From Armatimonadota bacterium (GTDB taxonomy: Bacteria; Sysuimicrobiota; Sysuimicrobiia; Sysuimicrobiales; Sysuimicrobiaceae): a stretch of DNA of 64,000 nucleotides. Positions 1 through 64,000 of the stretch are shown piece by piece. The position numbers and the translations under genes were made by a program. Each line of letters opens with the position of its first letter. The stretch's first letter is position 1. The DNA lies in NCBI GenBank assembly GCA_025060455.1, contig JANXBY010000008.1, positions 1 through 64,000 of the forward strand, given 5' to 3'. The notes under the pieces are model-generated. The model searched no databases, was not told the DNA's origin, and saw only the letters and a program-made list of their open reading frames with translations.

Positions 1-715
1 CGGCGATGCGGGTGAGCACGGGCCGCATGTCGGTGTCCGTGGGGGAGATGGCCTCCTGAGAGGTGATGGTCCCGCCGAGGCGCTTGAACACGTCCGCGAA
101 CACGTTCGCGAGCCCCTCCGCGTACGGGCTGCCGTCGTGGACGGTGGCCGCCCGGCGAACACCCAGGAAGTGGTACGCGAACTGCGCCGCCGCCCGCCCC
201 TGAACCAGGTCGTTGTGGGCGGTCCGCAGGTAGCAGGCGTACTCAGGACCACGCTTGGGGTCCGTCAGGCGCGGCGCGGTGTTGGAGGGGGACACGGTCA
301 CGATGCCCGCCTTGCACAGGATGGGCGCACCCGGGACGGCCTCGCTGGAGCAGCTGCTCCCGACGGCCGCCACGATCTGGCGGTTCGCCGCCAGCTTGGT
401 GGCCGCGGTCGTGCCACCCTCTGCGTTACACCCGGTGTCCTCGCCGATCAGCCGCACGGGGTGGCCGGCCACGGTCTTCTTGTCGTCGATGGCGATCTCG
501 ATCCCGCGGCGGCTATCCACCCCGAGGCTAGCGTCCGGCCCGGCCACCACCAGCCAGTACGCGATCACGATGGGCTGTCCGCGGGCCACGCGGACCACGC
601 CCCACTCGTCCGTTACCGGCCCCATGCGGACCGGGGCCGCGTAGGTCACCGCCCACGACGTGACGGCGACCACCGCGGCGACCAACACGGCCCAAGTGGC
701 TCTGCCCTTGCTCAT
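1..715 (-). CDS. ABC transporter substrate-binding protein, LivK/Peripla_BP_6 type (partial)
   Basis: Partial gene: the ATG is at 715 and the frame is open to the left edge, so only about 238 N-terminal residues are present. The product starts with a signal peptide (about residues 1-26, ending near TYAAP). It continues as a type I periplasmic binding fold with the features of branched-chain amino-acid and amide binding proteins: a RRGIEIAIDD helix, GEDTGCNAEG, and the ligand-pocket segment AAVGSSCSSEAVPGAPI. It probably captures an amino acid or small amide outside the cell for a Liv-type ABC permease encoded beyond the window. A purine-rich ribosome-binding site (AAGGGGG) precedes the start. 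The family is clear; the substrate cannot be told from this fragment. Confidence 0.85.
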   Translation of the reverse strand, partial: MSKGRATWAVLVAAVVAVTSWAVTYAAPVRMGPVTDEWGVVRVARGQPIVIAYWLVVAGPDASLGVDSRRGIEIAIDDKKTVAGHPVRLIGEDTGCNAEGGTTAATKLAANRQIVAAVGSSCSSEAVPGAPILCKAGIVTVSPSNTAPRLTDPKRGPEYACYLRTAHNDLVQGRAAAQFAYHFLGVRRAATVHDGSPYAEGLANVFADVFKRLGGTITSQEAISPTDTDMRPVLTRIA

Positions 716-885
716 CGCATCAGACCCCCTTGTTGCAGATTTTCATCACTGGAGAAGCAGCCGGCGAAGACTCCCTGCTCCCTTCGCAGCTCACCCCCTT
801 TCGAACGCAGGTTTGCGACCGGGTTTCCAGCAAGCTACGCTTCGCTACACGCCTGCCGACTCCTGCCCGAGGCGCGGAAACCATC

Positions 886-2085
886 CTAACGGGCCAGCTG
901 GCCCACGGGCACCAGCTGGACCCCCGCCCCCTCCAGCTCCGCCACCATCTCCGCCAGGACTTCCGCCGTGTAGGGCCGGTTGGCGTGCCCGATTCCCACC
1001 GCGGTGCCGTCCCGGATGGCGTGGGCTATTAGCTTTCGCACCTGGGCCCGCACCGCCTCGGGCGACGGGTCGTTGTCCAGGAACACCGCCCGCCGCGCGA
1101 CCCGCACGCCCAGCTCCTTGGCCACCACCTCCGCAAAGCTACGGGGCGTGGTGCGTGAGTCCAGGAAGAACAGCCCCTCCTCCCGCAGGACGCGGAGGAC
1201 CGCCCTCACCACGCGGCCGTTCGCGGTGGCCTTGGATCCCATGTGGTTGTTGACCCCCACCGCGCCGGGCACTTCCTGAAGGGCGGTCCTCACCGCGCGG
1301 GCGATCTCGTCGTCCGACATGTCCACCCGCACCGCCGGTTCGCCGATCCGTGCGGCAAGCGCCGGGTCCTCCGGCTCCATGGGCAGGTGCAGGAGTACCT
1401 CCAGCCCTGCCTCCCGGGCGCGCCGCGCCAGCTCCGCGGAGCGGGGCAGGCCCGGGAGCACGGCCAGCGCCACCGGCCGGCCCACCCGCAGCGCGCGGTC
1501 CAGCTCCTCCAGCCGCATGCCGGCGTCGTCCAGCACCACCGCCACCAGGGCCCGCACGGTGGGCTGGCCCTGTCCTGCCACCAGCCGAACCTGTAGCACA
1601 GGGAGAACCTTTCCCTGGTGTTCGAGCCCCAGCTCCACCACCTGCCCGGTGCCGTCCGGGCGGCTGGCCAGCAGTACCCCGCCCGCGTCCTCTGCGGCCT
1701 TCACCAGCGCTCCGGTGGCGGCCTTCACGTTCACCCTGGGCGGCAGCACCACCCGGTATCGGGTGTGGCGCCAGCTCAGCGCCCCGTCTGTCCGCCGCTC
1801 GCTAGCCACCGCCTGCCAGCGGGCGTCCGGGGGCAGCGCCTGCAGGACCTTGCCGCGGAAACCTGACGCCTCCGGTTCCACGTCCGCCCGGGCGGCGAGC
1901 GTGGGGGACGGCGAAGGTAGAGGCGTCTGCTCCGGACGGGGCGTGGGAGGCCCCGCCTGCTGCGGGGGACGCTGGCTGCAGGCGAACGCCAGCCCGGCCA
2001 GCAGGCCCGCCACCAACACAAGTGCCACCCGCACGGTGTGTGGCCTCCGCCTGCGACTGCGTGTGGACCGGTGTCCCGTAGCCAC
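886..2085 (-). CDS. Divergent polysaccharide deacetylase family lipoprotein (YibQ-like)
   Basis: 399 residues from a GTG start with GGGGGAG ahead of it. The N-terminus is a lipoprotein signal peptide: a basic stretch, a hydrophobic segment and a lipobox LAFAC with Cys36. A proline-rich linker follows, then the divergent polysaccharide deacetylase domain (DUF610/YibQ) with VVLDDAGMRLEELD, HLPMEPEDP and NNHMGSKAT motifs. In proteobacteria yibQ lies beside envC; here it is likewise downstream of ftsE-ftsX-envC-ctpA, which supports a role in cell-envelope polysaccharide or peptidoglycan turnover at division. The exact substrate of the family is not established. The family call is firm; a deacetylase activity is inferred. 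Confidence 0.85.
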   Translation of the reverse strand: MATGHRSTRSRRRRPHTVRVALVLVAGLLAGLAFACSQRPPQQAGPPTPRPEQTPLPSPSPTLAARADVEPEASGFRGKVLQALPPDARWQAVASERRTDGALSWRHTRYRVVLPPRVNVKAATGALVKAAEDAGGVLLASRPDGTGQVVELGLEHQGKVLPVLQVRLVAGQGQPTVRALVAVVLDDAGMRLEELDRALRVGRPVALAVLPGLPRSAELARRAREAGLEVLLHLPMEPEDPALAARIGEPAVRVDMSDDEIARAVRTALQEVPGAVGVNNHMGSKATANGRVVRAVLRVLREEGLFFLDSRTTPRSFAEVVAKELGVRVARRAVFLDNDPSPEAVRAQVRKLIAHAIRDGTAVGIGHANRPYTAEVLAEMVAELEGAGVQLVPVGQLAR

Positions 2086-2135
2086 TGCTCCCCCGCGGAC
2101 GACGCCTGGGAGTTAGCCACCCTCCCCGAGGCGAG

Positions 2136-3341
2136 CTACCGGCGGGCCCGCAACACCTCTGCGGCCTTCCGCAGCTGCTCCAGCCGGATGGCCTCCAGTT
2201 CCCGATCCGTCTTGCCCTCCACCCGGTCGCCGGCCACCACGTCCGGCTGAATTCCGTTGCGGTGGATGTCCCGCCGCTTCGGGGTCAGGTACTTGGCGGT
2301 GGTGATGGTGGCGCCGCGGCCTCCCGGCAGGTCCACCACCGTGGTGATGACCCCCTTCCCAAATGTTCGCTGCCCCACCAACACCCCGGTGCCCGTGTCC
2401 TGCAGGGCTCCCGCGAGGATCTCTGCGCAGGAGGCGGTGCCCTCGTTCACTAGGACCACCACGGGCCTGCGATACTTTTCCCGGGGCGTGGCGTTCACGG
2501 TGCGGATCCGGCCGTCGCGATCCACCTCGTGCACGATGGGACCCCTCGGGACGAACCAGTCCGCCACCGCGGTGCACTGGTCCACCAGCCCTCCTGGGTT
2601 GAAACGCAGGTCGAGGATCATCCCGCGGGCGTTCTGCGCCTCCGCCCGCCGCACGTGGGCGCCGAACCGGTCGGCGGTGTCCTGGTTGAAGGCCAGGATC
2701 CGCACGTACGCGGCCTGGGCAGAACGGACCACCTGCTGTTCTGTCTCGGTCAAGGCCTCCTCGCCCTGCACGCTCACCACCTCGATGCGCGCCCGGGTGA
2801 TGGAAACCTCAAAGGTGCGATCTCCGCGCTGAATCCTCAGTTGGACCGTGGTACCCTGGGGACCCCGGATGCGGGCCACGGCTTCCTCGATGGGCATGTC
2901 CCGGGTGGGCACGCCGTCCACGTGGGTGATGTGGTCCCCGGCCCGTAGGCCCGCACGCGACGCCGGGGTGTCGGGGATAGGCGCCACCACCAGAAGCCGG
3001 CTGTCCTTCTTCTCAATGAAGATCCCAACCCCGTAGAAGAACCCGCGGAAGTCCTCCCGGAAGCGCCGGTAGCCCTGCGCGTCGAAGAAGGCGGTGTAGG
3101 GGTCGTCAAGGGCCTGCAGCATGCCGCGGGCCGCAGCGTCATAGAGCTTCCGCCAGTCCAGGTTGCGCTGGACGTAGCTGCGCTGCAGGTGGTCCGCTAG
3201 GGCCTGCAGCATCCGCTGCCCCTCGCCGCGGGGGTCCGCGGCAGAGGCCTGCCGGAGCCCCAGGGCGTAGCCCGCGGAGAACACCAGGGACAGCACCACC
3301 AGCGCTGCCAGCCCGGAGATCAACGGGTTCCGACGTCTCAT
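2136..3341 (-). CDS. ctpA: C-terminal processing protease, S41 family
   Basis: 401 residues from ATG with GGGGGA seven bases upstream. One N-terminal membrane segment (about residues 8-28) anchors the protein outside the membrane. A PDZ domain (GVGIFIEKKD to GDHITHVDG, roughly residues 100-190) is followed by the peptidase core. The Ser-Lys dyad is present: Ser304 in GTASCAE and Lys329 in TFGKG. C-terminal processing proteases cut or degrade envelope proteins after recognising their C-termini; several control peptidoglycan hydrolases. The position just after the M23 hydrolase gene of the ftsEX cluster suggests that it processes or limits that hydrolase, which is an inference from context. Confidence 0.93.
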   Translation of the reverse strand: MRRRNPLISGLAALVVLSLVFSAGYALGLRQASAADPRGEGQRMLQALADHLQRSYVQRNLDWRKLYDAAARGMLQALDDPYTAFFDAQGYRRFREDFRGFFYGVGIFIEKKDSRLLVVAPIPDTPASRAGLRAGDHITHVDGVPTRDMPIEEAVARIRGPQGTTVQLRIQRGDRTFEVSITRARIEVVSVQGEEALTETEQQVVRSAQAAYVRILAFNQDTADRFGAHVRRAEAQNARGMILDLRFNPGGLVDQCTAVADWFVPRGPIVHEVDRDGRIRTVNATPREKYRRPVVVLVNEGTASCAEILAGALQDTGTGVLVGQRTFGKGVITTVVDLPGGRGATITTAKYLTPKRRDIHRNGIQPDVVAGDRVEGKTDRELEAIRLEQLRKAAEVLRARR

Positions 3342-3375
3342 GCAAGTCCCCCTTGGCAGCCGCCCGCCGCTCCCC

Positions 3376-4506
3376 TCACCGGAGCGGGTCCACGGGCCGG
3401 CCGTTCACCCGGATCTCGAAGTGGAGGTGGGGACCGGTGCTGTAGCCGGTGCTCCCCACCCGCCCCACGACGTCGCCGCGCCGCACCCGCTGCCCAGCAG
3501 ACACCGCGATGGAGGACAGGTGGCCGTAGAGCGTCGCGAGGCCGCCGCCGTGGTCGACCACGACCAGTTTACCGTATCCCCCGAACCACCCCGCGTACAC
3601 CACCGTCCCCGCGGCCGCCGCCTGCACCGGCGTCCCCCAGGGCGCCGCGATGTCCACCCCGTGGTGGGCGCGCACGATCCCGAACAACGGGTGGCGGCGC
3701 AGCCCGAACCCTGAGGTGAGCGATCCCCGCGCAGGCCACACAAGACCGAAGCCCAGCCGCCAGCGGGGCACAGGCCCTCGGGGACCGGCAGGCGCCATCT
3801 GCCGGAGTAGGGCCTCCAGCCTGCGGGAGTCCTCCTCCAGCTCCTCCACCAGGCGCTCGTACGCCCGCCGTTCCCTCTGCACCCTCGCCAGCAGGGCGCG
3901 CTTGCGCTCCTCCTCCTCCACCGCCGCCCGCTGCCGCTCCTCCACCGCCGCCCGCAGCCGTTCCACCTCCGCCTGCTCCCGGACCAGCTGCTGGTGCAGG
4001 TCGTAGTAGCGCTTTTGCTCCTGTGCGGTGGCGCGGATCAGCTCCGCGTCCTGGCGCACCAGGCGCCCCAGGAACTCGAAGCGGGTGAGAAACGTGGCCA
4101 GGTCCCCGGACTGTAGCAGCACATCCACGTAACCGGCGCGGCCCCACCGGTGGATGGCCCGCAGCCGTTCCTCCAGCCGCCTCTGGAGGTGGTGGAGGCG
4201 GGTCCTGGAGGCCGCCTCCCGGGCTCGGGTGGCGCGCTCCTGCGCCCGTACCACCTTCAGGCGGGCCTGCAGAGCCCGGAGCTCCTCCTCGAGGCGTTCC
4301 CGGGTCTGCTCGATGCGCTGCAGCTGGCCCAGGATGCTGCGCTCATGGGCTCGGGCCTGTCGGAGTTCCTGCCGTGTCCTCTGCAGCCTCTGGCGGACGT
4401 GCTCCAGCTCCTTCTGGCGCTCCTGCAGCACGCCCGCCTGCGCCGCGGCGGTGCCCAACCAGACCGCCACCGCCAGGGCCAGGGCTTGCGAGGACCGCGA
4501 CCTCAC
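3376..4506 (-). CDS. envC: Murein hydrolase activator EnvC-like, coiled coil + M23 peptidase
   Basis: 376 residues. The GTG at 4506 is chosen because it overlaps the ftsX stop as GTGA and is followed directly by a signal peptide ending in AAAQA. The body is a long coiled coil (about residues 25-230) rich in Arg, Glu and Gln, then a LytM/M23 domain with HHGVDIA and HLHFEIR metal-ligand motifs intact. EnvC/PcsB-type proteins are driven by the FtsEX ABC complex to activate or carry out septal peptidoglycan cleavage. The preserved zinc ligands suggest real endopeptidase activity, unlike E. coli EnvC, which is degenerate. The GTGA junction indicates translational coupling with ftsX. Confidence 0.92.
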   Translation of the reverse strand: MRSRSSQALALAVAVWLGTAAAQAGVLQERQKELEHVRQRLQRTRQELRQARAHERSILGQLQRIEQTRERLEEELRALQARLKVVRAQERATRAREAASRTRLHHLQRRLEERLRAIHRWGRAGYVDVLLQSGDLATFLTRFEFLGRLVRQDAELIRATAQEQKRYYDLHQQLVREQAEVERLRAAVEERQRAAVEEEERKRALLARVQRERRAYERLVEELEEDSRRLEALLRQMAPAGPRGPVPRWRLGFGLVWPARGSLTSGFGLRRHPLFGIVRAHHGVDIAAPWGTPVQAAAAGTVVYAGWFGGYGKLVVVDHGGGLATLYGHLSSIAVSAGQRVRRGDVVGRVGSTGYSTGPHLHFEIRVNGRPVDPLR

Positions 4507-5462
4507 TTGGCCAGGAACCGTCGCAGGGACACCGCAGCCCCCAAAAGCCCCACGAAGGCGCCCGCGGCCACCAGCCACGCCACCAGGAGGGGGACCACCC
4601 GGAGGGTCGGCAGCACGGGGAGGAACGGCCAGGCCTGCTGCAGCCGAGCCACCGCCCACGGGTAGAACGCCGTCCAGAAGGCCGACGCACACGCCGCGGC
4701 CACCAGACCCTGCAGCAGCCCCTCCACCAGGAACGGCCACCGCACGAACCAGCTCGTGGCACCCACCAGCCGCATGATCTCCACCTCCTCCTTCCTTGCG
4801 AGCACCGTCAGCCGCAGGGCGTTGGCGCTCACCACCACCGAGACCGCGCCCATGGCCAGGGTCACCGCGGCTCCCGCGCCCCGCACCAGGCGGGTCAGGG
4901 CCAGCACCCGTTCGGTGGCGTCACCCCCATGCGTGACGTCCGCCACGTACGGCACCGACCGCAGCGCCTCGGCCACCCGGGGGAGGTCCTGCGCCCGGTT
5001 CGGGTAGACCTCCAGGGTGTCGGGCAGAGGGTTTTTGCTCACCGCCGCCGCCAACTCCACCCCACCCAGCGCTTCCTCCAACCTCCGCAGGGCCTGTTCC
5101 CGGGGCACGAAGGACACGGCGCGGACCTCCGGGATGGCCGCGGCGGCCCGGCGGGCGGCCTCGCGCTGTGCGGGCGACAGGTCCTCCCTCAAGTACGCCA
5201 CCGCCACCAGCTGTGCCTCCACCCGAAGGGCCAGGGCTTCCAGGTTCCACAGGCTCACCACCGCTCCCCCAAAAGCCAGCAGAGCCGCCACGATGGCGCT
5301 CACCGCAGCCATGGACATCAAGCCGTTCCGCCAGAATCCCACCGCCCCTTCCCCCGTCAGGTAAGCGGCGGAGGACAGGACGGCGCGCAGGTGCGGACGG
5401 GCCTGTGGGATGCCCTCCGGGACCGCGGTCGACGGTTCAGAGAGCCGCGCGGGGCCTCGCAT
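4503..5462 (-). CDS. ftsX: Cell division ABC transporter permease FtsX
   Basis: 319 residues with the four-helix FtsX topology: a first helix after RNGLMSMAAVSAIVAALLA, a large extracellular loop carrying the permease-extracellular domain (EVRAVSFVPREQALRRLEEALG), then three C-terminal helices. FtsX relays ATP-driven motion of FtsE to a peptidoglycan hydrolase outside the membrane. The gene overlaps the end of ftsE by 26 bases and the start of envC by 4 bases, so the three are one translationally coupled unit. The N-terminus is somewhat long before the first helix; a later in-frame start is possible. Confidence 0.94.
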   Translation of the reverse strand: MRGPARLSEPSTAVPEGIPQARPHLRAVLSSAAYLTGEGAVGFWRNGLMSMAAVSAIVAALLAFGGAVVSLWNLEALALRVEAQLVAVAYLREDLSPAQREAARRAAAAIPEVRAVSFVPREQALRRLEEALGGVELAAAVSKNPLPDTLEVYPNRAQDLPRVAEALRSVPYVADVTHGGDATERVLALTRLVRGAGAAVTLAMGAVSVVVSANALRLTVLARKEEVEIMRLVGATSWFVRWPFLVEGLLQGLVAAACASAFWTAFYPWAVARLQQAWPFLPVLPTLRVVPLLVAWLVAAGAFVGLLGAAVSLRRFLAK

Positions 5463-6138
5463 ACCGCCCCCACACCTCGTCCCGCACCACGCGGCCGTCG
5501 TGGAGCTCCACCACCCGGCGCCGGAGGATGTCCACCACCGTCTTGTTGTGGGTGGTCATGATCACGGTGGTGCCGCGAAGGTTGATCCGGGAAAGCAGCG
5601 TCACGATCTCCCACGAGGTGTCCGGGTCCAGGTTGCCCGTGGGCTCGTCCGCCAAAAGGATCCGCGGCCTGTTCGCCAGAGCCCGTGCAATGCTCGCGCG
5701 CTGTTGCTCCCCGCCCGACAGCTGGCGGGGGAATGCGTCCGCACGATCCTCCAGCCCCACCAGCTCCAGGGCCGCGCGCACGCGGCCCGGGATCCACTCC
5801 GGGGGTGTGCCCACCGCGCGCAGGGCGAACGCCACATTCTCGTACACCGTCCGGTCCGCCAGCAGCTTGAAGTCCTGGAACACCACCCCCAGCTGGCGCC
5901 GGAGCCATGGCACCTGGCCCGGGCGAAGCCGGTGCACCTCGTAGCCCGCCACGTGAACCCGCCCGCGGGTCGGCACCTCGTCCCGGTACAGCAGCCGGAG
6001 GAGGGTAGACTTCCCGGCGCCGGTGGGACCCACCAGGAACACAAACTCGCCTTCCTCCACCGAGAGGGACACGTCCTGGAGGGCCACCCGCCCGCTGGGG
6101 TAGAGTTTGTGAACGCCTACTAGCTCGATGAGGGGCAC
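5437..6138 (-). CDS. ftsE: Cell division ATP-binding protein FtsE
   Basis: ABC ATPase of 233 residues with Walker A GPTGAGKST, signature LSGGEQQR, Walker B ILLADEPTG and the H-loop in MTTHNK. The GTG at 6138 is preferred over a longer frame (to 6174) because a GGAG motif lies eight bases upstream and the length then matches the family (about 225-230). It pairs with FtsX at the division site to control peptidoglycan hydrolases. First gene of the ftsE-ftsX-envC-ctpA-deacetylase run. Confidence 0.95.
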   Translation of the reverse strand: MPLIELVGVHKLYPSGRVALQDVSLSVEEGEFVFLVGPTGAGKSTLLRLLYRDEVPTRGRVHVAGYEVHRLRPGQVPWLRRQLGVVFQDFKLLADRTVYENVAFALRAVGTPPEWIPGRVRAALELVGLEDRADAFPRQLSGGEQQRASIARALANRPRILLADEPTGNLDPDTSWEIVTLLSRINLRGTTVIMTTHNKTVVDILRRRVVELHDGRVVRDEVWGRYARPRAAL

Positions 6139-6272
6139 GGCCTGCGCTCCGTCGACCGCTGCGTCGCTTGCCACAGACCCCGAAGTTCACGCGAGCCGCG
6201 CGGCGGCGCGGCCTCTGGTCCCGTGTGTTCGCCTCCGAGGGCGGGAATCCTGCCGCGGACTTCCACGTCCGC

Positions 6273-7052
6273 CTACCGGCGTGGGAGCAGGCCGTCCAGC
6301 TCCCAGCCCACCAGGGCCGACAGCAGGGCCGGGTGCGTGAGATCCATCTGCAGGGGGGTTACGGACACGAACCCGTGGCTCAGGGCGTGGCTGTCGGTGC
6401 CGGGCTCCGCGTCCTCCGGAGAGGTACGCTCTCCGGCGATCCAGTAGTACGGCCGCCCGCGGGGGTCCGTGCGCCGCTCCAGGCGGCTTCGGTAGCGCCG
6501 GCCGCTCTGCCGGGTCACCTGCACCCCGCGGATGCGCGACGCGTCCAGGTTCGGGACGTTCACGTTGAGGAGGGCGTCGGGTGGCATCCCCCGTCGGCAT
6601 ACCTGCTCTGCCAGGGCCGCGGCGAAGGAGGCCGCCACCTCGTACTGCGGGTCCGCTTCCGCGTCCAGGGAGACCGCGATGGCGGGGATCCCCAGCACCG
6701 CAGCTTCCATGGCCCCGGAGACGGTGCCCGAGTACGTGAGGTCGTGCCCGATGTTAGGCCCGAGGTTGATCCCGCACAGCACCACGTCCGGCCGTGCGGG
6801 AAGCAACCCGTACACCGCCAACAACACGCAGTCCGCGGGCGTCCCCGTGGCGGCCCACGCCTCCGCTCGGGCACCCGGGATCCTGGCCGGCTGGACCCGC
6901 AGGGGCTTGTGGAGGGTGATGGAGTGGCCGCTGGCGGAGCGGTCGTGGTGCGGCGCCACCACGGTGACCTCCCCCACCCGCTCACAAGCTCGCACGAGGG
7001 CATGGAGTCCCTCTGCCTCGATGCCGTCGTCGTTGGTGACCAGGATCCGCAC
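6273..7052 (-). CDS. surE: 5'/3'-nucleotidase SurE
   Basis: 259 residues from GTG at 7052. This start gives the classic N-terminus RILVTNDDGIEAEG, whose Asp-Asp pair binds the divalent metal, and avoids overlap with cutA. NLGPNIGHDLTYSGTVSGAMEA, split here as NLGPN-IGHD and YSGTVSGA, completes the active site. SurE removes phosphate from nucleoside 5'- and 3'-monophosphates and short polyphosphates, and is linked to stationary-phase survival. It sits 16 bases after cutA and is probably co-transcribed with it. Confidence 0.95.
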   Translation of the reverse strand: MRILVTNDDGIEAEGLHALVRACERVGEVTVVAPHHDRSASGHSITLHKPLRVQPARIPGARAEAWAATGTPADCVLLAVYGLLPARPDVVLCGINLGPNIGHDLTYSGTVSGAMEAAVLGIPAIAVSLDAEADPQYEVAASFAAALAEQVCRRGMPPDALLNVNVPNLDASRIRGVQVTRQSGRRYRSRLERRTDPRGRPYYWIAGERTSPEDAEPGTDSHALSHGFVSVTPLQMDLTHPALLSALVGWELDGLLPRR

Positions 7053-7068
7053 GGGCCCAACGCGGACC

Positions 7069-7383
7069 TTACCCGCTCCCCACGGAGGACTCAACCCACG
7101 CGCGGTACGTGGCCAGCGCGTCCTCCACGGGTAGGGCCACGACCTCGGGTACCTGGTAGGGGTGGAGGGAGGTGATTCGGCCCCGCAGGGCGTCGAACCG
7201 CTCGCGGGTGGTCTTCACCACCAGGAGGACCTCCTGCGCCTCCTCCACCGCCCCCTCCCACCGGTACACGGACCGTACCCCACCCACCACGTTCACGCAC
7301 GCGGCCAGCCGTTCCTCCACCAGGGTCCGGGCGATGCGCCAGGCGGCCTCCGCGTCCGGGGCGGTTACCAGGCACACCAGCAT
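7069..7383 (-). CDS. cutA: Divalent cation tolerance protein CutA1
   Basis: 104 residues, the normal size of this trimeric PII-like protein. Conserved features are the N-terminal VTAPDAEAAWRIARTLVEERLAACVN, of which the LAACVN motif is diagnostic, SVYRWEG, and the C-terminal HPYQVPEVVALPV. CutA1 was first linked to copper tolerance in E. coli, but its general role is unsettled. The gene lies between surE and the HEAT-repeat gene with short spacers, so the three probably form an operon. Confidence 0.93.
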   Translation of the reverse strand: MLVCLVTAPDAEAAWRIARTLVEERLAACVNVVGGVRSVYRWEGAVEEAQEVLLVVKTTRERFDALRGRITSLHPYQVPEVVALPVEDALATYRAWVESSVGSG

Positions 7384-7392
7384 CGCGGCCCG

Positions 7393-8583
7393 TCAGTCCT
7401 GGTCACGCCACCAGTCGGGGGAGACGTCGCGCTCAGTCTTGAACACCCGCACCGTGGGCCGGGCGGGGGCTCCCGCGCGCTCCCGGGCGACCCGCGACCG
7501 CAGCTGCTCGTACTCCCGGAGGTCGGTGAGGACCTTGATGGTGTTCCACACCACCTCCTCCAGCTGCGGGTTGGCGCCCTTGAGCAGGCTCAACAGCGGC
7601 TCCACCACGGTCTTGTCGTGCAGCTTGCCCAGCAACCGGATGGCCAACCGCTGGATCTCCGCGTCTTCGTCCCGCAGCAGGGCGAGCAGGGTGTCCTTGG
7701 CCCGGGGGCCCTCCACCTCAAACAAGGCCCGCAGGGCGAACTTGCGGACCTTGGGGTTTCCGGCCGCCGCGGCCCGGCGGAGGGCCTCCAACGCCTCCGG
7801 GGTGGAGGCCAGCTTGCGGAATGCCGCGGCCACCTCCCTGGGGAGCTGTACGTCCCGGTCTCCGGAGGGCGCCTCCAGCACGCCGCGCTCCTCCAGCCGC
7901 GGTAGGGTGTTCACCACCGTCTCCTGCAACCGCGGGTCGGTGAGGAACAGCCGCACCAGGGGCTCCACCGCGCGGTCGTCGCCCAGCTTGCCCAGCAGTG
8001 CCACCGCGTACGCCCGCACGTACTGGTTTTCGTCCCCCAGGCTAGCCAGCAGAGGTTCCACGGCCCTGCCCTTGATGTCCTCGATGATTCGGAGCACCTG
8101 GTTGTGGACCCGGCGTCGCAGGTTGCGGTCCTTGAAGGTCTCCAGCAGGGGACGGACCGCGGGCGCGCCGATGCGCACCAGGGCCTGGCTGGCGGCGTTC
8201 TGCAACGTCCGCTCCCTGCGGCCCAGCACCCGGATCAGCCCCTCCACCGCTCCGGGGTCCACCGCCTGCTGCACCTGGGTGACGGCCTCCTGCACCACCT
8301 GCTCGGATCGGTCGCCGAGGGCGAACCGGATGCCCTCCAGGGCCCTCGGATCCCGCACCCGGAGCCGCCCCAGGGCGTGCACCGCGCTCTTGCGCACGTA
8401 CTCGTCCGGGTCGTCCAGGATCCGGCTGAGGGCGTCAATGGCCTCCGCCACCAGGGCCGCCGGCGCCTCGGGCGCCTCCAGCTTGCCCAGGGTCAAGGCG
8501 GCGTCGCTCCGGACCGTGGCGTCCGGGCTCCGCAGCCGCTCCGTCGCGTCCTTCAAGAGTTGCTGCCAGCTGTCCTTTGCCAT
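7393..8583 (-). CDS. HEAT-repeat (PBS lyase-like) protein
   Basis: 396 residues made almost entirely of about 30-residue HEAT repeats, for example LGKLEAPEA, VHALGRLRVRD, LGKLGDDRAVEPL and LLGKLHDKTVVEPL. No signal peptide or membrane helix is seen, so it is probably a cytoplasmic scaffold or protein-interaction module. Similar repeats occur in phycobilin lyases and in many unrelated scaffold proteins, so enzymatic function should not be inferred. It begins with ATG and a GGAG motif, and reads into cutA-surE. Confidence 0.85.
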   Translation of the reverse strand: MAKDSWQQLLKDATERLRSPDATVRSDAALTLGKLEAPEAPAALVAEAIDALSRILDDPDEYVRKSAVHALGRLRVRDPRALEGIRFALGDRSEQVVQEAVTQVQQAVDPGAVEGLIRVLGRRERTLQNAASQALVRIGAPAVRPLLETFKDRNLRRRVHNQVLRIIEDIKGRAVEPLLASLGDENQYVRAYAVALLGKLGDDRAVEPLVRLFLTDPRLQETVVNTLPRLEERGVLEAPSGDRDVQLPREVAAAFRKLASTPEALEALRRAAAAGNPKVRKFALRALFEVEGPRAKDTLLALLRDEDAEIQRLAIRLLGKLHDKTVVEPLLSLLKGANPQLEEVVWNTIKVLTDLREYEQLRSRVARERAGAPARPTVRVFKTERDVSPDWWRDQD

Positions 8584-8711
8584 CGCACAGCTCCTTCGGC
8601 GCCCGTGCCCTGCGGGCGCGGCGTTGCCTTGTTTCGAACTCGAACAAGGGTCCGGAGGTGGCGCCCGGCGCTATTGTCCCACGACCGAGCGCCCCGTGGC
8701 AAACCCGCGCG

Positions 8712-8740
8712 TTGCCGCGCGGGGGAAAGGGCCGTATACT
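8712..8740 (+). promoter_or_regulatory. Sigma-70-type promoter for the PD-(D/E)XK-like gene and hpt
   Basis: TTGCCG at 8712-8717 and TATACT at 8735-8740 with exactly 17 bases between them. Transcription should start near 8747, leaving a leader of about 16 bases before the ATG at 8763 with no obvious Shine-Dalgarno sequence. Confidence 0.7.
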
Positions 8741-8762
8741 GAGTACGAACAGGCGCTCGACC

Positions 8763-9152
8763 ATGGCCGGCCAGTCCGTGGGAAGCCGCAAGGGTGCGGT
8801 GCGGTTTGCCAACGCCGCGGAGGAGGAGTTCGCCCGCATCCTGGACTACTACGGCATCCGGTGGGAGTACGAGCCCCGGTCGTTTGTCCTCAGCTGGGAC
8901 CGTCAGGGCCGGCCCCGGGAGCGGTTTACGCCGGACTTCTACCTACCTGACTTCGACCTCTACATTGAGCTCACCACCCTGAAGCAGGCTCTGGTCACGC
9001 GCAAGAACCGCAAGGTCCGGCGCCTCCGGCAGCTGTACCCGCACGTGAACCTGCGGGTGTTTTACGGCCGTGACTTCCGGAACCTGCTGCGGAAGTACGG
9101 GCTGCGGCCGCGGGCGGAGGCTGCCGGTGGCCTTCGCTCCGGCTCCTCATGA
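8763..9152 (+). CDS. Small PD-(D/E)XK-nuclease-like protein of unknown function
   Basis: 129 residues from ATG at 8763, just downstream of a good promoter. The arrangement resembles the PD-(D/E)XK nuclease core: an N-terminal helix with acidic residues (AEEEFARILDYYGI), then RFTPDFYLPDFDLYIELT, in which the Asp and the later Glu fit motif positions, followed by a basic region (RKNRKVRRLRQLYP). No function is established. The gene overlaps hpt by four bases (ATGA), so the two are coupled. Related stand-alone proteins are known as conserved hypotheticals. The nuclease fold is an inference from motif spacing only. Confidence 0.6.
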   Translation: MAGQSVGSRKGAVRFANAAEEEFARILDYYGIRWEYEPRSFVLSWDRQGRPRERFTPDFYLPDFDLYIELTTLKQALVTRKNRKVRRLRQLYPHVNLRVFYGRDFRNLLRKYGLRPRAEAAGGLRSGSS

Positions 9153-9721
9153 GCGGCCTGCGGAGCCTGCACGAGGACATCCAGGAGGTCCTGTTCGACG
9201 AGGCCACCCTGCAGCGGCGGGTCCGGGAGCTGGCCGCGGAGCTGGAGCGCGACTACGCAGGGCTCCGGCCCCTGCTGGTGGGCATGCTGCGGGGCTCCGT
9301 GTACTTCCTGGCGGACCTCAGCCGTGCTCTGTGCATCCCGCACGAGATCGACTTCATGGCCATCGCCGCGTACGGCTCCCGCCACGCGGCCACGGGGGCG
9401 GTGCGCCTGCTCAAGGATCTGGACGAGGAGATCACGGACCGGCACGTGGTGCTGGTGGAGGACATCGTGGACACAGGGCTCACCGCGGCCTACCTGACCC
9501 GCCTGCTACGCGCCCGCCGGCCCGCCAGCCTGGTGATCTGCACCCTCCTGGACAAACGGGTCCGCCGCATCGCGCCCAACCTGCCCCTGGCCTACGTGGG
9601 CTTTGAGGTCCCCGACCGGTTCGTGGTGGGCTACGGCCTGGACTACCGGCAGCTGTACCGCAACCTCCCCTACATCGGGGTCCTGCGGGACGAGGTGCTC
9701 CGGGCCGCGGAGGTTCCCTGA
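9149..9721 (+). CDS. hpt: Hypoxanthine(-guanine) phosphoribosyltransferase
   Basis: 190 residues. The PRPP-binding motif VLVEDIVDTGLT is intact, as are the upstream LVGMLRGSVYF loop and the C-terminal VGYGLDYRQLYRNLPYIG segment typical of type I HPRT. It salvages hypoxanthine and guanine to IMP and GMP using PRPP. In many Firmicutes hpt lies between tilS and ftsH; here tilS-ftsH is at 23-27 kb without it, and hpt is instead coupled to a PD-(D/E)XK-like gene by an ATGA overlap. Confidence 0.95.
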   Translation: MSGLRSLHEDIQEVLFDEATLQRRVRELAAELERDYAGLRPLLVGMLRGSVYFLADLSRALCIPHEIDFMAIAAYGSRHAATGAVRLLKDLDEEITDRHVVLVEDIVDTGLTAAYLTRLLRARRPASLVICTLLDKRVRRIAPNLPLAYVGFEVPDRFVVGYGLDYRQLYRNLPYIGVLRDEVLRAAEVP

Positions 9722-9756
9722 AACACGAAGCCGCCGGTCACAAAAAGGGGCCGCGG

Positions 9757-12222
9757 CTACTCCGTCTGCGCGCCCACCGGCTCCCGACGCCCCTCGAACA
9801 CCACTTTGCCGTCCCGCACGTCCGCGATTACGTGGTCGCCCGCCCGGAACCGGCCCCGCAGCAGCTCGTCCGACAGGGGGTCCTCCACGAGCCGCTGGAT
9901 GGCCCGCCGCAGGGGGCGCGCGCCGTACTGCGGGTCAAACCCTTCCTGCACCAGCAGCTCCCGGAGGGCGTCGGTGAACTCGATCTCCATGCCCTGGCCC
10001 CGCAGCTCCCGCCGGACCCGTTCCAGCAGGATCCGCACGATGGAGTGCATCTGCTCCTTGGTGAGGGGCCGGAACACGATGATCTCGTCGATCCGGTTCA
10101 GGAACTCCGGCCGGAAGGTGCGCTTGAGTTCCTCCATCACCAGATCCCGCATGCGCTCGTAGGCGCGCTGCTGCTCCGCCCGTTCGTCCGTGGTGGCCCG
10201 GAAGCCCAGGACGGGCGCGTCCCGCTCGATCTGGGGAGCGCCCACGTTGCTGGTCATGATGAGGACGGTGTTCTTGAAGTCCACGATCCGACCCTGGGCG
10301 TCCGTGAGTCTCCCGTCGTCCAGGATCTGCAACAGCACGTTGAAGATCTCCGGGTGCGCCTTCTCGATCTCGTCCAGCAGGACCACGGAGTAGGGCCGAC
10401 GCCGGACCTGCTCGGTGAGCTGTCCCCCCTCCTCGTAGCCCACGTACCCCGGGGGAGCACCCACCAGCCGGGAGACGGTGTGCCGCTCGCTGTACTCCGA
10501 CATGTCGATGCGGATCAGGGCGTTCTCGTCGCCGAACAGGAACTCCGCCAGGGCGCGGGCCAGCTCCGTCTTGCCCACGCCCGTGGGGCCCAGGAAGATG
10601 AACGACCCGATGGGCCGCCTGGGGTCCTTCAACCCCGCCCGGGCCCGCCGCACCGCCCGTGACACCGCGGCCACGGCCTCCTCCTGGCCCACGATGCGCT
10701 CGTGCAGCTTCTCCTCCATCTTGAGGAGCTTTTCCGTCTCCTCCTGCATCAGCTTCGTAACAGGGATGCCGGTCCAGCTGGACACGATCTCCGCGATGTC
10801 GTCCTCCGTGACCACCGTGAGATCCCGGCCCCGCTGGCTACGGCGGCTGGCCTCCAGCTCCTCCAGCTTCTGCCGCAGGGCCTTCTCCCGGTCCCGCAGC
10901 TGGGCGGCCCGCTCGAAGTCCTGGTTCTTGATGGCCTCCTCCTTCTCCCGGCGGGTCTTCTCCACCCGCTCCATCGCCTGCCGCACCTCCGCGGGGAGGA
11001 AGGAGGCCTGCAGCCGGATGCGGCTGGCCGCCTCGTCCATGAGGTCGATGGCCTTGTCGGGCAGGAACCGGTCGGTGATGTACTTCTCCGCCAGGGTGGC
11101 GGCGGCCACCAGGGCCCCGTCGCTGATGCGAACCCCGTGGTGCGCCTCGTAGCGCTCCCGCAGGCCCCGCAGGATCTCTACTGTCTGCTCCACCGTGGGC
11201 TCCGCCACCAGGATGGGCGCGAACCGCCGCTCCAGGGCCGCGTCCCGCTCGATGTACTTGCGGAACTCATCCAGGGTGGTGGCCCCGATGCACTGGAGCT
11301 CCCCCCGCGCCAGGGCCGGCTTGAGGATGTTGCTGGCGTCGATGGCCCCTTCCGCGGCCCCGGCCCCCACCAGGGTGTGGAGCTCGTCCACAAACAGGAT
11401 GACCTCGCCCTGGGCCTTGCGGATCTCGTCCATCACCTTCTTCATCCGCTCTTCGAACTCACCGCGGTACTTGGTGCCCGCCACCAGGGCGGCCAAGTCC
11501 AGCTGCACCACCCGCTTGCCCCGCAGGCTCTCCGGCACGTCGCCGCGCACGATGCGCTGCGCCAGCCCCTCCACGATGGCGGTCTTGCCGACCCCGGGCT
11601 CGCCGATGAGGGCGGGGTTGTTCTTCGTCCGGCGGCTCAGCACCTGGATGACCCGTTCGATCTCCCGCTCCCGCCCGATCACGGGGTCCAGCTTGCCCTC
11701 CCGGGCCATCTTGGTCAGATCCCGGCCGAACTCGTCCAGGGTGGGCGTCTTGCTGGAAGGCCGCGTGTACGTGGACGTCCCCTCCTCCCCGAGCAGATAC
11801 ACCACCTGGGCCCGCACCCGCTCCAGATCCGCACCCATGGCCTCCAGCACCCGGGCCGCGACCCCCTCGCCCTCCCGGATGAGGCCCAACAGCAGGTGCT
11901 CGGTCCCGATGTAGTTGTGACCCAGGCGGCGGGCCTCGTCCAGAGCCAGCTCTAACACCTTCTTGGCGCGCGGGGTGAAGGTCACCTCCTCGTACGGGGT
12001 GCGGTCGCCGCGGCCGATGGCGCTTTCGATCTCGGCCCGGATGCGCTCGGGGGAGATGTGCAGGCTCTCCAGGACCTTGCTGGCCACCCCTTCCCCTTCC
12101 CGCACGATCCCGAGCAGGATGTGCTCGGTCCCCACCGCGCTGTGGTTCAGGCGCTTGGCCTCGTCCTGGGCCAGAATGATCACGCGCCGGGCGCGCTCGG
12201 TGAACCGTTCGAACATCGGCAT
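9757..12222 (-). CDS. clpC: ATP-dependent Clp protease ATPase subunit ClpC
   Basis: About 821 residues with an N-terminal Clp-N repeat domain ([10 protein letters not shown] onward), a first AAA+ module ([25 protein letters not shown]), a UVR-containing middle coiled coil ([20 protein letters not shown]), and a second AAA+ module ([20 protein letters not shown]). ClpC unfolds proteins and feeds them to ClpP. The ATG at 12222 is preferred since AGGGGG lies six bases before it; the ATG at 12216 is the alternative. The usual Firmicutes partners ctsR-mcsA-mcsB are absent upstream; the neighbour is greA, after a terminator, so clpC is probably transcribed on its own. Confidence 0.96.
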
Positions 12223-12394
12223 CCGCTTCCCCCTACCGGTTTCGACCACCCCGATGGTGGCCCGTCACGGTGTTCGCCTGCCGCCTCCCAAGCATCCCTC
12301 CACCGGACCGTTTCGCACCCCGGCCCCTCCTCTCCTTCAACTCCGGCCACCGATCCAACGTGACCGGTTGCCCCGTCATTCCCGCCGCACCCTC

Positions 12395-12430
12395 CCGAAA
12401 CAGAGAACCGCCGGCGGCCCGGCGGCTCTC
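12395..12430 (-). terminator. Intrinsic terminator after greA
   Basis: On the minus strand a 12-base-pair stem (12430-12419 with 12414-12403, one G-T pair, loop of four) is followed by TGTTTCGG. It lies 27 bases after the greA stop and separates greA from clpC. Confidence 0.6.
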
Positions 12431-12456
12431 GCCCTGCCCAGACCCCGAACCCGGCC

Positions 12457-12930
12457 CTAGTAGCCCAGGCCCGTGATCTGCAGCCGCAAGAACCCCGCAG
12501 GGACCTGCACCTCCACCACGTCTCCGGGACGCCGGCCCAGCAGGGCCCGCCCCACCGGCGACTCGTTGGAGATGCGGTCCCGGGACGGGTCCGCCTCCGC
12601 GGTGCCCACGATCCAGTACTCGTACTCCTCCCCGCTCGCCAGGTCCCGCACCCGCACCCGCGAGCCGATGGTCACTTCCCCGGACACGCCGTTGCCCTCG
12701 ATCACCTTCGCGGTTCGCAGAAGCTGCTCCAGGGCCAGGATGCGGCCCTCCACGAAGGCCTGCTCATTCTTGGCGTCCTCGTACTCCGAGTTCTCGCTGA
12801 GGTCGCCGAACGCCTTCGCCTGCTTGATCCGTTCGGCCACCTCCTTGCGCTTCACGGTCTTGAGGTACTCCAGCTCCTCCTCAAGCCGCCTGAGCCCTTC
12901 GGGGGTGAGGAACGTCTCCTTCTTCTCCAT
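12457..12930 (-). CDS. greA: Transcription elongation factor GreA
   Basis: 157 residues from ATG at 12930, with GGGAGT ahead. The N-terminal coiled coil carries the acidic tip ([17 protein letters not shown]) that enters the RNA polymerase secondary channel and stimulates cleavage of backtracked RNA. The C-terminal FKBP-like domain ends in [22 protein letters not shown] strong promoter (TTGAAG, 17 bases, TATAAT) lies upstream and a terminator downstream, so it is a single-gene unit. Confidence 0.97.
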
Positions 12931-13053
12931 ACCGACTCCCGGTCGCACCGGCCTGTGCCGGCAGACTCCGCAGGGCGCGTGGGCAAGAACCGTGCCGCGG
13001 GAAAAGAAAACACCGTGGGCCCGCGCCCACAGCGTCCCTGCGTCCTCGCCTGT

Positions 13054-13082
13054 ATTATACCGGGGCGTGCCCTTTGCTTCAA
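13054..13082 (-). promoter_or_regulatory. Sigma-70 promoter of greA
   Basis: On the minus strand TTGAAG (13082-13077), a 17-base spacer and a perfect TATAAT (13059-13054). The -35 overlaps the stop codon of the upstream gene. The predicted greA leader is about 115 bases. Confidence 0.8.
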
Positions 13083-14164
13083 ACCGGGGGAGGGACCGCA
13101 GCGTGCCGCCGCCTGCGGATGCGTTCTACCTCCTCCTCCCCGATGGCGCGTTCGAACCGCCGGAAGCCGGCCAGCCGGAACCCGTGCCGGTGGGCAATAC
13201 GGGCGATCTCCTCCACGCGCTCCAGGGACAGCTCGGGGCCCAGGGTGTACGACTCGTACCGGCCCTCCAGGGCGAGGGCGATGGTCTCCGCCATACAGGC
13301 CTCGCAGGTGCCGGGAGGGAATCCGAAGTCGAACCCGAAGTCCACCTCCCCCGGCACCTGGATGACGCCGCCGTCCAGGACCAGCACGTCGTCCCGCCGC
13401 GCGTACACCTCCCGCGACACGTTGCGGGGCCGGGCCACGTCGCACACCACCGCGCCCGGCTTCAGGTCCTCGGGCTCCACCAGCACCGTGGTGGCGCTGG
13501 TCACCGTAAGGACGATGTCCGCGTCCCGCACCGCCTCCCGGACCCGGTCGGTGGCCTCCACGGCGCACTTGGACTCCGCCCGGATCTGGTCCGCCAGGCG
13601 CTCCAGCCGCTCCCAGCCCCGGGCCACGAGGGCCAGGGAGCCCACCTGGCGGGCCAGCAGCCGGGCGCAGGCGGCCCCGATGGCACCCGTGGCGCCCACC
13701 ACCGCGGCACGGGCCCGTGCGGGTGCGATGTCCAGCCGGCGGGCCGCCGCCAGGGCGCCCTCCACCGCCGTGGCCGCGGTGTAGGAGTTGCCCGTGGTCA
13801 CCGGGATGGGGGAGCGGCGGGCTACGGTCACCCCCCGGTCGCCCACAATCTTGGTGAAAGCGCCCAACCCCAGAATCCGCGCCCCGAGCCGCTGGGCCAT
13901 CTCCGCACAACGCGCCAGGCGGCCGTACACGAACTCGGGGTCTGACTCCAGCATCACCCGGGGCGTCATGGGAAGGCCGATGAACCACCCCTCCGCCTCC
14001 GGCCCTGCCTCGGACCGGATGCCGGTGATGTGGGACACCAGCAGGGGCGGGACGTGGCGGAACGCCGCTTCCACCCACCGGGCAGGCAACCAACGTGTGA
14101 ACGGGAACTTGCGGGCGAAGTCCCCCACCTGCAGCGGGTGGATCACGAACGCGAACCGTTCCAC
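13079..14164 (-). CDS. Fatty acyl-ACP reductase-like / predicted amino-acid dehydrogenase (COG5322-type)
   Basis: 361 residues. A Rossmann domain in the middle ([19 protein letters not shown], near residue 170) follows the motif [11 protein letters not shown] and an earlier [12 protein letters not shown]. Further on is [19 protein letters not shown]. These three motifs and their spacing match cyanobacterial long-chain acyl-ACP reductase (AAR), including the Cys that forms the thioester. Homologues in non-photosynthetic bacteria are often called shikimate or amino-acid dehydrogenases without proof. No aldehyde-deformylating oxygenase is seen nearby. The preceding gene ends two bases away, so the two are co-translated. 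A reductase of acyl thioesters is the best guess; the substrate is unknown. Confidence 0.65.
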
Positions 14165-14165
14165 C

Positions 14166-15131
14166 CTAGGCGGTCCTCCCCTCTCGCCAGCGCTCGTAAA
14201 GCGCCCGCAGCCCCTCGGACCGCGGTGGGTTCACCCACTCCACCCGCGGCCGGAAGCCCAGGCGGCCCATCCACTCCACGTACTCCTCCGGCAGGATCTG
14301 GTCGGGAGGCTTGCCCGCGAAGGCCACCACCAGCGCCTGGAACACGTTCGTGCCGAGGGACCGGCCGGCCAGCTCCGGGGTCACCGTCACCAGCAGGGCC
14401 GCCCCGCGCCGCCGCAGCTCCTCCACGTCCTGCCGGGTGAGGGTTTGGCTCAGCACCACCTTGTCGGGGAGGTGGTCGGGCATGTACCGCCGGATGAAGT
14501 GGAAGTCCCCCGCCACCACCTCCGCCCAGTGGAAGAACCGGCCGTACCGGGGAGTGTTGTGCTCCTGGCGGCTGCCCGTGGGGTACAGCCACCCCAAGGG
14601 CAGCTGGGTGAGGAAAGGCAGCAACAGCGCCGCCAGCACCCTTACCGACCACAGGGACCGCAGGGGGAACGGCAGGCCCAGGGCAAACAGGAAGTCCCCG
14701 TACACCACCTGCGCGCCCGCGCGGGCGAACGCCTCCGCCATGCCGTAGCGGTCCACGGAGCTCACCTGCAGGACTCGGCGGCCTTCCAGCCGGTAGCCGA
14801 CCACCTCCGGCAGGTAGTGCAGCACCACGTACGGCTCCCACGCCTGCTTGAGCCCGCTCCCGTCCACCACCGGTGTACGCCGGACCCGCCGGGCCACGCG
14901 TACTGCGTCCCGGAGGTAGTAGCGGCGGCGGCCTGCCTGCAGGAACAGGTCCATGCCGCCGAGCCCGATGGCGTCCACCTGCCCGTCCAGGGACTCCAAC
15001 AGCTGCGCGCACCGGCGCAGGTCCCCATCCGTGCCCACCCGCTCCACCACGACCCGCTCGCCCAGCAGCTCCAGCTCCAGCCGGCTGTCCCGCCGGGAGG
15101 AGCCCAGGCTCACGCTCACCACGCGCTTCAC
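14166..15131 (-). CDS. Conserved protein of unknown function, partner of the acyl-reductase-like gene
   Basis: 321 residues, soluble, with a short hydrophobic stretch near the middle (SVRVLAALLLPFLTQLPLG). The N-terminus reads MKRVVSVSLGSSRRDS; conserved-looking blocks include DAIGLGGMDLF, TPVVDGSGLK and TNVFQALVVAFAGK. Proteins of this kind are sometimes labelled quinate 5-dehydrogenase in databases (from memory), but I see no glycine-rich nucleotide-binding motif. The C-terminal half, with VVLSQTLT and LLVTVTPEL, suggests an alpha/beta fold. It ends one base before the downstream gene starts, so the pair is probably functionally linked. Function not assigned. Confidence 0.6.
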   Translation of the reverse strand: MKRVVSVSLGSSRRDSRLELELLGERVVVERVGTDGDLRRCAQLLESLDGQVDAIGLGGMDLFLQAGRRRYYLRDAVRVARRVRRTPVVDGSGLKQAWEPYVVLHYLPEVVGYRLEGRRVLQVSSVDRYGMAEAFARAGAQVVYGDFLFALGLPFPLRSLWSVRVLAALLLPFLTQLPLGWLYPTGSRQEHNTPRYGRFFHWAEVVAGDFHFIRRYMPDHLPDKVVLSQTLTRQDVEELRRRGAALLVTVTPELAGRSLGTNVFQALVVAFAGKPPDQILPEEYVEWMGRLGFRPRVEWVNPPRSEGLRALYERWREGRTA

Positions 15132-15207
15132 GAGGCCAATGTACCACCACGGAAACGTGCGGAGGGCGACCGGGTTCCTGGAATCGCTGGCGCGATTCTC
15201 AGGGGGT

Positions 15208-15999
15208 TTAGCGGACCTCCGCGCGGCGGTTGCGCAGGAACAGGATCCGCAGCCCCTCCAGGGTCAGCAGGGGGTCGTGGTGGTGGATGCAGGTGAGCTC
15301 CTCCGCCAGCAGGCGGGCCCAGCCTCCCGTGGCGATCACCGTGGCAGGCTCGCCCAGCTCCCGATGGATGCGCCGCACGATCTCCTCCACCTGGCCCACG
15401 AAGCCGTAGTACACTCCGGCCTGCATGGCCGCCACCGTGGTGCGGCCGATGGCGCTGCGCGGCTTCTCCAGGTCGATCCTCGGGAGCTGTGCCGTGTGCT
15501 CCGCCAGGGCGTCCAGGGAGATGCCGATCCCGGGGGCGATGGCACCGCCGAGGAAGTCGCCGTCCCGGGACACGGCGGTGAAGGTGGTGGCCGTCCCGAA
15601 GTCGCACACCACGCTGGGGCCGCCGTACTTGGCGAAGGCCGCCACCGCATTGCAGATGCGGTCCGCCCCCACCTCCCGCGGGTTCTCGTACAGGATGCGC
15701 ATGCCCGTACGGATCCCCGGCCCCACCACCAGGGGCCGAGTGGCGAAGTAGCGCTCGCACAGCCGCTCCATGGTGTCCACCAGGGGAGGTACGACGCAGG
15801 ACAGCGCCACGTCGGTGACGTCCTGCAGGCGCAGACCTGCGTGCTGGAACAGGTGCGCGAACAGAATCCCGTACTCGTCCTCCGTTTTCTCCCAGTCGGT
15901 GGACACCCTCCAGTGGACCCGGGGCTGTGGGTCGCGCTCCGGGTCCGGGTAGACCGCCAGCTTGATCTGCGTGTTGTTCACGTTGACGGCCAGCAGCAC
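15208..15999 (-). CDS. coaX: Type III pantothenate kinase
   Basis: 263 residues of the ASKHA fold: phosphate-1 loop VNVNNTQIKLAVY at the N-terminus, PLVVGPGIRTGM, VCDFGTATTFTAV (phosphate-2) and GGAIAPGIGIS. CoaX phosphorylates pantothenate in the first step of coenzyme A synthesis and needs a monovalent cation. AGGAGA precedes the GTG start. An ECF S-component gene lies 12 bases upstream, consistent with paired vitamin uptake and phosphorylation. Confidence 0.95.
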   Translation of the reverse strand: MLLAVNVNNTQIKLAVYPDPERDPQPRVHWRVSTDWEKTEDEYGILFAHLFQHAGLRLQDVTDVALSCVVPPLVDTMERLCERYFATRPLVVGPGIRTGMRILYENPREVGADRICNAVAAFAKYGGPSVVCDFGTATTFTAVSRDGDFLGGAIAPGIGISLDALAEHTAQLPRIDLEKPRSAIGRTTVAAMQAGVYYGFVGQVEEIVRRIHRELGEPATVIATGGWARLLAEELTCIHHHDPLLTLEGLRILFLRNRRAEVR

Positions 16000-16011
16000 G
16001 GCGTCTCCTGG

Positions 16012-16797
16012 TTACGCCAACCGCGCAGCCCGCAGCGCCCGGTACACGGGCACGGTCACCACCACGGCCAGCATCGCCTCTGGCAGGCCGTGGGTGGCGC
16101 CCACCAGGAACGCAGCCCCGGGCGGTAGGAGCTGAGGGAACCGGAGGACGATCAGGCCCAGCACCCCCACGGTGTTGGTCAGCGTCCCCACCACCGCCGC
16201 CGCGGCCACGGGCGCGTCCTTCTCCCGCAGCGCTCGGTAGGCGGCGGCAACAACCACCAGACCCACGGCCACCCCCACCCAGGGCCTGGGACCCGTGGAG
16301 GAGGCCAGCACGTGGTACAAATCCACCAGCCAGCTCCGCGCCACCCGGTTCGCCTGCAGGGCCGCCTCGAAGGCCACCGCGCCCGGCCCCAGGACGGTGA
16401 ACACCGCGGCCCCGCACACCACCGCCGCCACCGCCCGCGAAGCCCTGGAGGCCAGCCACCGGAACGCGTACGCGGTTAGGACGCCGATCAAAATCCTTGG
16501 GAGGAAGGCCACCAGCGGGTCCTTGAAGAAGGGTAGGGTGGCCCGCGTGAAGCTGAAAAACCCGAACACCGCGCCCACCAGCGCGCCCGCCACGGGCCCC
16601 CGAAGGAGCCCCGCCAGGATCACGGGGATGTGCATGGTGGTGGCCGCGCCCGCGGGCGTGGGTGCCGGGATGAAGCCTACACCCGGGACGGTACCGAGCA
16701 CCGCGCTCACCGCTCCCAGGGCTCCGATCACCGTGAGGTCCCGTGCGTGCAGACGAAGGCCCGGGACCGGTGCAGGAGTAAGCCGAGCTGCTCCCAC
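16012..16797 (-). CDS. ECF transporter S component, probably pantothenate-specific
   Basis: 261 residues from GTG at 16797, chosen for a perfect GGAGG six bases upstream. About six membrane helices; the block TTMHIPVILAGLLRGPVAGALVG is typical of S components of energy-coupling factor vitamin transporters, which deliver a vitamin to a shared EcfT-EcfA-EcfA' module. The gene is followed after 12 bases by pantothenate kinase, so pantothenate is the likely substrate. No EcfA or EcfT gene occurs in the window, consistent with a group II (shared module) system. The family is firm; the substrate is from context. Confidence 0.8.
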   Translation of the reverse strand: MGAARLTPAPVPGLRLHARDLTVIGALGAVSAVLGTVPGVGFIPAPTPAGAATTMHIPVILAGLLRGPVAGALVGAVFGFFSFTRATLPFFKDPLVAFLPRILIGVLTAYAFRWLASRASRAVAAVVCGAAVFTVLGPGAVAFEAALQANRVARSWLVDLYHVLASSTGPRPWVGVAVGLVVVAAAYRALREKDAPVAAAAVVGTLTNTVGVLGLIVLRFPQLLPPGAAFLVGATHGLPEAMLAVVVTVPVYRALRAARLA

Positions 16798-16938
16798 GAG
16801 GCACCTCCGTTCCAGTCTGGCGTCCCAGTACCGGACGGACCGATGTGGAGTTCGGTTCGCCGGGGTCCGGCTCCTGGGCGGATGCCGGCCCACCCACAGC
16901 CTAGCTGCGGGGCAGGCTTTCCTGCAACCCCAAAGGCG

Positions 16939-17889
16939 CTACCGGTCCGCCAGCCCGGGGATCCCGTGTAGCCCCCGGGCGGCCCATACCGCCCTCCGGA
17001 TGGCCTCCGCCACCACGGCGGGGACTGCCGCCGCCACCACGTCGTACGCACCCTCCACCTGCCCCGTGCTGAGGGCGAAAAAGGTGTCGCCGTCCAGGGT
17101 GGTGTGGGACGGCGAGACCGCCATGGCCAGGCCGTGGTGGGCCACGCGGGCCAGGCGGTTGCACTCCACCTTGGACAGCGCCACGTTGGTGGCCACCACG
17201 CCCACCACGGTGTTCTGTCCCAACATGCGGGGGGGCACGTACCCGCTCTGAAGCAGCGCCGCAGACCCCACCAGCTCTCCGGTGGCAGGGTCCCGGGTAC
17301 CGGCGAGCACCGAGCCGTCCGCGGCCACCACGTCGCCCACCGCGTTCACCACCACCAACGCACCCACCACCTGTCCTCCGGGCAGCGTGATACTCCACGT
17401 CCCCACGCCGCCCTTCATGGCGCCCGCGGGGCCGAACAGCTTGCCCACCGTGGCTCCGGTCCCCGCGCCCACGCTGCCCTCCTCCGGAGGGTCGGCGGAA
17501 GCAACCTGACACGCCGCGTACCCCATGGCGGCGTCCGGCCGCACGTCCGGCCGTCCCAGCCACAGGTCGAAGATCACCGCCGCGGGCACGATGGGGATCT
17601 TGGCCACCACCACGTCGTAACCGGCTCCCCGCTCTTCGAGGTACCGCATGACTCCGTCCGCGGCGGCCAGGCCGAAGGCGCTGCCGCCCGTGAGCAGCAC
17701 CCCATGCACCTCCCGGACCCGGTTCAAGGGGTGCAACAGGTCGGTCTCGCGGGTGCCCGGCGCGCTACCCCGCACCTCCACGCCGGCCACCGCGCCCGCC
17801 TCAAACAGGACCACGGTGCACCCGGTGGCCGCCTCTAAGTCTGTGGCGTGGCCCACCAAAAGCCCCTCCACGTCCGTGATGGCCGGCAC
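16939..17889 (-). CDS. P1 family peptidase (DmpA/L-aminopeptidase D-esterase type)
   Basis: 316 residues from GTG at 17889 with AGGAGGGG ahead. Conserved parts: the N-terminal ITDVEGLLVGHATD, GVLLTGGSAFGLAAADGV, GAGTGATVGKL, and the self-cleavage/catalytic region VGVVATNVALSKVE, followed by SHTTLDGDTFFALST. These enzymes mature by internal autoproteolysis to free an N-terminal nucleophile and hydrolyse N-terminal amino acids or beta-peptides; natural substrates are mostly unknown. The gene follows birA by 13 bases and may be co-transcribed with the folate genes. Confidence 0.88.
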   Translation of the reverse strand: MPAITDVEGLLVGHATDLEAATGCTVVLFEAGAVAGVEVRGSAPGTRETDLLHPLNRVREVHGVLLTGGSAFGLAAADGVMRYLEERGAGYDVVVAKIPIVPAAVIFDLWLGRPDVRPDAAMGYAACQVASADPPEEGSVGAGTGATVGKLFGPAGAMKGGVGTWSITLPGGQVVGALVVVNAVGDVVAADGSVLAGTRDPATGELVGSAALLQSGYVPPRMLGQNTVVGVVATNVALSKVECNRLARVAHHGLAMAVSPSHTTLDGDTFFALSTGQVEGAYDVVAAAVPAVVAEAIRRAVWAARGLHGIPGLADR

Positions 17890-17902
17890 CGTTCCCCTCC
17901 TG

Positions 17903-18670
17903 CTACCGTGTCGTACCGCCCCAACCCACCTCGCCCGCCACCACGCGCTTCCGACTGCCGTCGGGGAGCCGCACCACCAGCGCTCCGTCCTCGTCAACGT
18001 CCTCCGCGGTCCCCTCGTACACCCCGGAGGCCACGTGCACCCGCACGCGCCGCCCGAGGGTGGTGGCCCTCTGCCGCCACCACTGCAGCAGGGTGGCCCA
18101 GTCACCACCTCGGAACAGCTCGTACACCAGCTCCAGCTCCGCCAGGAGGGCCTGCAGCAGCGCCGTACGCTCCACGGGGCCTTTGGCGAACTCCACCAGG
18201 GAAGCCGCGCCCTCCGGCAGCTGGCCCGGTGCCACGGCCACGTTGATCCCCACCCCCACGACCACCCACCTGGCTTCCGGCCCAGACTCCACCAGGACCC
18301 CCCCGACCTTCTTGCCGTCCACCACGAGGTCGTTGGGCCACCGGAGCCGTAGTTGCACGCCGCAGCTTCGCTCCACCGCGCGGCTGCAGGCGACCCCCAC
18401 CGCCAGCCCCAGCCGCGGCAGCTCGTAGGGTGCGGCGATGGGGCGCAGCACCACGGACAGATACAGCCCTCCCGGTGGGGAGGCCCAGCGGCGCCCCAAC
18501 CGGCCTCGGCCCTCCGTCTGCGTTCGCGCCACCACCACCGTCCCCTCCGGCGCGCCCTGCTCCGCCAGGGTGCGGGCCACGTCGTTGGTGGACGTCACCT
18601 GCTCGAACCAGTGCACGCGGCGCCCCACGTACCGCGTCCGCAGGCCGCGCCCCACCTCCTCCAGCTCCAC
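17903..18670 (-). CDS. birA: Biotin--[acetyl-CoA-carboxylase] ligase
   Basis: 255 residues starting at GTG 18670, four bases after GGAGG. The catalytic domain has STNDVARTLAEQGAPEG, the biotinoyl-AMP loop GRGRLGRRW, RWPNDLVVDGKKVGGVLVE and GVGINVA. The C-terminal domain follows. There is no N-terminal helix-turn-helix, so this is a group I enzyme that biotinylates carboxylases but is not expected to repress biotin genes. It lies directly downstream of folK. Confidence 0.93.
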   Translation of the reverse strand: MELEEVGRGLRTRYVGRRVHWFEQVTSTNDVARTLAEQGAPEGTVVVARTQTEGRGRLGRRWASPPGGLYLSVVLRPIAAPYELPRLGLAVGVACSRAVERSCGVQLRLRWPNDLVVDGKKVGGVLVESGPEARWVVVGVGINVAVAPGQLPEGAASLVEFAKGPVERTALLQALLAELELVYELFRGGDWATLLQWWRQRATTLGRRVRVHVASGVYEGTAEDVDEDGALVVRLPDGSRKRVVAGEVGWGGTTR

Positions 18671-18681
18671 GGGACCTCCGC

Positions 18682-19158
18682 TCAGCGCCGTACCACCCGC
18701 TGGTCCGCCACGGAGGGCAACAATGCGGCCACCGGCGTGCCGTCCGGGAGCACGAGCTCCGGCGCCACCTCGAACAGCGGCACCAGCACGAAGGCGCGCT
18801 CCCGCATGCGCGGGTGCGGCAGCACCAGGTCGGGCGTGTTCACCACCCGGCCGCCATACAGGAGCACGTCCACGTCCACCGTGCGCGGCCCCCACCGCAC
18901 CGTCCGCACCCGCCCCAAGGCTGCCTCCACCCGCTGCGCGCACCGCAGCAGCTCGTGGGGATCCAAGGAGGTGCGGACCTCCACGACCACGTTGAGAAAC
19001 GAAGGCTGGTCCGTGTAGCCCACGGGGTCGGTCTCGTACCACGAGGAGCGCCGCACCACGTGCACTCCCTGCTTCTCCAGCAGCCGCAAGGCCGCGCGCA
19101 GGTTTCCCTCCCGGTCGCCCAGGTTGGAGCCCAAGGACAGGAACACCCGCTCCTCCAC
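18682..19158 (-). CDS. folK: 2-amino-4-hydroxy-6-hydroxymethyldihydropteridine pyrophosphokinase
   Basis: 158 residues with the HPPK signatures LSLGSNLGDREGNL, ETDPVGYTDQPSFLN and RWGPRTVDVDVLLY. It transfers pyrophosphate from ATP to the pterin in folate synthesis. It follows folB after three bases and precedes birA. The gene order folP-folB-folK matches the pathway and is common in Firmicutes. Confidence 0.96.
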   Translation of the reverse strand: MEERVFLSLGSNLGDREGNLRAALRLLEKQGVHVVRRSSWYETDPVGYTDQPSFLNVVVEVRTSLDPHELLRCAQRVEAALGRVRTVRWGPRTVDVDVLLYGGRVVNTPDLVLPHPRMRERAFVLVPLFEVAPELVLPDGTPVAALLPSVADQRVVRR

Positions 19159-19161
19159 GCC

Positions 19162-19548
19162 TCACACCGCCGACGGACCCACCCGCGGCCCGCGGCGCCG
19201 GTGGACGCGCACCGCGGCGTGCCCCACGGGGCCGCCCAGGTCCACGTGGGGCTTGCGGACCTCCACCGTCACCGCCTCCACCCGGTCCATCTCCAACAGG
19301 CGGTGCGCCACCTCCTCCGCCAACGCCTCCACCAGGGCCTTGGGTGGCCCCAGCAGCACCGCCTGCACCCTCCGGTAGACCTCCCGATAGTCCACGGTGT
19401 ACCGCAGGTCGTCGCTGTGCCCGGCGGAGTGCAGGTCGCACTCCACCTCCACGTCCACGAAGAACACCTGTCCCCGCTGCCGCTCCTCCTGCAGGACCCC
19501 GTGGTATCCGTAGAAGGCCATGTCCTTGAGCACGATGCGATCTACCAT
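19162..19548 (-). CDS. folB: Dihydroneopterin aldolase
   Basis: 128 residues: DRIVLKDMAFYGYHGVLQEE at the N-terminus supplies the pterin-binding glutamate, YTVDYREVY is the second motif, and KPHVDLGG carries the catalytic region. It converts 7,8-dihydroneopterin to the hydroxymethyl pterin used by FolK. It lies between folP and folK in one transcription unit. Confidence 0.95.
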   Translation of the reverse strand: MVDRIVLKDMAFYGYHGVLQEERQRGQVFFVDVEVECDLHSAGHSDDLRYTVDYREVYRRVQAVLLGPPKALVEALAEEVAHRLLEMDRVEAVTVEVRKPHVDLGGPVGHAAVRVHRRRGPRVGPSAV

Positions 19549-19575
19549 CGTCTGCGCGCCCTTTGCGTCAGCGAC

Positions 19576-20433
19576 CTACGCCGGCGGCCAGCCCCGGACC
19601 AGGGCGTCCGCCACGCGCACCACCCGGGCCATGGTCCGCACGTCGTGCACGCGCACCACGTCCACCCCCGCGGCCACCGCCAGGGCCACCACCGCCGCCG
19701 TCCCCTCCACGCGCTCCGGGGGCGGCAGCCCGCCCAAAACCACGCCGATGGTGCTCTTGCGCGACGGGCCTAGCAACACCGGGCAGCCCAGCTCCCGGAA
19801 CACCCCCAGGTGTCGGACCAACTCCAGGTTGTGCTCGGGCCGCTTTCCGAACCCGAAGCCCGGGTCCACCACCACACGGTCGCGGGGGATCCCATGCGCC
19901 TCCGCCCACCGCACCCGTTCCGCGAGGAAGTCTCGGACCTCCGCCACCACGTCGCGGTAGCGCGGGTCGTCCTGCATGTCCTTCGGCGTGCCCTTCATGT
20001 GCATCAGCACCACGCCGCAGCCCGACTCCGCCACCACCCGGACCATCTCCGGGTCCCACCGCAGGGCGCTGATGTCGTTCACCAGGTCCGCACCGGCCCG
20101 GAGGGCCTGGCGGGCCACCTCTGCCTTGGTGGTGTCCACGGAGATGGGCACGTCCACCACCTCCCGCAAGGCCCGCACCGCGGGGACCACCCGCCGCAAC
20201 TCCTCCTCCAGGGGAACGGGGTCTGCACCGGGACGGCTGGACTCTCCGCCCACGTCCAGAAGGTCGGCGCCCTCGGCCACCATCTGCCGTCCCACCTGGA
20301 CCACCTTCTGCAGCCAGTCCGGACCGGTGAGCAGGCCGTCCCCGCTGAAGGAGTCCGGGGTCACGTTCACCACGCCCATGATCAGGGTGCGCCGCCCGAA
20401 CTCCAAAAGCCGTCCGCCGCACCGCAGCCGCAT
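19576..20433 (-). CDS. folP: Dihydropteroate synthase
   Basis: 285 residues from ATG at 20433, whose A is also the last base of the preceding stop codon (TGATG). TIM-barrel motifs: MGVVNVTPDSFSGDG, DVGGESSRPGADPV, VSIDTTK-like ISVDTTKAEVARQAL, NDISALRWD, VVDPGFGFGK and LLGPSRKSTIG. It joins the pterin pyrophosphate to p-aminobenzoate. Tight linkage to the formimidoyltransferase gene upstream and folB downstream. Confidence 0.96.
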   Translation of the reverse strand: MRLRCGGRLLEFGRRTLIMGVVNVTPDSFSGDGLLTGPDWLQKVVQVGRQMVAEGADLLDVGGESSRPGADPVPLEEELRRVVPAVRALREVVDVPISVDTTKAEVARQALRAGADLVNDISALRWDPEMVRVVAESGCGVVLMHMKGTPKDMQDDPRYRDVVAEVRDFLAERVRWAEAHGIPRDRVVVDPGFGFGKRPEHNLELVRHLGVFRELGCPVLLGPSRKSTIGVVLGGLPPPERVEGTAAVVALAVAAGVDVVRVHDVRTMARVVRVADALVRGWPPA

Positions 20434-21329
20434 CACTCCACCAGCCTCGGCTCCAGCACCCGGTCCACGACCAGGTTGTCGGCCCTGAGGGCACGCGCCG
20501 CCACCTGGGCCAGCGCCTCCGCGGGCACCAGCCCGACGAACTCCGTGCCGCGGACTTCCACCCCGAACCGGGCGGCCTCCGCGCAGACCGCCTCGTACAA
20601 CACGTCCAGGGGTGTCGCGCGGTAGTCCAGCACGTTCACGGAAACCTGGACTCCTCCTCCGGGCAGCGCCCACCCGTTAGCCTGGATCCCGGGGAGCCCG
20701 CCCGAGGACTGCCGGATGCGCCGCGCCACCGCCCGCGCCACCTGCACGTCGTCCGTGGCCAGGGTGAAGTTCCACGCGATCAACACCTCCCGCGCCCCCG
20801 TGGCCGTGGCCCCGGCGGTGGGGTGAACCCTGGGCTCGCCCACGTCGGGGTGGCGGTCGGGCTGCGTGATGGAGGCCTGCAGCGCCTCGAACCCTCCGCG
20901 CCGGATGTAGGGCAACCAGCGGCGCTCCGGGCGCAGGGCGGAGTGGGCGTAGAAGTACACGGGTACGCGGTACCGGTCCCACAGCGCCTGCGCGAAGGTG
21001 CGGCTCAACGCCACGCAGTCGTCCATGGTAACACCCCTCAGGGGGACGAAGGGCACCACGTCCACCGCACCGATCCTGGGGTGCAGCCCCTGGTGCTGCC
21101 GCAGGTCGATGCGCTGCACCGCCACCGCCGCCAGGGCCAGGGCGGCTTCCACCACCGGCTGGGGCGGCCCCACGAAGGTGAACACGGAGCGGTGGTGCGC
21201 CCCGTCCCACGAGTAGTCCAGCAGCCGCACCTCCGGCACGGACCGAACAGCCTGCGCCAGCTCCTCCACCACCTCGAGCCGCCGGCCCTCGCTCACGTTG
21301 GGCACGCACTCCACCAGGGGCCCAGGCAC
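20433..21329 (-). CDS. ftcD: Glutamate formimidoyltransferase
   Basis: 298 residues, single transferase domain without the cyclodeaminase half. Starts VECVPNVSEGRR, the family signature, with DGAHHRSVFTFVG, HPRIGAVDVVPFVP and YFYAHSA. It moves a formimino group between formiminoglutamate and tetrahydrofolate, a step of histidine breakdown. No hut genes occur in the window, so its presence at the head of the folate cluster may reflect one-carbon metabolism. GGGAGG lies five bases before the GTG start; a TATGAT near 21350-21355 may be the -10 of this operon. Confidence 0.93.
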   Translation of the reverse strand: MPGPLVECVPNVSEGRRLEVVEELAQAVRSVPEVRLLDYSWDGAHHRSVFTFVGPPQPVVEAALALAAVAVQRIDLRQHQGLHPRIGAVDVVPFVPLRGVTMDDCVALSRTFAQALWDRYRVPVYFYAHSALRPERRWLPYIRRGGFEALQASITQPDRHPDVGEPRVHPTAGATATGAREVLIAWNFTLATDDVQVARAVARRIRQSSGGLPGIQANGWALPGGGVQVSVNVLDYRATPLDVLYEAVCAEAARFGVEVRGTEFVGLVPAEALAQVAARALRADNLVVDRVLEPRLVE

Positions 21330-21367
21330 CGGAACCTCCCGTCGCGTGTATCATACGCTGGGAGTGT

Positions 21368-21979
21368 GTGGCGGTGGACCGACGCCGCGCGGAGCGCTTG
21401 AGCCGGCTGCTCTCCTTGATCCTCCGGCACCGGCCGGAAGCCTTCGGCCTGGCCCTGGACCCCCACGGGTGGGTTGACCTGGAAGCGTTGCTGGAAGCCG
21501 TCCGCCGCCAGAGGGGCTGGGAGGACGCCACCGTGGCGGACGTACAGGCAGCGGTCAACCTCCCAGGGCGCCGAAGGTTCGAGGTGAGGGACGGACGGAT
21601 CCGGGCCCTGTACGGGCACAGCGTGCCCGTACAGCCGGAGGGTTCCCCCCAGCGTCCGCCCGAGTGGCTGTACCACGGAACCGCGCCGGAGCGGCTCAGG
21701 ACCATCCTCACGGAGGGCCTGCGGCCCCAGGCGCGCCGGTTCGTGCACCTCTCCCTCACCCCGCTGCAGGCCCGAGAGGTGGGGCTGCGGCACAGCGCAA
21801 ACCCCGTGGTTCTCACGGTCCTGGCGCGGCGGGCCCACGAGGCCGGCGTGGCCTTCTACCGCGCCAGCGCCGACGTGTTTCTGGCGGAGGCAGTCCCTCC
21901 TCAGTTCCTCCTGCCGCCGGAGGACCGCCGGACCGTGGCGCCTGCTACTCCCGCACCGGCGAGAAGTGCACCACCGTGA
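21368..21979 (+). CDS. kptA: RNA 2'-phosphotransferase (KptA/Tpt1)
   Basis: 203 residues. The N-terminal lobe has SRLLSLILRHRPE and LDPHGWVDLEALL; the ADP-ribosyltransferase lobe has LYHGTAPERL, GLRPQARRFVHLS and ADVFLAEAVPPQFL. The enzyme removes a 2'-phosphate from RNA using NAD+, as in yeast tRNA splicing. Its bacterial role is uncertain; it may repair ligated RNA ends. It overlaps the convergent ASCH-domain gene by 35 bases at their 3' ends. Confidence 0.93.
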   Translation: MAVDRRRAERLSRLLSLILRHRPEAFGLALDPHGWVDLEALLEAVRRQRGWEDATVADVQAAVNLPGRRRFEVRDGRIRALYGHSVPVQPEGSPQRPPEWLYHGTAPERLRTILTEGLRPQARRFVHLSLTPLQAREVGLRHSANPVVLTVLARRAHEAGVAFYRASADVFLAEAVPPQFLLPPEDRRTVAPATPAPARSAPP

Positions 21980-22292
21980 CCCAGTCCTCGAGGGTCACGG
22001 GACGCCCGTAAATCGAGGAGAGGAACTCCAGCAGCTCCTCGTGGCGCCGGAGCTCCGGGTGGTCCCGCTCGATCTCCCGCGGGGTGAGGTCCTTCACCTG
22101 CTTGTACTCGGTGCGGTCGATCACCGCGCTGAAGATCTTCTGACGCTCTCCGAACCGGCGCCCCACGGTCACCCACACGATCTGGCCCTCGCGGTACTTG
22201 TCCCGCTTGTCGCCGAGCCGGATGGTGGCCGTCTTGCGCCCCTGCCGGAGCTGCTCCGCAAACACGCTCGAGTAAAAGTTCAGCGCGTACAC
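21945..22292 (-). CDS. ASCH-domain protein
   Basis: 115 residues forming a compact ASCH fold: ALNFYSSVFAEQLRQGRKTATIRLGDKRDKY at the start, where GRKTATIR is the conserved loop, GQIVWVTVG, and IFSAVIDRTEYK. ASCH proteins resemble PUA domains and are thought to bind RNA; some are amidohydrolases of N4-acetylcytidine, but that cannot be told here. It is convergent with kptA, itself an RNA enzyme. GGAGG precedes the GTG start. Confidence 0.8.
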   Translation of the reverse strand: MYALNFYSSVFAEQLRQGRKTATIRLGDKRDKYREGQIVWVTVGRRFGERQKIFSAVIDRTEYKQVKDLTPREIERDHPELRRHEELLEFLSSIYGRPVTLEDWVTVVHFSPVRE

Positions 22293-22302
22293 CTCGCCCT
22301 CC

Positions 22303-22764
22303 TCACGGCCGCACCATGGTGACGGTGGCGGTGCGGTCGCCCCGCCGCTTGGAGCCCCGCGCCACCTCCCGCCCCTGCAGGGTGTAGCGGATGGACACCC
22401 GCTGCAGGTCTGCCAGGGCCGGGGTGGTGATCTGGGGCGGCGGGCTAAAGAGCCGGTCCGCGGCCACGTCGGTGGCGTCCCGGAAGAACTGCGGCCACTG
22501 CGACCGGTCCTGGGGGAGGGCCCGCACGCCGTCCATGGCCACCTCCAGCTCCGCGGCCCCGCCCTCCAGACGCACCGACCGGACGGTGTTCTGCCCCACG
22601 AAGCCCTCCGTGAGGTTCCGCACCACCGCCTCCGGGCTGGGAGGCCGGCGGGACGCCTCGTACCGAGCCTGGAGGGCCCCCAGGATCACCGCCAGCACCA
22701 CTACCGTGCCCACGTACACCAGCGTGGGCCGGCGCAGGTCCTCCCTCGCCTTCCTCTTCGCCAA
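22303..22764 (-). CDS. Membrane-anchored protein of unknown function
   Basis: 153 residues with a basic cytoplasmic N-terminus (MAKRKAREDLRRP), one hydrophobic helix (VYVGTVVVLAVILGAL), then an extracytoplasmic domain of about 120 residues without recognisable motifs. A TTG start is likely. It lies 10 bases upstream of the ASCH gene and is probably co-transcribed. Residues such as GQNTVRSVRLEGGAAELEV suggest a small beta-rich fold. No function assigned. Confidence 0.6.
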   Translation of the reverse strand: MAKRKAREDLRRPTLVYVGTVVVLAVILGALQARYEASRRPPSPEAVVRNLTEGFVGQNTVRSVRLEGGAAELEVAMDGVRALPQDRSQWPQFFRDATDVAADRLFSPPPQITTPALADLQRVSIRYTLQGREVARGSKRRGDRTATVTMVRP

Positions 22765-22785
22765 CGCACCACCCGCCAGGGTGTT

Positions 22786-22813
22786 TTGGAGTTTGCCCGG
22801 AGTATACTATAGA
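22786..22813 (+). promoter_or_regulatory. Possible promoter of the nicotinamidase gene
   Basis: TTGGAG (22786-22791), a 16-base spacer and TATAGA (22808-22813). A TATACT lies five bases upstream of the second element without a good -35. The site is AT-rich in an otherwise GC-rich region. Confidence 0.4.
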
Positions 22814-22841
22814 CGCCTGAGCTGCGAGGGAGGTGGTGCGC

Positions 22842-23417
22842 GTGCAGCGGGCGGCCCTCATCGTGGTGGACGTGCAGAACGACTTCTGCCCGGGCGGGGC
22901 GCTGGCGGTGCCCGAGGGCGACCGCATCGTGCCGCTGGTGAACTCCCTGGCCCAGGCGTTCGCGCGAGCCGGGCGTCCCGTGGTGGCCACGCAGGACTGG
23001 CACCCGCCGGACCACGTGTCTTTTCGGGACCGGGGCGGGCCGTGGCCGCCCCACTGCGTGCAGGGCACTTCCGGGGCGGACCTGCACCCGCAGTTGCGCC
23101 GGGAACCCATCACCCACATCGTCCGCAAGGCTTACCGGCCTGACCAGGAGGCGTACTCCGGGTTCCAGGGCACCGGGCTGGCGGAGCTGCTGCGGGGCCT
23201 GGGGGTGGAGGAGGTGTATGTGTGCGGCCTCGCCACCGACTACTGCGTGCACGCCACCGCCCTGGACGCCGCGCGGGCGGGATTCCGCACCGTGGTGGTT
23301 GAGGACGCAACCCGGCCCGTGTACCCGGACCAAGTGGCCGACCGCCGCAGGGAGTGGGAACAGGCGGGCGTTCGGGTGGTGCGAACCGAGGAGCTGGTGG
23401 CCACCGCTCCCGCTTGA
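22842..23417 (+). CDS. pncA: Nicotinamidase / isochorismatase family amidase
   Basis: 191 residues from the GTG at 22842, eight bases after GGGAGG; two GTG codons further upstream overlap that site. The catalytic Asp is in VVDVQNDFCPGGALAV, the metal site in TQDWHPPDHVSF, Lys in VRKAY, and the nucleophile Cys in CGLATDYCVHATALDA. It deamidates nicotinamide to nicotinate for NAD salvage, complementing nadD at 47 kb. Confidence 0.93.
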   Translation: MQRAALIVVDVQNDFCPGGALAVPEGDRIVPLVNSLAQAFARAGRPVVATQDWHPPDHVSFRDRGGPWPPHCVQGTSGADLHPQLRREPITHIVRKAYRPDQEAYSGFQGTGLAELLRGLGVEEVYVCGLATDYCVHATALDAARAGFRTVVVEDATRPVYPDQVADRRREWEQAGVRVVRTEELVATAPA

Positions 23418-23426
23418 CCGCGCGGG

Positions 23427-25337
23427 TCAGCTGGCCTCCGGCTTGGGGCGCAGGGACGGCACCACAGGCGGCGTGGGGGCGGGGCGGGGTGCCGGCTCCC
23501 GCTGCGGAGGAGTCGCTTCCGCCTCCAGGGGCTGCCCGGCCAGCAGCCGGTCCAGCTCCTCCGCGTCCAGGGACTCCTTCTCCAGCAGCGCCCGTGCGAT
23601 GACCTCCAGCTTGTCCCGGTTCGCCTCGAGGATCTGCTTGGCCCGGCTGTAGCACTCGTCGATGATCCGCCGGACCTCCTTGTCGATCTCGTAAGCGATC
23701 TCCTCGCTGTAGTTCCGGCTCTCCACCAGGTCCCGCCCGAGGAACACCGGCCCGTGCCGCTTGCCCAGAGACATGGGCCCCAGCTTCTCGGACATCCCGA
23801 AGTCCGTGACCATCTTCCGGGCCATGTCCGTGGCCTGCTCGAAGTCGTTCTCCGCGCCCGTGGTGACCTCCCCGAACACGATCTCCTCCGCCACGCGGCC
23901 GCCCATGGCCACCGTGATCTCGTCCAGCAGCTCCGCCCTCGTTCGGGTGTAGCGGTCCTCCGGAGGCATCCCCATCACGTACCCCAACGCCATGCCCCGC
24001 GACACGATGGTGACCTTGTGGGGCGGGTCCGCGTGCGGCAGCAGCTTGCGCAGCAGGGCGTGTCCGGCCTCGTGGAACGCCACCAGCTCTCGCTCCCGCT
24101 GCGACAGGACCCGGCTGCGCCGCTGGGGCCCCGCGATGACCCGCTCGATGGCCTCGTCGAACTCCGCCATGGTGATGCGGCGCTTGTTCCGGCGGGCCGC
24201 CAGCAAGGCCGCCTCGTTCACCAGGTTGGCCAGGTCTGCCCCCGAGAACCCCGGCGTGCGCTTGGCCAGGACGTCCACGTTCACGTCCTCTGCCAGGGGC
24301 TTGCCCCGCAGGTGGACTTCCAGGATGGCCTTGCGCCCCTTGGTGTCCGGGTTGTCCACCACGATGCGGCGGTCGAACCGCCCCGGCCGCAGCAGGGCAG
24401 GATCCAGGATGTCCGGACGGTTGGTGGCCGCGATCACGATGATGCCCGCGTTGGGGTCGAACCCGTCCATCTCCACCAGGAGCTGGTTGAGGGTCTGCTC
24501 CCGTTCGTCGTGGCCGCCGCCGAGCCCTGCACCCCGCTGGCGCCCCACCGCGTCGATCTCATCGATGAAGACCAGGCACGGGGCGTTCTTCTTGGCCTGG
24601 TCAAACAGATCCCGCACCCGGGAAGCGCCCACCCCTACGAACATCTCCACGAACTCCGACCCGGAGATGGAGAAGAAGGGCACGCCCGCCTCTCCCGCCA
24701 CCGCCTTCGCCAGGAGGGTCTTCCCGGAGCCCGGTGGGCCCACCAGCAGCACGCCCCGGGGGATCTTGGCCCCGAGGGCCTGGAACTTCTTCGGGTGCTT
24801 GAGGAACTCGATGATCTCCTGCAGCTCCTCCTTGGCCTCGTCCACGCCGGCCACGTCGTCGAAGGTCACCTTGGGCTTGGACTCGTGGTGCAGCCGGGCC
24901 CGGCTCTTGCCGAAGGACAGGGCCTGGTTGCTGCCCGACTGGGCCTGGCGGATCATGAGGAACCACAGGCCGATGATCAGCAGCAAGGGCAGGAAGCTGC
25001 TCAGGAGGTTCGGCCACGGGGAGTTCCGGGCGGGTGCCTCCACCGCGAACGGAATCCCCTTCTGCCGCAGGAGGGCCTGGATCTGCAGCGTGGCCTCCTT
25101 GGAGTAGGTGGTCCGGAAGGGCTGCCCGTCCCTCCGCTCCCCGGTGATGGTGCTGTTGTCCTCGTTGAACACCACCTTCCCCACCACCTGGCCCTGTTCC
25201 ACCAGGGTGAGGAACTCGCTGAAGTCGATGGAGCGGGGCACGGTGCGGGTGCTACGGTACATGGGCACCAGCACGAACAGCACCACCGCCACCACCAGCG
25301 CCCACACCACCAGGCTGCGCACGTACCGGTTCGTCAC
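23427..25337 (-). CDS. ftsH: ATP-dependent zinc metalloprotease FtsH
   Basis: 636 residues with two N-terminal membrane helices around a periplasmic segment, AAA+ domain (Walker A GPPGSGKT, Walker [11 protein letters not shown], second region of homology [21 protein letters not shown]) and the M41 protease domain with zinc motif HEAGH. A proline-rich C-terminal tail ends the protein. FtsH degrades membrane and regulatory proteins. GGAGG precedes the GTG start. A TATACT at 25407-25402, inside the end of tilS, could be a -10 for ftsH but lacks a clear -35. Confidence 0.97.
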
Positions 25338-25358
25338 CGACTGCCTCCTGCGTTGAGC

Positions 25359-26843
25359 TCACGTACGCCGGCCGCTCCCTCCGGCGGGCAGCTGTTCCCC
25401 CAGTATACCATCGGCGCGTTCGCCGTCGGATGAAGGGCCTGCCTCCAGGGGCCAGGCCCGCACCCTCAGGCAACGGGCCGCGTCCGGGGCGGGCCGGGCG
25501 CCGTCGGCCACCCGGTAGCCCACCACCCACAGCACCTCGCCCTCCTCGGTGGCCAACACGGGCACGTGGTCCCGCACCCACCGGGGAACCTTCAGGTCCA
25601 CCAACAGGTCCTGGAGCTTACGGGTCCCCACGTTCAGGCGGATCCGATCCCCCGGCTGCCGCGAACGGACCACCAGGCGGCGGTGTGCCCACCGCTCGTC
25701 CAGCTCCGCCTCCCACCGGCCCTGGCGGGGGAATGTGGCCCTTGGCTCCACCGCGGCCTCCACCATCACGCCCAGCTCCGGCGAGACCACCCGGCCGGGC
25801 ACCGCGAGCTCCGCCGGCTCCCCGGCCGCGGGGCCGCCCACGCGGCCCACCCAGAAGCTCCCGGACTCCCGCCGCACCCGCAGCCCTCCTGGAAGCGTCA
25901 GCTCCTGGCCCGCCTGCCCCGTCCGCAGCAACCGACGTGCCTCCTCCACGTGAACGAACGACCCGGCCCTGAAGTTTCCCGCCAGCTGGCGCAAAAGGCG
26001 CCGTTGCAGTGCCACCGGCAGCTGCAGGAAGCGAGGCAACGACACCCTCCAGCCCCCGTCCCCCGGCTGCGCCAGCTCCCGGAACGTGCGGTGGACCCAC
26101 TCCGCCCACACCACCTCCTCCTCGCGCACCACCTCCGCTAGCTGACCGAGAAGCTCCACAAGGCGCGGGCTCTCCGCCACCAGGGCGGGCAAGAGGTGGT
26201 GGCGGACCCTGTTGCGCGCCCGCTGAGGATCAAGGTTCGTCTCGTCCTCCCTCCAGCTCTCGCCGCAGTCAGCGAGGAACTCCCGCAGCGCCTGCCGCCG
26301 GCACCACAGCAGCGGCCGGACGACTTGGATCCCATGGGCCACAGGCCGGCTCGGCAGGATGCCCGCAAGGCCTGTCACCCCTGTGCCCCGCAGCAGGCGC
26401 AGTAGCACCGTCTCCGCTTGGTCGTCCAGGGTGTGAGCGGTGGCCACCACCTGCGCGCCGGCCTCCCGGGCGAGCTCGGCCAGCGCCGCGTAGCGGGCCG
26501 TCCGAGCCCGAGCCTCCAGGTTGGCCGCCCCCAGCCCGTGCAGCCGCCGTACGAAAAACGGCAGCTGCATCCGCCGCGCCAGGTCGGCCACGAAGGCGGC
26601 GTCCTCCTCCGCCGCCGGCCGCAGCCCGTGGTTTACGTGCCCCACCGCCACCTCCCACTTCCCTTCCCCGCTCAGGCGGCTCAGCAGGTGCACCAACGCC
26701 ACGGAGTCTGCGCCCCCGGAGCAAGCCGCGAGAACCCGGGTGCCGGGAGGGATCAGGCGGTGGTCCTCCACGGTGCGCCGTACGGTCTCCAGCAACCGCC
26801 GGTGGGTGGTGGAGGGTTCGAAGGCGCCTCGCCCCGTGGCCAA
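25359..26843 (-). CDS. tilS: tRNA(Ile)-lysidine synthase
   Basis: About 494 residues. The PP-loop ATP pyrophosphatase motif CSGGADSVALVHLL is at the N-terminus, then VGHVNHGLRP and ATAHTLDDQAETVLLRLLRGTG; the C-terminal TilS domain includes RSRQPGDRIRL and KLQDLLVDLKVPR. TilS converts the CAU anticodon of the minor tRNA-Ile to lysidine-AU so it reads AUA codons. The start is uncertain: the frame extends into the upstream tRNA, and the first sensible start after it is TTG at 26843 (GAGG upstream), with TTG 26795 as alternative. It precedes ftsH as in Firmicutes. Confidence 0.92.
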   Translation of the reverse strand: MATGRGAFEPSTTHRRLLETVRRTVEDHRLIPPGTRVLAACSGGADSVALVHLLSRLSGEGKWEVAVGHVNHGLRPAAEEDAAFVADLARRMQLPFFVRRLHGLGAANLEARARTARYAALAELAREAGAQVVATAHTLDDQAETVLLRLLRGTGVTGLAGILPSRPVAHGIQVVRPLLWCRRQALREFLADCGESWREDETNLDPQRARNRVRHHLLPALVAESPRLVELLGQLAEVVREEEVVWAEWVHRTFRELAQPGDGGWRVSLPRFLQLPVALQRRLLRQLAGNFRAGSFVHVEEARRLLRTGQAGQELTLPGGLRVRRESGSFWVGRVGGPAAGEPAELAVPGRVVSPELGVMVEAAVEPRATFPRQGRWEAELDERWAHRRLVVRSRQPGDRIRLNVGTRKLQDLLVDLKVPRWVRDHVPVLATEEGEVLWVVGYRVADGARPAPDAARCLRVRAWPLEAGPSSDGERADGILGEQLPAGGSGRRT

Positions 26844-26855
26844 GTTCCTCGCCTC

Positions 26856-26932
26856 TGGTGGCGGCGGAGGGCTTCGAACCCCCGACACCGCGGGTATGAA
26901 CCGCGTGCTCTGACCAGCTGAGCTACGCCGCC
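26856..26932 (-). tRNA. tRNA-Met(CAT), elongator type
   Basis: 77 nt with encoded CCA. Acceptor GGCGGCG/CGCCGCC, D arm GCTC-GAGC, anticodon stem CGCGG/CCGCG with loop TTCATAC, T loop TTCGAAG. The body and the TTCATAC loop match elongator tRNA-Met of Bacillus rather than initiator (no mismatch at position 1) or Ile2. It ends 12 bases before tilS. Confidence 0.95.
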
Positions 26933-26940
26933 CCAGGCCG

Positions 26941-26946
26941 AGTATA
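26941..26946 (-). promoter_or_regulatory. Candidate -10 element for tRNA-Met
   Basis: TATACT on the minus strand, eight bases before the tRNA 5' end. No convincing -35 is visible at 16-18 bases, so only the -10 is supported. Confidence 0.45.
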
Positions 26947-26984
26947 CCGTACCGGTCCGCCGGGGGCTACGGGAGGAGGTTCCG

Positions 26985-27027
26985 AGCACAGAAAGAGCGG
27001 GAGTCCCGGCCCACCGCCGGGACTCCC
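26985..27027 (-). terminator. Intrinsic terminator of the small-ORF transcript
   Basis: A perfect 12-base-pair stem (27027-27016 with 27010-26999) with a five-base loop, followed on the minus strand by GCTCTTTCTGTGC. It lies eight bases after the stop of the small ORF and before the tRNA-Met promoter. Confidence 0.7.
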
Positions 27028-27034
27028 CAGGAAT

Positions 27035-27079
27035 CTACCCCATCTCCTCCCGGTGGGCTGGGGTGCGAGGTTGACTCAA
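27035..27079 (-). CDS. Candidate small peptide or leader peptide (14 aa; 21 aa from an upstream ATG)
   Basis: A TTG at 27079 lies ten bases after a perfect AAAGGAGGTG ribosome-binding site and opens a frame MSQPRTPAHREEMG before TAG at 27035. An in-frame ATG at 27100 would add MKGGGAP, but then the strong binding site would be inside the gene. The frame has its own promoter (27151-27179) and terminator (26985-27027), so the transcript would be about 160 nt. Codons AGT, CAA, CCT and CCA are unlike the GC-rich usage around it. I do not recognise the peptide. It could be a leader peptide, a tiny protein or part of a small RNA. Confidence 0.45.
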   Translation of the reverse strand: MSQPRTPAHREEMG

Positions 27080-27150
27080 CGGCGCACCACCTCCTTTCAT
27101 CGTGGCCACCGGGCCCCGGCGGAGAGATTCGCCGGCGCCTGCTTGCGGGC

Positions 27151-27179
27151 AACGTAGCACGCGGCGTTGGCGGTGTCAA
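27151..27179 (-). promoter_or_regulatory. Strong sigma-70 promoter for the small transcript
   Basis: On the minus strand a perfect TTGACA (27179-27174), a 17-base spacer and TACGTT (27156-27151). Transcription would begin near 27144 and run into the small ORF. Confidence 0.75.
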
Positions 27180-27193
27180 ACCCGCAGGGTACC

Positions 27194-28375
27194 ATGCACT
27201 CGATGGCGCGACACCCCTTGTGGTGGCTGGCGGCGCTGGTGGTAGCTTCCGCGGCGCTGCGCCTGTGGCGGCTCGGGGAGCCGCCCACGCAGGTGTTTGA
27301 CGAGATCTACTACGCCCGCACGGCGCGCCAGTACCTGCTCGGCCAGCCCATCTACGAGTGGACGCACCCTCCCCTGTCCAAGCTGTTGGTGGCGGTGGGG
27401 ATCCGCGCGATGGGGTTCGAGCCGTGGGGGTGGCGGCTGCTGCCCGCCCTGTTCGGCACCGCGCTGGTGCCCGCGCTGTACGCCCTGGGGCGTCTGGCCA
27501 CGGACCGTCCGTCGGTGGGCCTCGCCATGGCGGCGCTGGGGTTTTTGGACTCCATCTTCGTGGTGGAGTCCCGCATCGCCAAACCCGAGGTCTTCCTCGT
27601 CACCTTCAGCGTGGTGGCCTACGCCTGCGGTTGGGCCGCGGTGCGGTCCGGGAGGTGGGGTTGGCTGGCGGCCGCGGGCGCCAGCGCGGGAGCCGCGTGC
27701 GCCACCAAGTGGACCGGCCTGGCCAGCGTGGCGGTGCTGGGCTTCCTAGTGTGGCGGCACCTCCGCAGACGGTGTCCGTGGTGGGTCCTCGCGGCCAGCC
27801 TGCTGGCACTCCCCGCGGGCGTGTACGCGGCGTCTTACCTGCCGCACCTGGCCCGCGGGGAGACGATCGCCGACCTGGTGCGGTTACACCTCAACATGTA
27901 CCGGTACCACTCCACGCTACAGGCCACGCACCCGTACGCGAGCCCCTGGTGGTCCTGGCCACTCCTGCTGCGTCCCATGTGGTACTACTACCAGGCCGAA
28001 GGCGGGTGGATGAGGGGCGTCTTCGCGGTGGGCAACCCCCTGGTGTGGTGGGCGGTGGTGCCCGCAGTGGCCGCGGCCGCCTGGCAGGCCCGGCGGTCGC
28101 CTGCGCTGGCGTTCGCGGCGGTGGGATTCGTCCTCACGTACGTCCCCTACGCCTTCGTGGGACGGCTGCTGTTCGTGTACCATTTCACTCCGGTGCTGCC
28201 CTTCGGGTACCTGGCTCTGGCCAACGCCCTGGATCAGCCCAGGCTCGCGGGCTGGAGGACGGCGTACTGGCTGGCGGCGGCGGTGGTGTTCCTGTACCAG
28301 CTGCCGGTCCTGACCGCGTACCCGGTCCCCGCCACGTGGCTGCGGTGGTGGGCGTGGGTGCGCTCGTGGGTGTAG
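27194..28375 (+). CDS. PMT/ArnT-type glycosyltransferase (GT39-like), membrane
   Basis: 393 residues from ATG at 27194 (CAGGGT upstream; ATG 27203 possible). About nine to ten membrane helices. The first extracytoplasmic loop has VFDEIYYARTARQYLLG, with the Asp-Glu pair that is catalytic in protein O-mannosyltransferases, and WTHPPLSKLLVAVG. This family moves sugars from polyprenyl phosphates to proteins or lipids outside the membrane. It is followed by an SMR-like gene and a polyprenyl-phosphate sugar synthase, so the three together could make, flip and use one lipid-linked sugar. Acceptor unknown. Confidence 0.85.
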   Translation: MHSMARHPLWWLAALVVASAALRLWRLGEPPTQVFDEIYYARTARQYLLGQPIYEWTHPPLSKLLVAVGIRAMGFEPWGWRLLPALFGTALVPALYALGRLATDRPSVGLAMAALGFLDSIFVVESRIAKPEVFLVTFSVVAYACGWAAVRSGRWGWLAAAGASAGAACATKWTGLASVAVLGFLVWRHLRRRCPWWVLAASLLALPAGVYAASYLPHLARGETIADLVRLHLNMYRYHSTLQATHPYASPWWSWPLLLRPMWYYYQAEGGWMRGVFAVGNPLVWWAVVPAVAAAAWQARRSPALAFAAVGFVLTYVPYAFVGRLLFVYHFTPVLPFGYLALANALDQPRLAGWRTAYWLAAAVVFLYQLPVLTAYPVPATWLRWWAWVRSWV

Positions 28376-28419
28376 GCAGCGTGCCAGAAAGCGGGGAGCA
28401 GAACGGAGGCGGGGAACCC

Positions 28420-28773
28420 ATGACGCTCTTGCTGATCCTGGTCTCGGTCCTGCTGGGAGCAGCGGGTCAGGTGCTGTTGAAGATGGGGGCTCTCCGGGTG
28501 GGCCCGGTGTCGGACGTGGGGGCGCTGCTGTGGCGCATCGTCACCACCCCCCACATCCTGGCGGGCTTCGCCCTGTACGGGGTCGCTAGCGTGCTGTGGA
28601 TCGTGGTCCTGTCCCGAGCTCCCCTCAGCCTGGCCTACCCCCTCCTGTCGGTGGGCTACGTGGTGGTACTCCTGGCCTCCGCGTACGTGTTCGGGGAGGC
28701 CATCCCGGCCTTGCGCGTGGCCGGCATCGCCGCCATCATCCTCGGGCTGGTGTTGGTGAGCAGCAGCGCGTGA
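28420..28773 (+). CDS. Small multidrug resistance/EamA-like four-helix membrane protein
   Basis: 117 residues, four hydrophobic helices, starting at ATG 28420 with GGAGGCGGGG ahead. The sequence resembles half-size DMT-superfamily proteins: LLGAAGQVLLKMGALRVG and LSLAYPLLSVGYVVVLLASAYVFGE, the latter including the conserved AYPL and FGE segments. EmrE exports drugs, but ArnE/ArnF-like relatives are thought to flip undecaprenyl-phosphate-sugars. Lying between a PMT-type transferase and a GT2 polyprenyl-phosphate sugar synthase (GTGA overlap), a flippase role is favoured by context only. Confidence 0.8.
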   Translation: MTLLLILVSVLLGAAGQVLLKMGALRVGPVSDVGALLWRIVTTPHILAGFALYGVASVLWIVVLSRAPLSLAYPLLSVGYVVVLLASAYVFGEAIPALRVAGIAAIILGLVLVSSSA

Positions 28774-29513
28774 GGACCTCCGACCCGGCACCCCTCCGCG
28801 GCGGCATCAGCGCCTTCCTGCCCTGTCACAACGAGGAAGGCAACGTGGAACGGGTGGTGGCCGCGGTGGTGCGGGCCCTGGAGGTCCTCCAGGTGCCCTT
28901 CGAGGTCATCGTGGTGGACGACGGCAGCACCGACGGCACCGCGGAGGTGGCCCGGCGCCTGGCCGACTCCGACCCCCGGGTGCGGCTGGTCCAGCACCCA
29001 CACAACCTGGGCTACGGTGCAGCGCTGCGCACGGGTTTTTCGGCTTCCCGCTACCCATGGATCTTCTTCACCGACGGGGACGGGCAGTTCGACCCCCAGG
29101 ATCTCGTGCGGTTGCTGCCCCACGCCTCCTCCGCGGACTTGGTGGTGGGTTACCGCCTGCGGCGCCAGGACCCCCCGCATCGGAGGCTGGTCGGGTGGCT
29201 GTGGAACCTGTTGGTGCGGGCGTGGTTCGGTGTGCGGGTGCGGGACGTGGACTGCGCGTTCAAGCTCCTGCGGAAGGAAGTGGTGGAAAGCCTGCCGCTG
29301 CGGGCCACGGGGGCGTTCCTCAGCACCGAGCTGCTGTGCCGGGCCGCCCAGCGGGGCGCACGGATCGTGGAGGTGGGCGTGCCCCACTACCCCAGGCGCT
29401 GGGGCCGTCAGAGCGGAGGTCGTCTGGACGTGGTGGTGCGGGCCTTCGTGGAGCTGTGGCGCCTGCGGTCGGAGCTGCGTGGGGCCCGTCGTGACGGAGG
29501 CGGGACGAGCTGA
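28770..29513 (+). CDS. Glycosyltransferase family 2, polyprenyl-phosphate sugar synthase-like
   Basis: 247 residues from GTG at 28770, overlapping the previous stop as GTGA. GT-A fold: AFLPCHNEEGNVERVV, EVIVVDDGSTDGTAEVA, NLGYGAALRTGF, the DXD-type FFTDGDGQFDPQD, and VRDVDCAFKLLRKEV. No C-terminal membrane helices, as in bacterial dolichol/polyprenol-phosphate mannose synthase-like enzymes. It likely transfers a sugar from a nucleotide donor to undecaprenyl phosphate for the upstream transferase. The gene ends three bases from the convergent fbpC. Confidence 0.88.
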   Translation: MRTSDPAPLRGGISAFLPCHNEEGNVERVVAAVVRALEVLQVPFEVIVVDDGSTDGTAEVARRLADSDPRVRLVQHPHNLGYGAALRTGFSASRYPWIFFTDGDGQFDPQDLVRLLPHASSADLVVGYRLRRQDPPHRRLVGWLWNLLVRAWFGVRVRDVDCAFKLLRKEVVESLPLRATGAFLSTELLCRAAQRGARIVEVGVPHYPRRWGRQSGGRLDVVVRAFVELWRLRSELRGARRDGGGTS

Positions 29514-29516
29514 CCG

Positions 29517-30599
29517 CTACCCTGCGACGTCGACTCCCTCCGCGGGGAACACCACGGTGCGCGGGGAGGTGGCCCACACCCGCACCCGGGTGCCGGGCTT
29601 GAGCACTTTGTCCCCAGACAGGCGGCAACGGACTACCTGCCCAGAGGCCAGGCGCACCTCGTACACCGTCTCGGGGCCGCGGAAGCGCCGTCCCACCACC
29701 ACGCCCGGCCCGTCCGGGCTGGGCTCCACCGCCAGCTCCGCGGGACGCACCATCACCTCCACGGGCGTGCCCTCAGGAAGCCCGTTGCACGGGAAGTCCC
29801 CCAGCTCGGTCCGCGCCACGTGGTCATACACCCGCCCGGGCAGGAACTCCGCCTCCCCCACGAAGTCCGCCACGAACCGGCAGGCCGGGGCGTGGTAGAT
29901 CTCCTCCGGAGGGCCTACCTGCCACAGCCTGCCCCTGCTGAGCACGCCGATGCGGTCGGCCACCGCGAACGCCTCCTCCTGGTCGTGGGTGACCAGGATG
30001 GCCGTGCACCCCTCTTCCTTCAGGATGTGCCGGAGCTCCTCCCGCATCCGCCGCCGGAGCTCAGGGTCCAGGCTGCTCAGCGGCTCGTCCAGCAGCAGCA
30101 CCGAAGGCCCGGGGGCCAGCGCCCGGGCGAGGGCCACCCTCTGCTGCTCGCCGCCGGATAGCTCGTGGGGGAACCGGTCTGCCAGGTCCCGGATGCCCAC
30201 CCGGTCCAGCACCTGGTGCGCCCGGCGCAGGCGTTCGCTTCGGCTAAGCCCGCGCAGCCCGAACGACACATTCTCCAGGGCGGTGAGGTGCGGGAACAGG
30301 GAAGGTTCCTGGAACACCATCCCCACGCCGCGGGCCTCGGGGGGCACCCACCTGGGACCGGCGACCACCTGACCGGCCAGCTCCACCCATCCCTCGTCGG
30401 GGTACTCCAGACCGGCCACGATGCGCAGAGCCGTGGTCTTCCCGCAGCCGCTGGGGCCCAGCAGCACGAGGATCTCGCCCGTGTGAACGGACAGGGTTAG
30501 CCCGCGCAGGGCCTGGATCGCCCCAAACCGCTTCGAAACGCCGACCAGGCGCACCCGCACGCCCGCGGCGCCCTCCGTGTCCCCTGCGTGCGCGACCAC
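29517..30599 (-). CDS. fbpC: Iron(III) ABC transporter ATP-binding protein
   Basis: 360 residues: Walker A GPSGCGKTT, Q-loop MVFQEPSLFPHLT, signature LSGGEQQRVALARAL, Walker B LLLDEPLSSLD, H-loop VTHDQEEA, then a C-terminal TOBE domain of about 120 residues. This is the CUT1/FbpC layout. It lies 46 bases downstream of the permease gene and completes fbpA-fbpB-fbpC. Confidence 0.93.
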   Translation of the reverse strand: MVAHAGDTEGAAGVRVRLVGVSKRFGAIQALRGLTLSVHTGEILVLLGPSGCGKTTALRIVAGLEYPDEGWVELAGQVVAGPRWVPPEARGVGMVFQEPSLFPHLTALENVSFGLRGLSRSERLRRAHQVLDRVGIRDLADRFPHELSGGEQQRVALARALAPGPSVLLLDEPLSSLDPELRRRMREELRHILKEEGCTAILVTHDQEEAFAVADRIGVLSRGRLWQVGPPEEIYHAPACRFVADFVGEAEFLPGRVYDHVARTELGDFPCNGLPEGTPVEVMVRPAELAVEPSPDGPGVVVGRRFRGPETVYEVRLASGQVVRCRLSGDKVLKPGTRVRVWATSPRTVVFPAEGVDVAG

Positions 30600-30645
30600 C
30601 GCAGCCTCCGTACCGGGTTTAGGCTAGGCGAACCCGACCGCCCGG

Positions 30646-32325
30646 TCAATCCGACGCTCGACCGATGGGCCGCCCCGAAGACGGCCTGACTGCCTCTGCC
30701 CGGGATCGGTGCACCGCCCGGTCCAACAGCAGGACCGGGAGCAGCCCCACCAGCACAATGGAAAGCCCCGCGGTGGAAGCCTCCATCAGCCGCTCGTCGC
30801 TGGCCAGCTGGTACACGCGCACCGCGAGGGTGTCGAAGTTCAGCGGCCGGAGGACCAGGGTGGCAGGCAGCTCCTTCAGGGCATCCACGAACACCAGCAG
30901 CGCCGCGGTGAACACGCTGCCCCGCATGAGGGGCGCGTGGACCCGCACCAGCACGCTGGCGGGCCCGTGGCCGAGGGTCCGGGCGGCTCCCTCCAGCGTG
31001 GGCCCGATCCGGCTGAGCCCCGCTTCCACGGCGCTCAGGGCGGCGGCCAGAAACCTGGCCAGGTAGGCGTACACCAGGGTGAAGGTGGTGCCCATGAACA
31101 ACAGACCCGTGGAGAGCCCCGACCGGCGCAGGTACGCGCTCACGACGTTATCCAGCCACCCAAAAGGCACCAACACGCCCACCGCCACCACCACGCCGGG
31201 CACCGCGTAGCCCAAGGACACCACCCGGGCGGCCAGGCGCATCAAGGGCGTTGGTGCGAGTCGCAGGCCGTAGGCCACCAAGGCCGACAGCAACACCGCG
31301 GCCACCGCTGCCGTGGCTGACAGCGTGAAGGTGTTGGCCGCCAGGCGGACGAACGTGGGGCCCCATAGGGGGTCGCCTCCAACCCACGCCATCCACCCGA
31401 GGTACAGCCCGGGGATCCCGAACCCCGTTGCGGGAGGGAGCAGGCAGGCGCCTGCGGCCAACCACGCCCCAGGGCCCTCCAGCGCCCTGGGCCGCGCCTC
31501 CCTCGGAGCTCCCGGCGGCCTGTGGTATCTCCTGCGTCCCCGGGAAAGCCGCTCGGCGGCCACCACGGCCAGCACGAACCCCATCAGCCATACCGCCAGC
31601 TTTGCCGCACCGGTCACGGACCCGAAGCTGAACCACACCAGGTAGATTCCCGTGGCGAAGGTGTCCAGCTCGAAGTACTTCACCGTGCCGAAGTCCGCCA
31701 GCACCTCCATACCCACCAGGCTCAGCCCTGCGGCGATCCCCGGGCGAGCCACGGGCAGCCCCACCCGGAGGAACGTCGCCCAGGGCCCGTAGCCCAGGGT
31801 ACGGCTGACCTCCCACACCACGGGCGACTGCTCCAACAGCGCGGCCCGGGTGAGCAGGTACACGTAGGGGTACAGAACGAAAGTCAGGACGAACACCGCG
31901 CCGCCCAGAGACCGAATCTCCGGGAACGGGTAGCCTCGGGACCAACCCCACCACGCCCGCAGCGCCGACTGCACGGGTCCCGAGTACTGCAGCAGGTCCG
32001 CGTACGTGTACGCCACCAGGTAGGCGGGCACCGCCATGGGCAGCAGCAAAAGCGCCTGGCAAGCCCGCCGTCCGGGGAAGCGGTAGGCGGTGACCAGCCA
32101 GGCGGTGCCCACGCCGACAAGGAGCGTCCCCGCGCCGACCCCCAGCAGCAGCCACAGGGTGTTGCGGACGTAGCGCGGCAACACCAGCCGGACGAACTCC
32201 GCCCACGTGCCCTCCGTGGGTGAGAACACGCTGCTCGCTACGGTGAGGATCGGCAGGGACAGCGCCGCCGCGACGAACAGGCCCGCGGCGGGAAACAGGC
32301 CCAGCCATGCGCGCCGGACCCTCAC
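30646..32325 (-). CDS. fbpB: Iron(III) ABC transporter permease (double module)
   Basis: 559 residues with about twelve helices in two homologous binding-protein-dependent permease halves. EAA-type loops are seen near EVSRTLGYGPWATFLRVGLPVARPG (first half) and EGAARTLGHGPASVLVRVHAPLMRG (second half). This fused arrangement is typical of FbpB/SfuB iron permeases. It is 21 bases downstream of fbpA. Confidence 0.93.
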   Translation of the reverse strand: MRVRRAWLGLFPAAGLFVAAALSLPILTVASSVFSPTEGTWAEFVRLVLPRYVRNTLWLLLGVGAGTLLVGVGTAWLVTAYRFPGRRACQALLLLPMAVPAYLVAYTYADLLQYSGPVQSALRAWWGWSRGYPFPEIRSLGGAVFVLTFVLYPYVYLLTRAALLEQSPVVWEVSRTLGYGPWATFLRVGLPVARPGIAAGLSLVGMEVLADFGTVKYFELDTFATGIYLVWFSFGSVTGAAKLAVWLMGFVLAVVAAERLSRGRRRYHRPPGAPREARPRALEGPGAWLAAGACLLPPATGFGIPGLYLGWMAWVGGDPLWGPTFVRLAANTFTLSATAAVAAVLLSALVAYGLRLAPTPLMRLAARVVSLGYAVPGVVVAVGVLVPFGWLDNVVSAYLRRSGLSTGLLFMGTTFTLVYAYLARFLAAALSAVEAGLSRIGPTLEGAARTLGHGPASVLVRVHAPLMRGSVFTAALLVFVDALKELPATLVLRPLNFDTLAVRVYQLASDERLMEASTAGLSIVLVGLLPVLLLDRAVHRSRAEAVRPSSGRPIGRASD

Positions 32326-32346
32326 GGCTCCGCCCGCAGCAGGCGC

Positions 32347-33405
32347 TCACCTCCAGCCCGCCGCCACCATCAGCTGTAGCGCCCGGCCGCCGTTGGCCGC
32401 GTAGGTGGCCGCGTTCAGCGTGTCCTCGCGGAGGGTGGCCGGTGCGATCGCGGCCATGGGGTTGGCGACCCCGCGCACCGCGGGGAACTCGAAGTTCCCC
32501 TTGGCGAACACCTCCTGCGCGAAGTCCGAGCTGAGGAACTCCAGGAAGGCCACCGCGGCCTGCCGGTTCCGCGAGGTGGCCACCACGCAGGCGCCGCTGA
32601 GGTTCACGTGCACCCCGCGTTCCTCGGGCCCCTGGTTGGGGAAGAACAGCCCCACCTGCTGGGCCACGGCACGGTCTGCGGGGTTGGGGGAGTTCAGCAG
32701 CCGCAGGTAGTAGTAGTGGTTGACCAGCGCCACGTCCCCTTCTCCCGCGGCCAGGGCCCGCAGCTGGTCCAGGTCGCCTCCTTGCGGGGGACGGGCGAAG
32801 TTGGCCACCACGCCCCGGGCCCACCGGGCCACGAAGGCTTCCCCGTGCCAGGCGATGAGCGCACCCACCAGCGACTGGTTGTACACGTGGCTGGAGCTGC
32901 GCACGAGCAGCTTACCCTTCCAGCGGGGGTTTACCAGATCCTCGTACGTGGAAAGCTGGGACCGGCTCACCCGTGCCCGCGCGTATGCGATCACCCGCAG
33001 CCGCTTGGTGAACCCGAACCAGTGGCCCTGTGGGTCCCGAAGGTGCTCGGGGATGCGGCTTGTCAGCAGCGGGGAGTCCACCCGCTGGCAGATGCCCTGT
33101 TGCTGCGCGCGGTACAGCCGCCCCGCGTCCACGGTGATCAGCACGTCCGCGGGGCTGTTGGCACCTTCTGCGCGGATCCGTTCAATGAGCTGGTCGGCGT
33201 CACCCTGGATGAGGTTTACCCGGATCCCCGTGCGGCGGGTGAACTCCTGATAGATGGCCTCGTCGGTGTCGTAGTGCCTGCCGTTGTACAGGTTCACCTC
33301 TCGAGCCTGTCCGGACGCGGGGTGGTGAAGGGTTGCGACGAGGGAGAGCGCGACTGCGGCAAAGCAGAGCAGCAACCGGCGGGCTGGCACCGTGGGCACC
33401 TCCAT
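32347..33405 (-). CDS. fbpA: Iron(III) ABC transporter substrate-binding protein
   Basis: 352 residues: signal peptide (basic ARR, hydrophobic core, cut near SGQA), then a type II binding fold starting VNLYNGRHYDTDEAIYQEF. Tyrosines that would hold ferric iron appear in NGRHYDT and in the NHYYYLRLL segment, as in FbpA/FutA proteins. Its promoter is overlapped by a DtxR-type box, and the DtxR-family gene lies just upstream, so iron repression is likely. Confidence 0.93.
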   Translation of the reverse strand: MEVPTVPARRLLLCFAAVALSLVATLHHPASGQAREVNLYNGRHYDTDEAIYQEFTRRTGIRVNLIQGDADQLIERIRAEGANSPADVLITVDAGRLYRAQQQGICQRVDSPLLTSRIPEHLRDPQGHWFGFTKRLRVIAYARARVSRSQLSTYEDLVNPRWKGKLLVRSSSHVYNQSLVGALIAWHGEAFVARWARGVVANFARPPQGGDLDQLRALAAGEGDVALVNHYYYLRLLNSPNPADRAVAQQVGLFFPNQGPEERGVHVNLSGACVVATSRNRQAAVAFLEFLSSDFAQEVFAKGNFEFPAVRGVANPMAAIAPATLREDTLNAATYAANGGRALQLMVAAGWR

Positions 33406-33421
33406 TCTTGACGGTTCAGGT

Positions 33422-33440
33422 CAGGATTAGGCTATTCTAA
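33422..33440 (-). promoter_or_regulatory. DtxR/IdeR-type iron box
   Basis: On the minus strand the 19 bases begin TTAGAATAGCCTAA and match the published DtxR/IdeR consensus (TWAGGTTAGSCTAACCTWA) at about 13 of 19 positions. They cover the -10 of the fbpA promoter, so a bound metal-loaded repressor would block transcription. Confidence 0.65.
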
Positions 33441-33457
33441 GCACACGGGATTGTCAA
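33429..33457 (-). promoter_or_regulatory. fbpA promoter
   Basis: On the minus strand TTGACA (33457-33452), 17 bases, TAGCCT (33434-33429). It starts three bases after the stop of the DtxR-family gene, giving fbpABC its own promoter inside the iron box region. Confidence 0.7.
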
Positions 33458-33459
33458 CC

Positions 33460-34152
33460 CTAATTGCTGCTCTCAGACAGGCCTTTTTCAGGGTGGACGC
33501 GCACGCGGCCTGCGGCTTCGCGGCCGATGGCGTGGCGGAACCCCTCGGCCTCGAAGAACACGGGGCCGTTGAAGGGGGCCACCTCCACCACCCGCACCCT
33601 CGCGTCGGGGACCAGGTGAAGCGAACGCAGGTACGCCACCAGCTCCGGGTCCTCCTCAGGGATGGCCCACACCACGCCAGATTGGCCCTCCCGGAGATCC
33701 AGGAGGGTGGTGGCGGGCACCGCCTCCACCGACCCGTCCGGCCGCGGGATGGGCAGGCCGTGGGGACAGCGGGTGGGCGAGCCCAGCACGTGCTCCAGCC
33801 GCGCCTCCACCTCGGGGCTGATCACGTGCTCGAGCTTGCACGCCTCCTCGTACACCCGCTCCAGGTCTAGCCCCAGCACGTCCGTGAGCAGCCGCTCCGC
33901 CAGCCTCAGGCGCCGCACCACGCGCACCGCCACCTCGCGGCCGGCGGCGGTGAGCCCCACCCCGTCCTCCGAGCTGCGCACGTAGCCCTGTTGCTCCAGG
34001 CGCTTGAGCATCTCCGAAGCGGACGGCACCGACACCCCCATGAACTCCGCCACCTTCGAGACCGTGGCCGGCGGCGCGGTGTGCTGGAGCGCGAACACCG
34101 CCTTCAGGTACATCTCTGTCCGCTCGGTCTTCGCGATGTCGTGGGTGGACAC
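33460..34152 (-). CDS. DtxR-family metal-dependent transcriptional repressor
   Basis: 230 residues from GTG at 34152, six bases after GGGGGAGG. Winged-helix domain (TERTEMYLKAVFAL, VSVPSASEMLKRLEQQGYV), metal-binding and dimerisation domain with the family ligands in EEACKLEHVISPEVEARLEHVL and the Cys/His of CPHGLPIP, and a C-terminal FeoA/SH3-like domain. The full three-domain length resembles IdeR/DtxR (Fe2+) rather than short MntR. It sits immediately upstream of the fbpABC operon, whose promoter carries a matching box, so it probably represses iron uptake. Confidence 0.92.
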   Translation of the reverse strand: MSTHDIAKTERTEMYLKAVFALQHTAPPATVSKVAEFMGVSVPSASEMLKRLEQQGYVRSSEDGVGLTAAGREVAVRVVRRLRLAERLLTDVLGLDLERVYEEACKLEHVISPEVEARLEHVLGSPTRCPHGLPIPRPDGSVEAVPATTLLDLREGQSGVVWAIPEEDPELVAYLRSLHLVPDARVRVVEVAPFNGPVFFEAEGFRHAIGREAAGRVRVHPEKGLSESSN

Positions 34153-34227
34153 AGCCCGCCTCCCCCGAAACCATAGCACGACGCCCGGCCCGTTGGCGGG
34201 TGCAGGGCGCTGTGGCAAGCTGGGGCC

Positions 34228-34629
34228 GTGGCGCACCGCAGGCTGGCGTCCTTCCAGCGCCACGTGCGGCTGGTGCGGGCCGCCCGGTCGCAGTACGCCA
34301 CCTGGGGGTACACCCGCATCTTCGCGGACCTGCCTGGCGAGCGGCCGCCCCGCTCCCTCCACCTGGCGGGCTTCGCCCCCTCCCGGCCCGACCTCACGTG
34401 CCGCGACCCCGCCCACCGGCTGCTGGTGGTCGAGGCGGAGACGTGCGACACCCTCGAGCTGGAGGAGACCGCGCGGCAGTGGCAGCTGTTCCGTGCGTAC
34501 GCGGACAGCTGCGGGGGCGAGTTCCACCTGGTGGTGCCGGAGGAATGCCGCCCCCAGGCGGAGGAGACCCTCCGGCGTCTGGGCCTGCGGGTGGACCGCC
34601 TGCTGAGCTTCCCCCTGGCGGAGGCGTGA
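34228..34629 (+). CDS. Small protein of unknown function, possible PD-(D/E)XK fold
   Basis: 133 residues, soluble. The central part reads SRPDLTCRDPAHRLLVVEAETCDTL; the Asp of RPDL followed by the strand VVEAET and a later Gln (ARQW) is the spacing seen in PD-(D/E)XK nuclease-like folds. It starts at GTG 34228, divergent from the DtxR-family gene 75 bases away, and converges on trpB with three bases between them. No function can be assigned. Confidence 0.55.
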   Translation: MAHRRLASFQRHVRLVRAARSQYATWGYTRIFADLPGERPPRSLHLAGFAPSRPDLTCRDPAHRLLVVEAETCDTLELEETARQWQLFRAYADSCGGEFHLVVPEECRPQAEETLRRLGLRVDRLLSFPLAEA

Positions 34630-34632
34630 CCC

Positions 34633-35997
34633 TCAGGCCGGCTGCAGCGCCTGCAGGCCTTCCAGCGCCTTGCGGATGTCCGCCTCGGGGTAGTCGAAGT
34701 CCCGCATCCGGCCGCTCAGGTACTCCTCGTAGGCCGCCAGGTCGAAGTGTCCGTGCCCCGACAGGTTGAACAGGATGGCCTTGGATTCCCCGGCCTCCCG
34801 GCACGCGATGGCCTCGTCGATGGCCCGCCGCACCGCGTGGGCGCTCTCCGGGGCCGGCGGGATGCCCTCCGTCCGCGCGAAGGTCACCGCGGCCTCGAAC
34901 ACCGCGGTCTGGGGGTACGCCACCGCCTCGATGTAGCCCTGGTCGTACAGCAGGCACACCGTGGGTGCGTCCCCGTGGTACCGCAGCCCGCCCGCGTGGA
35001 TGCCGGGCGGGATGAACGCGTGGCCAAGGGTGTACATCTTCAGCAGCGGGGTGGTGCGCGCGGTGTCCCCGAAGTCGTACAGGTATCGGCCCTTGGTGAG
35101 GGTGGGACACGCGGTGGGCTCCACCGCGACCACCCGCAGATTCCGGCCGCGGAGCTTGTCGTGCAGGAAGGGGAAGCTCAGGCCCGCGAAGTTGCTACCG
35201 CCCCCGATGCAGCCGATCACCACGTCCGGGTAGTCGTCCACCAGCTCCATCTGGCGCTTGGCCTCCAGGCCGATGACCGTCTGGTGCAACAGGACGTGGT
35301 TGAGCACGCTGCCCAGGGAGTACTTGGTATCCTCGTGGGTCGCCGCGTCCTCCACCGCCTCGCTGATGGCGATCCCGAGGCTGCCGGGCGAGTCGGGGTC
35401 CTGTTCCCGGATGGACCGGCCTGCGTGGGTGCGGTCGCTGGGGCTCGGGATCACCTCCGCGCCCCACGTCTCCATGAGGATGCGGCGGTAGGGCTTCTGC
35501 TGGTAACTGACCCGCACCATGTACACGGTGCACTCCAGCCCGAACATCCGGCAGGCCATGGCCAGAGCCGACCCCCACTGACCCGCGCCGGTCTCCGTGG
35601 TGAGCCGCCGCACCCCCTCCTGCCGGTTGTAGAACGCCTGCGCCACCGCGGTGTTGGGCTTGTGGCTTCCCGCAGGGCTGGTGCCCTCATACTTGTAGTA
35701 GATCCGGGCAGGGGTGCGGAGGGCCGCCTCCAGGCGGCGCGCGCGGAATAGAGGCGTGGGCCTCCACAGCCGGTAGATCTCCCGCACGGGCTCCGGGATC
35801 TCGATCCACCGCTCCGTGCTGACCTCCTGCAGGATGACCTCCCGGGGAAACAAGGGGTCCAGGTCTGCCGGTCCCACGGGCTGCTTGGTCGCCGGGTGCA
35901 GGGGTGGCGGCGGGGGAGACGGTAGGTCCGCCAGGATGTTGTACCACGCCTTCGGCACCTCGCTTTCCGGCAGCACCACCTTGGTGACGTCCTTCAC
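34633..35997 (-). CDS. trpB: Tryptophan synthase beta chain-like, TrpB2 type
   Basis: 454 residues from GTG at 35997 (GGGAGG five bases upstream). The longer N-terminal region and the PLP-lysine motif [18 protein letters not shown], with [10 protein letters not shown] and the phosphate loop [10 protein letters not shown], mark the TrpB2 subgroup (COG1350). TrpB2 condenses indole and serine but pairs poorly with TrpA. No trpA or other trp gene is near. The start overlaps the upstream CYTH-like gene as GTGA. Confidence 0.92.
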
Positions 35998-36662
35998 GGT
36001 GTCCTCCCGACGTACGGCCTTGACCGACGGGGTTCGACGCCCGGGGTCGGGCGCCCTGCCAGGGCGCGCGCCACGAACTGCGGAAACCCCTCCGACAGGC
36101 CCTCCCGCCCGGCCAGCCCCAGCACCCGCAGGATAGACCGCATCCTGCGGCTGGCCTGCCCCGCGCTTGCCACCCGCACCGCCACCTCCGCCCACCAACC
36201 CAGTTCCACCGCCCGGCCTGCCCCGTCGGCACGTACCTTCTCCACCACCACCTCCGCACCGCCGGGCAGGGTCCACGCACGGCCCCTCAGGTGGTGGATG
36301 CGGAAGTGGGGCTCAAACCCCAGCGCCCTTGCCACGCGCTCCACGTCCCGCCGGGTCCCTTCATACAGGCACACCTTCCCCTGGCCCAGGGCCGGCCACC
36401 GCACCACCAAGCCTCCAGCCGATCGGGTTCGCGCCACGCTGAGCAGCAGCCGGCAGCGCCGGTGGGGCCTGCGGTCCTCGCGTAACCGCAGCACTTCCGC
36501 GGCCGGCCCTCCACCCGGCCGACGAAACACCGTGTCGGTGAAGGCGTACCGGAAACGCACCCACCCACCCGCCTCCTTCAGCCGGCCTTCCAACTCCGCC
36601 GAGGATTCCAGGGGGAAGCGCACCTCTGCTTCGTACCGCAGCCCGCGGCGTCTGGTAGCCAC
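35994..36662 (-). CDS. CYTH-like protein (possible triphosphate-binding)
   Basis: 222 residues. An N-terminal YEAEVRFPL strand resembles the ExExK-like signature of CYTH domains, although the final basic residue is Arg. Further parts [27 protein letters not shown] and [11 protein letters not shown] fit the alternating basic/acidic strands of class IV adenylate cyclases and thiamine triphosphatases. Conservation is partial, so activity is uncertain. The last bases overlap the trpB start, so the two proteins are made together. Confidence 0.5.
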
Positions 36663-36667
36663 CGAGC

Positions 36668-38071
36668 TCAGGGGACAGCCGGAAGCGCTGCTGCGCGTTT
36701 AAAGAGTGCAGAGGTGGTCTCGCGTGGTGCACCGGCCCGGCTCTGCCGTGCGAGCCGCGCCAGTTCCTCCCGGCCTTTTGCCAGCTGGCTGTCAAAGCCC
36801 CGATCGAGGTCCGCCACCGTGAGGTCCACCTCCGCGTCTGGCTGCAGCCCGCGCCCTTCCAGCTCCTCGCCCCGCGGGGTCAGCATCCGCGCGATGGCCA
36901 CACTGAGCCCCGCACCGCCCGGCAGGGGAAACGTCACGCTCACCAGCACCGCCCCCGCGGTGCGCACGCCCACCAGGGGCGCCCGTCCGTGGTCCCGCAG
37001 CGCGGCGCTCAGCAGCTCTGCGGCGCTGGCGGTGTCGTCGTCCACCAGAACCACCATGGGGACAGAGGTGTCCAACACAGGCCCGGAGCGCGTCACGTAG
37101 CTCCGCCGCCCCTCCTCCCGGCTTTCCAGGGTGTACACCAAGGACCCGCGCGGGAGGAACAGCTCCGCCACACGGTTCAGCTCGCTCACGAATCCTCCCG
37201 GGTTTCCGCGGAGGTCCAGCACCAGGCCCCGGATCCCCTGCTGCTGGAGTTCCGCTACCGCGCGCGCCAGCCGGGCGCTGGAACCCTGGTTGAACTGGCC
37301 GAACCGGACGTAGCCAACCCCTCCCTCCAACACCGCGTGCTCCACCGCGGGCACCACGATGGGCTCGCGCACGATGGGCACCACCACAGGCCCTGGCTGG
37401 CCGGGCCGCTGTACCGTCAAGGTGACCTGCGTCCCCTGGGGGCCGCGGATGCGGCTGGACACCTGGTCGGCGGTCATGCCCTCGGTGCTGATCCCGTCGA
37501 TGGCCACGATTCGGTCAAAGGGCCGCAGCCCGGCCCGCTGGGCAGGGCTTCCGGAGAACACCAGCCGCGCGTAGAACCTCCCGTCCTTGCTCAGCAGGAG
37601 GATCCCGATGCCCGTGAAGGCGGCCTCGTTTTGCTGCTGGCGTCGCAGCTCCGCCAGCCGCTCTGGGGTGATGAAGCCCGTGTGGGAGTCCCGGAGGCTC
37701 GCAGCCGCCGCCCGCGCCGCCGCGAACTGCAGGTCCCGCTCGGTGAGCCTGCCCGCGGCGGCGCGCACCGCCTGGTCGAACCTCAGCTGGAACTGTTCCC
37801 GGGCGTGGTCCTCCCCGCGTGCGAACAGGTCCGCCAGCGGGGTGGTGATCCCTGCCTGCTGGAGGGCCTGCCGCAGCCCGTCCACCGCTGCCCGGTACAG
37901 CTGCACGGGGTCCGGCCGTGCCACGTGTTCGTCCCGCAACAGCTCCACCACCCGGAACACCAGGGACGCGTCCGCGGCCTGCGCCGGGGACAGAGCAAGA
38001 AGCACCGCGGCGGCCAGGCACACCGCCGCCGCGGGTCTGGCCACGAACCTCCACATACGCCCTCCCACCAC
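36668..38071 (-). CDS. S41-family peptidase with PDZ domain, atypical active site
   Basis: 467 residues: signal peptide ending SPAQAADA, an N-terminal helical region, a PDZ domain (GIGILLLSKDGR to PFDRIVAIDG) and an S41 core. The nucleophile Ser349 is present in DDDTASAAEL, but the place of the usual lysine (TFGKG in the other copy at 2-3 kb) reads TAGAV, with Ala374. Some S41 branches share TAG and may use different catalysis, so loss of activity is not proven. It is five bases upstream of the CYTH-like gene and may belong to the same transcript. Confidence 0.85.
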   Translation of the reverse strand: MVGGRMWRFVARPAAAVCLAAAVLLALSPAQAADASLVFRVVELLRDEHVARPDPVQLYRAAVDGLRQALQQAGITTPLADLFARGEDHAREQFQLRFDQAVRAAAGRLTERDLQFAAARAAAASLRDSHTGFITPERLAELRRQQQNEAAFTGIGILLLSKDGRFYARLVFSGSPAQRAGLRPFDRIVAIDGISTEGMTADQVSSRIRGPQGTQVTLTVQRPGQPGPVVVPIVREPIVVPAVEHAVLEGGVGYVRFGQFNQGSSARLARAVAELQQQGIRGLVLDLRGNPGGFVSELNRVAELFLPRGSLVYTLESREEGRRSYVTRSGPVLDTSVPMVVLVDDDTASAAELLSAALRDHGRAPLVGVRTAGAVLVSVTFPLPGGAGLSVAIARMLTPRGEELEGRGLQPDAEVDLTVADLDRGFDSQLAKGREELARLARQSRAGAPRETTSALFKRAAALPAVP

Positions 38072-38128
38072 CTGGAACCGTACGCAACACTGTTTGCGGC
38101 CATTGTAACGCCGCGATGCACGGCCGTC

Positions 38129-38920
38129 CTACGCCCGCAGCACCACCGAGTCGCCGGGCCCGCACCCCAGGCGAGCGCGGGCGTCGCCTTCCCGCACGGC
38201 CACCTCGGCGAAGCCGTCACTACCGACCAGCACCACCAGCTGCCCTACCTGCGCGTCCCCGTACGTGCGCACCTGCCAGGCCGCGTGGACCTTGCCGGCC
38301 GCTTCCACCCACACGCACTCCGGAAGGTCTGCCAGCCACTCCCCGGGGATGTTGGTGCTCAGGTTCCCGAAGGCGTCCTGCAGGCACACCTCGCCCTGGA
38401 GCCGCCCGGCCTCGCGCCGAGGAGGTACCGCGGGCAGCTGGACCGGGTCGCCCACCGGCGGGCCTGCGTCCTCAAAGGGGAACCCCAGGGCCAGCCAGCG
38501 CGCCGCGGGCGCGAACACGTCGCGTCCCCAGAAGGTGGCCGACACCCGCGTCCGGCGCAGGTCCGGGTGGACGAGCTCTCGGAACTCGGGCTGGCCCAAA
38601 CTGCACGCCGCGGGCCACAGCAGGCCGTTGTCGGGGCCCACCAGGAGGTGGCCCCCGGCCTGCACCACCAGGGCCCGCCGCTCCGTCCCCACGCCCGGGT
38701 CCACCACCGCCAGGTGCACCGTGCCCGGGGGGAAGCTGCGGACCGCGGACCGCAGCAGGTACGCGCCCTCCCGCACGTGGTGCCTGCGAACCGCGTGCCC
38801 CAGGTCCACCACCGCCAGGGTCGCCCCCGGGGCCGGAGCCAGCAACACGGCTTTGACCTCCGCCACGTAGCGGCTGTCCGGCCCGAAGTCGGTGAGCAAG
38901 CTAACCAGGCCCGACCGCAA
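38129..38920 (-). CDS. S-adenosyl-L-methionine hydrolase (adenosine-forming), DUF62 family
   Basis: 263 residues. Family motifs: SLLTDFGPDSRYVAEVKAVL at the N-terminus, VDLGHAVRRHHVREGAYLL, VVDPGVGTERRALVV, GPDNGLLW and FWGRDVFAPAARWLA. This family (related to fluorinase and chlorinase) splits SAM with hydroxide to adenosine and methionine. The fluorinase-specific loop is not evident. The gene lies three bases after the purine permease gene, suggesting a link between SAM-derived adenosine and purine traffic. A TTG start at 38920 is assumed. Confidence 0.92.
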   Translation of the reverse strand: MRSGLVSLLTDFGPDSRYVAEVKAVLLAPAPGATLAVVDLGHAVRRHHVREGAYLLRSAVRSFPPGTVHLAVVDPGVGTERRALVVQAGGHLLVGPDNGLLWPAACSLGQPEFRELVHPDLRRTRVSATFWGRDVFAPAARWLALGFPFEDAGPPVGDPVQLPAVPPRREAGRLQGEVCLQDAFGNLSTNIPGEWLADLPECVWVEAAGKVHAAWQVRTYGDAQVGQLVVLVGSDGFAEVAVREGDARARLGCGPGDSVVLRA

Positions 38921-39927
38921 CCTTCACGCGGGGAAGAGGAAGTACACCACGAAGGCCGCCGCGGCCCCCCACATGAGCGGGTGCACCTGCGCGGCTTTGC
39001 CGCTGAGGGCCTTCAGCACCACGTACGTGATGAACCCCGCGCCGATGCCGTTGGTGATGCTCCACGTGGACGGCATCACCAGCATGGTGACGAAAGCAGG
39101 GACCGCTTCCTCGTAGTCCGTCCAGCGAATGTCCCGCGCCACCGTCATCATGAAGAACCCCACCAGGATGGGGGCGGGCGCGGTGGCCTCCTTGGGGATC
39201 ACCCCGGCCAGGGGGTTGAGGAACATGGCCAGCAGGAACAGCACACCCACCACCACGGACACCAGCCCCGTGCGGCCGCCTTCCGCCACCCCGGCCGCGC
39301 TCTCGATGTAGGTGGTGTTGCTGCTGCTGTTGGCGAACCCTCCGAAGGCCGCGCCCAGGGAGTCCACCAGGAGCACTTGTCGGATGCGGGGCAGCCGGCC
39401 CTGCTGGTCCAGAAAGCCCGCCTCCGCGCCGATGCCCACCACCGTGCCCATGGTGTCGAAGAAGTCCGCCAGCATGATGGAGAAGGTCACCAGGACCACG
39501 GTGGCCACCCCCAACGTGGCGAAGAACCCGAAGTCCACGCGGCCGAACACCCGGTCCAGGCCCCACAGGCCCGCGGGAGCTCCGAACCACCGCTCCGGCA
39601 ACACCGCGGCAGGCCCGAACGCCTTGCCGCCGCCCCACAGGACGTTGGCCACCACGGCGATCGCCGTGGCGAGGAGGATGCCGTACAGGAGCGCACCTCG
39701 CGCCCGCCGCGCCAGCATCCACCCAGTGAGCAGGAACCCGACCACGAAGACCGCCACGGGCAGGGTGTGCAGCCGGCCCAGGGCGAGGGCGGTGGCCTCT
39801 CCCCTGGCCACGAACCCACCGTTCACGAACCCGATGATGGCGATGAACAACCCGATCCCCACCCCGATGGCCCGCTTCACGGATAGGGGGATGGCCGCCA
39901 TGACCGCCTCCCGGAACCGGGTCAGCA

Positions 39928-39964
39928 CCAGCACCAGGATCACCAAGCCCTCCAGGAGGATCAC
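39928..39964. repeat. Direct repeat copy 1 (37 bp) in the permease gene
   Basis: Identical to 40005-40041; offset 77 bases. Encodes the segment VILLEGLVILVL of the permease on the minus strand. The 40 bases between the copies are not seen in either flank. Confidence 0.95.
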
Positions 39965-40004
39965 ATGTCTTCTCCGTGGTTTGCTTCCAGGGGATACCTC
40001 CCGG

Positions 40005-40041
40005 CCAGCACCAGGATCACCAAGCCCTCCAGGAGGATCAC
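40005..40041. repeat. Direct repeat copy 2 (37 bp) in the permease gene
   Basis: Identical to 39928-39964. Since 77 is not a multiple of three, the insertion shifts the reading frame. Confidence 0.95.
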
Positions 40042-40500
40042 GGACATGGCCTGCGGCCACGGGAGTTTGAGCGCGCCGACCAGCTGGAAGGTCACCACCG
40101 CGTTCAGCCCCATCCCGGGGGCCATGGCGAAGGGGTAGTTGGAGGCCAGCCCCATGAGGATGCTGAGCACGCCCGCGGTCAGGCAGGTGACCGTGAGGGC
40201 GGCCGAAAACGGCATCCTCGCGCCCGTGGGGTTCGCCACGGAGCCCAGGATGCTGGGGTTCACGATGATGTAGGCCATGACCATGAAGGTGGCCAGTCCG
40301 GCCCGCACCTCCGTGGCCAGGGTGGTGCCGCGCTCCCGCAGCTGGAAGGTCTTCTCCAGCCAGCCCACCTGTGTGGGAAGGGCACGCGCCGCCTCCGCCA
40401 ACCTCACCACCTCCTGTCCGGCCCCGGCGGGCACAGACCGCCCGCGGCCCGGTCCCATGGTAGACGGGACCCGGACGGGGATCCAGGGAACGTTCGGGAC

Positions 40501-41715
40501 TTACTCCTCCTCGAGGTTGAAGGCCCGGTGCAGGGCCCGCACCGCCCGGGGCACGGAGGCGGCGTCGATGACGCAGGAGATCTTGATCTCCGAGGTACTG
40601 ATCATCTGGATGTTGATCTGCTCCGCGGCCAGGGCGCCGAACATGGCGGCGGCCACCCCGGGATTGCTCACCATCCCCGCGCCCACCACGGAGACCTTGG
40701 CCACCCCCTCCTCGCTTTCCACCTTCGTGGCGCCCAGTTCCCGGGCCACCCGCTCCGCGCCCTCCACCGCGGCCCGCGCGTCCCCGCGGCTCACGGTGAA
40801 GGAGATGTCCGCCCGTCCGCCCCGGCTGGCGGTCTGGACGATCATGTCCACGTTCACGTGGGCCTCCGCCAGCACCCCAAACAGCCGATGCGCCACGCCG
40901 GGCACGTCGGGAAGGTCCTGGACGGTGATCTTGCACACGTCCAGGTCGTGGGTCACCGCGTTCACGGACCGTACCGGCTCCATGGGCTCCTCCCCGATGA
41001 TGGTCCCCTCGGTGTCCTCAAAGGTACTGCGCACGTGTAGCCGAACCCTGTGCAGCTTGGCGTACTCCGCGGCCCGCGTCTGCACCACCACGGCTCCCGA
41101 GGACGCCATCTCCAGCATCTCGTCGTAGGTCAGGTAGGGCAGCTTGCGGGCGTTGGGCACCAGGCGCGGGTCCGCGGTGAACACCCCCGGGACGTCGGTG
41201 TAGATCTCACACACGTCCGCCCCGAGGGCCGCGGCCAGTGCCACCGCGGTGGTGTCGGACCCGCCCCGGCCCAGGGTGGTGAGTTCCCCGGAGGCCGTCA
41301 CCCCCTGGAAGCCCGCCACCACGGGGATGCGGCCGCGGCTGAGCTCGTCCAGGAGCCGCCCCCGCTCCACGTCCAGGATGCGGGCCTTGGTGTGCACGGG
41401 CTCCGTGAGGATTCTGACCTGCCAGCCCGTGAGGGAGGTGGCCCGCTCCCCCTCCTCCTGCAGGGCCATGGCCAAAAGGGCGATGGAGATCTGTTCGCCC
41501 ACCGCCAGCAGCATGTCCAGCTCCCGCGGGGAAGGCCGTTCGGTGATCTGGCGGGCCCGGGCGATCAGCTCGTCCGTGGTGTCCCCGGGGGCGGAGACCA
41601 CCACCACCACCTGGTGTCCGGCCCTCCGCGTGCGGGCCACCCGCCGTGCCACGTGGAACATGCGCTCCGGGGTCGCCACGGAAGTGCCGCCGAACTTCTG
41701 CACGATCAGGCTCAT
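40501..41715 (-). CDS. lysC: Aspartate kinase
   Basis: 404 residues: [15 protein letters not shown] at the N-terminus, [27 protein letters not shown] in the kinase domain, and two C-terminal ACT domains (one at [21 protein letters not shown]). The ACT domains bind lysine or threonine for feedback control. It phosphorylates aspartate, the first step towards lysine, methionine and threonine. It lies 24 bases downstream of hom. Confidence 0.96.
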
Positions 41716-41739
41716 GGCCGCCGCGTCCTCCGGTGTGCT

Positions 41740-43014
41740 CTACTCGATGACCCGCAACAGGGGACTGCAGCCCCTCACCACGGGCATGCGCTGCAGCCGG
41801 TGCAGGACGGACCGCAGCGCCCGCTCGGGCGCAGGGTGGGTGCGCAACAGCACGTCCGCCTCGTCGCCCCGGCTCTGCTGCACGATGGAGTGCAGGCTCA
41901 CCTGCTCCTCCCCGAAGGCGGAGGCCACCTGGGCGAACACCCCAGGCCGGTCCACCACCCGCAGCACCAGGCACGCGGCCAGGACCCGGTCCGCGGCGCT
42001 GCGCACCGCCTTTTGGTGGTAGCAGGTGCAGCTCACCCGGCCGTGCGCCCGGTACCGGCGGTTGCGCGCCACCGCGACTAGGTCCGACAGGACCGCGGAG
42101 GCGGTGGGGTCGCCCCCGGCCCCACGGCCGTACAGCAGCAGCTCGCCGGCCGCCTCAGCCCTCAGCCACACCGCGTTGAACTCCCGGCGCACCGCGGCCA
42201 GGGGGTGCCCGCGGGGCAGCAGGGCGGGGTAGACGGCCGCCTCCACCTCTTCCCCCAGGTCACGGGCGTGGGCCACCAGCTTGAGGGCGAACCCGATCTC
42301 CTTGGTGTAGGTCACCTCCCGCTGGGTGAGCTGCGCGATGCCCTCGCAGTGCACGTCGCTGCGCACCACGCGGCTGTTGAAGGCCACGCTGGCCAGAATG
42401 GCCAGCTTGGCCGCGGCGTCGTGCCCTTCCACGTCCTCGGTGGGGTCGCTTTCCGCAAAGCCCAGGCGCTGGGCCTCGCTCAGGGCCTCCGCGAAGGACA
42501 GCCCCTCCTCGTCCATGCGGGTGAGGATGTAGTTGGTGGTCCCGTTCAGGATGCCCACGATCTCCCGCACCCGGTCGCCCGCCAGGGATTCCTTGAGGGT
42601 TCGGATGACGGGGATCCCGCCCGCCACGCTGGCCTCGAAGAACAGGTCCGCCCCCGCCTGCTCCGCTGCTTCCAGCAGTTCCCGGCCTCGGCTGGCCATG
42701 AGCTGCTTGTTGGCCGTGATCACGGACTTACCCAGGTTCAGGGCTTCCCGCACGTAGCTGCGGGCTGGCTCGATGCCGCCGATCAGCTCCACCACCACGT
42801 CCACCTCCGGGTCCCGCACCACCTGCCATGCATCGTCGGTGAGCAGGTCCCGGTCCACGTGGACGCCCCTGGGTTTGTCCAGGTGCGCCACCGCCACCCG
42901 CCGCAGTACCAGGGGCATCCCCGCCCGGTGGGCCAGCTCGGCGGCGCTCGCCTGCAGCCGGCGCACCACCGCGCTGCCCACGTTTCCCAGCCCCAACAGG
43001 CCCACGCGGAGCAT
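41740..43014 (-). CDS. hom: Homoserine dehydrogenase
   Basis: About 424 residues, start ATG 43014 (GTG 43017 also possible). NAD(P)-binding GLLGLGNVGSAVVRRL, catalytic region with VVELIGGIEPARSYV, GILNGTTNYILTRM and the C-terminal ACT domain (LRVVDRPGVFAQVASAFGEE). It reduces aspartate semialdehyde to homoserine. A TAGAAT seven bases before the start and no ribosome-binding site suggest a leaderless or nearly leaderless message. Confidence 0.96.
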   Translation of the reverse strand: MLRVGLLGLGNVGSAVVRRLQASAAELAHRAGMPLVLRRVAVAHLDKPRGVHVDRDLLTDDAWQVVRDPEVDVVVELIGGIEPARSYVREALNLGKSVITANKQLMASRGRELLEAAEQAGADLFFEASVAGGIPVIRTLKESLAGDRVREIVGILNGTTNYILTRMDEEGLSFAEALSEAQRLGFAESDPTEDVEGHDAAAKLAILASVAFNSRVVRSDVHCEGIAQLTQREVTYTKEIGFALKLVAHARDLGEEVEAAVYPALLPRGHPLAAVRREFNAVWLRAEAAGELLLYGRGAGGDPTASAVLSDLVAVARNRRYRAHGRVSCTCYHQKAVRSAADRVLAACLVLRVVDRPGVFAQVASAFGEEQVSLHSIVQQSRGDEADVLLRTHPAPERALRSVLHRLQRMPVVRGCSPLLRVIE

Positions 43015-43021
43015 CACGCCG

Positions 43022-43051
43022 ATTCTAGCAACGGGCCCGCCAACTCCGTAA
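43022..43051 (-). promoter_or_regulatory. Possible internal promoter of hom-lysC
   Basis: On the minus strand TTACGG (43051-43046), an 18-base spacer and TAGAAT (43027-43022). Transcription would start at or within a few bases of the hom start codon. Confidence 0.5.
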
Positions 43052-43063
43052 CCGGCTGAGCCT

Positions 43064-44122
43064 TCACCCGCCCTCTGCGGGCGTGATCTGAAGGAGGGCC
43101 GCGAGGGCCTCCACGGTGGGATCTACCCGGATCGGAAAGGGGGTTCGGTCCGCGCTGCTCGGGTCCTTCAGCCCGTGTCCGGTAAGCACCGCCACCACGG
43201 TCCCGCGGACCCGCACGCCCTCGCGCGCCAGGCGCAGCAGGCCGGCCACGGAGGCCGCGGAGGCGGGCTCCACGAACAGGCCCTCCTCCTGAGCCAGGCG
43301 CGCCTGTGCGTGCAGGATTTCATCGTCGGACACCGCAAAGATCCGGCCCCCGGACTCCGAGACGGCGCGGATCGCTCCCTCCCAGGAGGCGGGCCGGCCG
43401 ATCCGGATGGCGCTGGCCACCGTCTGGGGCCGCTCCACCGGCCGGCCGAGCACCAGGGGCGCGGCTCCCTCCGCCTGCACGCCCCACATCTGGGGCCGTC
43501 GGTGGGCCGGCAGGGCCTCGCAGAAGCCGCGCCAGTACGCGGTGATGTTGCCCGCGTTGCCCACCGGCAGCACCACCACGTCCGGCGGCCCGCCCAGCTG
43601 ATCCACGATCTCGAAGGCCGCGGTTTTCTGTCCTTCCAGCCGGTAAGGGTTCAGGGAGTTCACCAACGCCAGCGACAGCCGCTCGCTGGCCTCCCGGACC
43701 AGGCGCAGGGCGGCGTCGAAGGAGCACGCAACACTGGCAACCAGCGCCCCGTGCACCCGTGCCTGGGCCAGCTTTCCCTCCGCCACCGCCCCCTCCGGCA
43801 GCACCACCAGGCACCGCAAGCCCGCCCGGGCGGCGTACGCCGCCGCGGAGGCGGCGGTGTTGCCGGTGGACGCGCACACCACCGCCTGGGCGCCGGCTTC
43901 CAGTGCCTTGGCCACCGCCACCACCATCCCCCGGTCCTTGAAGGAGCCGGTGGGGTTCGCGCCCTCCCACTTGAAGTACAGCTCCGCGTCCGGAAGGTCC
44001 CGGGCGACGGACACCGAGGGCACCAGGGGCGTGTTGCCCTCCCGGAGGGAAAGGGGCGGGGTGCGGTCGCTGACCGGCAGGCGGTCCGCGAAGGCCTGCA
44101 GCACCCCCGGCCAGGGCCTCAT
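43064..44122 (-). CDS. thrC: Threonine synthase
   Basis: 352 residues from ATG at 44122, overlapping the pheA stop as ATGA. PLP-lysine motif GANPTGSFKDRGM, phosphate loop VLPVGNAGN, STGNTAASAAAYAARAG. It converts O-phosphohomoserine to threonine. A homoserine kinase gene is not present in the window. It is 49 bases upstream of hom. Confidence 0.95.
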   Translation of the reverse strand: MRPWPGVLQAFADRLPVSDRTPPLSLREGNTPLVPSVSVARDLPDAELYFKWEGANPTGSFKDRGMVVAVAKALEAGAQAVVCASTGNTAASAAAYAARAGLRCLVVLPEGAVAEGKLAQARVHGALVASVACSFDAALRLVREASERLSLALVNSLNPYRLEGQKTAAFEIVDQLGGPPDVVVLPVGNAGNITAYWRGFCEALPAHRRPQMWGVQAEGAAPLVLGRPVERPQTVASAIRIGRPASWEGAIRAVSESGGRIFAVSDDEILHAQARLAQEEGLFVEPASAASVAGLLRLAREGVRVRGTVVAVLTGHGLKDPSSADRTPFPIRVDPTVEALAALLQITPAEGG

Positions 44123-44949
44123 GCCGGACGCCCCGCGGCGGGGTAGGAGCCCAGGCGAACCACCCACAGGCACTGCGCCCGCAGGGACTCCAGGGCGCGC
44201 CGGACCCGGTCCTCTTCCTCGTGGCCCTCGAAGTCCACGTAGAACACGTACTCCCACACCGCCTGACGGGCGGGCCGGCTTTCCAGCTTGGTGAGGTTCA
44301 GGCCCTCCTCCGCGAACGCACCCAGGGCGCGGTACAGAGCCCCGGGCCGGTGGGCGGTGGCGAACACCACCGACGTCTTGCTGGGATCCCGGCGCGGGGG
44401 GGCGTCCTTGGCCAGGGACAGGAACCGGGTGTAGTTCATGGGGTTAGTCTGGATCTCCTCCGCCAGAACTTCCAGCCCGTACAGCTCCGCGGCGCGGCGG
44501 CTGGCGATGGCCGCGGTCTCCGGGGATGGGTGGCAAGCCAGCATCTGCGCGGAGCCCGCGGTGTCGTAGTACGGCACCACCTCCACCCCCAGACGCCGCA
44601 GGAAGACCTCGCACTGGGCTAGGGCCTGTGGGTGGGAGTACACGCGGCGCACCCGGTCCAGGCGCGTCCCCGGCACGCCCAGGAGGCAGTGCGACACCCG
44701 CAGGGTCACCTCGCCGGTGATGCGCAGGGCGTGGTGGAACTCCAGCAGCAGGTCGTAGGTCTCGTTGATGCTGCCCGCCTCGGAGTTCTCCACGGGGACG
44801 ATTCCCGCCGCCGCCTCCCCGTCCGCCACCGCCTCAAACACGTCCCGCAGGGTCCGACGAGGCAGCACCTCCACCGGCCCGAAGTGCTGCAGGGCGGCCT
44901 CCTCGCTGAACGCTCCCCGCTCGCCCTGGAAGGCCACCGGCCGGTTCAC
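44119..44949 (-). CDS. pheA: Prephenate dehydratase
   Basis: 276 residues from GTG at 44949, overlapping the proC stop as GTGA. The dehydratase domain has FQGERGAFSEEAA, VPVENSEAGSI and the catalytic TRFLSL; the C-terminal ACT domain (RPGALYRALGAFAEEGLNLTKLESRP) binds phenylalanine for feedback. No chorismate mutase domain is fused. It makes phenylpyruvate. Confidence 0.95.
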   Translation of the reverse strand: MNRPVAFQGERGAFSEEAALQHFGPVEVLPRRTLRDVFEAVADGEAAAGIVPVENSEAGSINETYDLLLEFHHALRITGEVTLRVSHCLLGVPGTRLDRVRRVYSHPQALAQCEVFLRRLGVEVVPYYDTAGSAQMLACHPSPETAAIASRRAAELYGLEVLAEEIQTNPMNYTRFLSLAKDAPPRRDPSKTSVVFATAHRPGALYRALGAFAEEGLNLTKLESRPARQAVWEYVFYVDFEGHEEEDRVRRALESLRAQCLWVVRLGSYPAAGRPA

Positions 44950-45764
44950 GACGCCAGCTCGCGGGCCCGCCGGGCGGCCCGCTCCACGGCCTCCACGAAC
45001 GCTCCCCGGACCCCGTGCTCCTCCAGGGCACCCACCCCCGCCATGGTGGTGCCGCCCGGCGAGGTGACCCTCCGCCGCAGCTCCGCGGGATCCAGTCCGG
45101 TCTCCCTCAGCATCCGAGCCGCACCGAACACCGTCTGGACCACCAGGTCCCTCGCCACCTCGGGCGCCAAACCGGCGCGCACACCGGCCTCGATCAGGCT
45201 CTCCACCAGGAAGAACACGTACGCGGGACCGCTCCCCGAAAGCCCTGTGACCAAGTCGATGCGTTCCTCTGGGACCTCCACCACCGCGCCCACCGACCCG
45301 AACAGCTGCCTCGCCAGATACGCATCCTCCTCGGTGGCCCACCGCCCGAGGGCGTATGCGGTAACACCCTCTCGCACCGCGGAGGGGGTGTTGGGCATGG
45401 CGCGAACCACCGGCAGGTTCGGGAACGCCCGCTCCAGGGAAGCCAGGGTCAGGCCCGCCACCACGGACACCACCCGGTGGCCGGGGCGGACGAACGGCCG
45501 CAGCTGCTGGGTCGCCTCCGGTACGTCCTTCGGCTTCACCGCGAGCAGCAGCACCTGGCTGGCTTCGCACAGCTCATCCTTGCGTTGCGTCACACAGACC
45601 CCGTACCGCGCCCGCAGCCAGTCCAGCCGCGCCCGGTTGGACCGGTTGGTGACCCACACGCATTCCGCAGGCCACCCTGCGGCGCGCATGCCGCTGACGA
45701 GGGCCTCCGCCATGTTCCCCGCGCCCACGAATCCGACCGTGGGGTAGGTCTTCCCGTCCATCAT
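44946..45764 (-). CDS. proC: Pyrroline-5-carboxylate reductase
   Basis: 272 residues from ATG at 45764 with GAGGTGA five bases upstream. N-terminal GFVGAGNMAEALVSGM binds NAD(P)H; VRAMPNTPSAVREGVTAYA and VTGLSGSGPAYVFFLVES are family signatures; the C-terminal SPGGTTMAGVGALEE completes the site. It makes proline. The gene follows a T-box leader, which probably senses uncharged tRNA-Pro. Confidence 0.95.
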   Translation of the reverse strand: MMDGKTYPTVGFVGAGNMAEALVSGMRAAGWPAECVWVTNRSNRARLDWLRARYGVCVTQRKDELCEASQVLLLAVKPKDVPEATQQLRPFVRPGHRVVSVVAGLTLASLERAFPNLPVVRAMPNTPSAVREGVTAYALGRWATEEDAYLARQLFGSVGAVVEVPEERIDLVTGLSGSGPAYVFFLVESLIEAGVRAGLAPEVARDLVVQTVFGAARMLRETGLDPAELRRRVTSPGGTTMAGVGALEEHGVRGAFVEAVERAARRARELAS

Positions 45765-45779
45765 CAACTTCACCTCAAT

Positions 45780-46023
45780 GCGACGCGCCTCCGCCCGCAA
45801 GGGCGGAGGCGCGCTCCGCGGTACCACCTTGCTTCCGGCCTCCCCTCAGGAGGTCCGGCGCTCAGGTTGCGCTAACGGGCAACTCCCAGCGGGGTTCTCC
45901 ACTTCCGTGGCTTTCCCCCGCAGCTCCGGGGTGGGTGTCCGGGCGCCCCTCCGACCGGCCTCGCACCGGCTGCCGGCTCGCTTTCGGCGGCTGCTCCCGG
46001 CTGGCCCCGTCCTCGCCGAGTTC
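45780..46023 (-). promoter_or_regulatory. T-box leader upstream of proC
   Basis: The minus strand carries the T-box core AAGGTGGTACCGCGG (45830-45816). Upstream is a stem I region with the GCGAGGACG k-turn side, AGCGAGCCGG...GGTGCGAGGCCGG at the distal end, and CACCCCGGAGCTGC on the 3' side. The specifier strand is ACACCCA between the upper helix (CCGGG/CCCGG) and the lower GGGG/CCCC helix. Reading CCC (Pro) leaves the usual purine after the codon and fits proC; ACC (Thr) would fit thrC but be followed by C. A perfect 13-bp hairpin (45784-45813) follows without a U-run, so termination may be unusual or control translational. Confidence 0.85.
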
Positions 46024-46029
46024 GCACCG

Positions 46030-46059
46030 TTTGTAGCATAGGCGATGCGGCAGCGTCAA
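46030..46059 (-). promoter_or_regulatory. Promoter of the T-box/proC operon
   Basis: On the minus strand TTGACG (46059-46054), 18 bases, TACAAA (46035-46030), placing the start of the T-box leader near 46023. Confidence 0.55.
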
Positions 46060-46074
46060 CGGCGCTGGGACCGG

Positions 46075-46959
46075 TCAGATGGCGCGCTCGAAGTACAGGT
46101 GCACGCGCTCGGTGACAAAGCCCAGGCGCCGCGCCAGGGCCACGGCAGCCGGGTCCAGACCCCAGTGGTTGAGCCGGGCGGGGTGCTCGCGCGTGTGCAG
46201 GAACGCCACCGCCGCGGCCGCGAGGGCCGTGCCGACGCCCCGGCGGCGGTGACCCTCACGAACGGCCACCCACAGGTCGCCGATCCCTCCGCGCAAGACC
46301 ACGTGGGCGTAGCCCACCGGGACCCCCATCCGCTCGCAGACGAACGTGCGGGTGTGAGGCCTTCCGATCCGCTGGGCCACTTCCGCCTCCCGCAGCCGCT
46401 CCCCATACGCCTCGTGGTGCAGGCGGGCGATGTCCGGGGCGTCACCTGCCTCCGCCCGGCGCAGGACGTAGCCTTCCGGGGCGTCCGGCGGGCGCGGGCG
46501 GTCTCTGCGGACCACGGTGCGCAGGGCGTTCACCAGGGAGAACCCATGGTGCCGCGCCAGGGCCAGGGCCAGCAGGTTGCCCTCGTGGGTGCGCAGCATT
46601 ACGGACTCCTGGCGCGCGGCTTGGTGCCGGTCCACCAGCAGCCGCCAGACGCGCCGCAGCAACACCTCGTCGGTGGGGCTCATGGGCTCCGGGCGGCCCC
46701 GGACCTGCACGGGGCGGGCCACGAGCTCCTCCACCAGCATGCGGCGCCCGTCCCGGCCCGCCACCAGGAAGCCCGCGGGCTGGCCGTTGACCACCAGCAG
46801 GTGGACTTCCTTCTCCGACTGCACCCACCAGAAGTCCTGGGGGCCGATGGGGCCGTACTTGTCGAAGCAGGCGGAGTACCCGCCGCCGTGTACCGGCTCG
46901 TACAGGCGGACCAAAAGGTCCGTGTCCTCCGCGGTGGCCGGACGGAACTCCACGCGCAC
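46075..46959 (-). CDS. GNAT family N-acetyltransferase (tandem domains)
   Basis: About 294 residues from GTG at 46959. Two GNAT folds in tandem: the first (about residues 1-140) is degenerate, with LLVVNGQPAGFLVAGRDG; the second has the acetyl-CoA loop VAVREGHRRRGVGTALAAAAVAFLH, split as VREGHRRRGVGTAL, and ends in ALARRLGFVTERVHLYFER. Likely transfers an acyl group to an unknown amine. It follows rsfS by 16 bases and may be the last gene of the nadD-rsfS run. Confidence 0.82.
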   Translation of the reverse strand: MRVEFRPATAEDTDLLVRLYEPVHGGGYSACFDKYGPIGPQDFWWVQSEKEVHLLVVNGQPAGFLVAGRDGRRMLVEELVARPVQVRGRPEPMSPTDEVLLRRVWRLLVDRHQAARQESVMLRTHEGNLLALALARHHGFSLVNALRTVVRRDRPRPPDAPEGYVLRRAEAGDAPDIARLHHEAYGERLREAEVAQRIGRPHTRTFVCERMGVPVGYAHVVLRGGIGDLWVAVREGHRRRGVGTALAAAAVAFLHTREHPARLNHWGLDPAAVALARRLGFVTERVHLYFERAI

Positions 46960-46975
46960 CGCTTCCCCCGGGCGT

Positions 46976-47341
46976 TCAGGTCCGGCTGCGCACGCGCCGG
47001 GGTGCGGCGGGCTGCGCCCGCTGGGGTCCCCACAGGCGCTCCAGCCGGTAGTACGCGCGCTCCTCCGGGCCGAACAGGTGCACAACCACGTCCCCGTAAT
47101 CCATGAGCACCCAACGGCTCTGGGGCGTGCCCTCCCGCCCCACCAGGTGCGCGCCCGCGGCCTCCATGGCCTCCTCCACCGCCTCCGCGATGGCCCGCAG
47201 CTGCACCACGCTCTCCCCCGTGGCGATCACGAAGTAGTCCGCCACCAGGGTGTACTCCCGGAGGTCCAGAACGACCACGTCCGCGGCGCGTTTTTCCTCC
47301 GCCGCGCGGGCTGCCACCAACGCCTTGTCGTAGCCACCCAC
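46976..47341 (-). CDS. rsfS: Ribosomal silencing factor RsfS
   Basis: 121 residues. Signature ADVVVLDLREYTLVADYFVIATGES near the N-terminus, followed by GREGTPQSRWVLMDYGDVVVHLF. RsfS binds uL14 on the large subunit and blocks subunit joining in starvation. The GTG start at 47341 is five bases after nadD, the common gene order in Firmicutes. Confidence 0.94.
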   Translation of the reverse strand: MGGYDKALVAARAAEEKRAADVVVLDLREYTLVADYFVIATGESVVQLRAIAEAVEEAMEAAGAHLVGREGTPQSRWVLMDYGDVVVHLFGPEERAYYRLERLWGPQRAQPAAPRRVRSRT

Positions 47342-47346
47342 TTGGT

Positions 47347-47973
47347 CTACGCCGTCCCCCCCCCTTCGCGGTACAGGCCGTGCTTGACGATGTACTGCTC
47401 CACCGCCTCCGGTACCAGGTAGCGGATGGGCTTGCCGTTGCGCACCCGCCATCGGATCTCTGTGGACGAGATGGCGAGGGCCGGGATCTCCAGCAGGTGG
47501 ATGCGGTCCCGGTAGGCCCGGCCGATGCTGCTGTTGTGCCAGTCCTCGCGGTTGAGGGAGTAGCCCGGCCGGCTGGCGGCGATGAACTCGCACAGCCGCA
47601 GCAGCTCCTCGGTGCGGTGCCACTCGCCCCGCAGGATCTGGTGGATGGCGTCCGCCCCGGTGATGTAGAACAGCTCCACACCCGCCCAACGGGCCCGGAA
47701 CGCGCGCAGGGTGTCCACGGTGTAGCTGGGCCCGGGACGGTCGATCTCCTCCCGGGAGACGTCGAAGTAAGGGTTCGTGGCGGTGGCCAGGAACGTCATC
47801 CGGAACCGGTGCTCGGGGTCGGTGACCTCGCCCGGGTCCTTGTGGGGCGGATGGCGGTTGGGAACGAAGATGACGCGGTCCAGCCCCAGCTGCCAGCGCG
47901 CTTCCTCCGCGGTCACCAGGTGCCCCAGGTGCACGGGGTCGAAGGTGCCGCCCATAATGCCGATCCGAGCCAC
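47347..47973 (-). CDS. nadD: Nicotinate-nucleotide adenylyltransferase
   Basis: 208 residues from GTG at 47973, six bases after GGGAGG. Nucleotidyltransferase motifs GIMGGTFDPVHLGHLV and ISSTEIRWRVRNGK; NRHPPHK is the substrate loop. It adenylylates nicotinate mononucleotide in NAD synthesis. It lies two bases after obgE and is co-transcribed with rsfS. Confidence 0.95.
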   Translation of the reverse strand: MARIGIMGGTFDPVHLGHLVTAEEARWQLGLDRVIFVPNRHPPHKDPGEVTDPEHRFRMTFLATATNPYFDVSREEIDRPGPSYTVDTLRAFRARWAGVELFYITGADAIHQILRGEWHRTEELLRLCEFIAASRPGYSLNREDWHNSSIGRAYRDRIHLLEIPALAISSTEIRWRVRNGKPIRYLVPEAVEQYIVKHGLYREGGGTA

Positions 47974-47975
47974 GC

Positions 47976-49368
<1,393 letters not shown>

Positions 49369-49378
49369 ACCGCCTCCC

Positions 49379-49696
49379 CTAGGACTCCACCACCTCGATG
49401 CGCTCGATCCGCAGCGCGGTGAACGGTTGCCGGTGGCCGCGCTTACGCCGGTACCGGACCTTCGGCTTGTACTTGAACACCAACACCTTCCGGCCACGGC
49501 CTTGCTGCACGATGCGGGCCACGACCCTGGCCCCGGGCACCCACGGGGTCCCCACCAGAGTCCGCTCGCCAGCCACCAGGAGCACCCGGTCCAGCACCAC
49601 CTCCTGGCCGGGATCCCCCGCGATGCGCTCCACGCGCACCGTCTGGCCTTCCCACACGCGCAGCTGTTTGCCGCCGGCTTCGACCACCGCGTACAC
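49379..49696 (-). CDS. rplU: Ribosomal protein bL21
   Basis: 105 residues from GTG at 49696, with GGAGG six bases ahead. [24 protein letters not shown] at the start and [31 protein letters not shown] at the end are the family signatures. First gene of the rplU-rpmA transcript. Confidence 0.97.
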
Positions 49697-49725
49697 CGTA
49701 CACCTCCGCTCTGCGGACCCAGGGG

Positions 49726-49755
49726 ATTCTACCAGGACGCCGGACCCCGGAGCAA
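49726..49755 (-). promoter_or_regulatory. Promoter of rplU-rpmA
   Basis: On the minus strand TTGCTC (49755-49750), 18 bases, TAGAAT (49731-49726), about 30 bases before the rplU start. Confidence 0.65.
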
Positions 49756-49960
49756 CTCGAGGGTGACTCAGCGGCCGGCGCGGGCGGGGCGGGCGGTCAT
49801 CCAGCGATCCGCCCAGCGCTGCACCAGGAGCTCTGTGAAGCGCCGTGGGCGAGGAAGTCCGGTCCCACCTGGAGGTGAAAGCCGTCCAGGCTGGACCGCA
49901 GCGCCGCGTAGGCCCACCGCCGGCCCCCGTAGGCACAATTCTTGCTCGCTCGCGCCGGCG

Positions 49961-51472
49961 ATGGCACAGCCCGCTGCCCAAAGGGAATCGGCGTCTTTAG
50001 CCCTGCGCCTGCTGGAGCTAGCGGCGTGGGTGACGGAGGCCCTGGATCCCGACCGAGTGCTGCACCGGGCCGCGGAGGGGTTGGTGGGCGTGTTCGGAGC
50101 CCACTCGGCGGTGGCCTACGCCTACCACCCCCGCGAGCGGGCGGTGGAGCTGCGGGCCGCGGCAGGAGCAGCGCCTCGCCTGCGGCCGTACGTGCCCATC
50201 CGGACGGACGGGGTGACCAGCCGCCTGCTGCGGGTGTTGGGGCCGGTGGCGGTCCCCGACTGCACGCGGGACCCCGGGGTGAAGCAGGAGCTGGTGGCCG
50301 CGGGTGTGCGGGCGTTCGTAGGGATCCCGTTCGTCAGCGACCGGACGGTGCGGGCGGTACTGTACCTGAACTTCCCGCAGCCGCAGGACTTCAGGCCGGA
50401 AGTCCTGGCCCTGCTCGCCGCCTTCGCCCGCCAGGTGAGCGTGGCCCTGGACAGGGCGGAGGCGTACCGGGCCTTGCGGGTGGTGCGCGACCGCATGATC
50501 GTGAGCCTGGCGGAGGCGGTGGACGCCCGTGACCACCCCACCGGCGGCCACTCGCGGCGCATCCAGGCTCTGGCGCGCGCCATCGGACAGGCCCTCGGGC
50601 TGGACCCGGAGCTCATGGACTACCTAGAGAGCGCGGCGCTGCTCCACGACATCGGCAAGATCGGCGTCCGCGACGCGGTCCTGCTCAAGCCCGGGGATCT
50701 GTCGCCGGACGAGCGGCAGGAGGTGGAGCAGCACTCCCTCATCGGAGCCCGCATCCTCGCCGCGGCAGGGCTACCTGACGAGGTGGTGGAGGCCGTGCGC
50801 CACGCCCACGAGTGGTTCGACGGTACCGGCTACCCCGCAGGTCTCGCCGGGGACCGCATCCCGCTGCTGTCGCGGATCGTGGCGGTGGCGGACGCCTTCG
50901 AGGCCATGACCGCAGACCGTCCGTACCGTCGTGGCACCACCTGGGAGAACGCCCTGGCGGAGCTGGAACGCCACACGGGCCGGCAGTTTGACCCGCGGGT
51001 GGTGGCCGCCCTCCGCGAGGTGCTGTCCGACCCGCGAAGGCGAGCCCTCTTGGCGGAGGAGATGCACGCCGTCTCCCGCCCAGGCCTGGACCCCACCGCG
51101 GAGCTGCATCCTGCGGAAGCCTCCCAGCTGCTGGCCAAGGGTTTTTACGCCCTCGCCTGGTACTTCATCGAGGGCCTGGAGCAGACTGCAGGCCCTCAGG
51201 TGGCGGAGCGCATGCTGGACCAGCTGCCTGTGATCCCCCTGTTCGAACCCTCCGCCTCCCGCGACGGCGGAGTGGCGGTCTCCCACGCCACGGTGCTGCG
51301 GCGGCTGGAGCAGTACCGGCAGCAGCTGCAGGACATGGTGGCGCAGGCACAGGCGGTGTGCGGGGAGCGGATCTGCCGCAGCCTTCTGGAGGAGGCGGTC
51401 CGGAGCCTGCCTGAGGAGCTTCAGGACACGGGCATCTTCCTCCTCCGGGGCGCCGCATCCGCCCTGCGGTAA
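49961..51472 (+). CDS. GAF + HD-GYP domain protein, likely c-di-GMP phosphodiesterase
   Basis: 503 residues from ATG at 49961. A GAF domain (about residues 15-170) is followed by an HD-GYP domain: [82 protein letters not shown], with HD and GYP signatures complete. A further C-terminal region of about 130 residues with a coiled-coil ([14 protein letters not shown]) has no recognised domain. It probably hydrolyses cyclic di-GMP in response to a ligand of the GAF domain. It stands alone on the plus strand between rplU and the EF-G paralogue. Confidence 0.9.
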
Positions 51473-51489
51473 GGCGGCCTGCCGGGAGG

Positions 51490-53565
51490 TCAGTGCGCCT
51501 CTGAGGCCTGGCGCTGACGCGTGGCTTCCTCCACCACCTTCTGCACGATGTGGGGGGGCACCTCTTCGTAGTGCGAAAAGCTCATCTCGAAGAAGCCCCG
51601 GCCGCCCGTGATGGACCGCAGGTCGCTGGCGTACCGCAGCATCTCCGCCATGGGGACCTGCGCGCGGACCGTGGTGGTGCCGTCCCCGTTGGGCTCCATG
51701 CCCTGGATCCGTCCCCGTTTGCCGTTCAGGTCTCCGATCACGTCGCCCACCAGGTCGTCCGGGATGGTCACCGACACGTTCATGATGGGCTCCAGGAGCA
51801 CCACCCCCGCCTGCTCTGCAGCCTTCTTGAACGCCAGGGACCCTGCGATCTGGAAGGCGATGTCGGAGGAGTCCACGGGGTGCGTCTTCCCGTCCACCAG
51901 GGTCACCCGCACGTCCACCACCGGGTAGCCGGCCAGCACACCCTCCTCCATGGCCTTCCGAACCCCTTTGTCCACGGAGGGCCGGAACTGCTGCGGGATG
52001 GCGCCCCCGAATATCTTGTCCACGAACTCGTAGCCGGCCCCGCGGGGCAGCGGCTCGATCTCGATGGTGCACACGCCGTACTGGCCCCGGCCGCCCGTCT
52101 GCTTCACGTAGCGGCCTTCCGCGGTGGCCTTCTTCCGGATCGTCTCCCGGTAGGGCACGTGCGGCTGCCCCAGCTGGACGTCCACGTGGAACTTGCGCCG
52201 GAGTCGGTCCGCCACGATCTCCAGGTGCGACTCGCCCAGCCCCGACAGGATGGTCTTCTTGGACTCGGGGTCGTGCTCCACGTGCAGGGTGGGATCCTCC
52301 TCCACCAGGCGGGCCAGGGCCTGGCCCAGCCTGTCCTCGTCCTGCTTGCTCTTGGGCTCGACCGTCATAGCGATGGCGGGCTTCGGGAACTCCACGGGAC
52401 GCAGCCGCAGGGGGCGGTCCTTGGCGCAGAGGGTGTCGTTGGTCTGAGTCTCGCTCAGCTTGGCCACCGCACCGAGGTCGCCCGCGGGGATCTCCGGCAC
52501 GGGGATCTGCTGCTTGCCACGCAGCAGGTACAGCTGGCCCACGCGTTCGGCCCGTTCCTTGGTGACGTTGTACACCTGGGAGTCCGACCGCAGGGTGCCG
52601 GAGTACACGCGGAAGTACGACAGTCGGCCGACGTACGGGTCCGCCATGGTCTTGAACACCAGGGCCGCCAGGGGCCCCGTGGGGTCCGGGGGCAGCGTCT
52701 CGCCCTCCAGGGAGGTCTCCGGAGGCCGGTCCGCGGGGCTGGGGGCCAGCTCCACCAGGGCGTCCAGCAGCTCGCGGGCGCCCACCGCCTGGAGCGCCAC
52801 CGCGCACAGGACCGGGACCACCCGGCCCGACCGCACCCCCGCCCTCAGACCCCGCCGCAGCTCCTCCTCGGAAAGGTCGCCGGACTCCAGGTACTTCTCC
52901 AGCAGGCCGTCGTCCGATTCCGCGGCCTGCTCCGCCAGCTTCTCCCGCCAACGCAGGGCCTCACCCCGGAGTTCCTCGGAAAGCTGCGCCTCGGTGGCCC
53001 GGCCACCCTCGTACGTGGAGGCCCGCAGGGTGACGAGGTCCACCACACCCCGCAGGTTCGCCTCCGCACCCAGGGGAATCTGGACCGGGACCACGTGGGT
53101 GCCGAACCGGGCCTGCAGGGCCTCCACGGTGCGGGAGAACTGTGCGTTCTCCCGGTCCAGGCGGTTCACCACCACCAGCCGGGCTAGCCCGTGCTGGTCT
53201 GCCACCTTCCAAAGCTTTTCCGTCTGCACCTGTACCCCGCTGAGGGCGTCCACCACGAACAGCGCCACATCCGCCACCCGCAGGGCCGCGTAGGCCTCAC
53301 CCACGAAGTCGGGGTATCCGGGCGTGTCCACCAGGTTCACCTTGTGGTCCCGCCACTCCAGGGGCGCGGTGGCGGCGTTGATGGTGATCTTCCGCCGCAC
53401 CTCCTCCGGGTCGAAGTCCGTGGTGGCGGTCCCGTCGTCCACCCGCCCCAGGCGCTCCACCACCCCCGCGCAGAACAGCAACGCCTCCACCAGGCTCGTC
53501 TTGCCCACACCTCCGTGCCCCACCACCGCCACGTTTCGGATGCGGTCCACCGGGTAGGTCTTCAC
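51490..53565 (-). CDS. Elongation factor G-like GTPase (EF-G2 type)
   Basis: 691 residues with all EF-G domains: G1 GHGGVGKTSL, switch/G3 DTPGYPDF, G4 NRLD in place of NKxD, and domain IV starting HVPYRETIRKKATAEG. The G1 and G4 deviations mark the EF-G2/FusA2 paralogues found besides canonical fusA in many bacteria; their function is unclear, and some lack translocation activity. It is a single gene not next to rpsL/rpsG/tuf, supporting a paralogue. Confidence 0.9.
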   Translation of the reverse strand: MKTYPVDRIRNVAVVGHGGVGKTSLVEALLFCAGVVERLGRVDDGTATTDFDPEEVRRKITINAATAPLEWRDHKVNLVDTPGYPDFVGEAYAALRVADVALFVVDALSGVQVQTEKLWKVADQHGLARLVVVNRLDRENAQFSRTVEALQARFGTHVVPVQIPLGAEANLRGVVDLVTLRASTYEGGRATEAQLSEELRGEALRWREKLAEQAAESDDGLLEKYLESGDLSEEELRRGLRAGVRSGRVVPVLCAVALQAVGARELLDALVELAPSPADRPPETSLEGETLPPDPTGPLAALVFKTMADPYVGRLSYFRVYSGTLRSDSQVYNVTKERAERVGQLYLLRGKQQIPVPEIPAGDLGAVAKLSETQTNDTLCAKDRPLRLRPVEFPKPAIAMTVEPKSKQDEDRLGQALARLVEEDPTLHVEHDPESKKTILSGLGESHLEIVADRLRRKFHVDVQLGQPHVPYRETIRKKATAEGRYVKQTGGRGQYGVCTIEIEPLPRGAGYEFVDKIFGGAIPQQFRPSVDKGVRKAMEEGVLAGYPVVDVRVTLVDGKTHPVDSSDIAFQIAGSLAFKKAAEQAGVVLLEPIMNVSVTIPDDLVGDVIGDLNGKRGRIQGMEPNGDGTTTVRAQVPMAEMLRYASDLRSITGGRGFFEMSFSHYEEVPPHIVQKVVEEATRQRQASEAH

Positions 53566-53581
53566 GGCCGGCCCCTCCCGC

Positions 53582-54547
53582 TCAGTATCCTGCTTCCCTA
53601 TCTACCACGTTGCGCAGCGGCTCTCCCGCCAGGTACCGCCGCAGGTTGTCGCAGAACAGCTCCACCACGCGGTCCATGTACCCCCGGAAGCTGCCTGCCA
53701 CGTGCGGGCTCAGCAGCACGTTGGGGAGCTCCCACAGGGGGCTTTCCGGAGGCAGGGGTTCGCACGTGAAGGTGTCGAGGGCAGCCCCCCTCAGCCGCCC
53801 CTCCCGCAGCGCTTCCACCAGGGCCGCCTCGTCTACGAGAGCGCCCCGCCCGACATTCACCAGCACCGCGTCGGGCTTCATCCACCTCAGCTGCTCGCGC
53901 CCCACGAGGCCCCGGGTGGAGGGGACCAGGGGCAAGGCCAGAACCACGTAGTCCGAGCTCTCCAGGAGCTCCCGCAGCCCCTCCGGACCCACCACCCGGT
54001 CCACGAACGGCACCGGTTCAGGACGCCGCCGCAGGCCCAACACCCGCGCCCCGCAGGCCTTGCACAGCCGCGCCACCTCCTTGCCCACGGCCCCCAGCCC
54101 CACGACCCCCACCGTGCTGGCCGACAGCTGGCCACCCTCCTCCCGCTGCCACCGCCGGTGGCGCTGGTGCTCCAGGTGCACGTGCAGGTTGCGGGCGAAC
54201 ATGAGGAGCCAACCCAGCACGTGTTCGGCCATGGGGGTCGCATGCACGCCCCGGCTGTTGGTGATCAGCACCTCTGACCGCCACAGGGCACCCCCCAAGA
54301 GGTGGTCCACCCCCGCGGACGTGACGTGCACCCACCGCAGCCGCGCGGCCCTCGCCACCCAAGCGTCCGGAACCGCCCAGGTGACCAGGATGTCCGCCTC
54401 GGGCAGGTGCGGTTCCACCTCCTCCCGCCGGACCGCCCGTACCTCTACCCCTCGGCCGCAGCTGCGGACACTGTCCACGTGGTGCGGCTGCACCCGGGCG
54501 GTGCACAGGACGGTAACCGGTGCCGCGGAAGGAGCCCTACACACCAT
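53582..54547 (-). CDS. D-2-hydroxyacid dehydrogenase
   Basis: 321 residues. NAD-binding GVVGLGAVGKEVARLCKACG, then VLVNVGRGALVDEAALVEAL (catalytic Arg region), ALDTFTCEPLPPESPLW (Glu) and LLSPHVAGS (His). Families such as glyoxylate or hydroxypyruvate reductase and phosphoglycerate dehydrogenase share these; no ACT domain is present, so serine-pathway PGDH is less likely. It overlaps the 3' end of lysS by 11 bases. Confidence 0.88.
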   Translation of the reverse strand: MVCRAPSAAPVTVLCTARVQPHHVDSVRSCGRGVEVRAVRREEVEPHLPEADILVTWAVPDAWVARAARLRWVHVTSAGVDHLLGGALWRSEVLITNSRGVHATPMAEHVLGWLLMFARNLHVHLEHQRHRRWQREEGGQLSASTVGVVGLGAVGKEVARLCKACGARVLGLRRRPEPVPFVDRVVGPEGLRELLESSDYVVLALPLVPSTRGLVGREQLRWMKPDAVLVNVGRGALVDEAALVEALREGRLRGAALDTFTCEPLPPESPLWELPNVLLSPHVAGSFRGYMDRVVELFCDNLRRYLAGEPLRNVVDREAGY

Positions 54548-56141
54548 GGCCGACCGGCTGCCGGCCGGAAGCTTCCCGCAGGCGGCGCACCACGAACTCC
54601 CGCCCCAGGGTAGCCAGCAGCGCCCCGGCCTGCGGCCCGCTGTCCTTGCCGAGGAACGCCACGTACACCGCCCCGAAGGCCTCCTTGGCCGAAAGGCCCA
54701 GCTCCGCCTTCAGGGTGTGGATGGCAGCCTGCACCACCTCGGGCTCGAGGGCAGCGCCCTCCAGGTGGTCCGCCAGACGGGCCAACAACTCCCGCTGCGC
54801 GGCGGTGAGGTCCGCGCACTCCGCGGGCACGGCCTCGCGGACCGCGATGCGGTAGTGGGACGGAGCCCACTTTTCCAGCCAGCGGCGCGCGTCCTCCACC
54901 CGCGCCCCCAGCTCCTCCCGGTCCGCGTCCGTGAGGGGGCCGCCTTTTTCCCGCTCCACCTGCTCTTCCACCCGCACGTGCGGCATCTGCACCCAGAAGG
55001 CCACCTTCGAAAACCGAGGCCGCACGAAGGGTTGCGGAGGGGTGGGCTTGAGCCATGCGTAGTGGAAGGTCCTGGCCAGGTCGCGCACGTCCTGCACCTC
55101 GCCCGGCGTCCGGGCGGGCAGCTGCCCGAAGTACGCCGCCGCCGCCCGGTCGTACTCGTCGTACAGGCGCGGGATGGCGTCTCCGCTGGGGTCGAAGTCG
55201 ATGGCGGTCCGGTAGTAGGCCCGCACCACCAGAAACCGCACGAGCTCGGGCCGCAGCACCTGCAGCAGCTCCCGGGCGCCGACCCCGCCCCGGCTGCTGG
55301 CCATCTTCTTCCCGCCCAGGAGGAAGAACTCGTACGGGATGGGGAACGGGACCTCCACCCCGAAGATCCTCCGGGCCACCGCCGACGCGGTGTCGTGGCT
55401 GCCGCCCCGGGTCATGTGGTCCTTGCCGGCGCCCTCCACCTTGACCCCGAACAGCGCCCACTTCGCGGCCCACTCCGTGCGGTACGCGAGCTTCGCGCCT
55501 CCCCGGAAGGGCACCCGGCGGCCGCGGTGGCCGCACCCCTGGGCCCAGGTCACCTTGTACGGCCGGCACTCGTAGGTCACCTGCTGCCCGTCCCAACCCA
55601 ACACCACCGTGGTGCCGATGCGGCCGCACGCCTCGCACAACACCTGCACCGGGTGGCGCTCCGCGCGCCGGCTGCCCGTGATCTCCCGTTCGATGGCCAC
55701 GATCTCCGCAGCCCGGTCCAGGGCGGTGCGCAGGGCCGGGTCGAACGCCCCGCTCCGGTACAGGTGGCTGGTGCGGTAGGTTTGCGGCTCGCAGCCCACC
55801 GCCCGGAACACGGACTCAAACTCGCCGGCGAAGTGGTCCGCGAAGCTCCGCGCGTCTCCCTCGTGCCAGGGGACGTCGCAGAGGGGCTTCCCCATGTGCG
55901 GGCGGTAGGCCTCCTCCGGTACGGAGGGTGGAATCCCGTCCAGCGGGTCGAAGTCGTCGAACCCGTATAGGAACTCCACGGGATACCCGCGCTCCCGCAA
56001 CCCGCGCGCCACCGCGTCGTGCAGGATCACCCCCCGCAAGGACCCCACGTGCGCGGGACCGGAGGGTGTCCACGCGTCGTTCACCACGTACGGCGCGGAC
56101 CGCTCCTCACAGATGCGTTCGACGAGGACGTCTACCCACAC
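54537..56141 (-). CDS. lysS: Lysyl-tRNA synthetase, class I
   Basis: 534 residues. The Rossmann HIGH-like motif is PSGPAHVGSLRG near residue 30 and the KMSKS-like motif is KKMASSRGG near residue 285, with Cys pairs (CEACGRIGT, CRPYKVTWAQGCGH) typical of class I LysRS. This form is usual in Archaea and rare in bacteria (spirochaetes, some alphaproteobacteria, scattered others), which normally use class II. No class II gene occurs in the window. Gene order is lysS then the hydroxyacid dehydrogenase. Confidence 0.95.
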   Translation of the reverse strand: MWVDVLVERICEERSAPYVVNDAWTPSGPAHVGSLRGVILHDAVARGLRERGYPVEFLYGFDDFDPLDGIPPSVPEEAYRPHMGKPLCDVPWHEGDARSFADHFAGEFESVFRAVGCEPQTYRTSHLYRSGAFDPALRTALDRAAEIVAIEREITGSRRAERHPVQVLCEACGRIGTTVVLGWDGQQVTYECRPYKVTWAQGCGHRGRRVPFRGGAKLAYRTEWAAKWALFGVKVEGAGKDHMTRGGSHDTASAVARRIFGVEVPFPIPYEFFLLGGKKMASSRGGVGARELLQVLRPELVRFLVVRAYYRTAIDFDPSGDAIPRLYDEYDRAAAAYFGQLPARTPGEVQDVRDLARTFHYAWLKPTPPQPFVRPRFSKVAFWVQMPHVRVEEQVEREKGGPLTDADREELGARVEDARRWLEKWAPSHYRIAVREAVPAECADLTAAQRELLARLADHLEGAALEPEVVQAAIHTLKAELGLSAKEAFGAVYVAFLGKDSGPQAGALLATLGREFVVRRLREASGRQPVGHGV

Positions 56142-56183
56142 GACGACTCCGCACCACAGCCCTGCGCGCTCCCGAGGCGGTGT

Positions 56184-57545
56184 TCACGCACGCGCCCCTA
56201 AGGATACCCGTGCGGTGGGCACGCGTGCCACCAGCCACCGTCGCGCGGGACCCGCCACGAAGAAGGAGCCGGTCACCACCAACACGTCCTCGCTCCCGCA
56301 CCGTGCCAGCCCCTGGGCCACCGCGTCCTCGCAGCCATCCACCGCGTGGACCCGCGGGTGCATGGGGCGCAGGACCGCCGCCAGCTCCTGAGCCGGCACC
56401 GCCCGGACGTGGTGCGGTGTGGTCACCACCACCTCGTCGGCCAGTGGGACGATCTGCTCCGCGGTCGGCCGGAGCTCGTGGCCCCGGACCATGCCCAGCA
56501 CCAGCACCACCCGCCGGCCCGCAAACAGCTCTTCTAGGGTTGCCCCCAGGGCGCGCATGGAAGCGGGGTTGTGGGCCACGTCCACCAGCACCCACGGGTG
56601 CTCCGCCAGCAGCTCCTGCCGCGCCGGCCACCGCACCGCCGCCAGGCCCGCGCGCACCGCTTCAGGGTCCAGCCTCCCTCCGTCCAGAGCCAGCCACGCC
56701 TCCGCAGTGGCCACCGCCACCGCAGCGTTGGTGGCCTGATGGCGGCCCAGCAGCGGGACCCCTAGATTCGGGTAGCGAGCGCGGGGGGTTTGTACCGACA
56801 GCCACACCCCTGTGAGGTCGCTCCGGTCCACCGAGAACGCCACCTCGTCGCCCACCCGCACCCTCCGCGTTCCCAGCTGCCGGCAGGTCTCCTCCAGCAC
56901 CTCGTCCGCCTCGGGCAGCTGCGGCGCCGACACCACCAGCCCTCGCGGCCGGATGATGCCGGCCTTCTCCCCCGCGATCTCCCGCAGCGTGCGCCCGAGC
57001 ACATCCGTGTGGTCGTACGAGATGGGCGTGATCACCGACACCTCCGGGTGGCAGGCGTTGGTGGCATCCAGGCGGCCTCCGATCCCCACCTCCAGGACCG
57101 CGCGGTCCACCCGTTGGTCCACGAAGTACCGCACGGCCAGGGCCACGGACACCTCGAAGTACGTGGGCCTGCCCCACGGGTCCGCGTCGCCCGCCTCCAC
57201 CGCGGGGACCGTCTCCTGCACCAGCCGGGCGACCGCCTCCTCCGGGATCAGGGCGTCGTTGATCCGGATCCGCTCCCGGTAATCCTCCAGGTGCGGCTTG
57301 GAGTACAGCCCCACCCGCTGGCCGTGGGCCTGCAGAATGGACACTAGCATGGCCGCGGTGGAGCCCTTGCCCTTGGTGCCCGCCACCAGCACCGTCCGGA
57401 GATGGTCCTGCGGGTCGCCCACGCGGCGCAGGAGGGCCTGGATCCGCTGCAGCTTGATCTGCGCGTAGGCCATGGCGGTGCGCTCGTAGTTCAGCAGCCC
57501 TTCCAGCCAATCGAGGGCCTGGACGTACGACCAGCTTTCCCTCAC
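56184..57545 (-). CDS. folC: Folylpolyglutamate synthase / dihydrofolate synthase
   Basis: 453 residues from GTG at 57545, overlapping the folD stop as GTGA. Mur-ligase fold: P-loop VAGTKGKGSTAAML, SKPHLEDYRERIRIN, VGIGGRLDATN and ISYDHTDVLG. It adds glutamates to folates and may make dihydrofolate from dihydropteroate. Together with folK/B/P at 18-20 kb it covers much of folate synthesis. Confidence 0.95.
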   Translation of the reverse strand: MRESWSYVQALDWLEGLLNYERTAMAYAQIKLQRIQALLRRVGDPQDHLRTVLVAGTKGKGSTAAMLVSILQAHGQRVGLYSKPHLEDYRERIRINDALIPEEAVARLVQETVPAVEAGDADPWGRPTYFEVSVALAVRYFVDQRVDRAVLEVGIGGRLDATNACHPEVSVITPISYDHTDVLGRTLREIAGEKAGIIRPRGLVVSAPQLPEADEVLEETCRQLGTRRVRVGDEVAFSVDRSDLTGVWLSVQTPRARYPNLGVPLLGRHQATNAAVAVATAEAWLALDGGRLDPEAVRAGLAAVRWPARQELLAEHPWVLVDVAHNPASMRALGATLEELFAGRRVVLVLGMVRGHELRPTAEQIVPLADEVVVTTPHHVRAVPAQELAAVLRPMHPRVHAVDGCEDAVAQGLARCGSEDVLVVTGSFFVAGPARRWLVARVPTARVSLGARA

Positions 57546-58402
57546 CGGGCACCTCCCTCCACCTGCAGCCTCGCCGCCTCCAGGGTGTTGCGCAGCAGCA
57601 TGGCCACCGTCATGGGGCCCACGCCACCCGGGACCGGGGAGAGCCAGCCCGCCACCTGACGCACACCTTCGAAGTCCACGTCGCCCACGATCCGGTCGCC
57701 CTGGCGCGTAATCCCCACGTCGATCACCACCGCGCCCGGCTTCACCATCTCCGCGGTCACCAGGCCCGGCCTGCCCACCGCCACCACCAGGACGTCCGCC
57801 TGGCGTGTGTGGCCTGCCAGATCCCGGGTGCGGGAGTGGCACAGGGTGACGGTGGCGTGCTCCGCCAGCAGCAGCAGCGCCGTGGGCTTGCCCACCAGGT
57901 TGCTGCGCCCCACCACCACCGCCCTCGCGCCCGCCAACCGTACGCCCGTGGAGCGCACCAGCTCCAGCACCCCCAGCGGGGTGCACGGGACCAGCTGCGG
58001 CCTACCTAGGCTGAGACGGCCCATGTTGTACGGGCTCAGGCCGTCCACGTCCTTTCGGGGGTCCAGCCGATCGAACACCGCCTCCGGGTCCAGTTGCTCG
58101 GGCAAGGGCAGCTGGGGGAGGATGCCGTGTACATCCTCCCGCCCGTTCAGACGGTCCACCAGCTCCAGCAGCTCTCCCTGCGTGGTGTGGGCGGGAAGGT
58201 GGAAGGTCTCCGACCGGATGCCAACCTGTCCTGCGGCGCGGGCCTTGTTCCGTACGTACAGGGCGGAGGCAGGGTCGTCGCCCACCAGGATGGCGGCAAG
58301 GGCGGGGCTTGTGCCGTGCCGAGCGGTGAACGCCTCCACCTCCCGGCGGACCTCGTCGCGGATGCGCGCGGCCAGGGCGCGACCGTCCAGGATCTCGGCC
58401 AT
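57542..58402 (-). CDS. folD: Methylenetetrahydrofolate dehydrogenase / methenyltetrahydrofolate cyclohydrolase
   Basis: 286 residues from ATG with GGAGGGAG upstream. Signatures: VGDDPASALYVRNKARAA, catalytic Lys in NKARAAG, QLPLPEQLD, VVGRSNLVGKPTALLLL and PGGVGPMTVAMLL. The bifunctional enzyme interconverts methylene-, methenyl- and formyl-tetrahydrofolate. Confidence 0.96.
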   Translation of the reverse strand: MAEILDGRALAARIRDEVRREVEAFTARHGTSPALAAILVGDDPASALYVRNKARAAGQVGIRSETFHLPAHTTQGELLELVDRLNGREDVHGILPQLPLPEQLDPEAVFDRLDPRKDVDGLSPYNMGRLSLGRPQLVPCTPLGVLELVRSTGVRLAGARAVVVGRSNLVGKPTALLLLAEHATVTLCHSRTRDLAGHTRQADVLVVAVGRPGLVTAEMVKPGAVVIDVGITRQGDRIVGDVDFEGVRQVAGWLSPVPGGVGPMTVAMLLRNTLEAARLQVEGGAR

Positions 58403-58482
58403 GCTGCAGGCTCCCTCCGAAAGGCGCGGGTGCGCTGCCCGACGCCGGGCAACCGAACCCTACCTTACCACAGGGGGACCCC

Positions 58483-59211
58483 TCAGGGCCCACGGGGTGC
58501 GGGGGCGAAGTCCGCACAGACGCGGCAGGCCGCCTGCGGGTCGCTGCTCACCACCACGTCGTCCGCGTTGACCACCACCGCCCGCAGGTTGAACCGAACC
58601 GGCCAGTCCTTCTGGGTGACCACCGGGTTGAAGCGCCGCTCCAGCTCCTTCACCACCGCTTCCGGCACCGGGAGTCCGTTGACCCGCAGGCGGTCCACCC
58701 GGAAGTACAGCTCGGGGCCTCCGTTCACCACGAACACGCCCCGCAGGTCCATCGGCAGCTGCGCTCCCCAGAGAGGAACCACGCCCCGCCCGTACACCCA
58801 ACCCCGCTCGCTCCACAGGCGCACGCGCTGACCCGGGGTTAGCTGGGAGAAGAACAGCTCCAGGCTGTCAAAGGTGACCCGCAGGTGGAGGGCGGTGTCG
58901 CGGACTCCGTCCAGCTGGAACTGTCCCCGCCGCAGGGCCTGGGGGTTGAAGCTGGCACCCACCAGCCTCACCCACGCCTCGTCCACCCGGAAGCCGCCGG
59001 TCAGGGCGGCCCGGGCCGCGTATATGGTCACCCGGGCGTAGCCGCCTTCGTACAGGTCGGGGACCGCATCCAGCCGGAGGACTCGGGCGTCCCGGAAGAA
59101 GCTGGCCACCGCCTGGCGCAGGAGCGGGTCGTCCTGGGATGCGGCAGGCTGCGTGGGCACCAAACCGGCCAGGGCGAGCAGGATCAGGGCGGCGAAGGTC
59201 CTGCGCCGCAC
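58483..59211 (-). CDS. Exported DUF2993 (LmeA-like) protein
   Basis: About 242 residues from GTG at 59211; a longer frame runs back through two tRNA genes and cannot be coding there. Signal peptide: RRR then LILLALAGLVPTQPAASQ. The mature part, with YEGGYARVTIYAARAALTGGFRVDEAWVRLVGASFNP, resembles DUF2993/LmeA proteins, beta-rich phospholipid- or glycolipid-associated factors. Conserved structure rather than catalytic residues. Function unknown. Confidence 0.7.
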   Translation of the reverse strand: MRRRTFAALILLALAGLVPTQPAASQDDPLLRQAVASFFRDARVLRLDAVPDLYEGGYARVTIYAARAALTGGFRVDEAWVRLVGASFNPQALRRGQFQLDGVRDTALHLRVTFDSLELFFSQLTPGQRVRLWSERGWVYGRGVVPLWGAQLPMDLRGVFVVNGGPELYFRVDRLRVNGLPVPEAVVKELERRFNPVVTQKDWPVRFNLRAVVVNADDVVVSSDPQAACRVCADFAPAPRGP

Positions 59212-59289
59212 CCGAGTCCCCGCCGAAGCCGGCGTTGCACGAACCGTGCCCGAAGCGGCCACGCGCCCGTCCCAGCCGGTGGGGTGGGC

Positions 59290-59363
59290 TGGAGCGGGAG
59301 ACGGGAATCGAACCCGCACCACCAGCTTGGAAGGCTGGGGCTCTACCATTGAGCTACTCCCGC
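59290..59363 (-). tRNA. tRNA-Gly(TCC)
   Basis: 74 nt with CCA: acceptor GCGGGAG/CTCCCGC, D arm GCTC-GAGC, anticodon loop CTTCCAA, T loop TTCGATT. It is 28 bases after tRNA-Tyr and shares its promoter. Confidence 0.95.
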
Positions 59364-59391
59364 CCCCGAAACAGCCTCGGGCGCGCACACC

Positions 59392-59478
59392 TGGTGGGCG
59401 GGGAAGGATTCGAACCTCCGAAGGCGTGCAGCCAGCTGATCTACAGTCAGCCCCCTTTGTCCGCTCGGGCACCCGCCC
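59392..59478 (-). tRNA. tRNA-Tyr(GTA)
   Basis: 87 nt with a long variable arm (type II) and CCA: acceptor GGGCGGG/CCCGCCC, anticodon loop CTGTAGA, T arm GGAGG-TTCGAAT-CCTTC. Confidence 0.95.
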
Positions 59479-59489
59479 AACCACCTGCG

Positions 59490-59518
59490 ATTCTAGGTTT
59501 GAAGGCTTCCGGGGTCAA
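59490..59518 (-). promoter_or_regulatory. Promoter of the tRNA-Tyr/tRNA-Gly operon
   Basis: On the minus strand TTGACC (59518-59513), 17 bases, TAGAAT (59495-59490), 11 bases before tRNA-Tyr. Confidence 0.8.
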
Positions 59519-59544
59519 GAAACCGGCAGCCGCACCCGGAGCGG

Positions 59545-59906
59545 TTAGCAGGGTTGGCTAGCCAGCTGCTCGCGCAGGTACTCCGCCAAGACCAGGGCGT
59601 TGTTGTGCCGCTGTCTCGGGCCGCGAACAGCAGCGTCACGTTGCCCGCGCGGGCCCGCTGCACCAGCTACGCCACCCCCTCCCGGTGCTGCTCCAGCTCC
59701 TGGTGGTACCGGCGCCGGAACTCCTCCCACCGGCGTGGGTCGTGACCGAACCACCGCCGCAGGCTGTCGCTGGCAGCCGGCTCCCGGGCCCACAGGTCCA
59801 CGCGGGCCGCCTCCTCGGAAAGCCCCCGCGGCCACAGCCGGTCCACCAGGACCCGGAACCCGTCTGAGGGTTCGGGTGGGTCGTACACCCGACGCACCCG
59901 GATCAT
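59545..59906 (-). pseudogene. DUF488 protein, disrupted
   Basis: The N-terminal 79 residues (from ATG 59906, or GTG 59897) read RRVYDPPEPSDGFRVLVDRLWPRGLSEEAARVDLW, a clear DUF488 signature. A TAG at 59669-59667 stops the frame after EGVA. The family continues in the same frame with AGNVTLLFAARD, then a frame change inside GAGACAGC leads to QRHNNALVLAEYL and the TAA at 59547-59545. So a stop and a frameshift lie within about 70 bases, at the place where DUF488 has its conserved VTLLYAARD block. It may be a decayed gene or sequencing error. Intact DUF488 proteins are about 115 residues and of unknown function. Confidence 0.75.
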
Positions 59907-59964
59907 CCCCTCGATTATCCCCGGGCCTGTCCCTGCGCGCACCCTGGACCCACGCGGCCTGCAG

Positions 59965-60390
59965 GTGCAAAAATGGTTCGCGGACGTCTGTCGGGAGGTC
60001 GGCATGGCGGCGGTTGTCGGAGTGCTGCTGGCCCTGTTCCTCATGGGCAGCGCGGTGTACGTGGCGTGGCGGTTGGGTGCCCTCACCTGGCAGCAGGCAG
60101 TCGAAGAGGTAGACCGGGAGCTGTCCGGCGAAGTCCCCATCCCGCGGCCAGACCTGGTCCTGGACGTGGGGGACCACAACCCGCCCGCGCGCCTTTCGTG
60201 GAACTGGGCCGCCGCCCTGCTGGGGCCCTTTTGGTACCTGTGGCGGGGGCTGTGGGCGCACTTCTGCGCCCTCACCGCCGTGGTTCTGCTCACGGGAGGG
60301 CTGCTGGCGCCCTTCGTGTGGCTGTACTGCGCCCTGAAGGCCAACGAGGACCTGTGGGAGCTCCGCAAGGCCCGCTGGAGCGCGTACTGA
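59965..60390 (+). CDS. DUF2628-like small membrane protein
   Basis: 141 residues. One N-terminal helix (VVGVLLALFLMGSAVYVAW), a hydrophilic middle, then two closely spaced helices around LSWNWAAALLGPFWYLWRGLW. The NWAA..GPFWYL..G block is typical of DUF2628 proteins. Divergent from the DUF488 remnant and convergent with era, 21 bases away. Function unknown. Confidence 0.65.
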   Translation: MQKWFADVCREVGMAAVVGVLLALFLMGSAVYVAWRLGALTWQQAVEEVDRELSGEVPIPRPDLVLDVGDHNPPARLSWNWAAALLGPFWYLWRGLWAHFCALTAVVLLTGGLLAPFVWLYCALKANEDLWELRKARWSAY

Positions 60391-60411
60391 GGGTGGCAGG
60401 GCCCGGGCCCC

Positions 60412-61356
60412 TCAGCGCTGAGGGTACAGCCGCCGGAGGAAGCCCTCCTTCCGGCGCCAGTCCTCGGTGACCTTCACCCAAAGGTCCAGGTAGACCGGCC
60501 CGCCCACCCACGCCTCCACCTCCGGCCGCGCGCGCCGGCCGATCTCCCGGATCACCCGTCCGCCCGCCCCCACTAGGATCTTTTTCTGAGACGGCCGCTC
60601 CACGTGCAGAGTGGCCCGGATGTACGTAACGCCGCCTTCCTCCGCCTTCCGGAACTCCTCCAGCTCCACCGCGATGGCGTGCGGCACCTCTTCCCGGGTG
60701 AGCTCCATGGCCTTCTCCCGGATGATTTCCCGCACCAGGGCCTGCACCGGCTGGTCCGTCAGGTCGTCCGCGGTGAAGTACGGTGGCCCTTCCGGTAGCC
60801 GCCGGACCAGGGCCTCTACCAGCCCGTCCAGCCCGTCGCCCCGCAGCGCACTGGTGCGCAACACCTCCTCGGGGTGCAGGCGCTGTGCCAGCCACCGTTC
60901 CCACGTGCCCATGTCCTCCTCGGTGGCCACGTCGCGCTTGTTCAGGGCCACCAGCAGCGGGACCCGCACCCCTCGAGCGGCCTGTGCGGCCTCCTCCGCC
61001 TCCTCCCCGGGCGTCCGGGAGGCGTCCAGGACCAGCAGGGCGACATCCACGTCCTCCAGGGCCTTGCGGGCTTCTCGGACCATCTGCTCGCCCAGCTTGT
61101 GACGGGGGCGGTGCAGCCCCGGGGTGTCTACGAACACCACCTGCGCGTGGGGGAGCGTGAGGATCCCGCGCAAGGGGCTTCGCGTGGTCTGGGGCACGGG
61201 TGTGGTGATGGCCACCTTGGCACCCACCAGGGCGTTCAGCAACGTGGACTTGCCGCTGTTGGGAGGGCCGAACAGCGCCACGAACCCGGAGCGGTGCCCG
61301 GGCATCCCCTGCTGCGGCCCTGTGGGCTGGACCACGGCCGTGGTGCCTTCGGTCAC
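60412..61356 (-). CDS. era: GTPase Era
   Basis: 314 residues from GTG at 61356, overlapping the cdd stop as GTGA. G1 GPPNSGKST, G3 DTPGLHRPRHKLGEQMV, G4 NKRD, then the C-terminal KH domain (ERPSQKKILVGAGGRVIREIG). Era binds 16S rRNA in 30S maturation. The order corC-cdd-era follows the Firmicutes arrangement. Confidence 0.96.
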   Translation of the reverse strand: MTEGTTAVVQPTGPQQGMPGHRSGFVALFGPPNSGKSTLLNALVGAKVAITTPVPQTTRSPLRGILTLPHAQVVFVDTPGLHRPRHKLGEQMVREARKALEDVDVALLVLDASRTPGEEAEEAAQAARGVRVPLLVALNKRDVATEEDMGTWERWLAQRLHPEEVLRTSALRGDGLDGLVEALVRRLPEGPPYFTADDLTDQPVQALVREIIREKAMELTREEVPHAIAVELEEFRKAEEGGVTYIRATLHVERPSQKKILVGAGGRVIREIGRRARPEVEAWVGGPVYLDLWVKVTEDWRRKEGFLRRLYPQR

Positions 61357-61763
61357 GACCGGTGTTCCCGGGGGCTGCGGAAGGCCCGGGGCAGCAGGTC
61401 GGGGAAGGAGTACACCCGCGCCCGGCCCTGCCGCGTCAGGACCACGAACTGAGTGCCGAACTCCGCCATCACCTGCCGGCACGCCCCGCACGGCGCGAGC
61501 TCGCGCCCGTCTGGCCCGGCCACCGCCACCGCCACCACCCGCCGCGCGCCCTCGGACACCGCCTTGTGGATGGCCACCCGCTCCGCGCAGTTGGACAGCC
61601 CGTACGACCCGCACTCCACGTTGCATCCGGTGTACACCCGCCCGCGGTCGTCCAGGACCGCGGCGCCCACCCGGAAACGGGAGTACGGTGCGTAGGCGAA
61701 CTGCCGCGCGCGCCGGGCAGCCCGGGCCAGAGCCTGTGCGGTGCCCCGATCCAGCTCCCTCAC
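61353..61763 (-). CDS. cdd: Cytidine deaminase
   Basis: 136 residues from GTG at 61763, overlapping the corC stop as GTGA. APYSRFRVGAAV, zinc motifs NCAERVAIHKAV and PCGACRQVMAEF. It deaminates cytidine and deoxycytidine to uridines. Translationally coupled on both sides. Confidence 0.95.
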   Translation of the reverse strand: MRELDRGTAQALARAARRARQFAYAPYSRFRVGAAVLDDRGRVYTGCNVECGSYGLSNCAERVAIHKAVSEGARRVVAVAVAGPDGRELAPCGACRQVMAEFGTQFVVLTRQGRARVYSFPDLLPRAFRSPREHRS

Positions 61764-63049
61764 CGCGGTGCGGGCTCCGCGTCCCGCGGGGCCAGCTTCT
61801 GTACCCGCAGGCGCGCGATGCGCTGGCCTTCCAGCTCCTCCACGCGGATCGTCACGCCGTCGTAGGTGATCTGCTCCCCCTGCTGGGGCACGTGCCCCAC
61901 ACGGCTGTACACGAACCCGCCGAGGGTGTCCACCTCGCCCACCGGCAGGTCCAGGCCCAGCCGTTCGTTGACCTCCTCCAGGTGCATCCGGGCATCCACC
62001 AGAGCCGTGTGCTCGTCCAGCATGACCAGGGGTTCCCGCTCCTCCACGTCGTACTCGTCCCGGATCTCTCCCACGATCTCCTCCAGGACGTCCTCGATGG
62101 TCACCAGGCCCGCGGTGCCTCCGTACTCGTCCACCACCACGGCGAGGTGGATCTTGTTCTGCCGCATCTCCTGGAACAGCTCGCTTACCTTCTTGGTCTC
62201 CGGCACGTAGTAGGCGGGGCGCATGACCTCTTCCGCGGTGACCTGGGCCTGGCCGTCCCGGAGGTAGCGGAACAGATCCTTGACGTGTACCACGCCCACG
62301 ATGTGGTCGATGGTTTCCCGGTACACGGGAATCCGGGAGTGCCCTTCCTCCAGGACCAGCTCCACGATCTCCGGAAGCTGTGCGTCGTGGCGGACGGCCA
62401 CCACGTCCACCCTCGGCACCATGATCTCCCGCACCAGGGTTTCCCGGAACTCGAAGATGGAGTGGATCATCTCCCGCTCGCCTTCCGCGAGGCCGCCGTT
62501 GGCCTCCTCCATGCGGGCCAGCAGGTCCAGGTCCTCCTGCTGGCTCAAGGGAGCGTGCGGCGACACCCGCAGGCCCAGCGGCCAACCCACTCCACGCGCC
62601 ACCATCCCCACCAGGGCCACGAGAGGCGCCACGAGCCAGCCGACCACCCGGACGGGCACCGCACACCACAGGGCGACCGCGTCCGGCCACCGGACGGCCA
62701 CCGTCCGCGGGAGCGCCTCCGCCACCACCAGCAGCACCACCGCGGAGGCCGCAAACGCCAGCCACGCTCCCACGGCGCCCCAGCGGGCCACCAGCTCGCT
62801 GGCCAACACCACGGCCGCGCCCACGCTCGCCAGGGCGTGTCCGGCCCGTAGGGTGCTCAGGGTGCGGGCGGGCACCTCCAGCAGCCGCAGCGCCACTGCC
62901 GCCCTCAGCTGCCCTTGCTCGGACAACTGCCGCAACCGCTGGCGGTTGGCCCTCGGGAGCGCGACCTCAGCGAGGGAAAAGAAGGCAGCCACCCCGGCCA
63001 GGACGGCGAAGAGCACAAACCGTCCCAGGCTACTGCCCGTATCTTCCAC
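61760..63049 (-). CDS. CorC/HlyC-family protein (DUF21 + CBS pair + transporter-associated domain)
   Basis: 429 residues from GTG at 63049, ten bases after AGGAGG. An N-terminal DUF21 membrane domain (three to four helices, for example [22 protein letters not shown]), two CBS domains ([35 protein letters not shown] and [21 protein letters not shown]), and a C-terminal CorC_HlyC domain. Members are linked to magnesium and cobalt efflux; older names say hemolysin. The gene lies between dgkA and cdd, as in many Firmicutes. Confidence 0.92.
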
Positions 63050-63119
63050 GGAAGGCGTTCCTCCTAAGGACACCCACCTTTGTACGCGGTGGGGGCGGGG
63101 CGCTCCGCCGGCCAGCATT

Positions 63120-63605
63120 CTACCACGGCTCCGGACGCCTGCTCAACCGAAGACGTCCGGCGCCCAAAGCGCGCCAGGTGGCTGCCGCGGCTGCCGCGAG
63201 CGCCCCCACGCCGGCTACCGCGACCTTGACCCATGCCCCGTGCAACCCCGCCCGCGCCAGTAGGGGCGGGCCCAGCACCACGGCGCCCACCCCGGCTGCC
63301 GCGGCCGCGGCCACCACCACCGCCGCCGCGCTCACATCCTTCACCCGGCCGGCCACCTCCGACCGGTGCGGCCAGAGCCCGTCCACCAGGAGTTCCACCG
63401 CGGTGTTCGCCAACTCCAGGGCCAGCACCAGACCGCAGGCCAAGAACAGCACCGCCACCTCCACCGCGGAGGCGTCCACCCACAGGGCGGCGGCCAGCAC
63501 CGCGGCCGCAACCGCGCACTGCAACCGAAAGTTCCGCTGCGTCCGCCACGCGTGGGTGAGCCCCAAACCGGCGGCCCGGAACGCTTCGCCCACCGTGCGG
63601 TTCAC
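63120..63605 (-). CDS. dgkA: Diacylglycerol/undecaprenol kinase
   Basis: 161 residues from GTG at 63605, overlapping the ybeY stop as GTGA. AAGLGLTHAWRTQRNFRLQ, catalytic LELANTAVELLVD and VKDVSAAAVVVAA; three to four membrane helices. In Gram-positive bacteria this family phosphorylates undecaprenol for cell-wall lipid recycling. A C-terminal extension with a fourth hydrophobic segment is present. Confidence 0.93.
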   Translation of the reverse strand: MNRTVGEAFRAAGLGLTHAWRTQRNFRLQCAVAAAVLAAALWVDASAVEVAVLFLACGLVLALELANTAVELLVDGLWPHRSEVAGRVKDVSAAAVVVAAAAAAGVGAVVLGPPLLARAGLHGAWVKVAVAGVGALAAAAAATWRALGAGRLRLSRRPEPW

Positions 63606-64000
63606 CGCCGCGTCCCCTGTTGGGCCCACGCGCGCAGCAGCCGCCGCTGCGCGGCCCACATGGCCCGGCGGCCAGGCGGTGTGTGGTCCTCGTAGCCCAG
63701 AAGGTGCAGGGTCCCATGGATGGCCAGGAGCGCCACCTCCCGTGCCAGGGAGTGGCGGGCTCGGCGGGCCTGTCGGGCCGCCTGCTCCACGGAGATCACC
63801 ACGTCGCCCAACATCCCCCCCTGGCCGTTCTGGGGGAACGCCAGAACGTCCGTGGTACGCTCCTCGCCGCGGTACGTCCGGTTCAGGGAGCGCACGGTGG
63901 CGTCGTCGGCCAGCAGCACGCTCACCTCCACGGGGCCGGTAACTCCCTGGTCCCTGAGGGTGAGCCGTACCGCGCGGCGCGCGGCCCGTGCCAGGTCACG
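63602..64000 (-). CDS. ybeY: Endoribonuclease YbeY (partial, start beyond right edge)
   Basis: The frame remains open to 64000, so the start lies outside the window; 132 codons are visible. ADDATVRSLNRTYRGEERTTDVLAFPQ and the zinc region HGTLHLLGYEDH are characteristic. The second and third histidines are separated by six residues instead of the five of the usual HLLGYDH spacing, owing to an extra Glu. YbeY acts in 16S rRNA 3' maturation and ribosome quality control. It heads the ybeY-dgkA-corC-cdd-era series. Confidence 0.93.
   Translation of the reverse strand, partial: RDLARAARRAVRLTLRDQGVTGPVEVSVLLADDATVRSLNRTYRGEERTTDVLAFPQNGQGGMLGDVVISVEQAARQARRARHSLAREVALLAIHGTLHLLGYEDHTPPGRRAMWAAQRRLLRAWAQQGTRR

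Follow-up and report, generated by a model that had tools for sequence, protein, structure and literature searches.

PigE, a protein of prodigiosin biosynthesis, joins an N-terminal reductase domain to a PatA-like class III aminotransferase, and its authors present evidence for reduction of a thioester followed by transamination of the aldehyde (PMC8341465); it also has a Cys equivalent to C290 of the reductase described below. Cyanobacterial acyl-ACP reductase (AAR), for which the crystal structures 6jzq, 6jzu, 6jzy and 6jzz are available, is a further relative, as is PpKTFusion, a single chain combining a transaminase with a COG5322 reductase domain annotated as a predicted amino acid dehydrogenase (PMC10829540). 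Also related are PlsY-AAR fusions, found in Thermaceae and in some members of the window's order, in which an N-terminal PlsY-like acyltransferase domain precedes a reductase domain. The window, the whole 64,000-nucleotide stretch of DNA analysed here, encodes a reductase of this type, P1, directly preceded by a partner protein, P2:

13079..14164, minus strand: P1, AAR/PigE-type thioester reductase, 361 aa (NF053554, 228 bits; TIGR04058, 106 bits; PDB 4ppm and 6jzq; fold match to AAR)
13295..13297, minus strand: codon of Cys290, predicted thioester-forming nucleophile, equivalent to AAR Cys294 (from alignment; 100% conserved)
13673..13702, minus strand: Rossmann nucleotide-binding motif of P1, residues 155-164 (from sequence; G157 and G160 invariant)
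14166..15131, minus strand: P2, two-domain alpha/beta partner, 321 aa (no family match; AlphaFold pLDDT 92; conserved partner of P1)

Both genes begin with a GTG start codon. The order on the minus strand is P2 then P1, with the stop codon of P2 ending at 14166, P1 starting at 14164 and one base lying between them, as the preliminary description of a 361-residue protein and its partner had reported. P1 has its best family match in the reductase domain of PigE, with which it shares the same catalytic Cys, and the aminotransferase joined to that domain is of the type that recurs in P1/P2 operons and fusions; unlike PigE, P1 is a stand-alone protein paired with P2, reaches 228 bits against a cut-off of 850, and lies amid housekeeping genes rather than in a pigment cluster. 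From cyanobacterial AAR, whose fold, Cys (C290/C294) and Rossmann block it has in common, P1 differs by its identity of about 26%, its score of 106 against 449.7 bits, its separate branch and the lack of an aldehyde-deformylating oxygenase partner. The C-terminal P1-type domain of the PlsY-AAR fusions is 35-38% identical to P1, carries the invariant Cys and occurs in genomes that also carry P2, whereas the fusions are unlinked to P2 in the loci inspected. Finally, PpKTFusion shows the same pairing of domains as the P1 fusions described below, but as a single chain and with no P2. P1/P2 is a known reductase type with an unassigned partner family.

Family, fold and an invariant active-site Cys agree in identifying P1, by sequence and model, as an AAR/PigE-type thioester reductase with a presumed acyl substrate. 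The top curated model is PigE (NF053554; 228.5 bits over residues 44-354), an equivalog whose cut-off of 850 bits applies to the full reductase plus aminotransferase chain, so that P1, corresponding to the reductase part only, falls outside it. Similarity to PigE (1.7e-67) and AAR (1.7e-30) extends over alignments of about 300 residues, and the solved structures nearest by sequence are likewise those of PigE (4ppm) and AAR (6jzq, 6jzu, 6jzz). The AlphaFold model of P1 (pLDDT 90.6) has AAR crystals as its first fold matches, with TM scores of 0.79 (query) and 0.84 (target) to 6jzy, placing P1 in the superfamily by fold as well as by full-length similarity to the AAR/PigE reductase domains and by its Cys at the AAR Cys294 position. 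Beyond this, the only Pfam cut-offs passed were those of the general Rossmann domains PF01488 and PF02423. A shikimate or amino acid dehydrogenase affiliation was considered and rejected, given 25.8 bits for the shikimate dehydrogenase model (aroE; cut-off 200.2) and 44.6 bits for glutamyl-tRNA reductase (hemA), against 228 for PigE and 106 for AAR.

The AAR-type motifs that the preliminary description had read from P1 were all located: the Rossmann motif, a TTGNS block at residues 123-127, and a CEACMAET block whose second Cys is C290, the predicted catalytic residue, C287 not being conserved. Pairwise alignment places C290 opposite AAR residue 294, which is replaced in the entry described as AAR-C294S (6jzz), and C290 is invariant (100%) across 94 homologues, whether these stand alone or are fused to P2, PlsY or an aminotransferase. 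By homology, P1 probably converts an acyl thioester, by way of an acyl-Cys290 enzyme and with NAD(P)H, to an aldehyde.

The description of P1 as acyl-ACP reductase-like stands at the level of the AAR/PigE superfamily and fails at the level of the cyanobacterial equivalog, TIGR04058, on which P1 scores 106.5 bits (cut-off 449.7) and a true AAR (L162) scores 648.6; in the tree, P1 is placed apart from cyanobacterial AAR. This bears on a reading of the pair as a cyanobacterial-type alkane pathway, with AAR followed by aldehyde deformylation, which would be suggested by the homology of P1 to AAR and is opposed by its position far under the equivalog cut-off. As the preliminary description had anticipated from the window, aldehyde-deformylating oxygenase (PF11266) was detected in none of 61 genomes, comprising the window's and 60 others, and was recovered from the control Synechococcus elongatus; the alkane pathway was rejected on this basis and is extremely improbable.

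The partner was said to lack known motifs, and the same picture emerged from the databases, with no match for P2 in Pfam, one non-significant match in NCBIfam (E 0.19), and no meaningful match in PDB by sequence or profile. The AlphaFold model of P2 is confident (pLDDT 92), and its best matches among solved folds are Rossmann or periplasmic-binding-like proteins of two domains, none of the 50 matches listed exceeding a TM of 0.43; the fold class is recognisable in the model, and the fold search assigns no family. Among 109 stand-alone P2 sequences, R31, D90, K95, E99, D127, R128, D146, Y183, Q189, D209 and N262 are at least 99% conserved. Because these residues are polar and so strongly conserved, they look like an enzyme or ligand site, and no evident GxGxxG nucleotide motif was found in P2.

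A different account would make P2 a diverged, Cys-less relative of P1, serving as a non-catalytic subunit of a heteromeric reductase in acyl-carrier docking or aldehyde channelling. The predicted secondary-structure elements of the two proteins occur in similar order, both models match some of the same dehydrogenase folds, P2-P1 fusions occur, and profile alignment with hhalign is collinear over 222 columns, hinting at kinship. The alignment score of 19.0, however, falls inside the range of shuffled controls (mean 16.7, SD 3.1, maximum 28.4) and is not above shuffled or unrelated controls, so that homology is statistically unsupported. The many invariant polar residues also look more like an active site, and P2 is retained in genomes where the P1-type domain lies elsewhere, as part of a PlsY or aminotransferase fusion. 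We therefore regard the subunit account as improbable. In the reading that we prefer, P2 is a dedicated partner in the route and probably contacts P1 directly, its role being that of a second enzyme or of a subunit that handles substrate. Since P2 accompanies the reductase in every arrangement, fusions to an aminotransferase or PlsY among them, the step at which it works is probably one that they all share.

Survey of the pair across genomes revealed that P1 orthologues of 62-87% identity adjoin P2 across most of the window's order, and that pairs also occur in other phyla; from this distribution, the pairing is far beyond chance. Within the order, P2 was found in 42 of 43 genomes and a P1-type protein in 41 of 43, most with an adjacent pair, and in five genomes (G009, G011, G017, G020, G035) the only counterpart to P2 is a diverged PlsY-AAR protein encoded elsewhere. 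Of 343 genomes outside the order, 30 carry P2, all 30 of these have a P1 homologue, and a P1 homologue occurs without P2 in 10 (Fisher p 7e-35, uncorrected for relatedness; about 20 families). Among 80 P2 relatives in named records, P1 lies immediately downstream in 56, a proportion that leans to close kin because the query used to pick these top-scoring relatives was headed by the protein from the window. Furthermore, P2 and P1 form a single polypeptide in seven loci inspected in full (L033, L126-L131). All seven, together with one unfused protein, form one supported set in the tree, and the fusions may therefore have a single origin; two further sequences labelled PlsY in the conservation alignment and tree (L077, L052) are over-long ORF calls and not fusions.

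Variants of the arrangement were also observed. In G223 (L143:5033-7943), two tandem P2 genes directly precede P1. Desulfotomaculum-type loci (L093, L099, L100, L106, L108, L110, L111) have P2 without an adjoining P1, beside genes for YkuD and Germane-domain proteins. Three of the fusion genes (L033, L129, L130) have glmM-like and YbbR/CdaR-like genes in their vicinity, these being identified from sequence alone.

Additional partners were identified in other lineages. Genes for a class III aminotransferase and an SRPBCC protein directly precede P1 in 21 of 21 intact loci from the phylum to which G183 belongs, and where enough flank was available P2 comes first, giving the order P2 - aminotransferase - SRPBCC - P1. 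The aminotransferase/SRPBCC pair also lies near P1 in G168 and G304; the two genes adjoin each other in G058 and G344, both carriers of a P2-P1 fusion; and an aminotransferase of this kind comes after P2 on one contig from Bacillota (L082). The aminotransferase is itself fused to a P1-type domain in G088, G161 and G298, and by position also in G453 (L192). The aminotransferases of these operons are nearest to putrescine aminotransferase and PigE (PatA-like, class III). An aminotransferase beside P2 in G131 (L157) belongs to a more distant subfamily and was left out of the count.

The window's own operon, like most Clostridial pairs, has no aminotransferase nearby. An orthologue is encoded elsewhere in the window's genome (G000:C41:924-2159), unlinked to P1/P2, with 53% identity to the operon enzyme and a score of 500 bits, the next class III protein reaching 274. 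Aminotransferase matches above 340 bits were found in 42 of 54 genomes bearing P2 or P1, against 0 of 8 without P2, in a small set uncorrected for relatedness; co-occurrence of the aminotransferase alone is weak evidence because PatA-like enzymes are common. An orthologue in this range was absent from six of about 11 Deinococcota genomes examined.

A further group of P1-type domains follows a PlsY-like acyltransferase domain within one chain. Among these fusions (L036, L038, L039, L135, L137, L165), in the copies inspected, the position of GSGNxGATN, which we take to be the usual PlsY block, reads like SAYNLGLEN, and in four genomes (G011, G017, G020, G035) the fusion is the sole PlsY match found. 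A literature search on PlsY with acyl-ACP reductase returned general reviews only, and one on COG5322 and "quinate 5-dehydrogenase", presumably the annotation linked to the pair, gave no functional lead for it.

Alternatively, P1 and P2 might make fatty aldehydes for a fate other than an amine, for example conversion to fatty alcohols or incorporation into alkyl or vinyl ether lipids, and P2 would then be the enzyme that consumes the aldehyde. The reductase chemistry would be identical, PlsY-like fusions suit any glycerolipid use, the layout of P2 is two-domain and dehydrogenase-like, and the aminotransferase is missing from the vicinity of most pairs, including that of the window. Yet what recurs in the operons and fusions is an aminotransferase, where this account would call for an alcohol dehydrogenase or an enzyme that forms ethers, and P2 has no evident GxGxxG nucleotide motif. 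We consider a non-amine fate the less likely reading.

A candidate destination for an amine is provided by the phylum of G346, in which P2 and a P1-type protein occur together in 61 of 61 sampled genomes. In one member (G208) the superoxide dismutase is a near-identical match to PDB 1mng/3mds, which we take to be the Thermus enzyme, and TIGR04058 also finds matches in Thermus composti and Deinobacterium chartae, used as controls of known name; on these grounds the phylum is read as Deinococcota. An N-glyceroyl alkylamine lipid whose alkyl chain is iso-C17 occurs in Thermus thermophilus (PMC3398001) and is described as a marker of the lineage (PMC3035268), and the enzymes for the third hydrophobic chain, the alkylamine, of Thermus phosphoglycolipids have been stated to be unidentified (PMC9636437). 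Moorella thermoacetica is also listed with N-glyceroyl alkylamines (PMC13274423), and such lipids are dominant in several Bacillota according to the title of Bale et al. 2025 as cited there. In the literature searched here, we found no enzymes identified for a membrane-lipid route from thioester through aldehyde to long-chain amine. P1 and the aminotransferase fit these lipids because an alkylamine requires an aldehyde-forming reductase plus an aminotransferase; the lipid link for P1/P2 is correlative.

Taking together the family, fold and Cys of P1, its pairing with P2, the aminotransferase and PlsY partners and the lipids of Deinococcota, we tentatively propose, as a reading with somewhat less than an even chance of being correct, that the P1 reductase, a PatA-like aminotransferase and the partner P2 supply long-chain alkylamine for N-glyceroyl-alkylamine-type lipids, with substrate, product and lipid use all putative. 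Cys290 of P1 would be acylated by acyl-ACP (or acyl-CoA), and the NAD(P)H-dependent enzyme would then release a fatty aldehyde by hydride transfer. The PatA-like class III aminotransferase encoded at G000:C41:924-2159 would then turn the aldehyde into a long-chain alkylamine, a step that is plausible and about evenly poised, and the amine would go into N-glyceroyl-alkylamine-type membrane lipids, a use that is possible in the window's organism but on which we would place rather less weight. This modifies the earlier suggestion of a two-protein fatty aldehyde producer: joint working of P1 and P2 is supported by adjacency, co-occurrence and fusion, and the broader survey brings in a PatA-like aminotransferase and points to long-chain amines for membrane lipids, the aldehyde being an intermediate. 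A broader and more speculative extension, held with correspondingly greater reserve, is that P1, P2, the PatA-like aminotransferase and the SRPBCC protein constitute a widespread and previously unassigned route to alkylamine, perhaps also to the N-glyceroyl amide, with P2 as a new enzyme family and the reductase-fused PlsY-like domain of Deinococcota carrying out a related acyl-phosphate-dependent transfer. If the proposed route holds true, P1, P2 and the aminotransferase would be a set of genes through which the origin of a signature membrane lipid could be tested directly, as well as a genomic marker of organisms making alkylamine lipids, and a first function would be gained for the P2 family, for which Pfam has no model; the P1/P2 pair may open a long-standing question on alkylamine lipids.

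Flanking the pair in the window are two conserved genes that probably lie outside the pathway:

15208..15999, minus strand: upstream of P2, a gene resembling coaX (type III pantothenate kinase), identified from its sequence; member of cluster 6, present in 25 loci
12457..12948, minus strand: downstream of P1, a gene resembling greA, identified from its sequence; member of cluster 2, present in 42 loci

Besides the coaX-like gene, an S58 peptidase and an ECF transporter component, both checked against Pfam, are encoded upstream on the same strand. Among deposited genomes, the nearest relatives were assembled from metagenomes and carry the labels Armatimonadota and Terrabacteria group ANGP1. The order S58 peptidase - ECF transporter - coaX - P2 - (aminotransferase) - P1 (window:12457-18108; L144, L145) is partly common to the window's order and a different phylum. 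In many Clostridial loci (L066:5445-6017 and 31 further), the gene upstream of P2 encodes a short HTH protein that weakly resembles HTH_3 and RepB.
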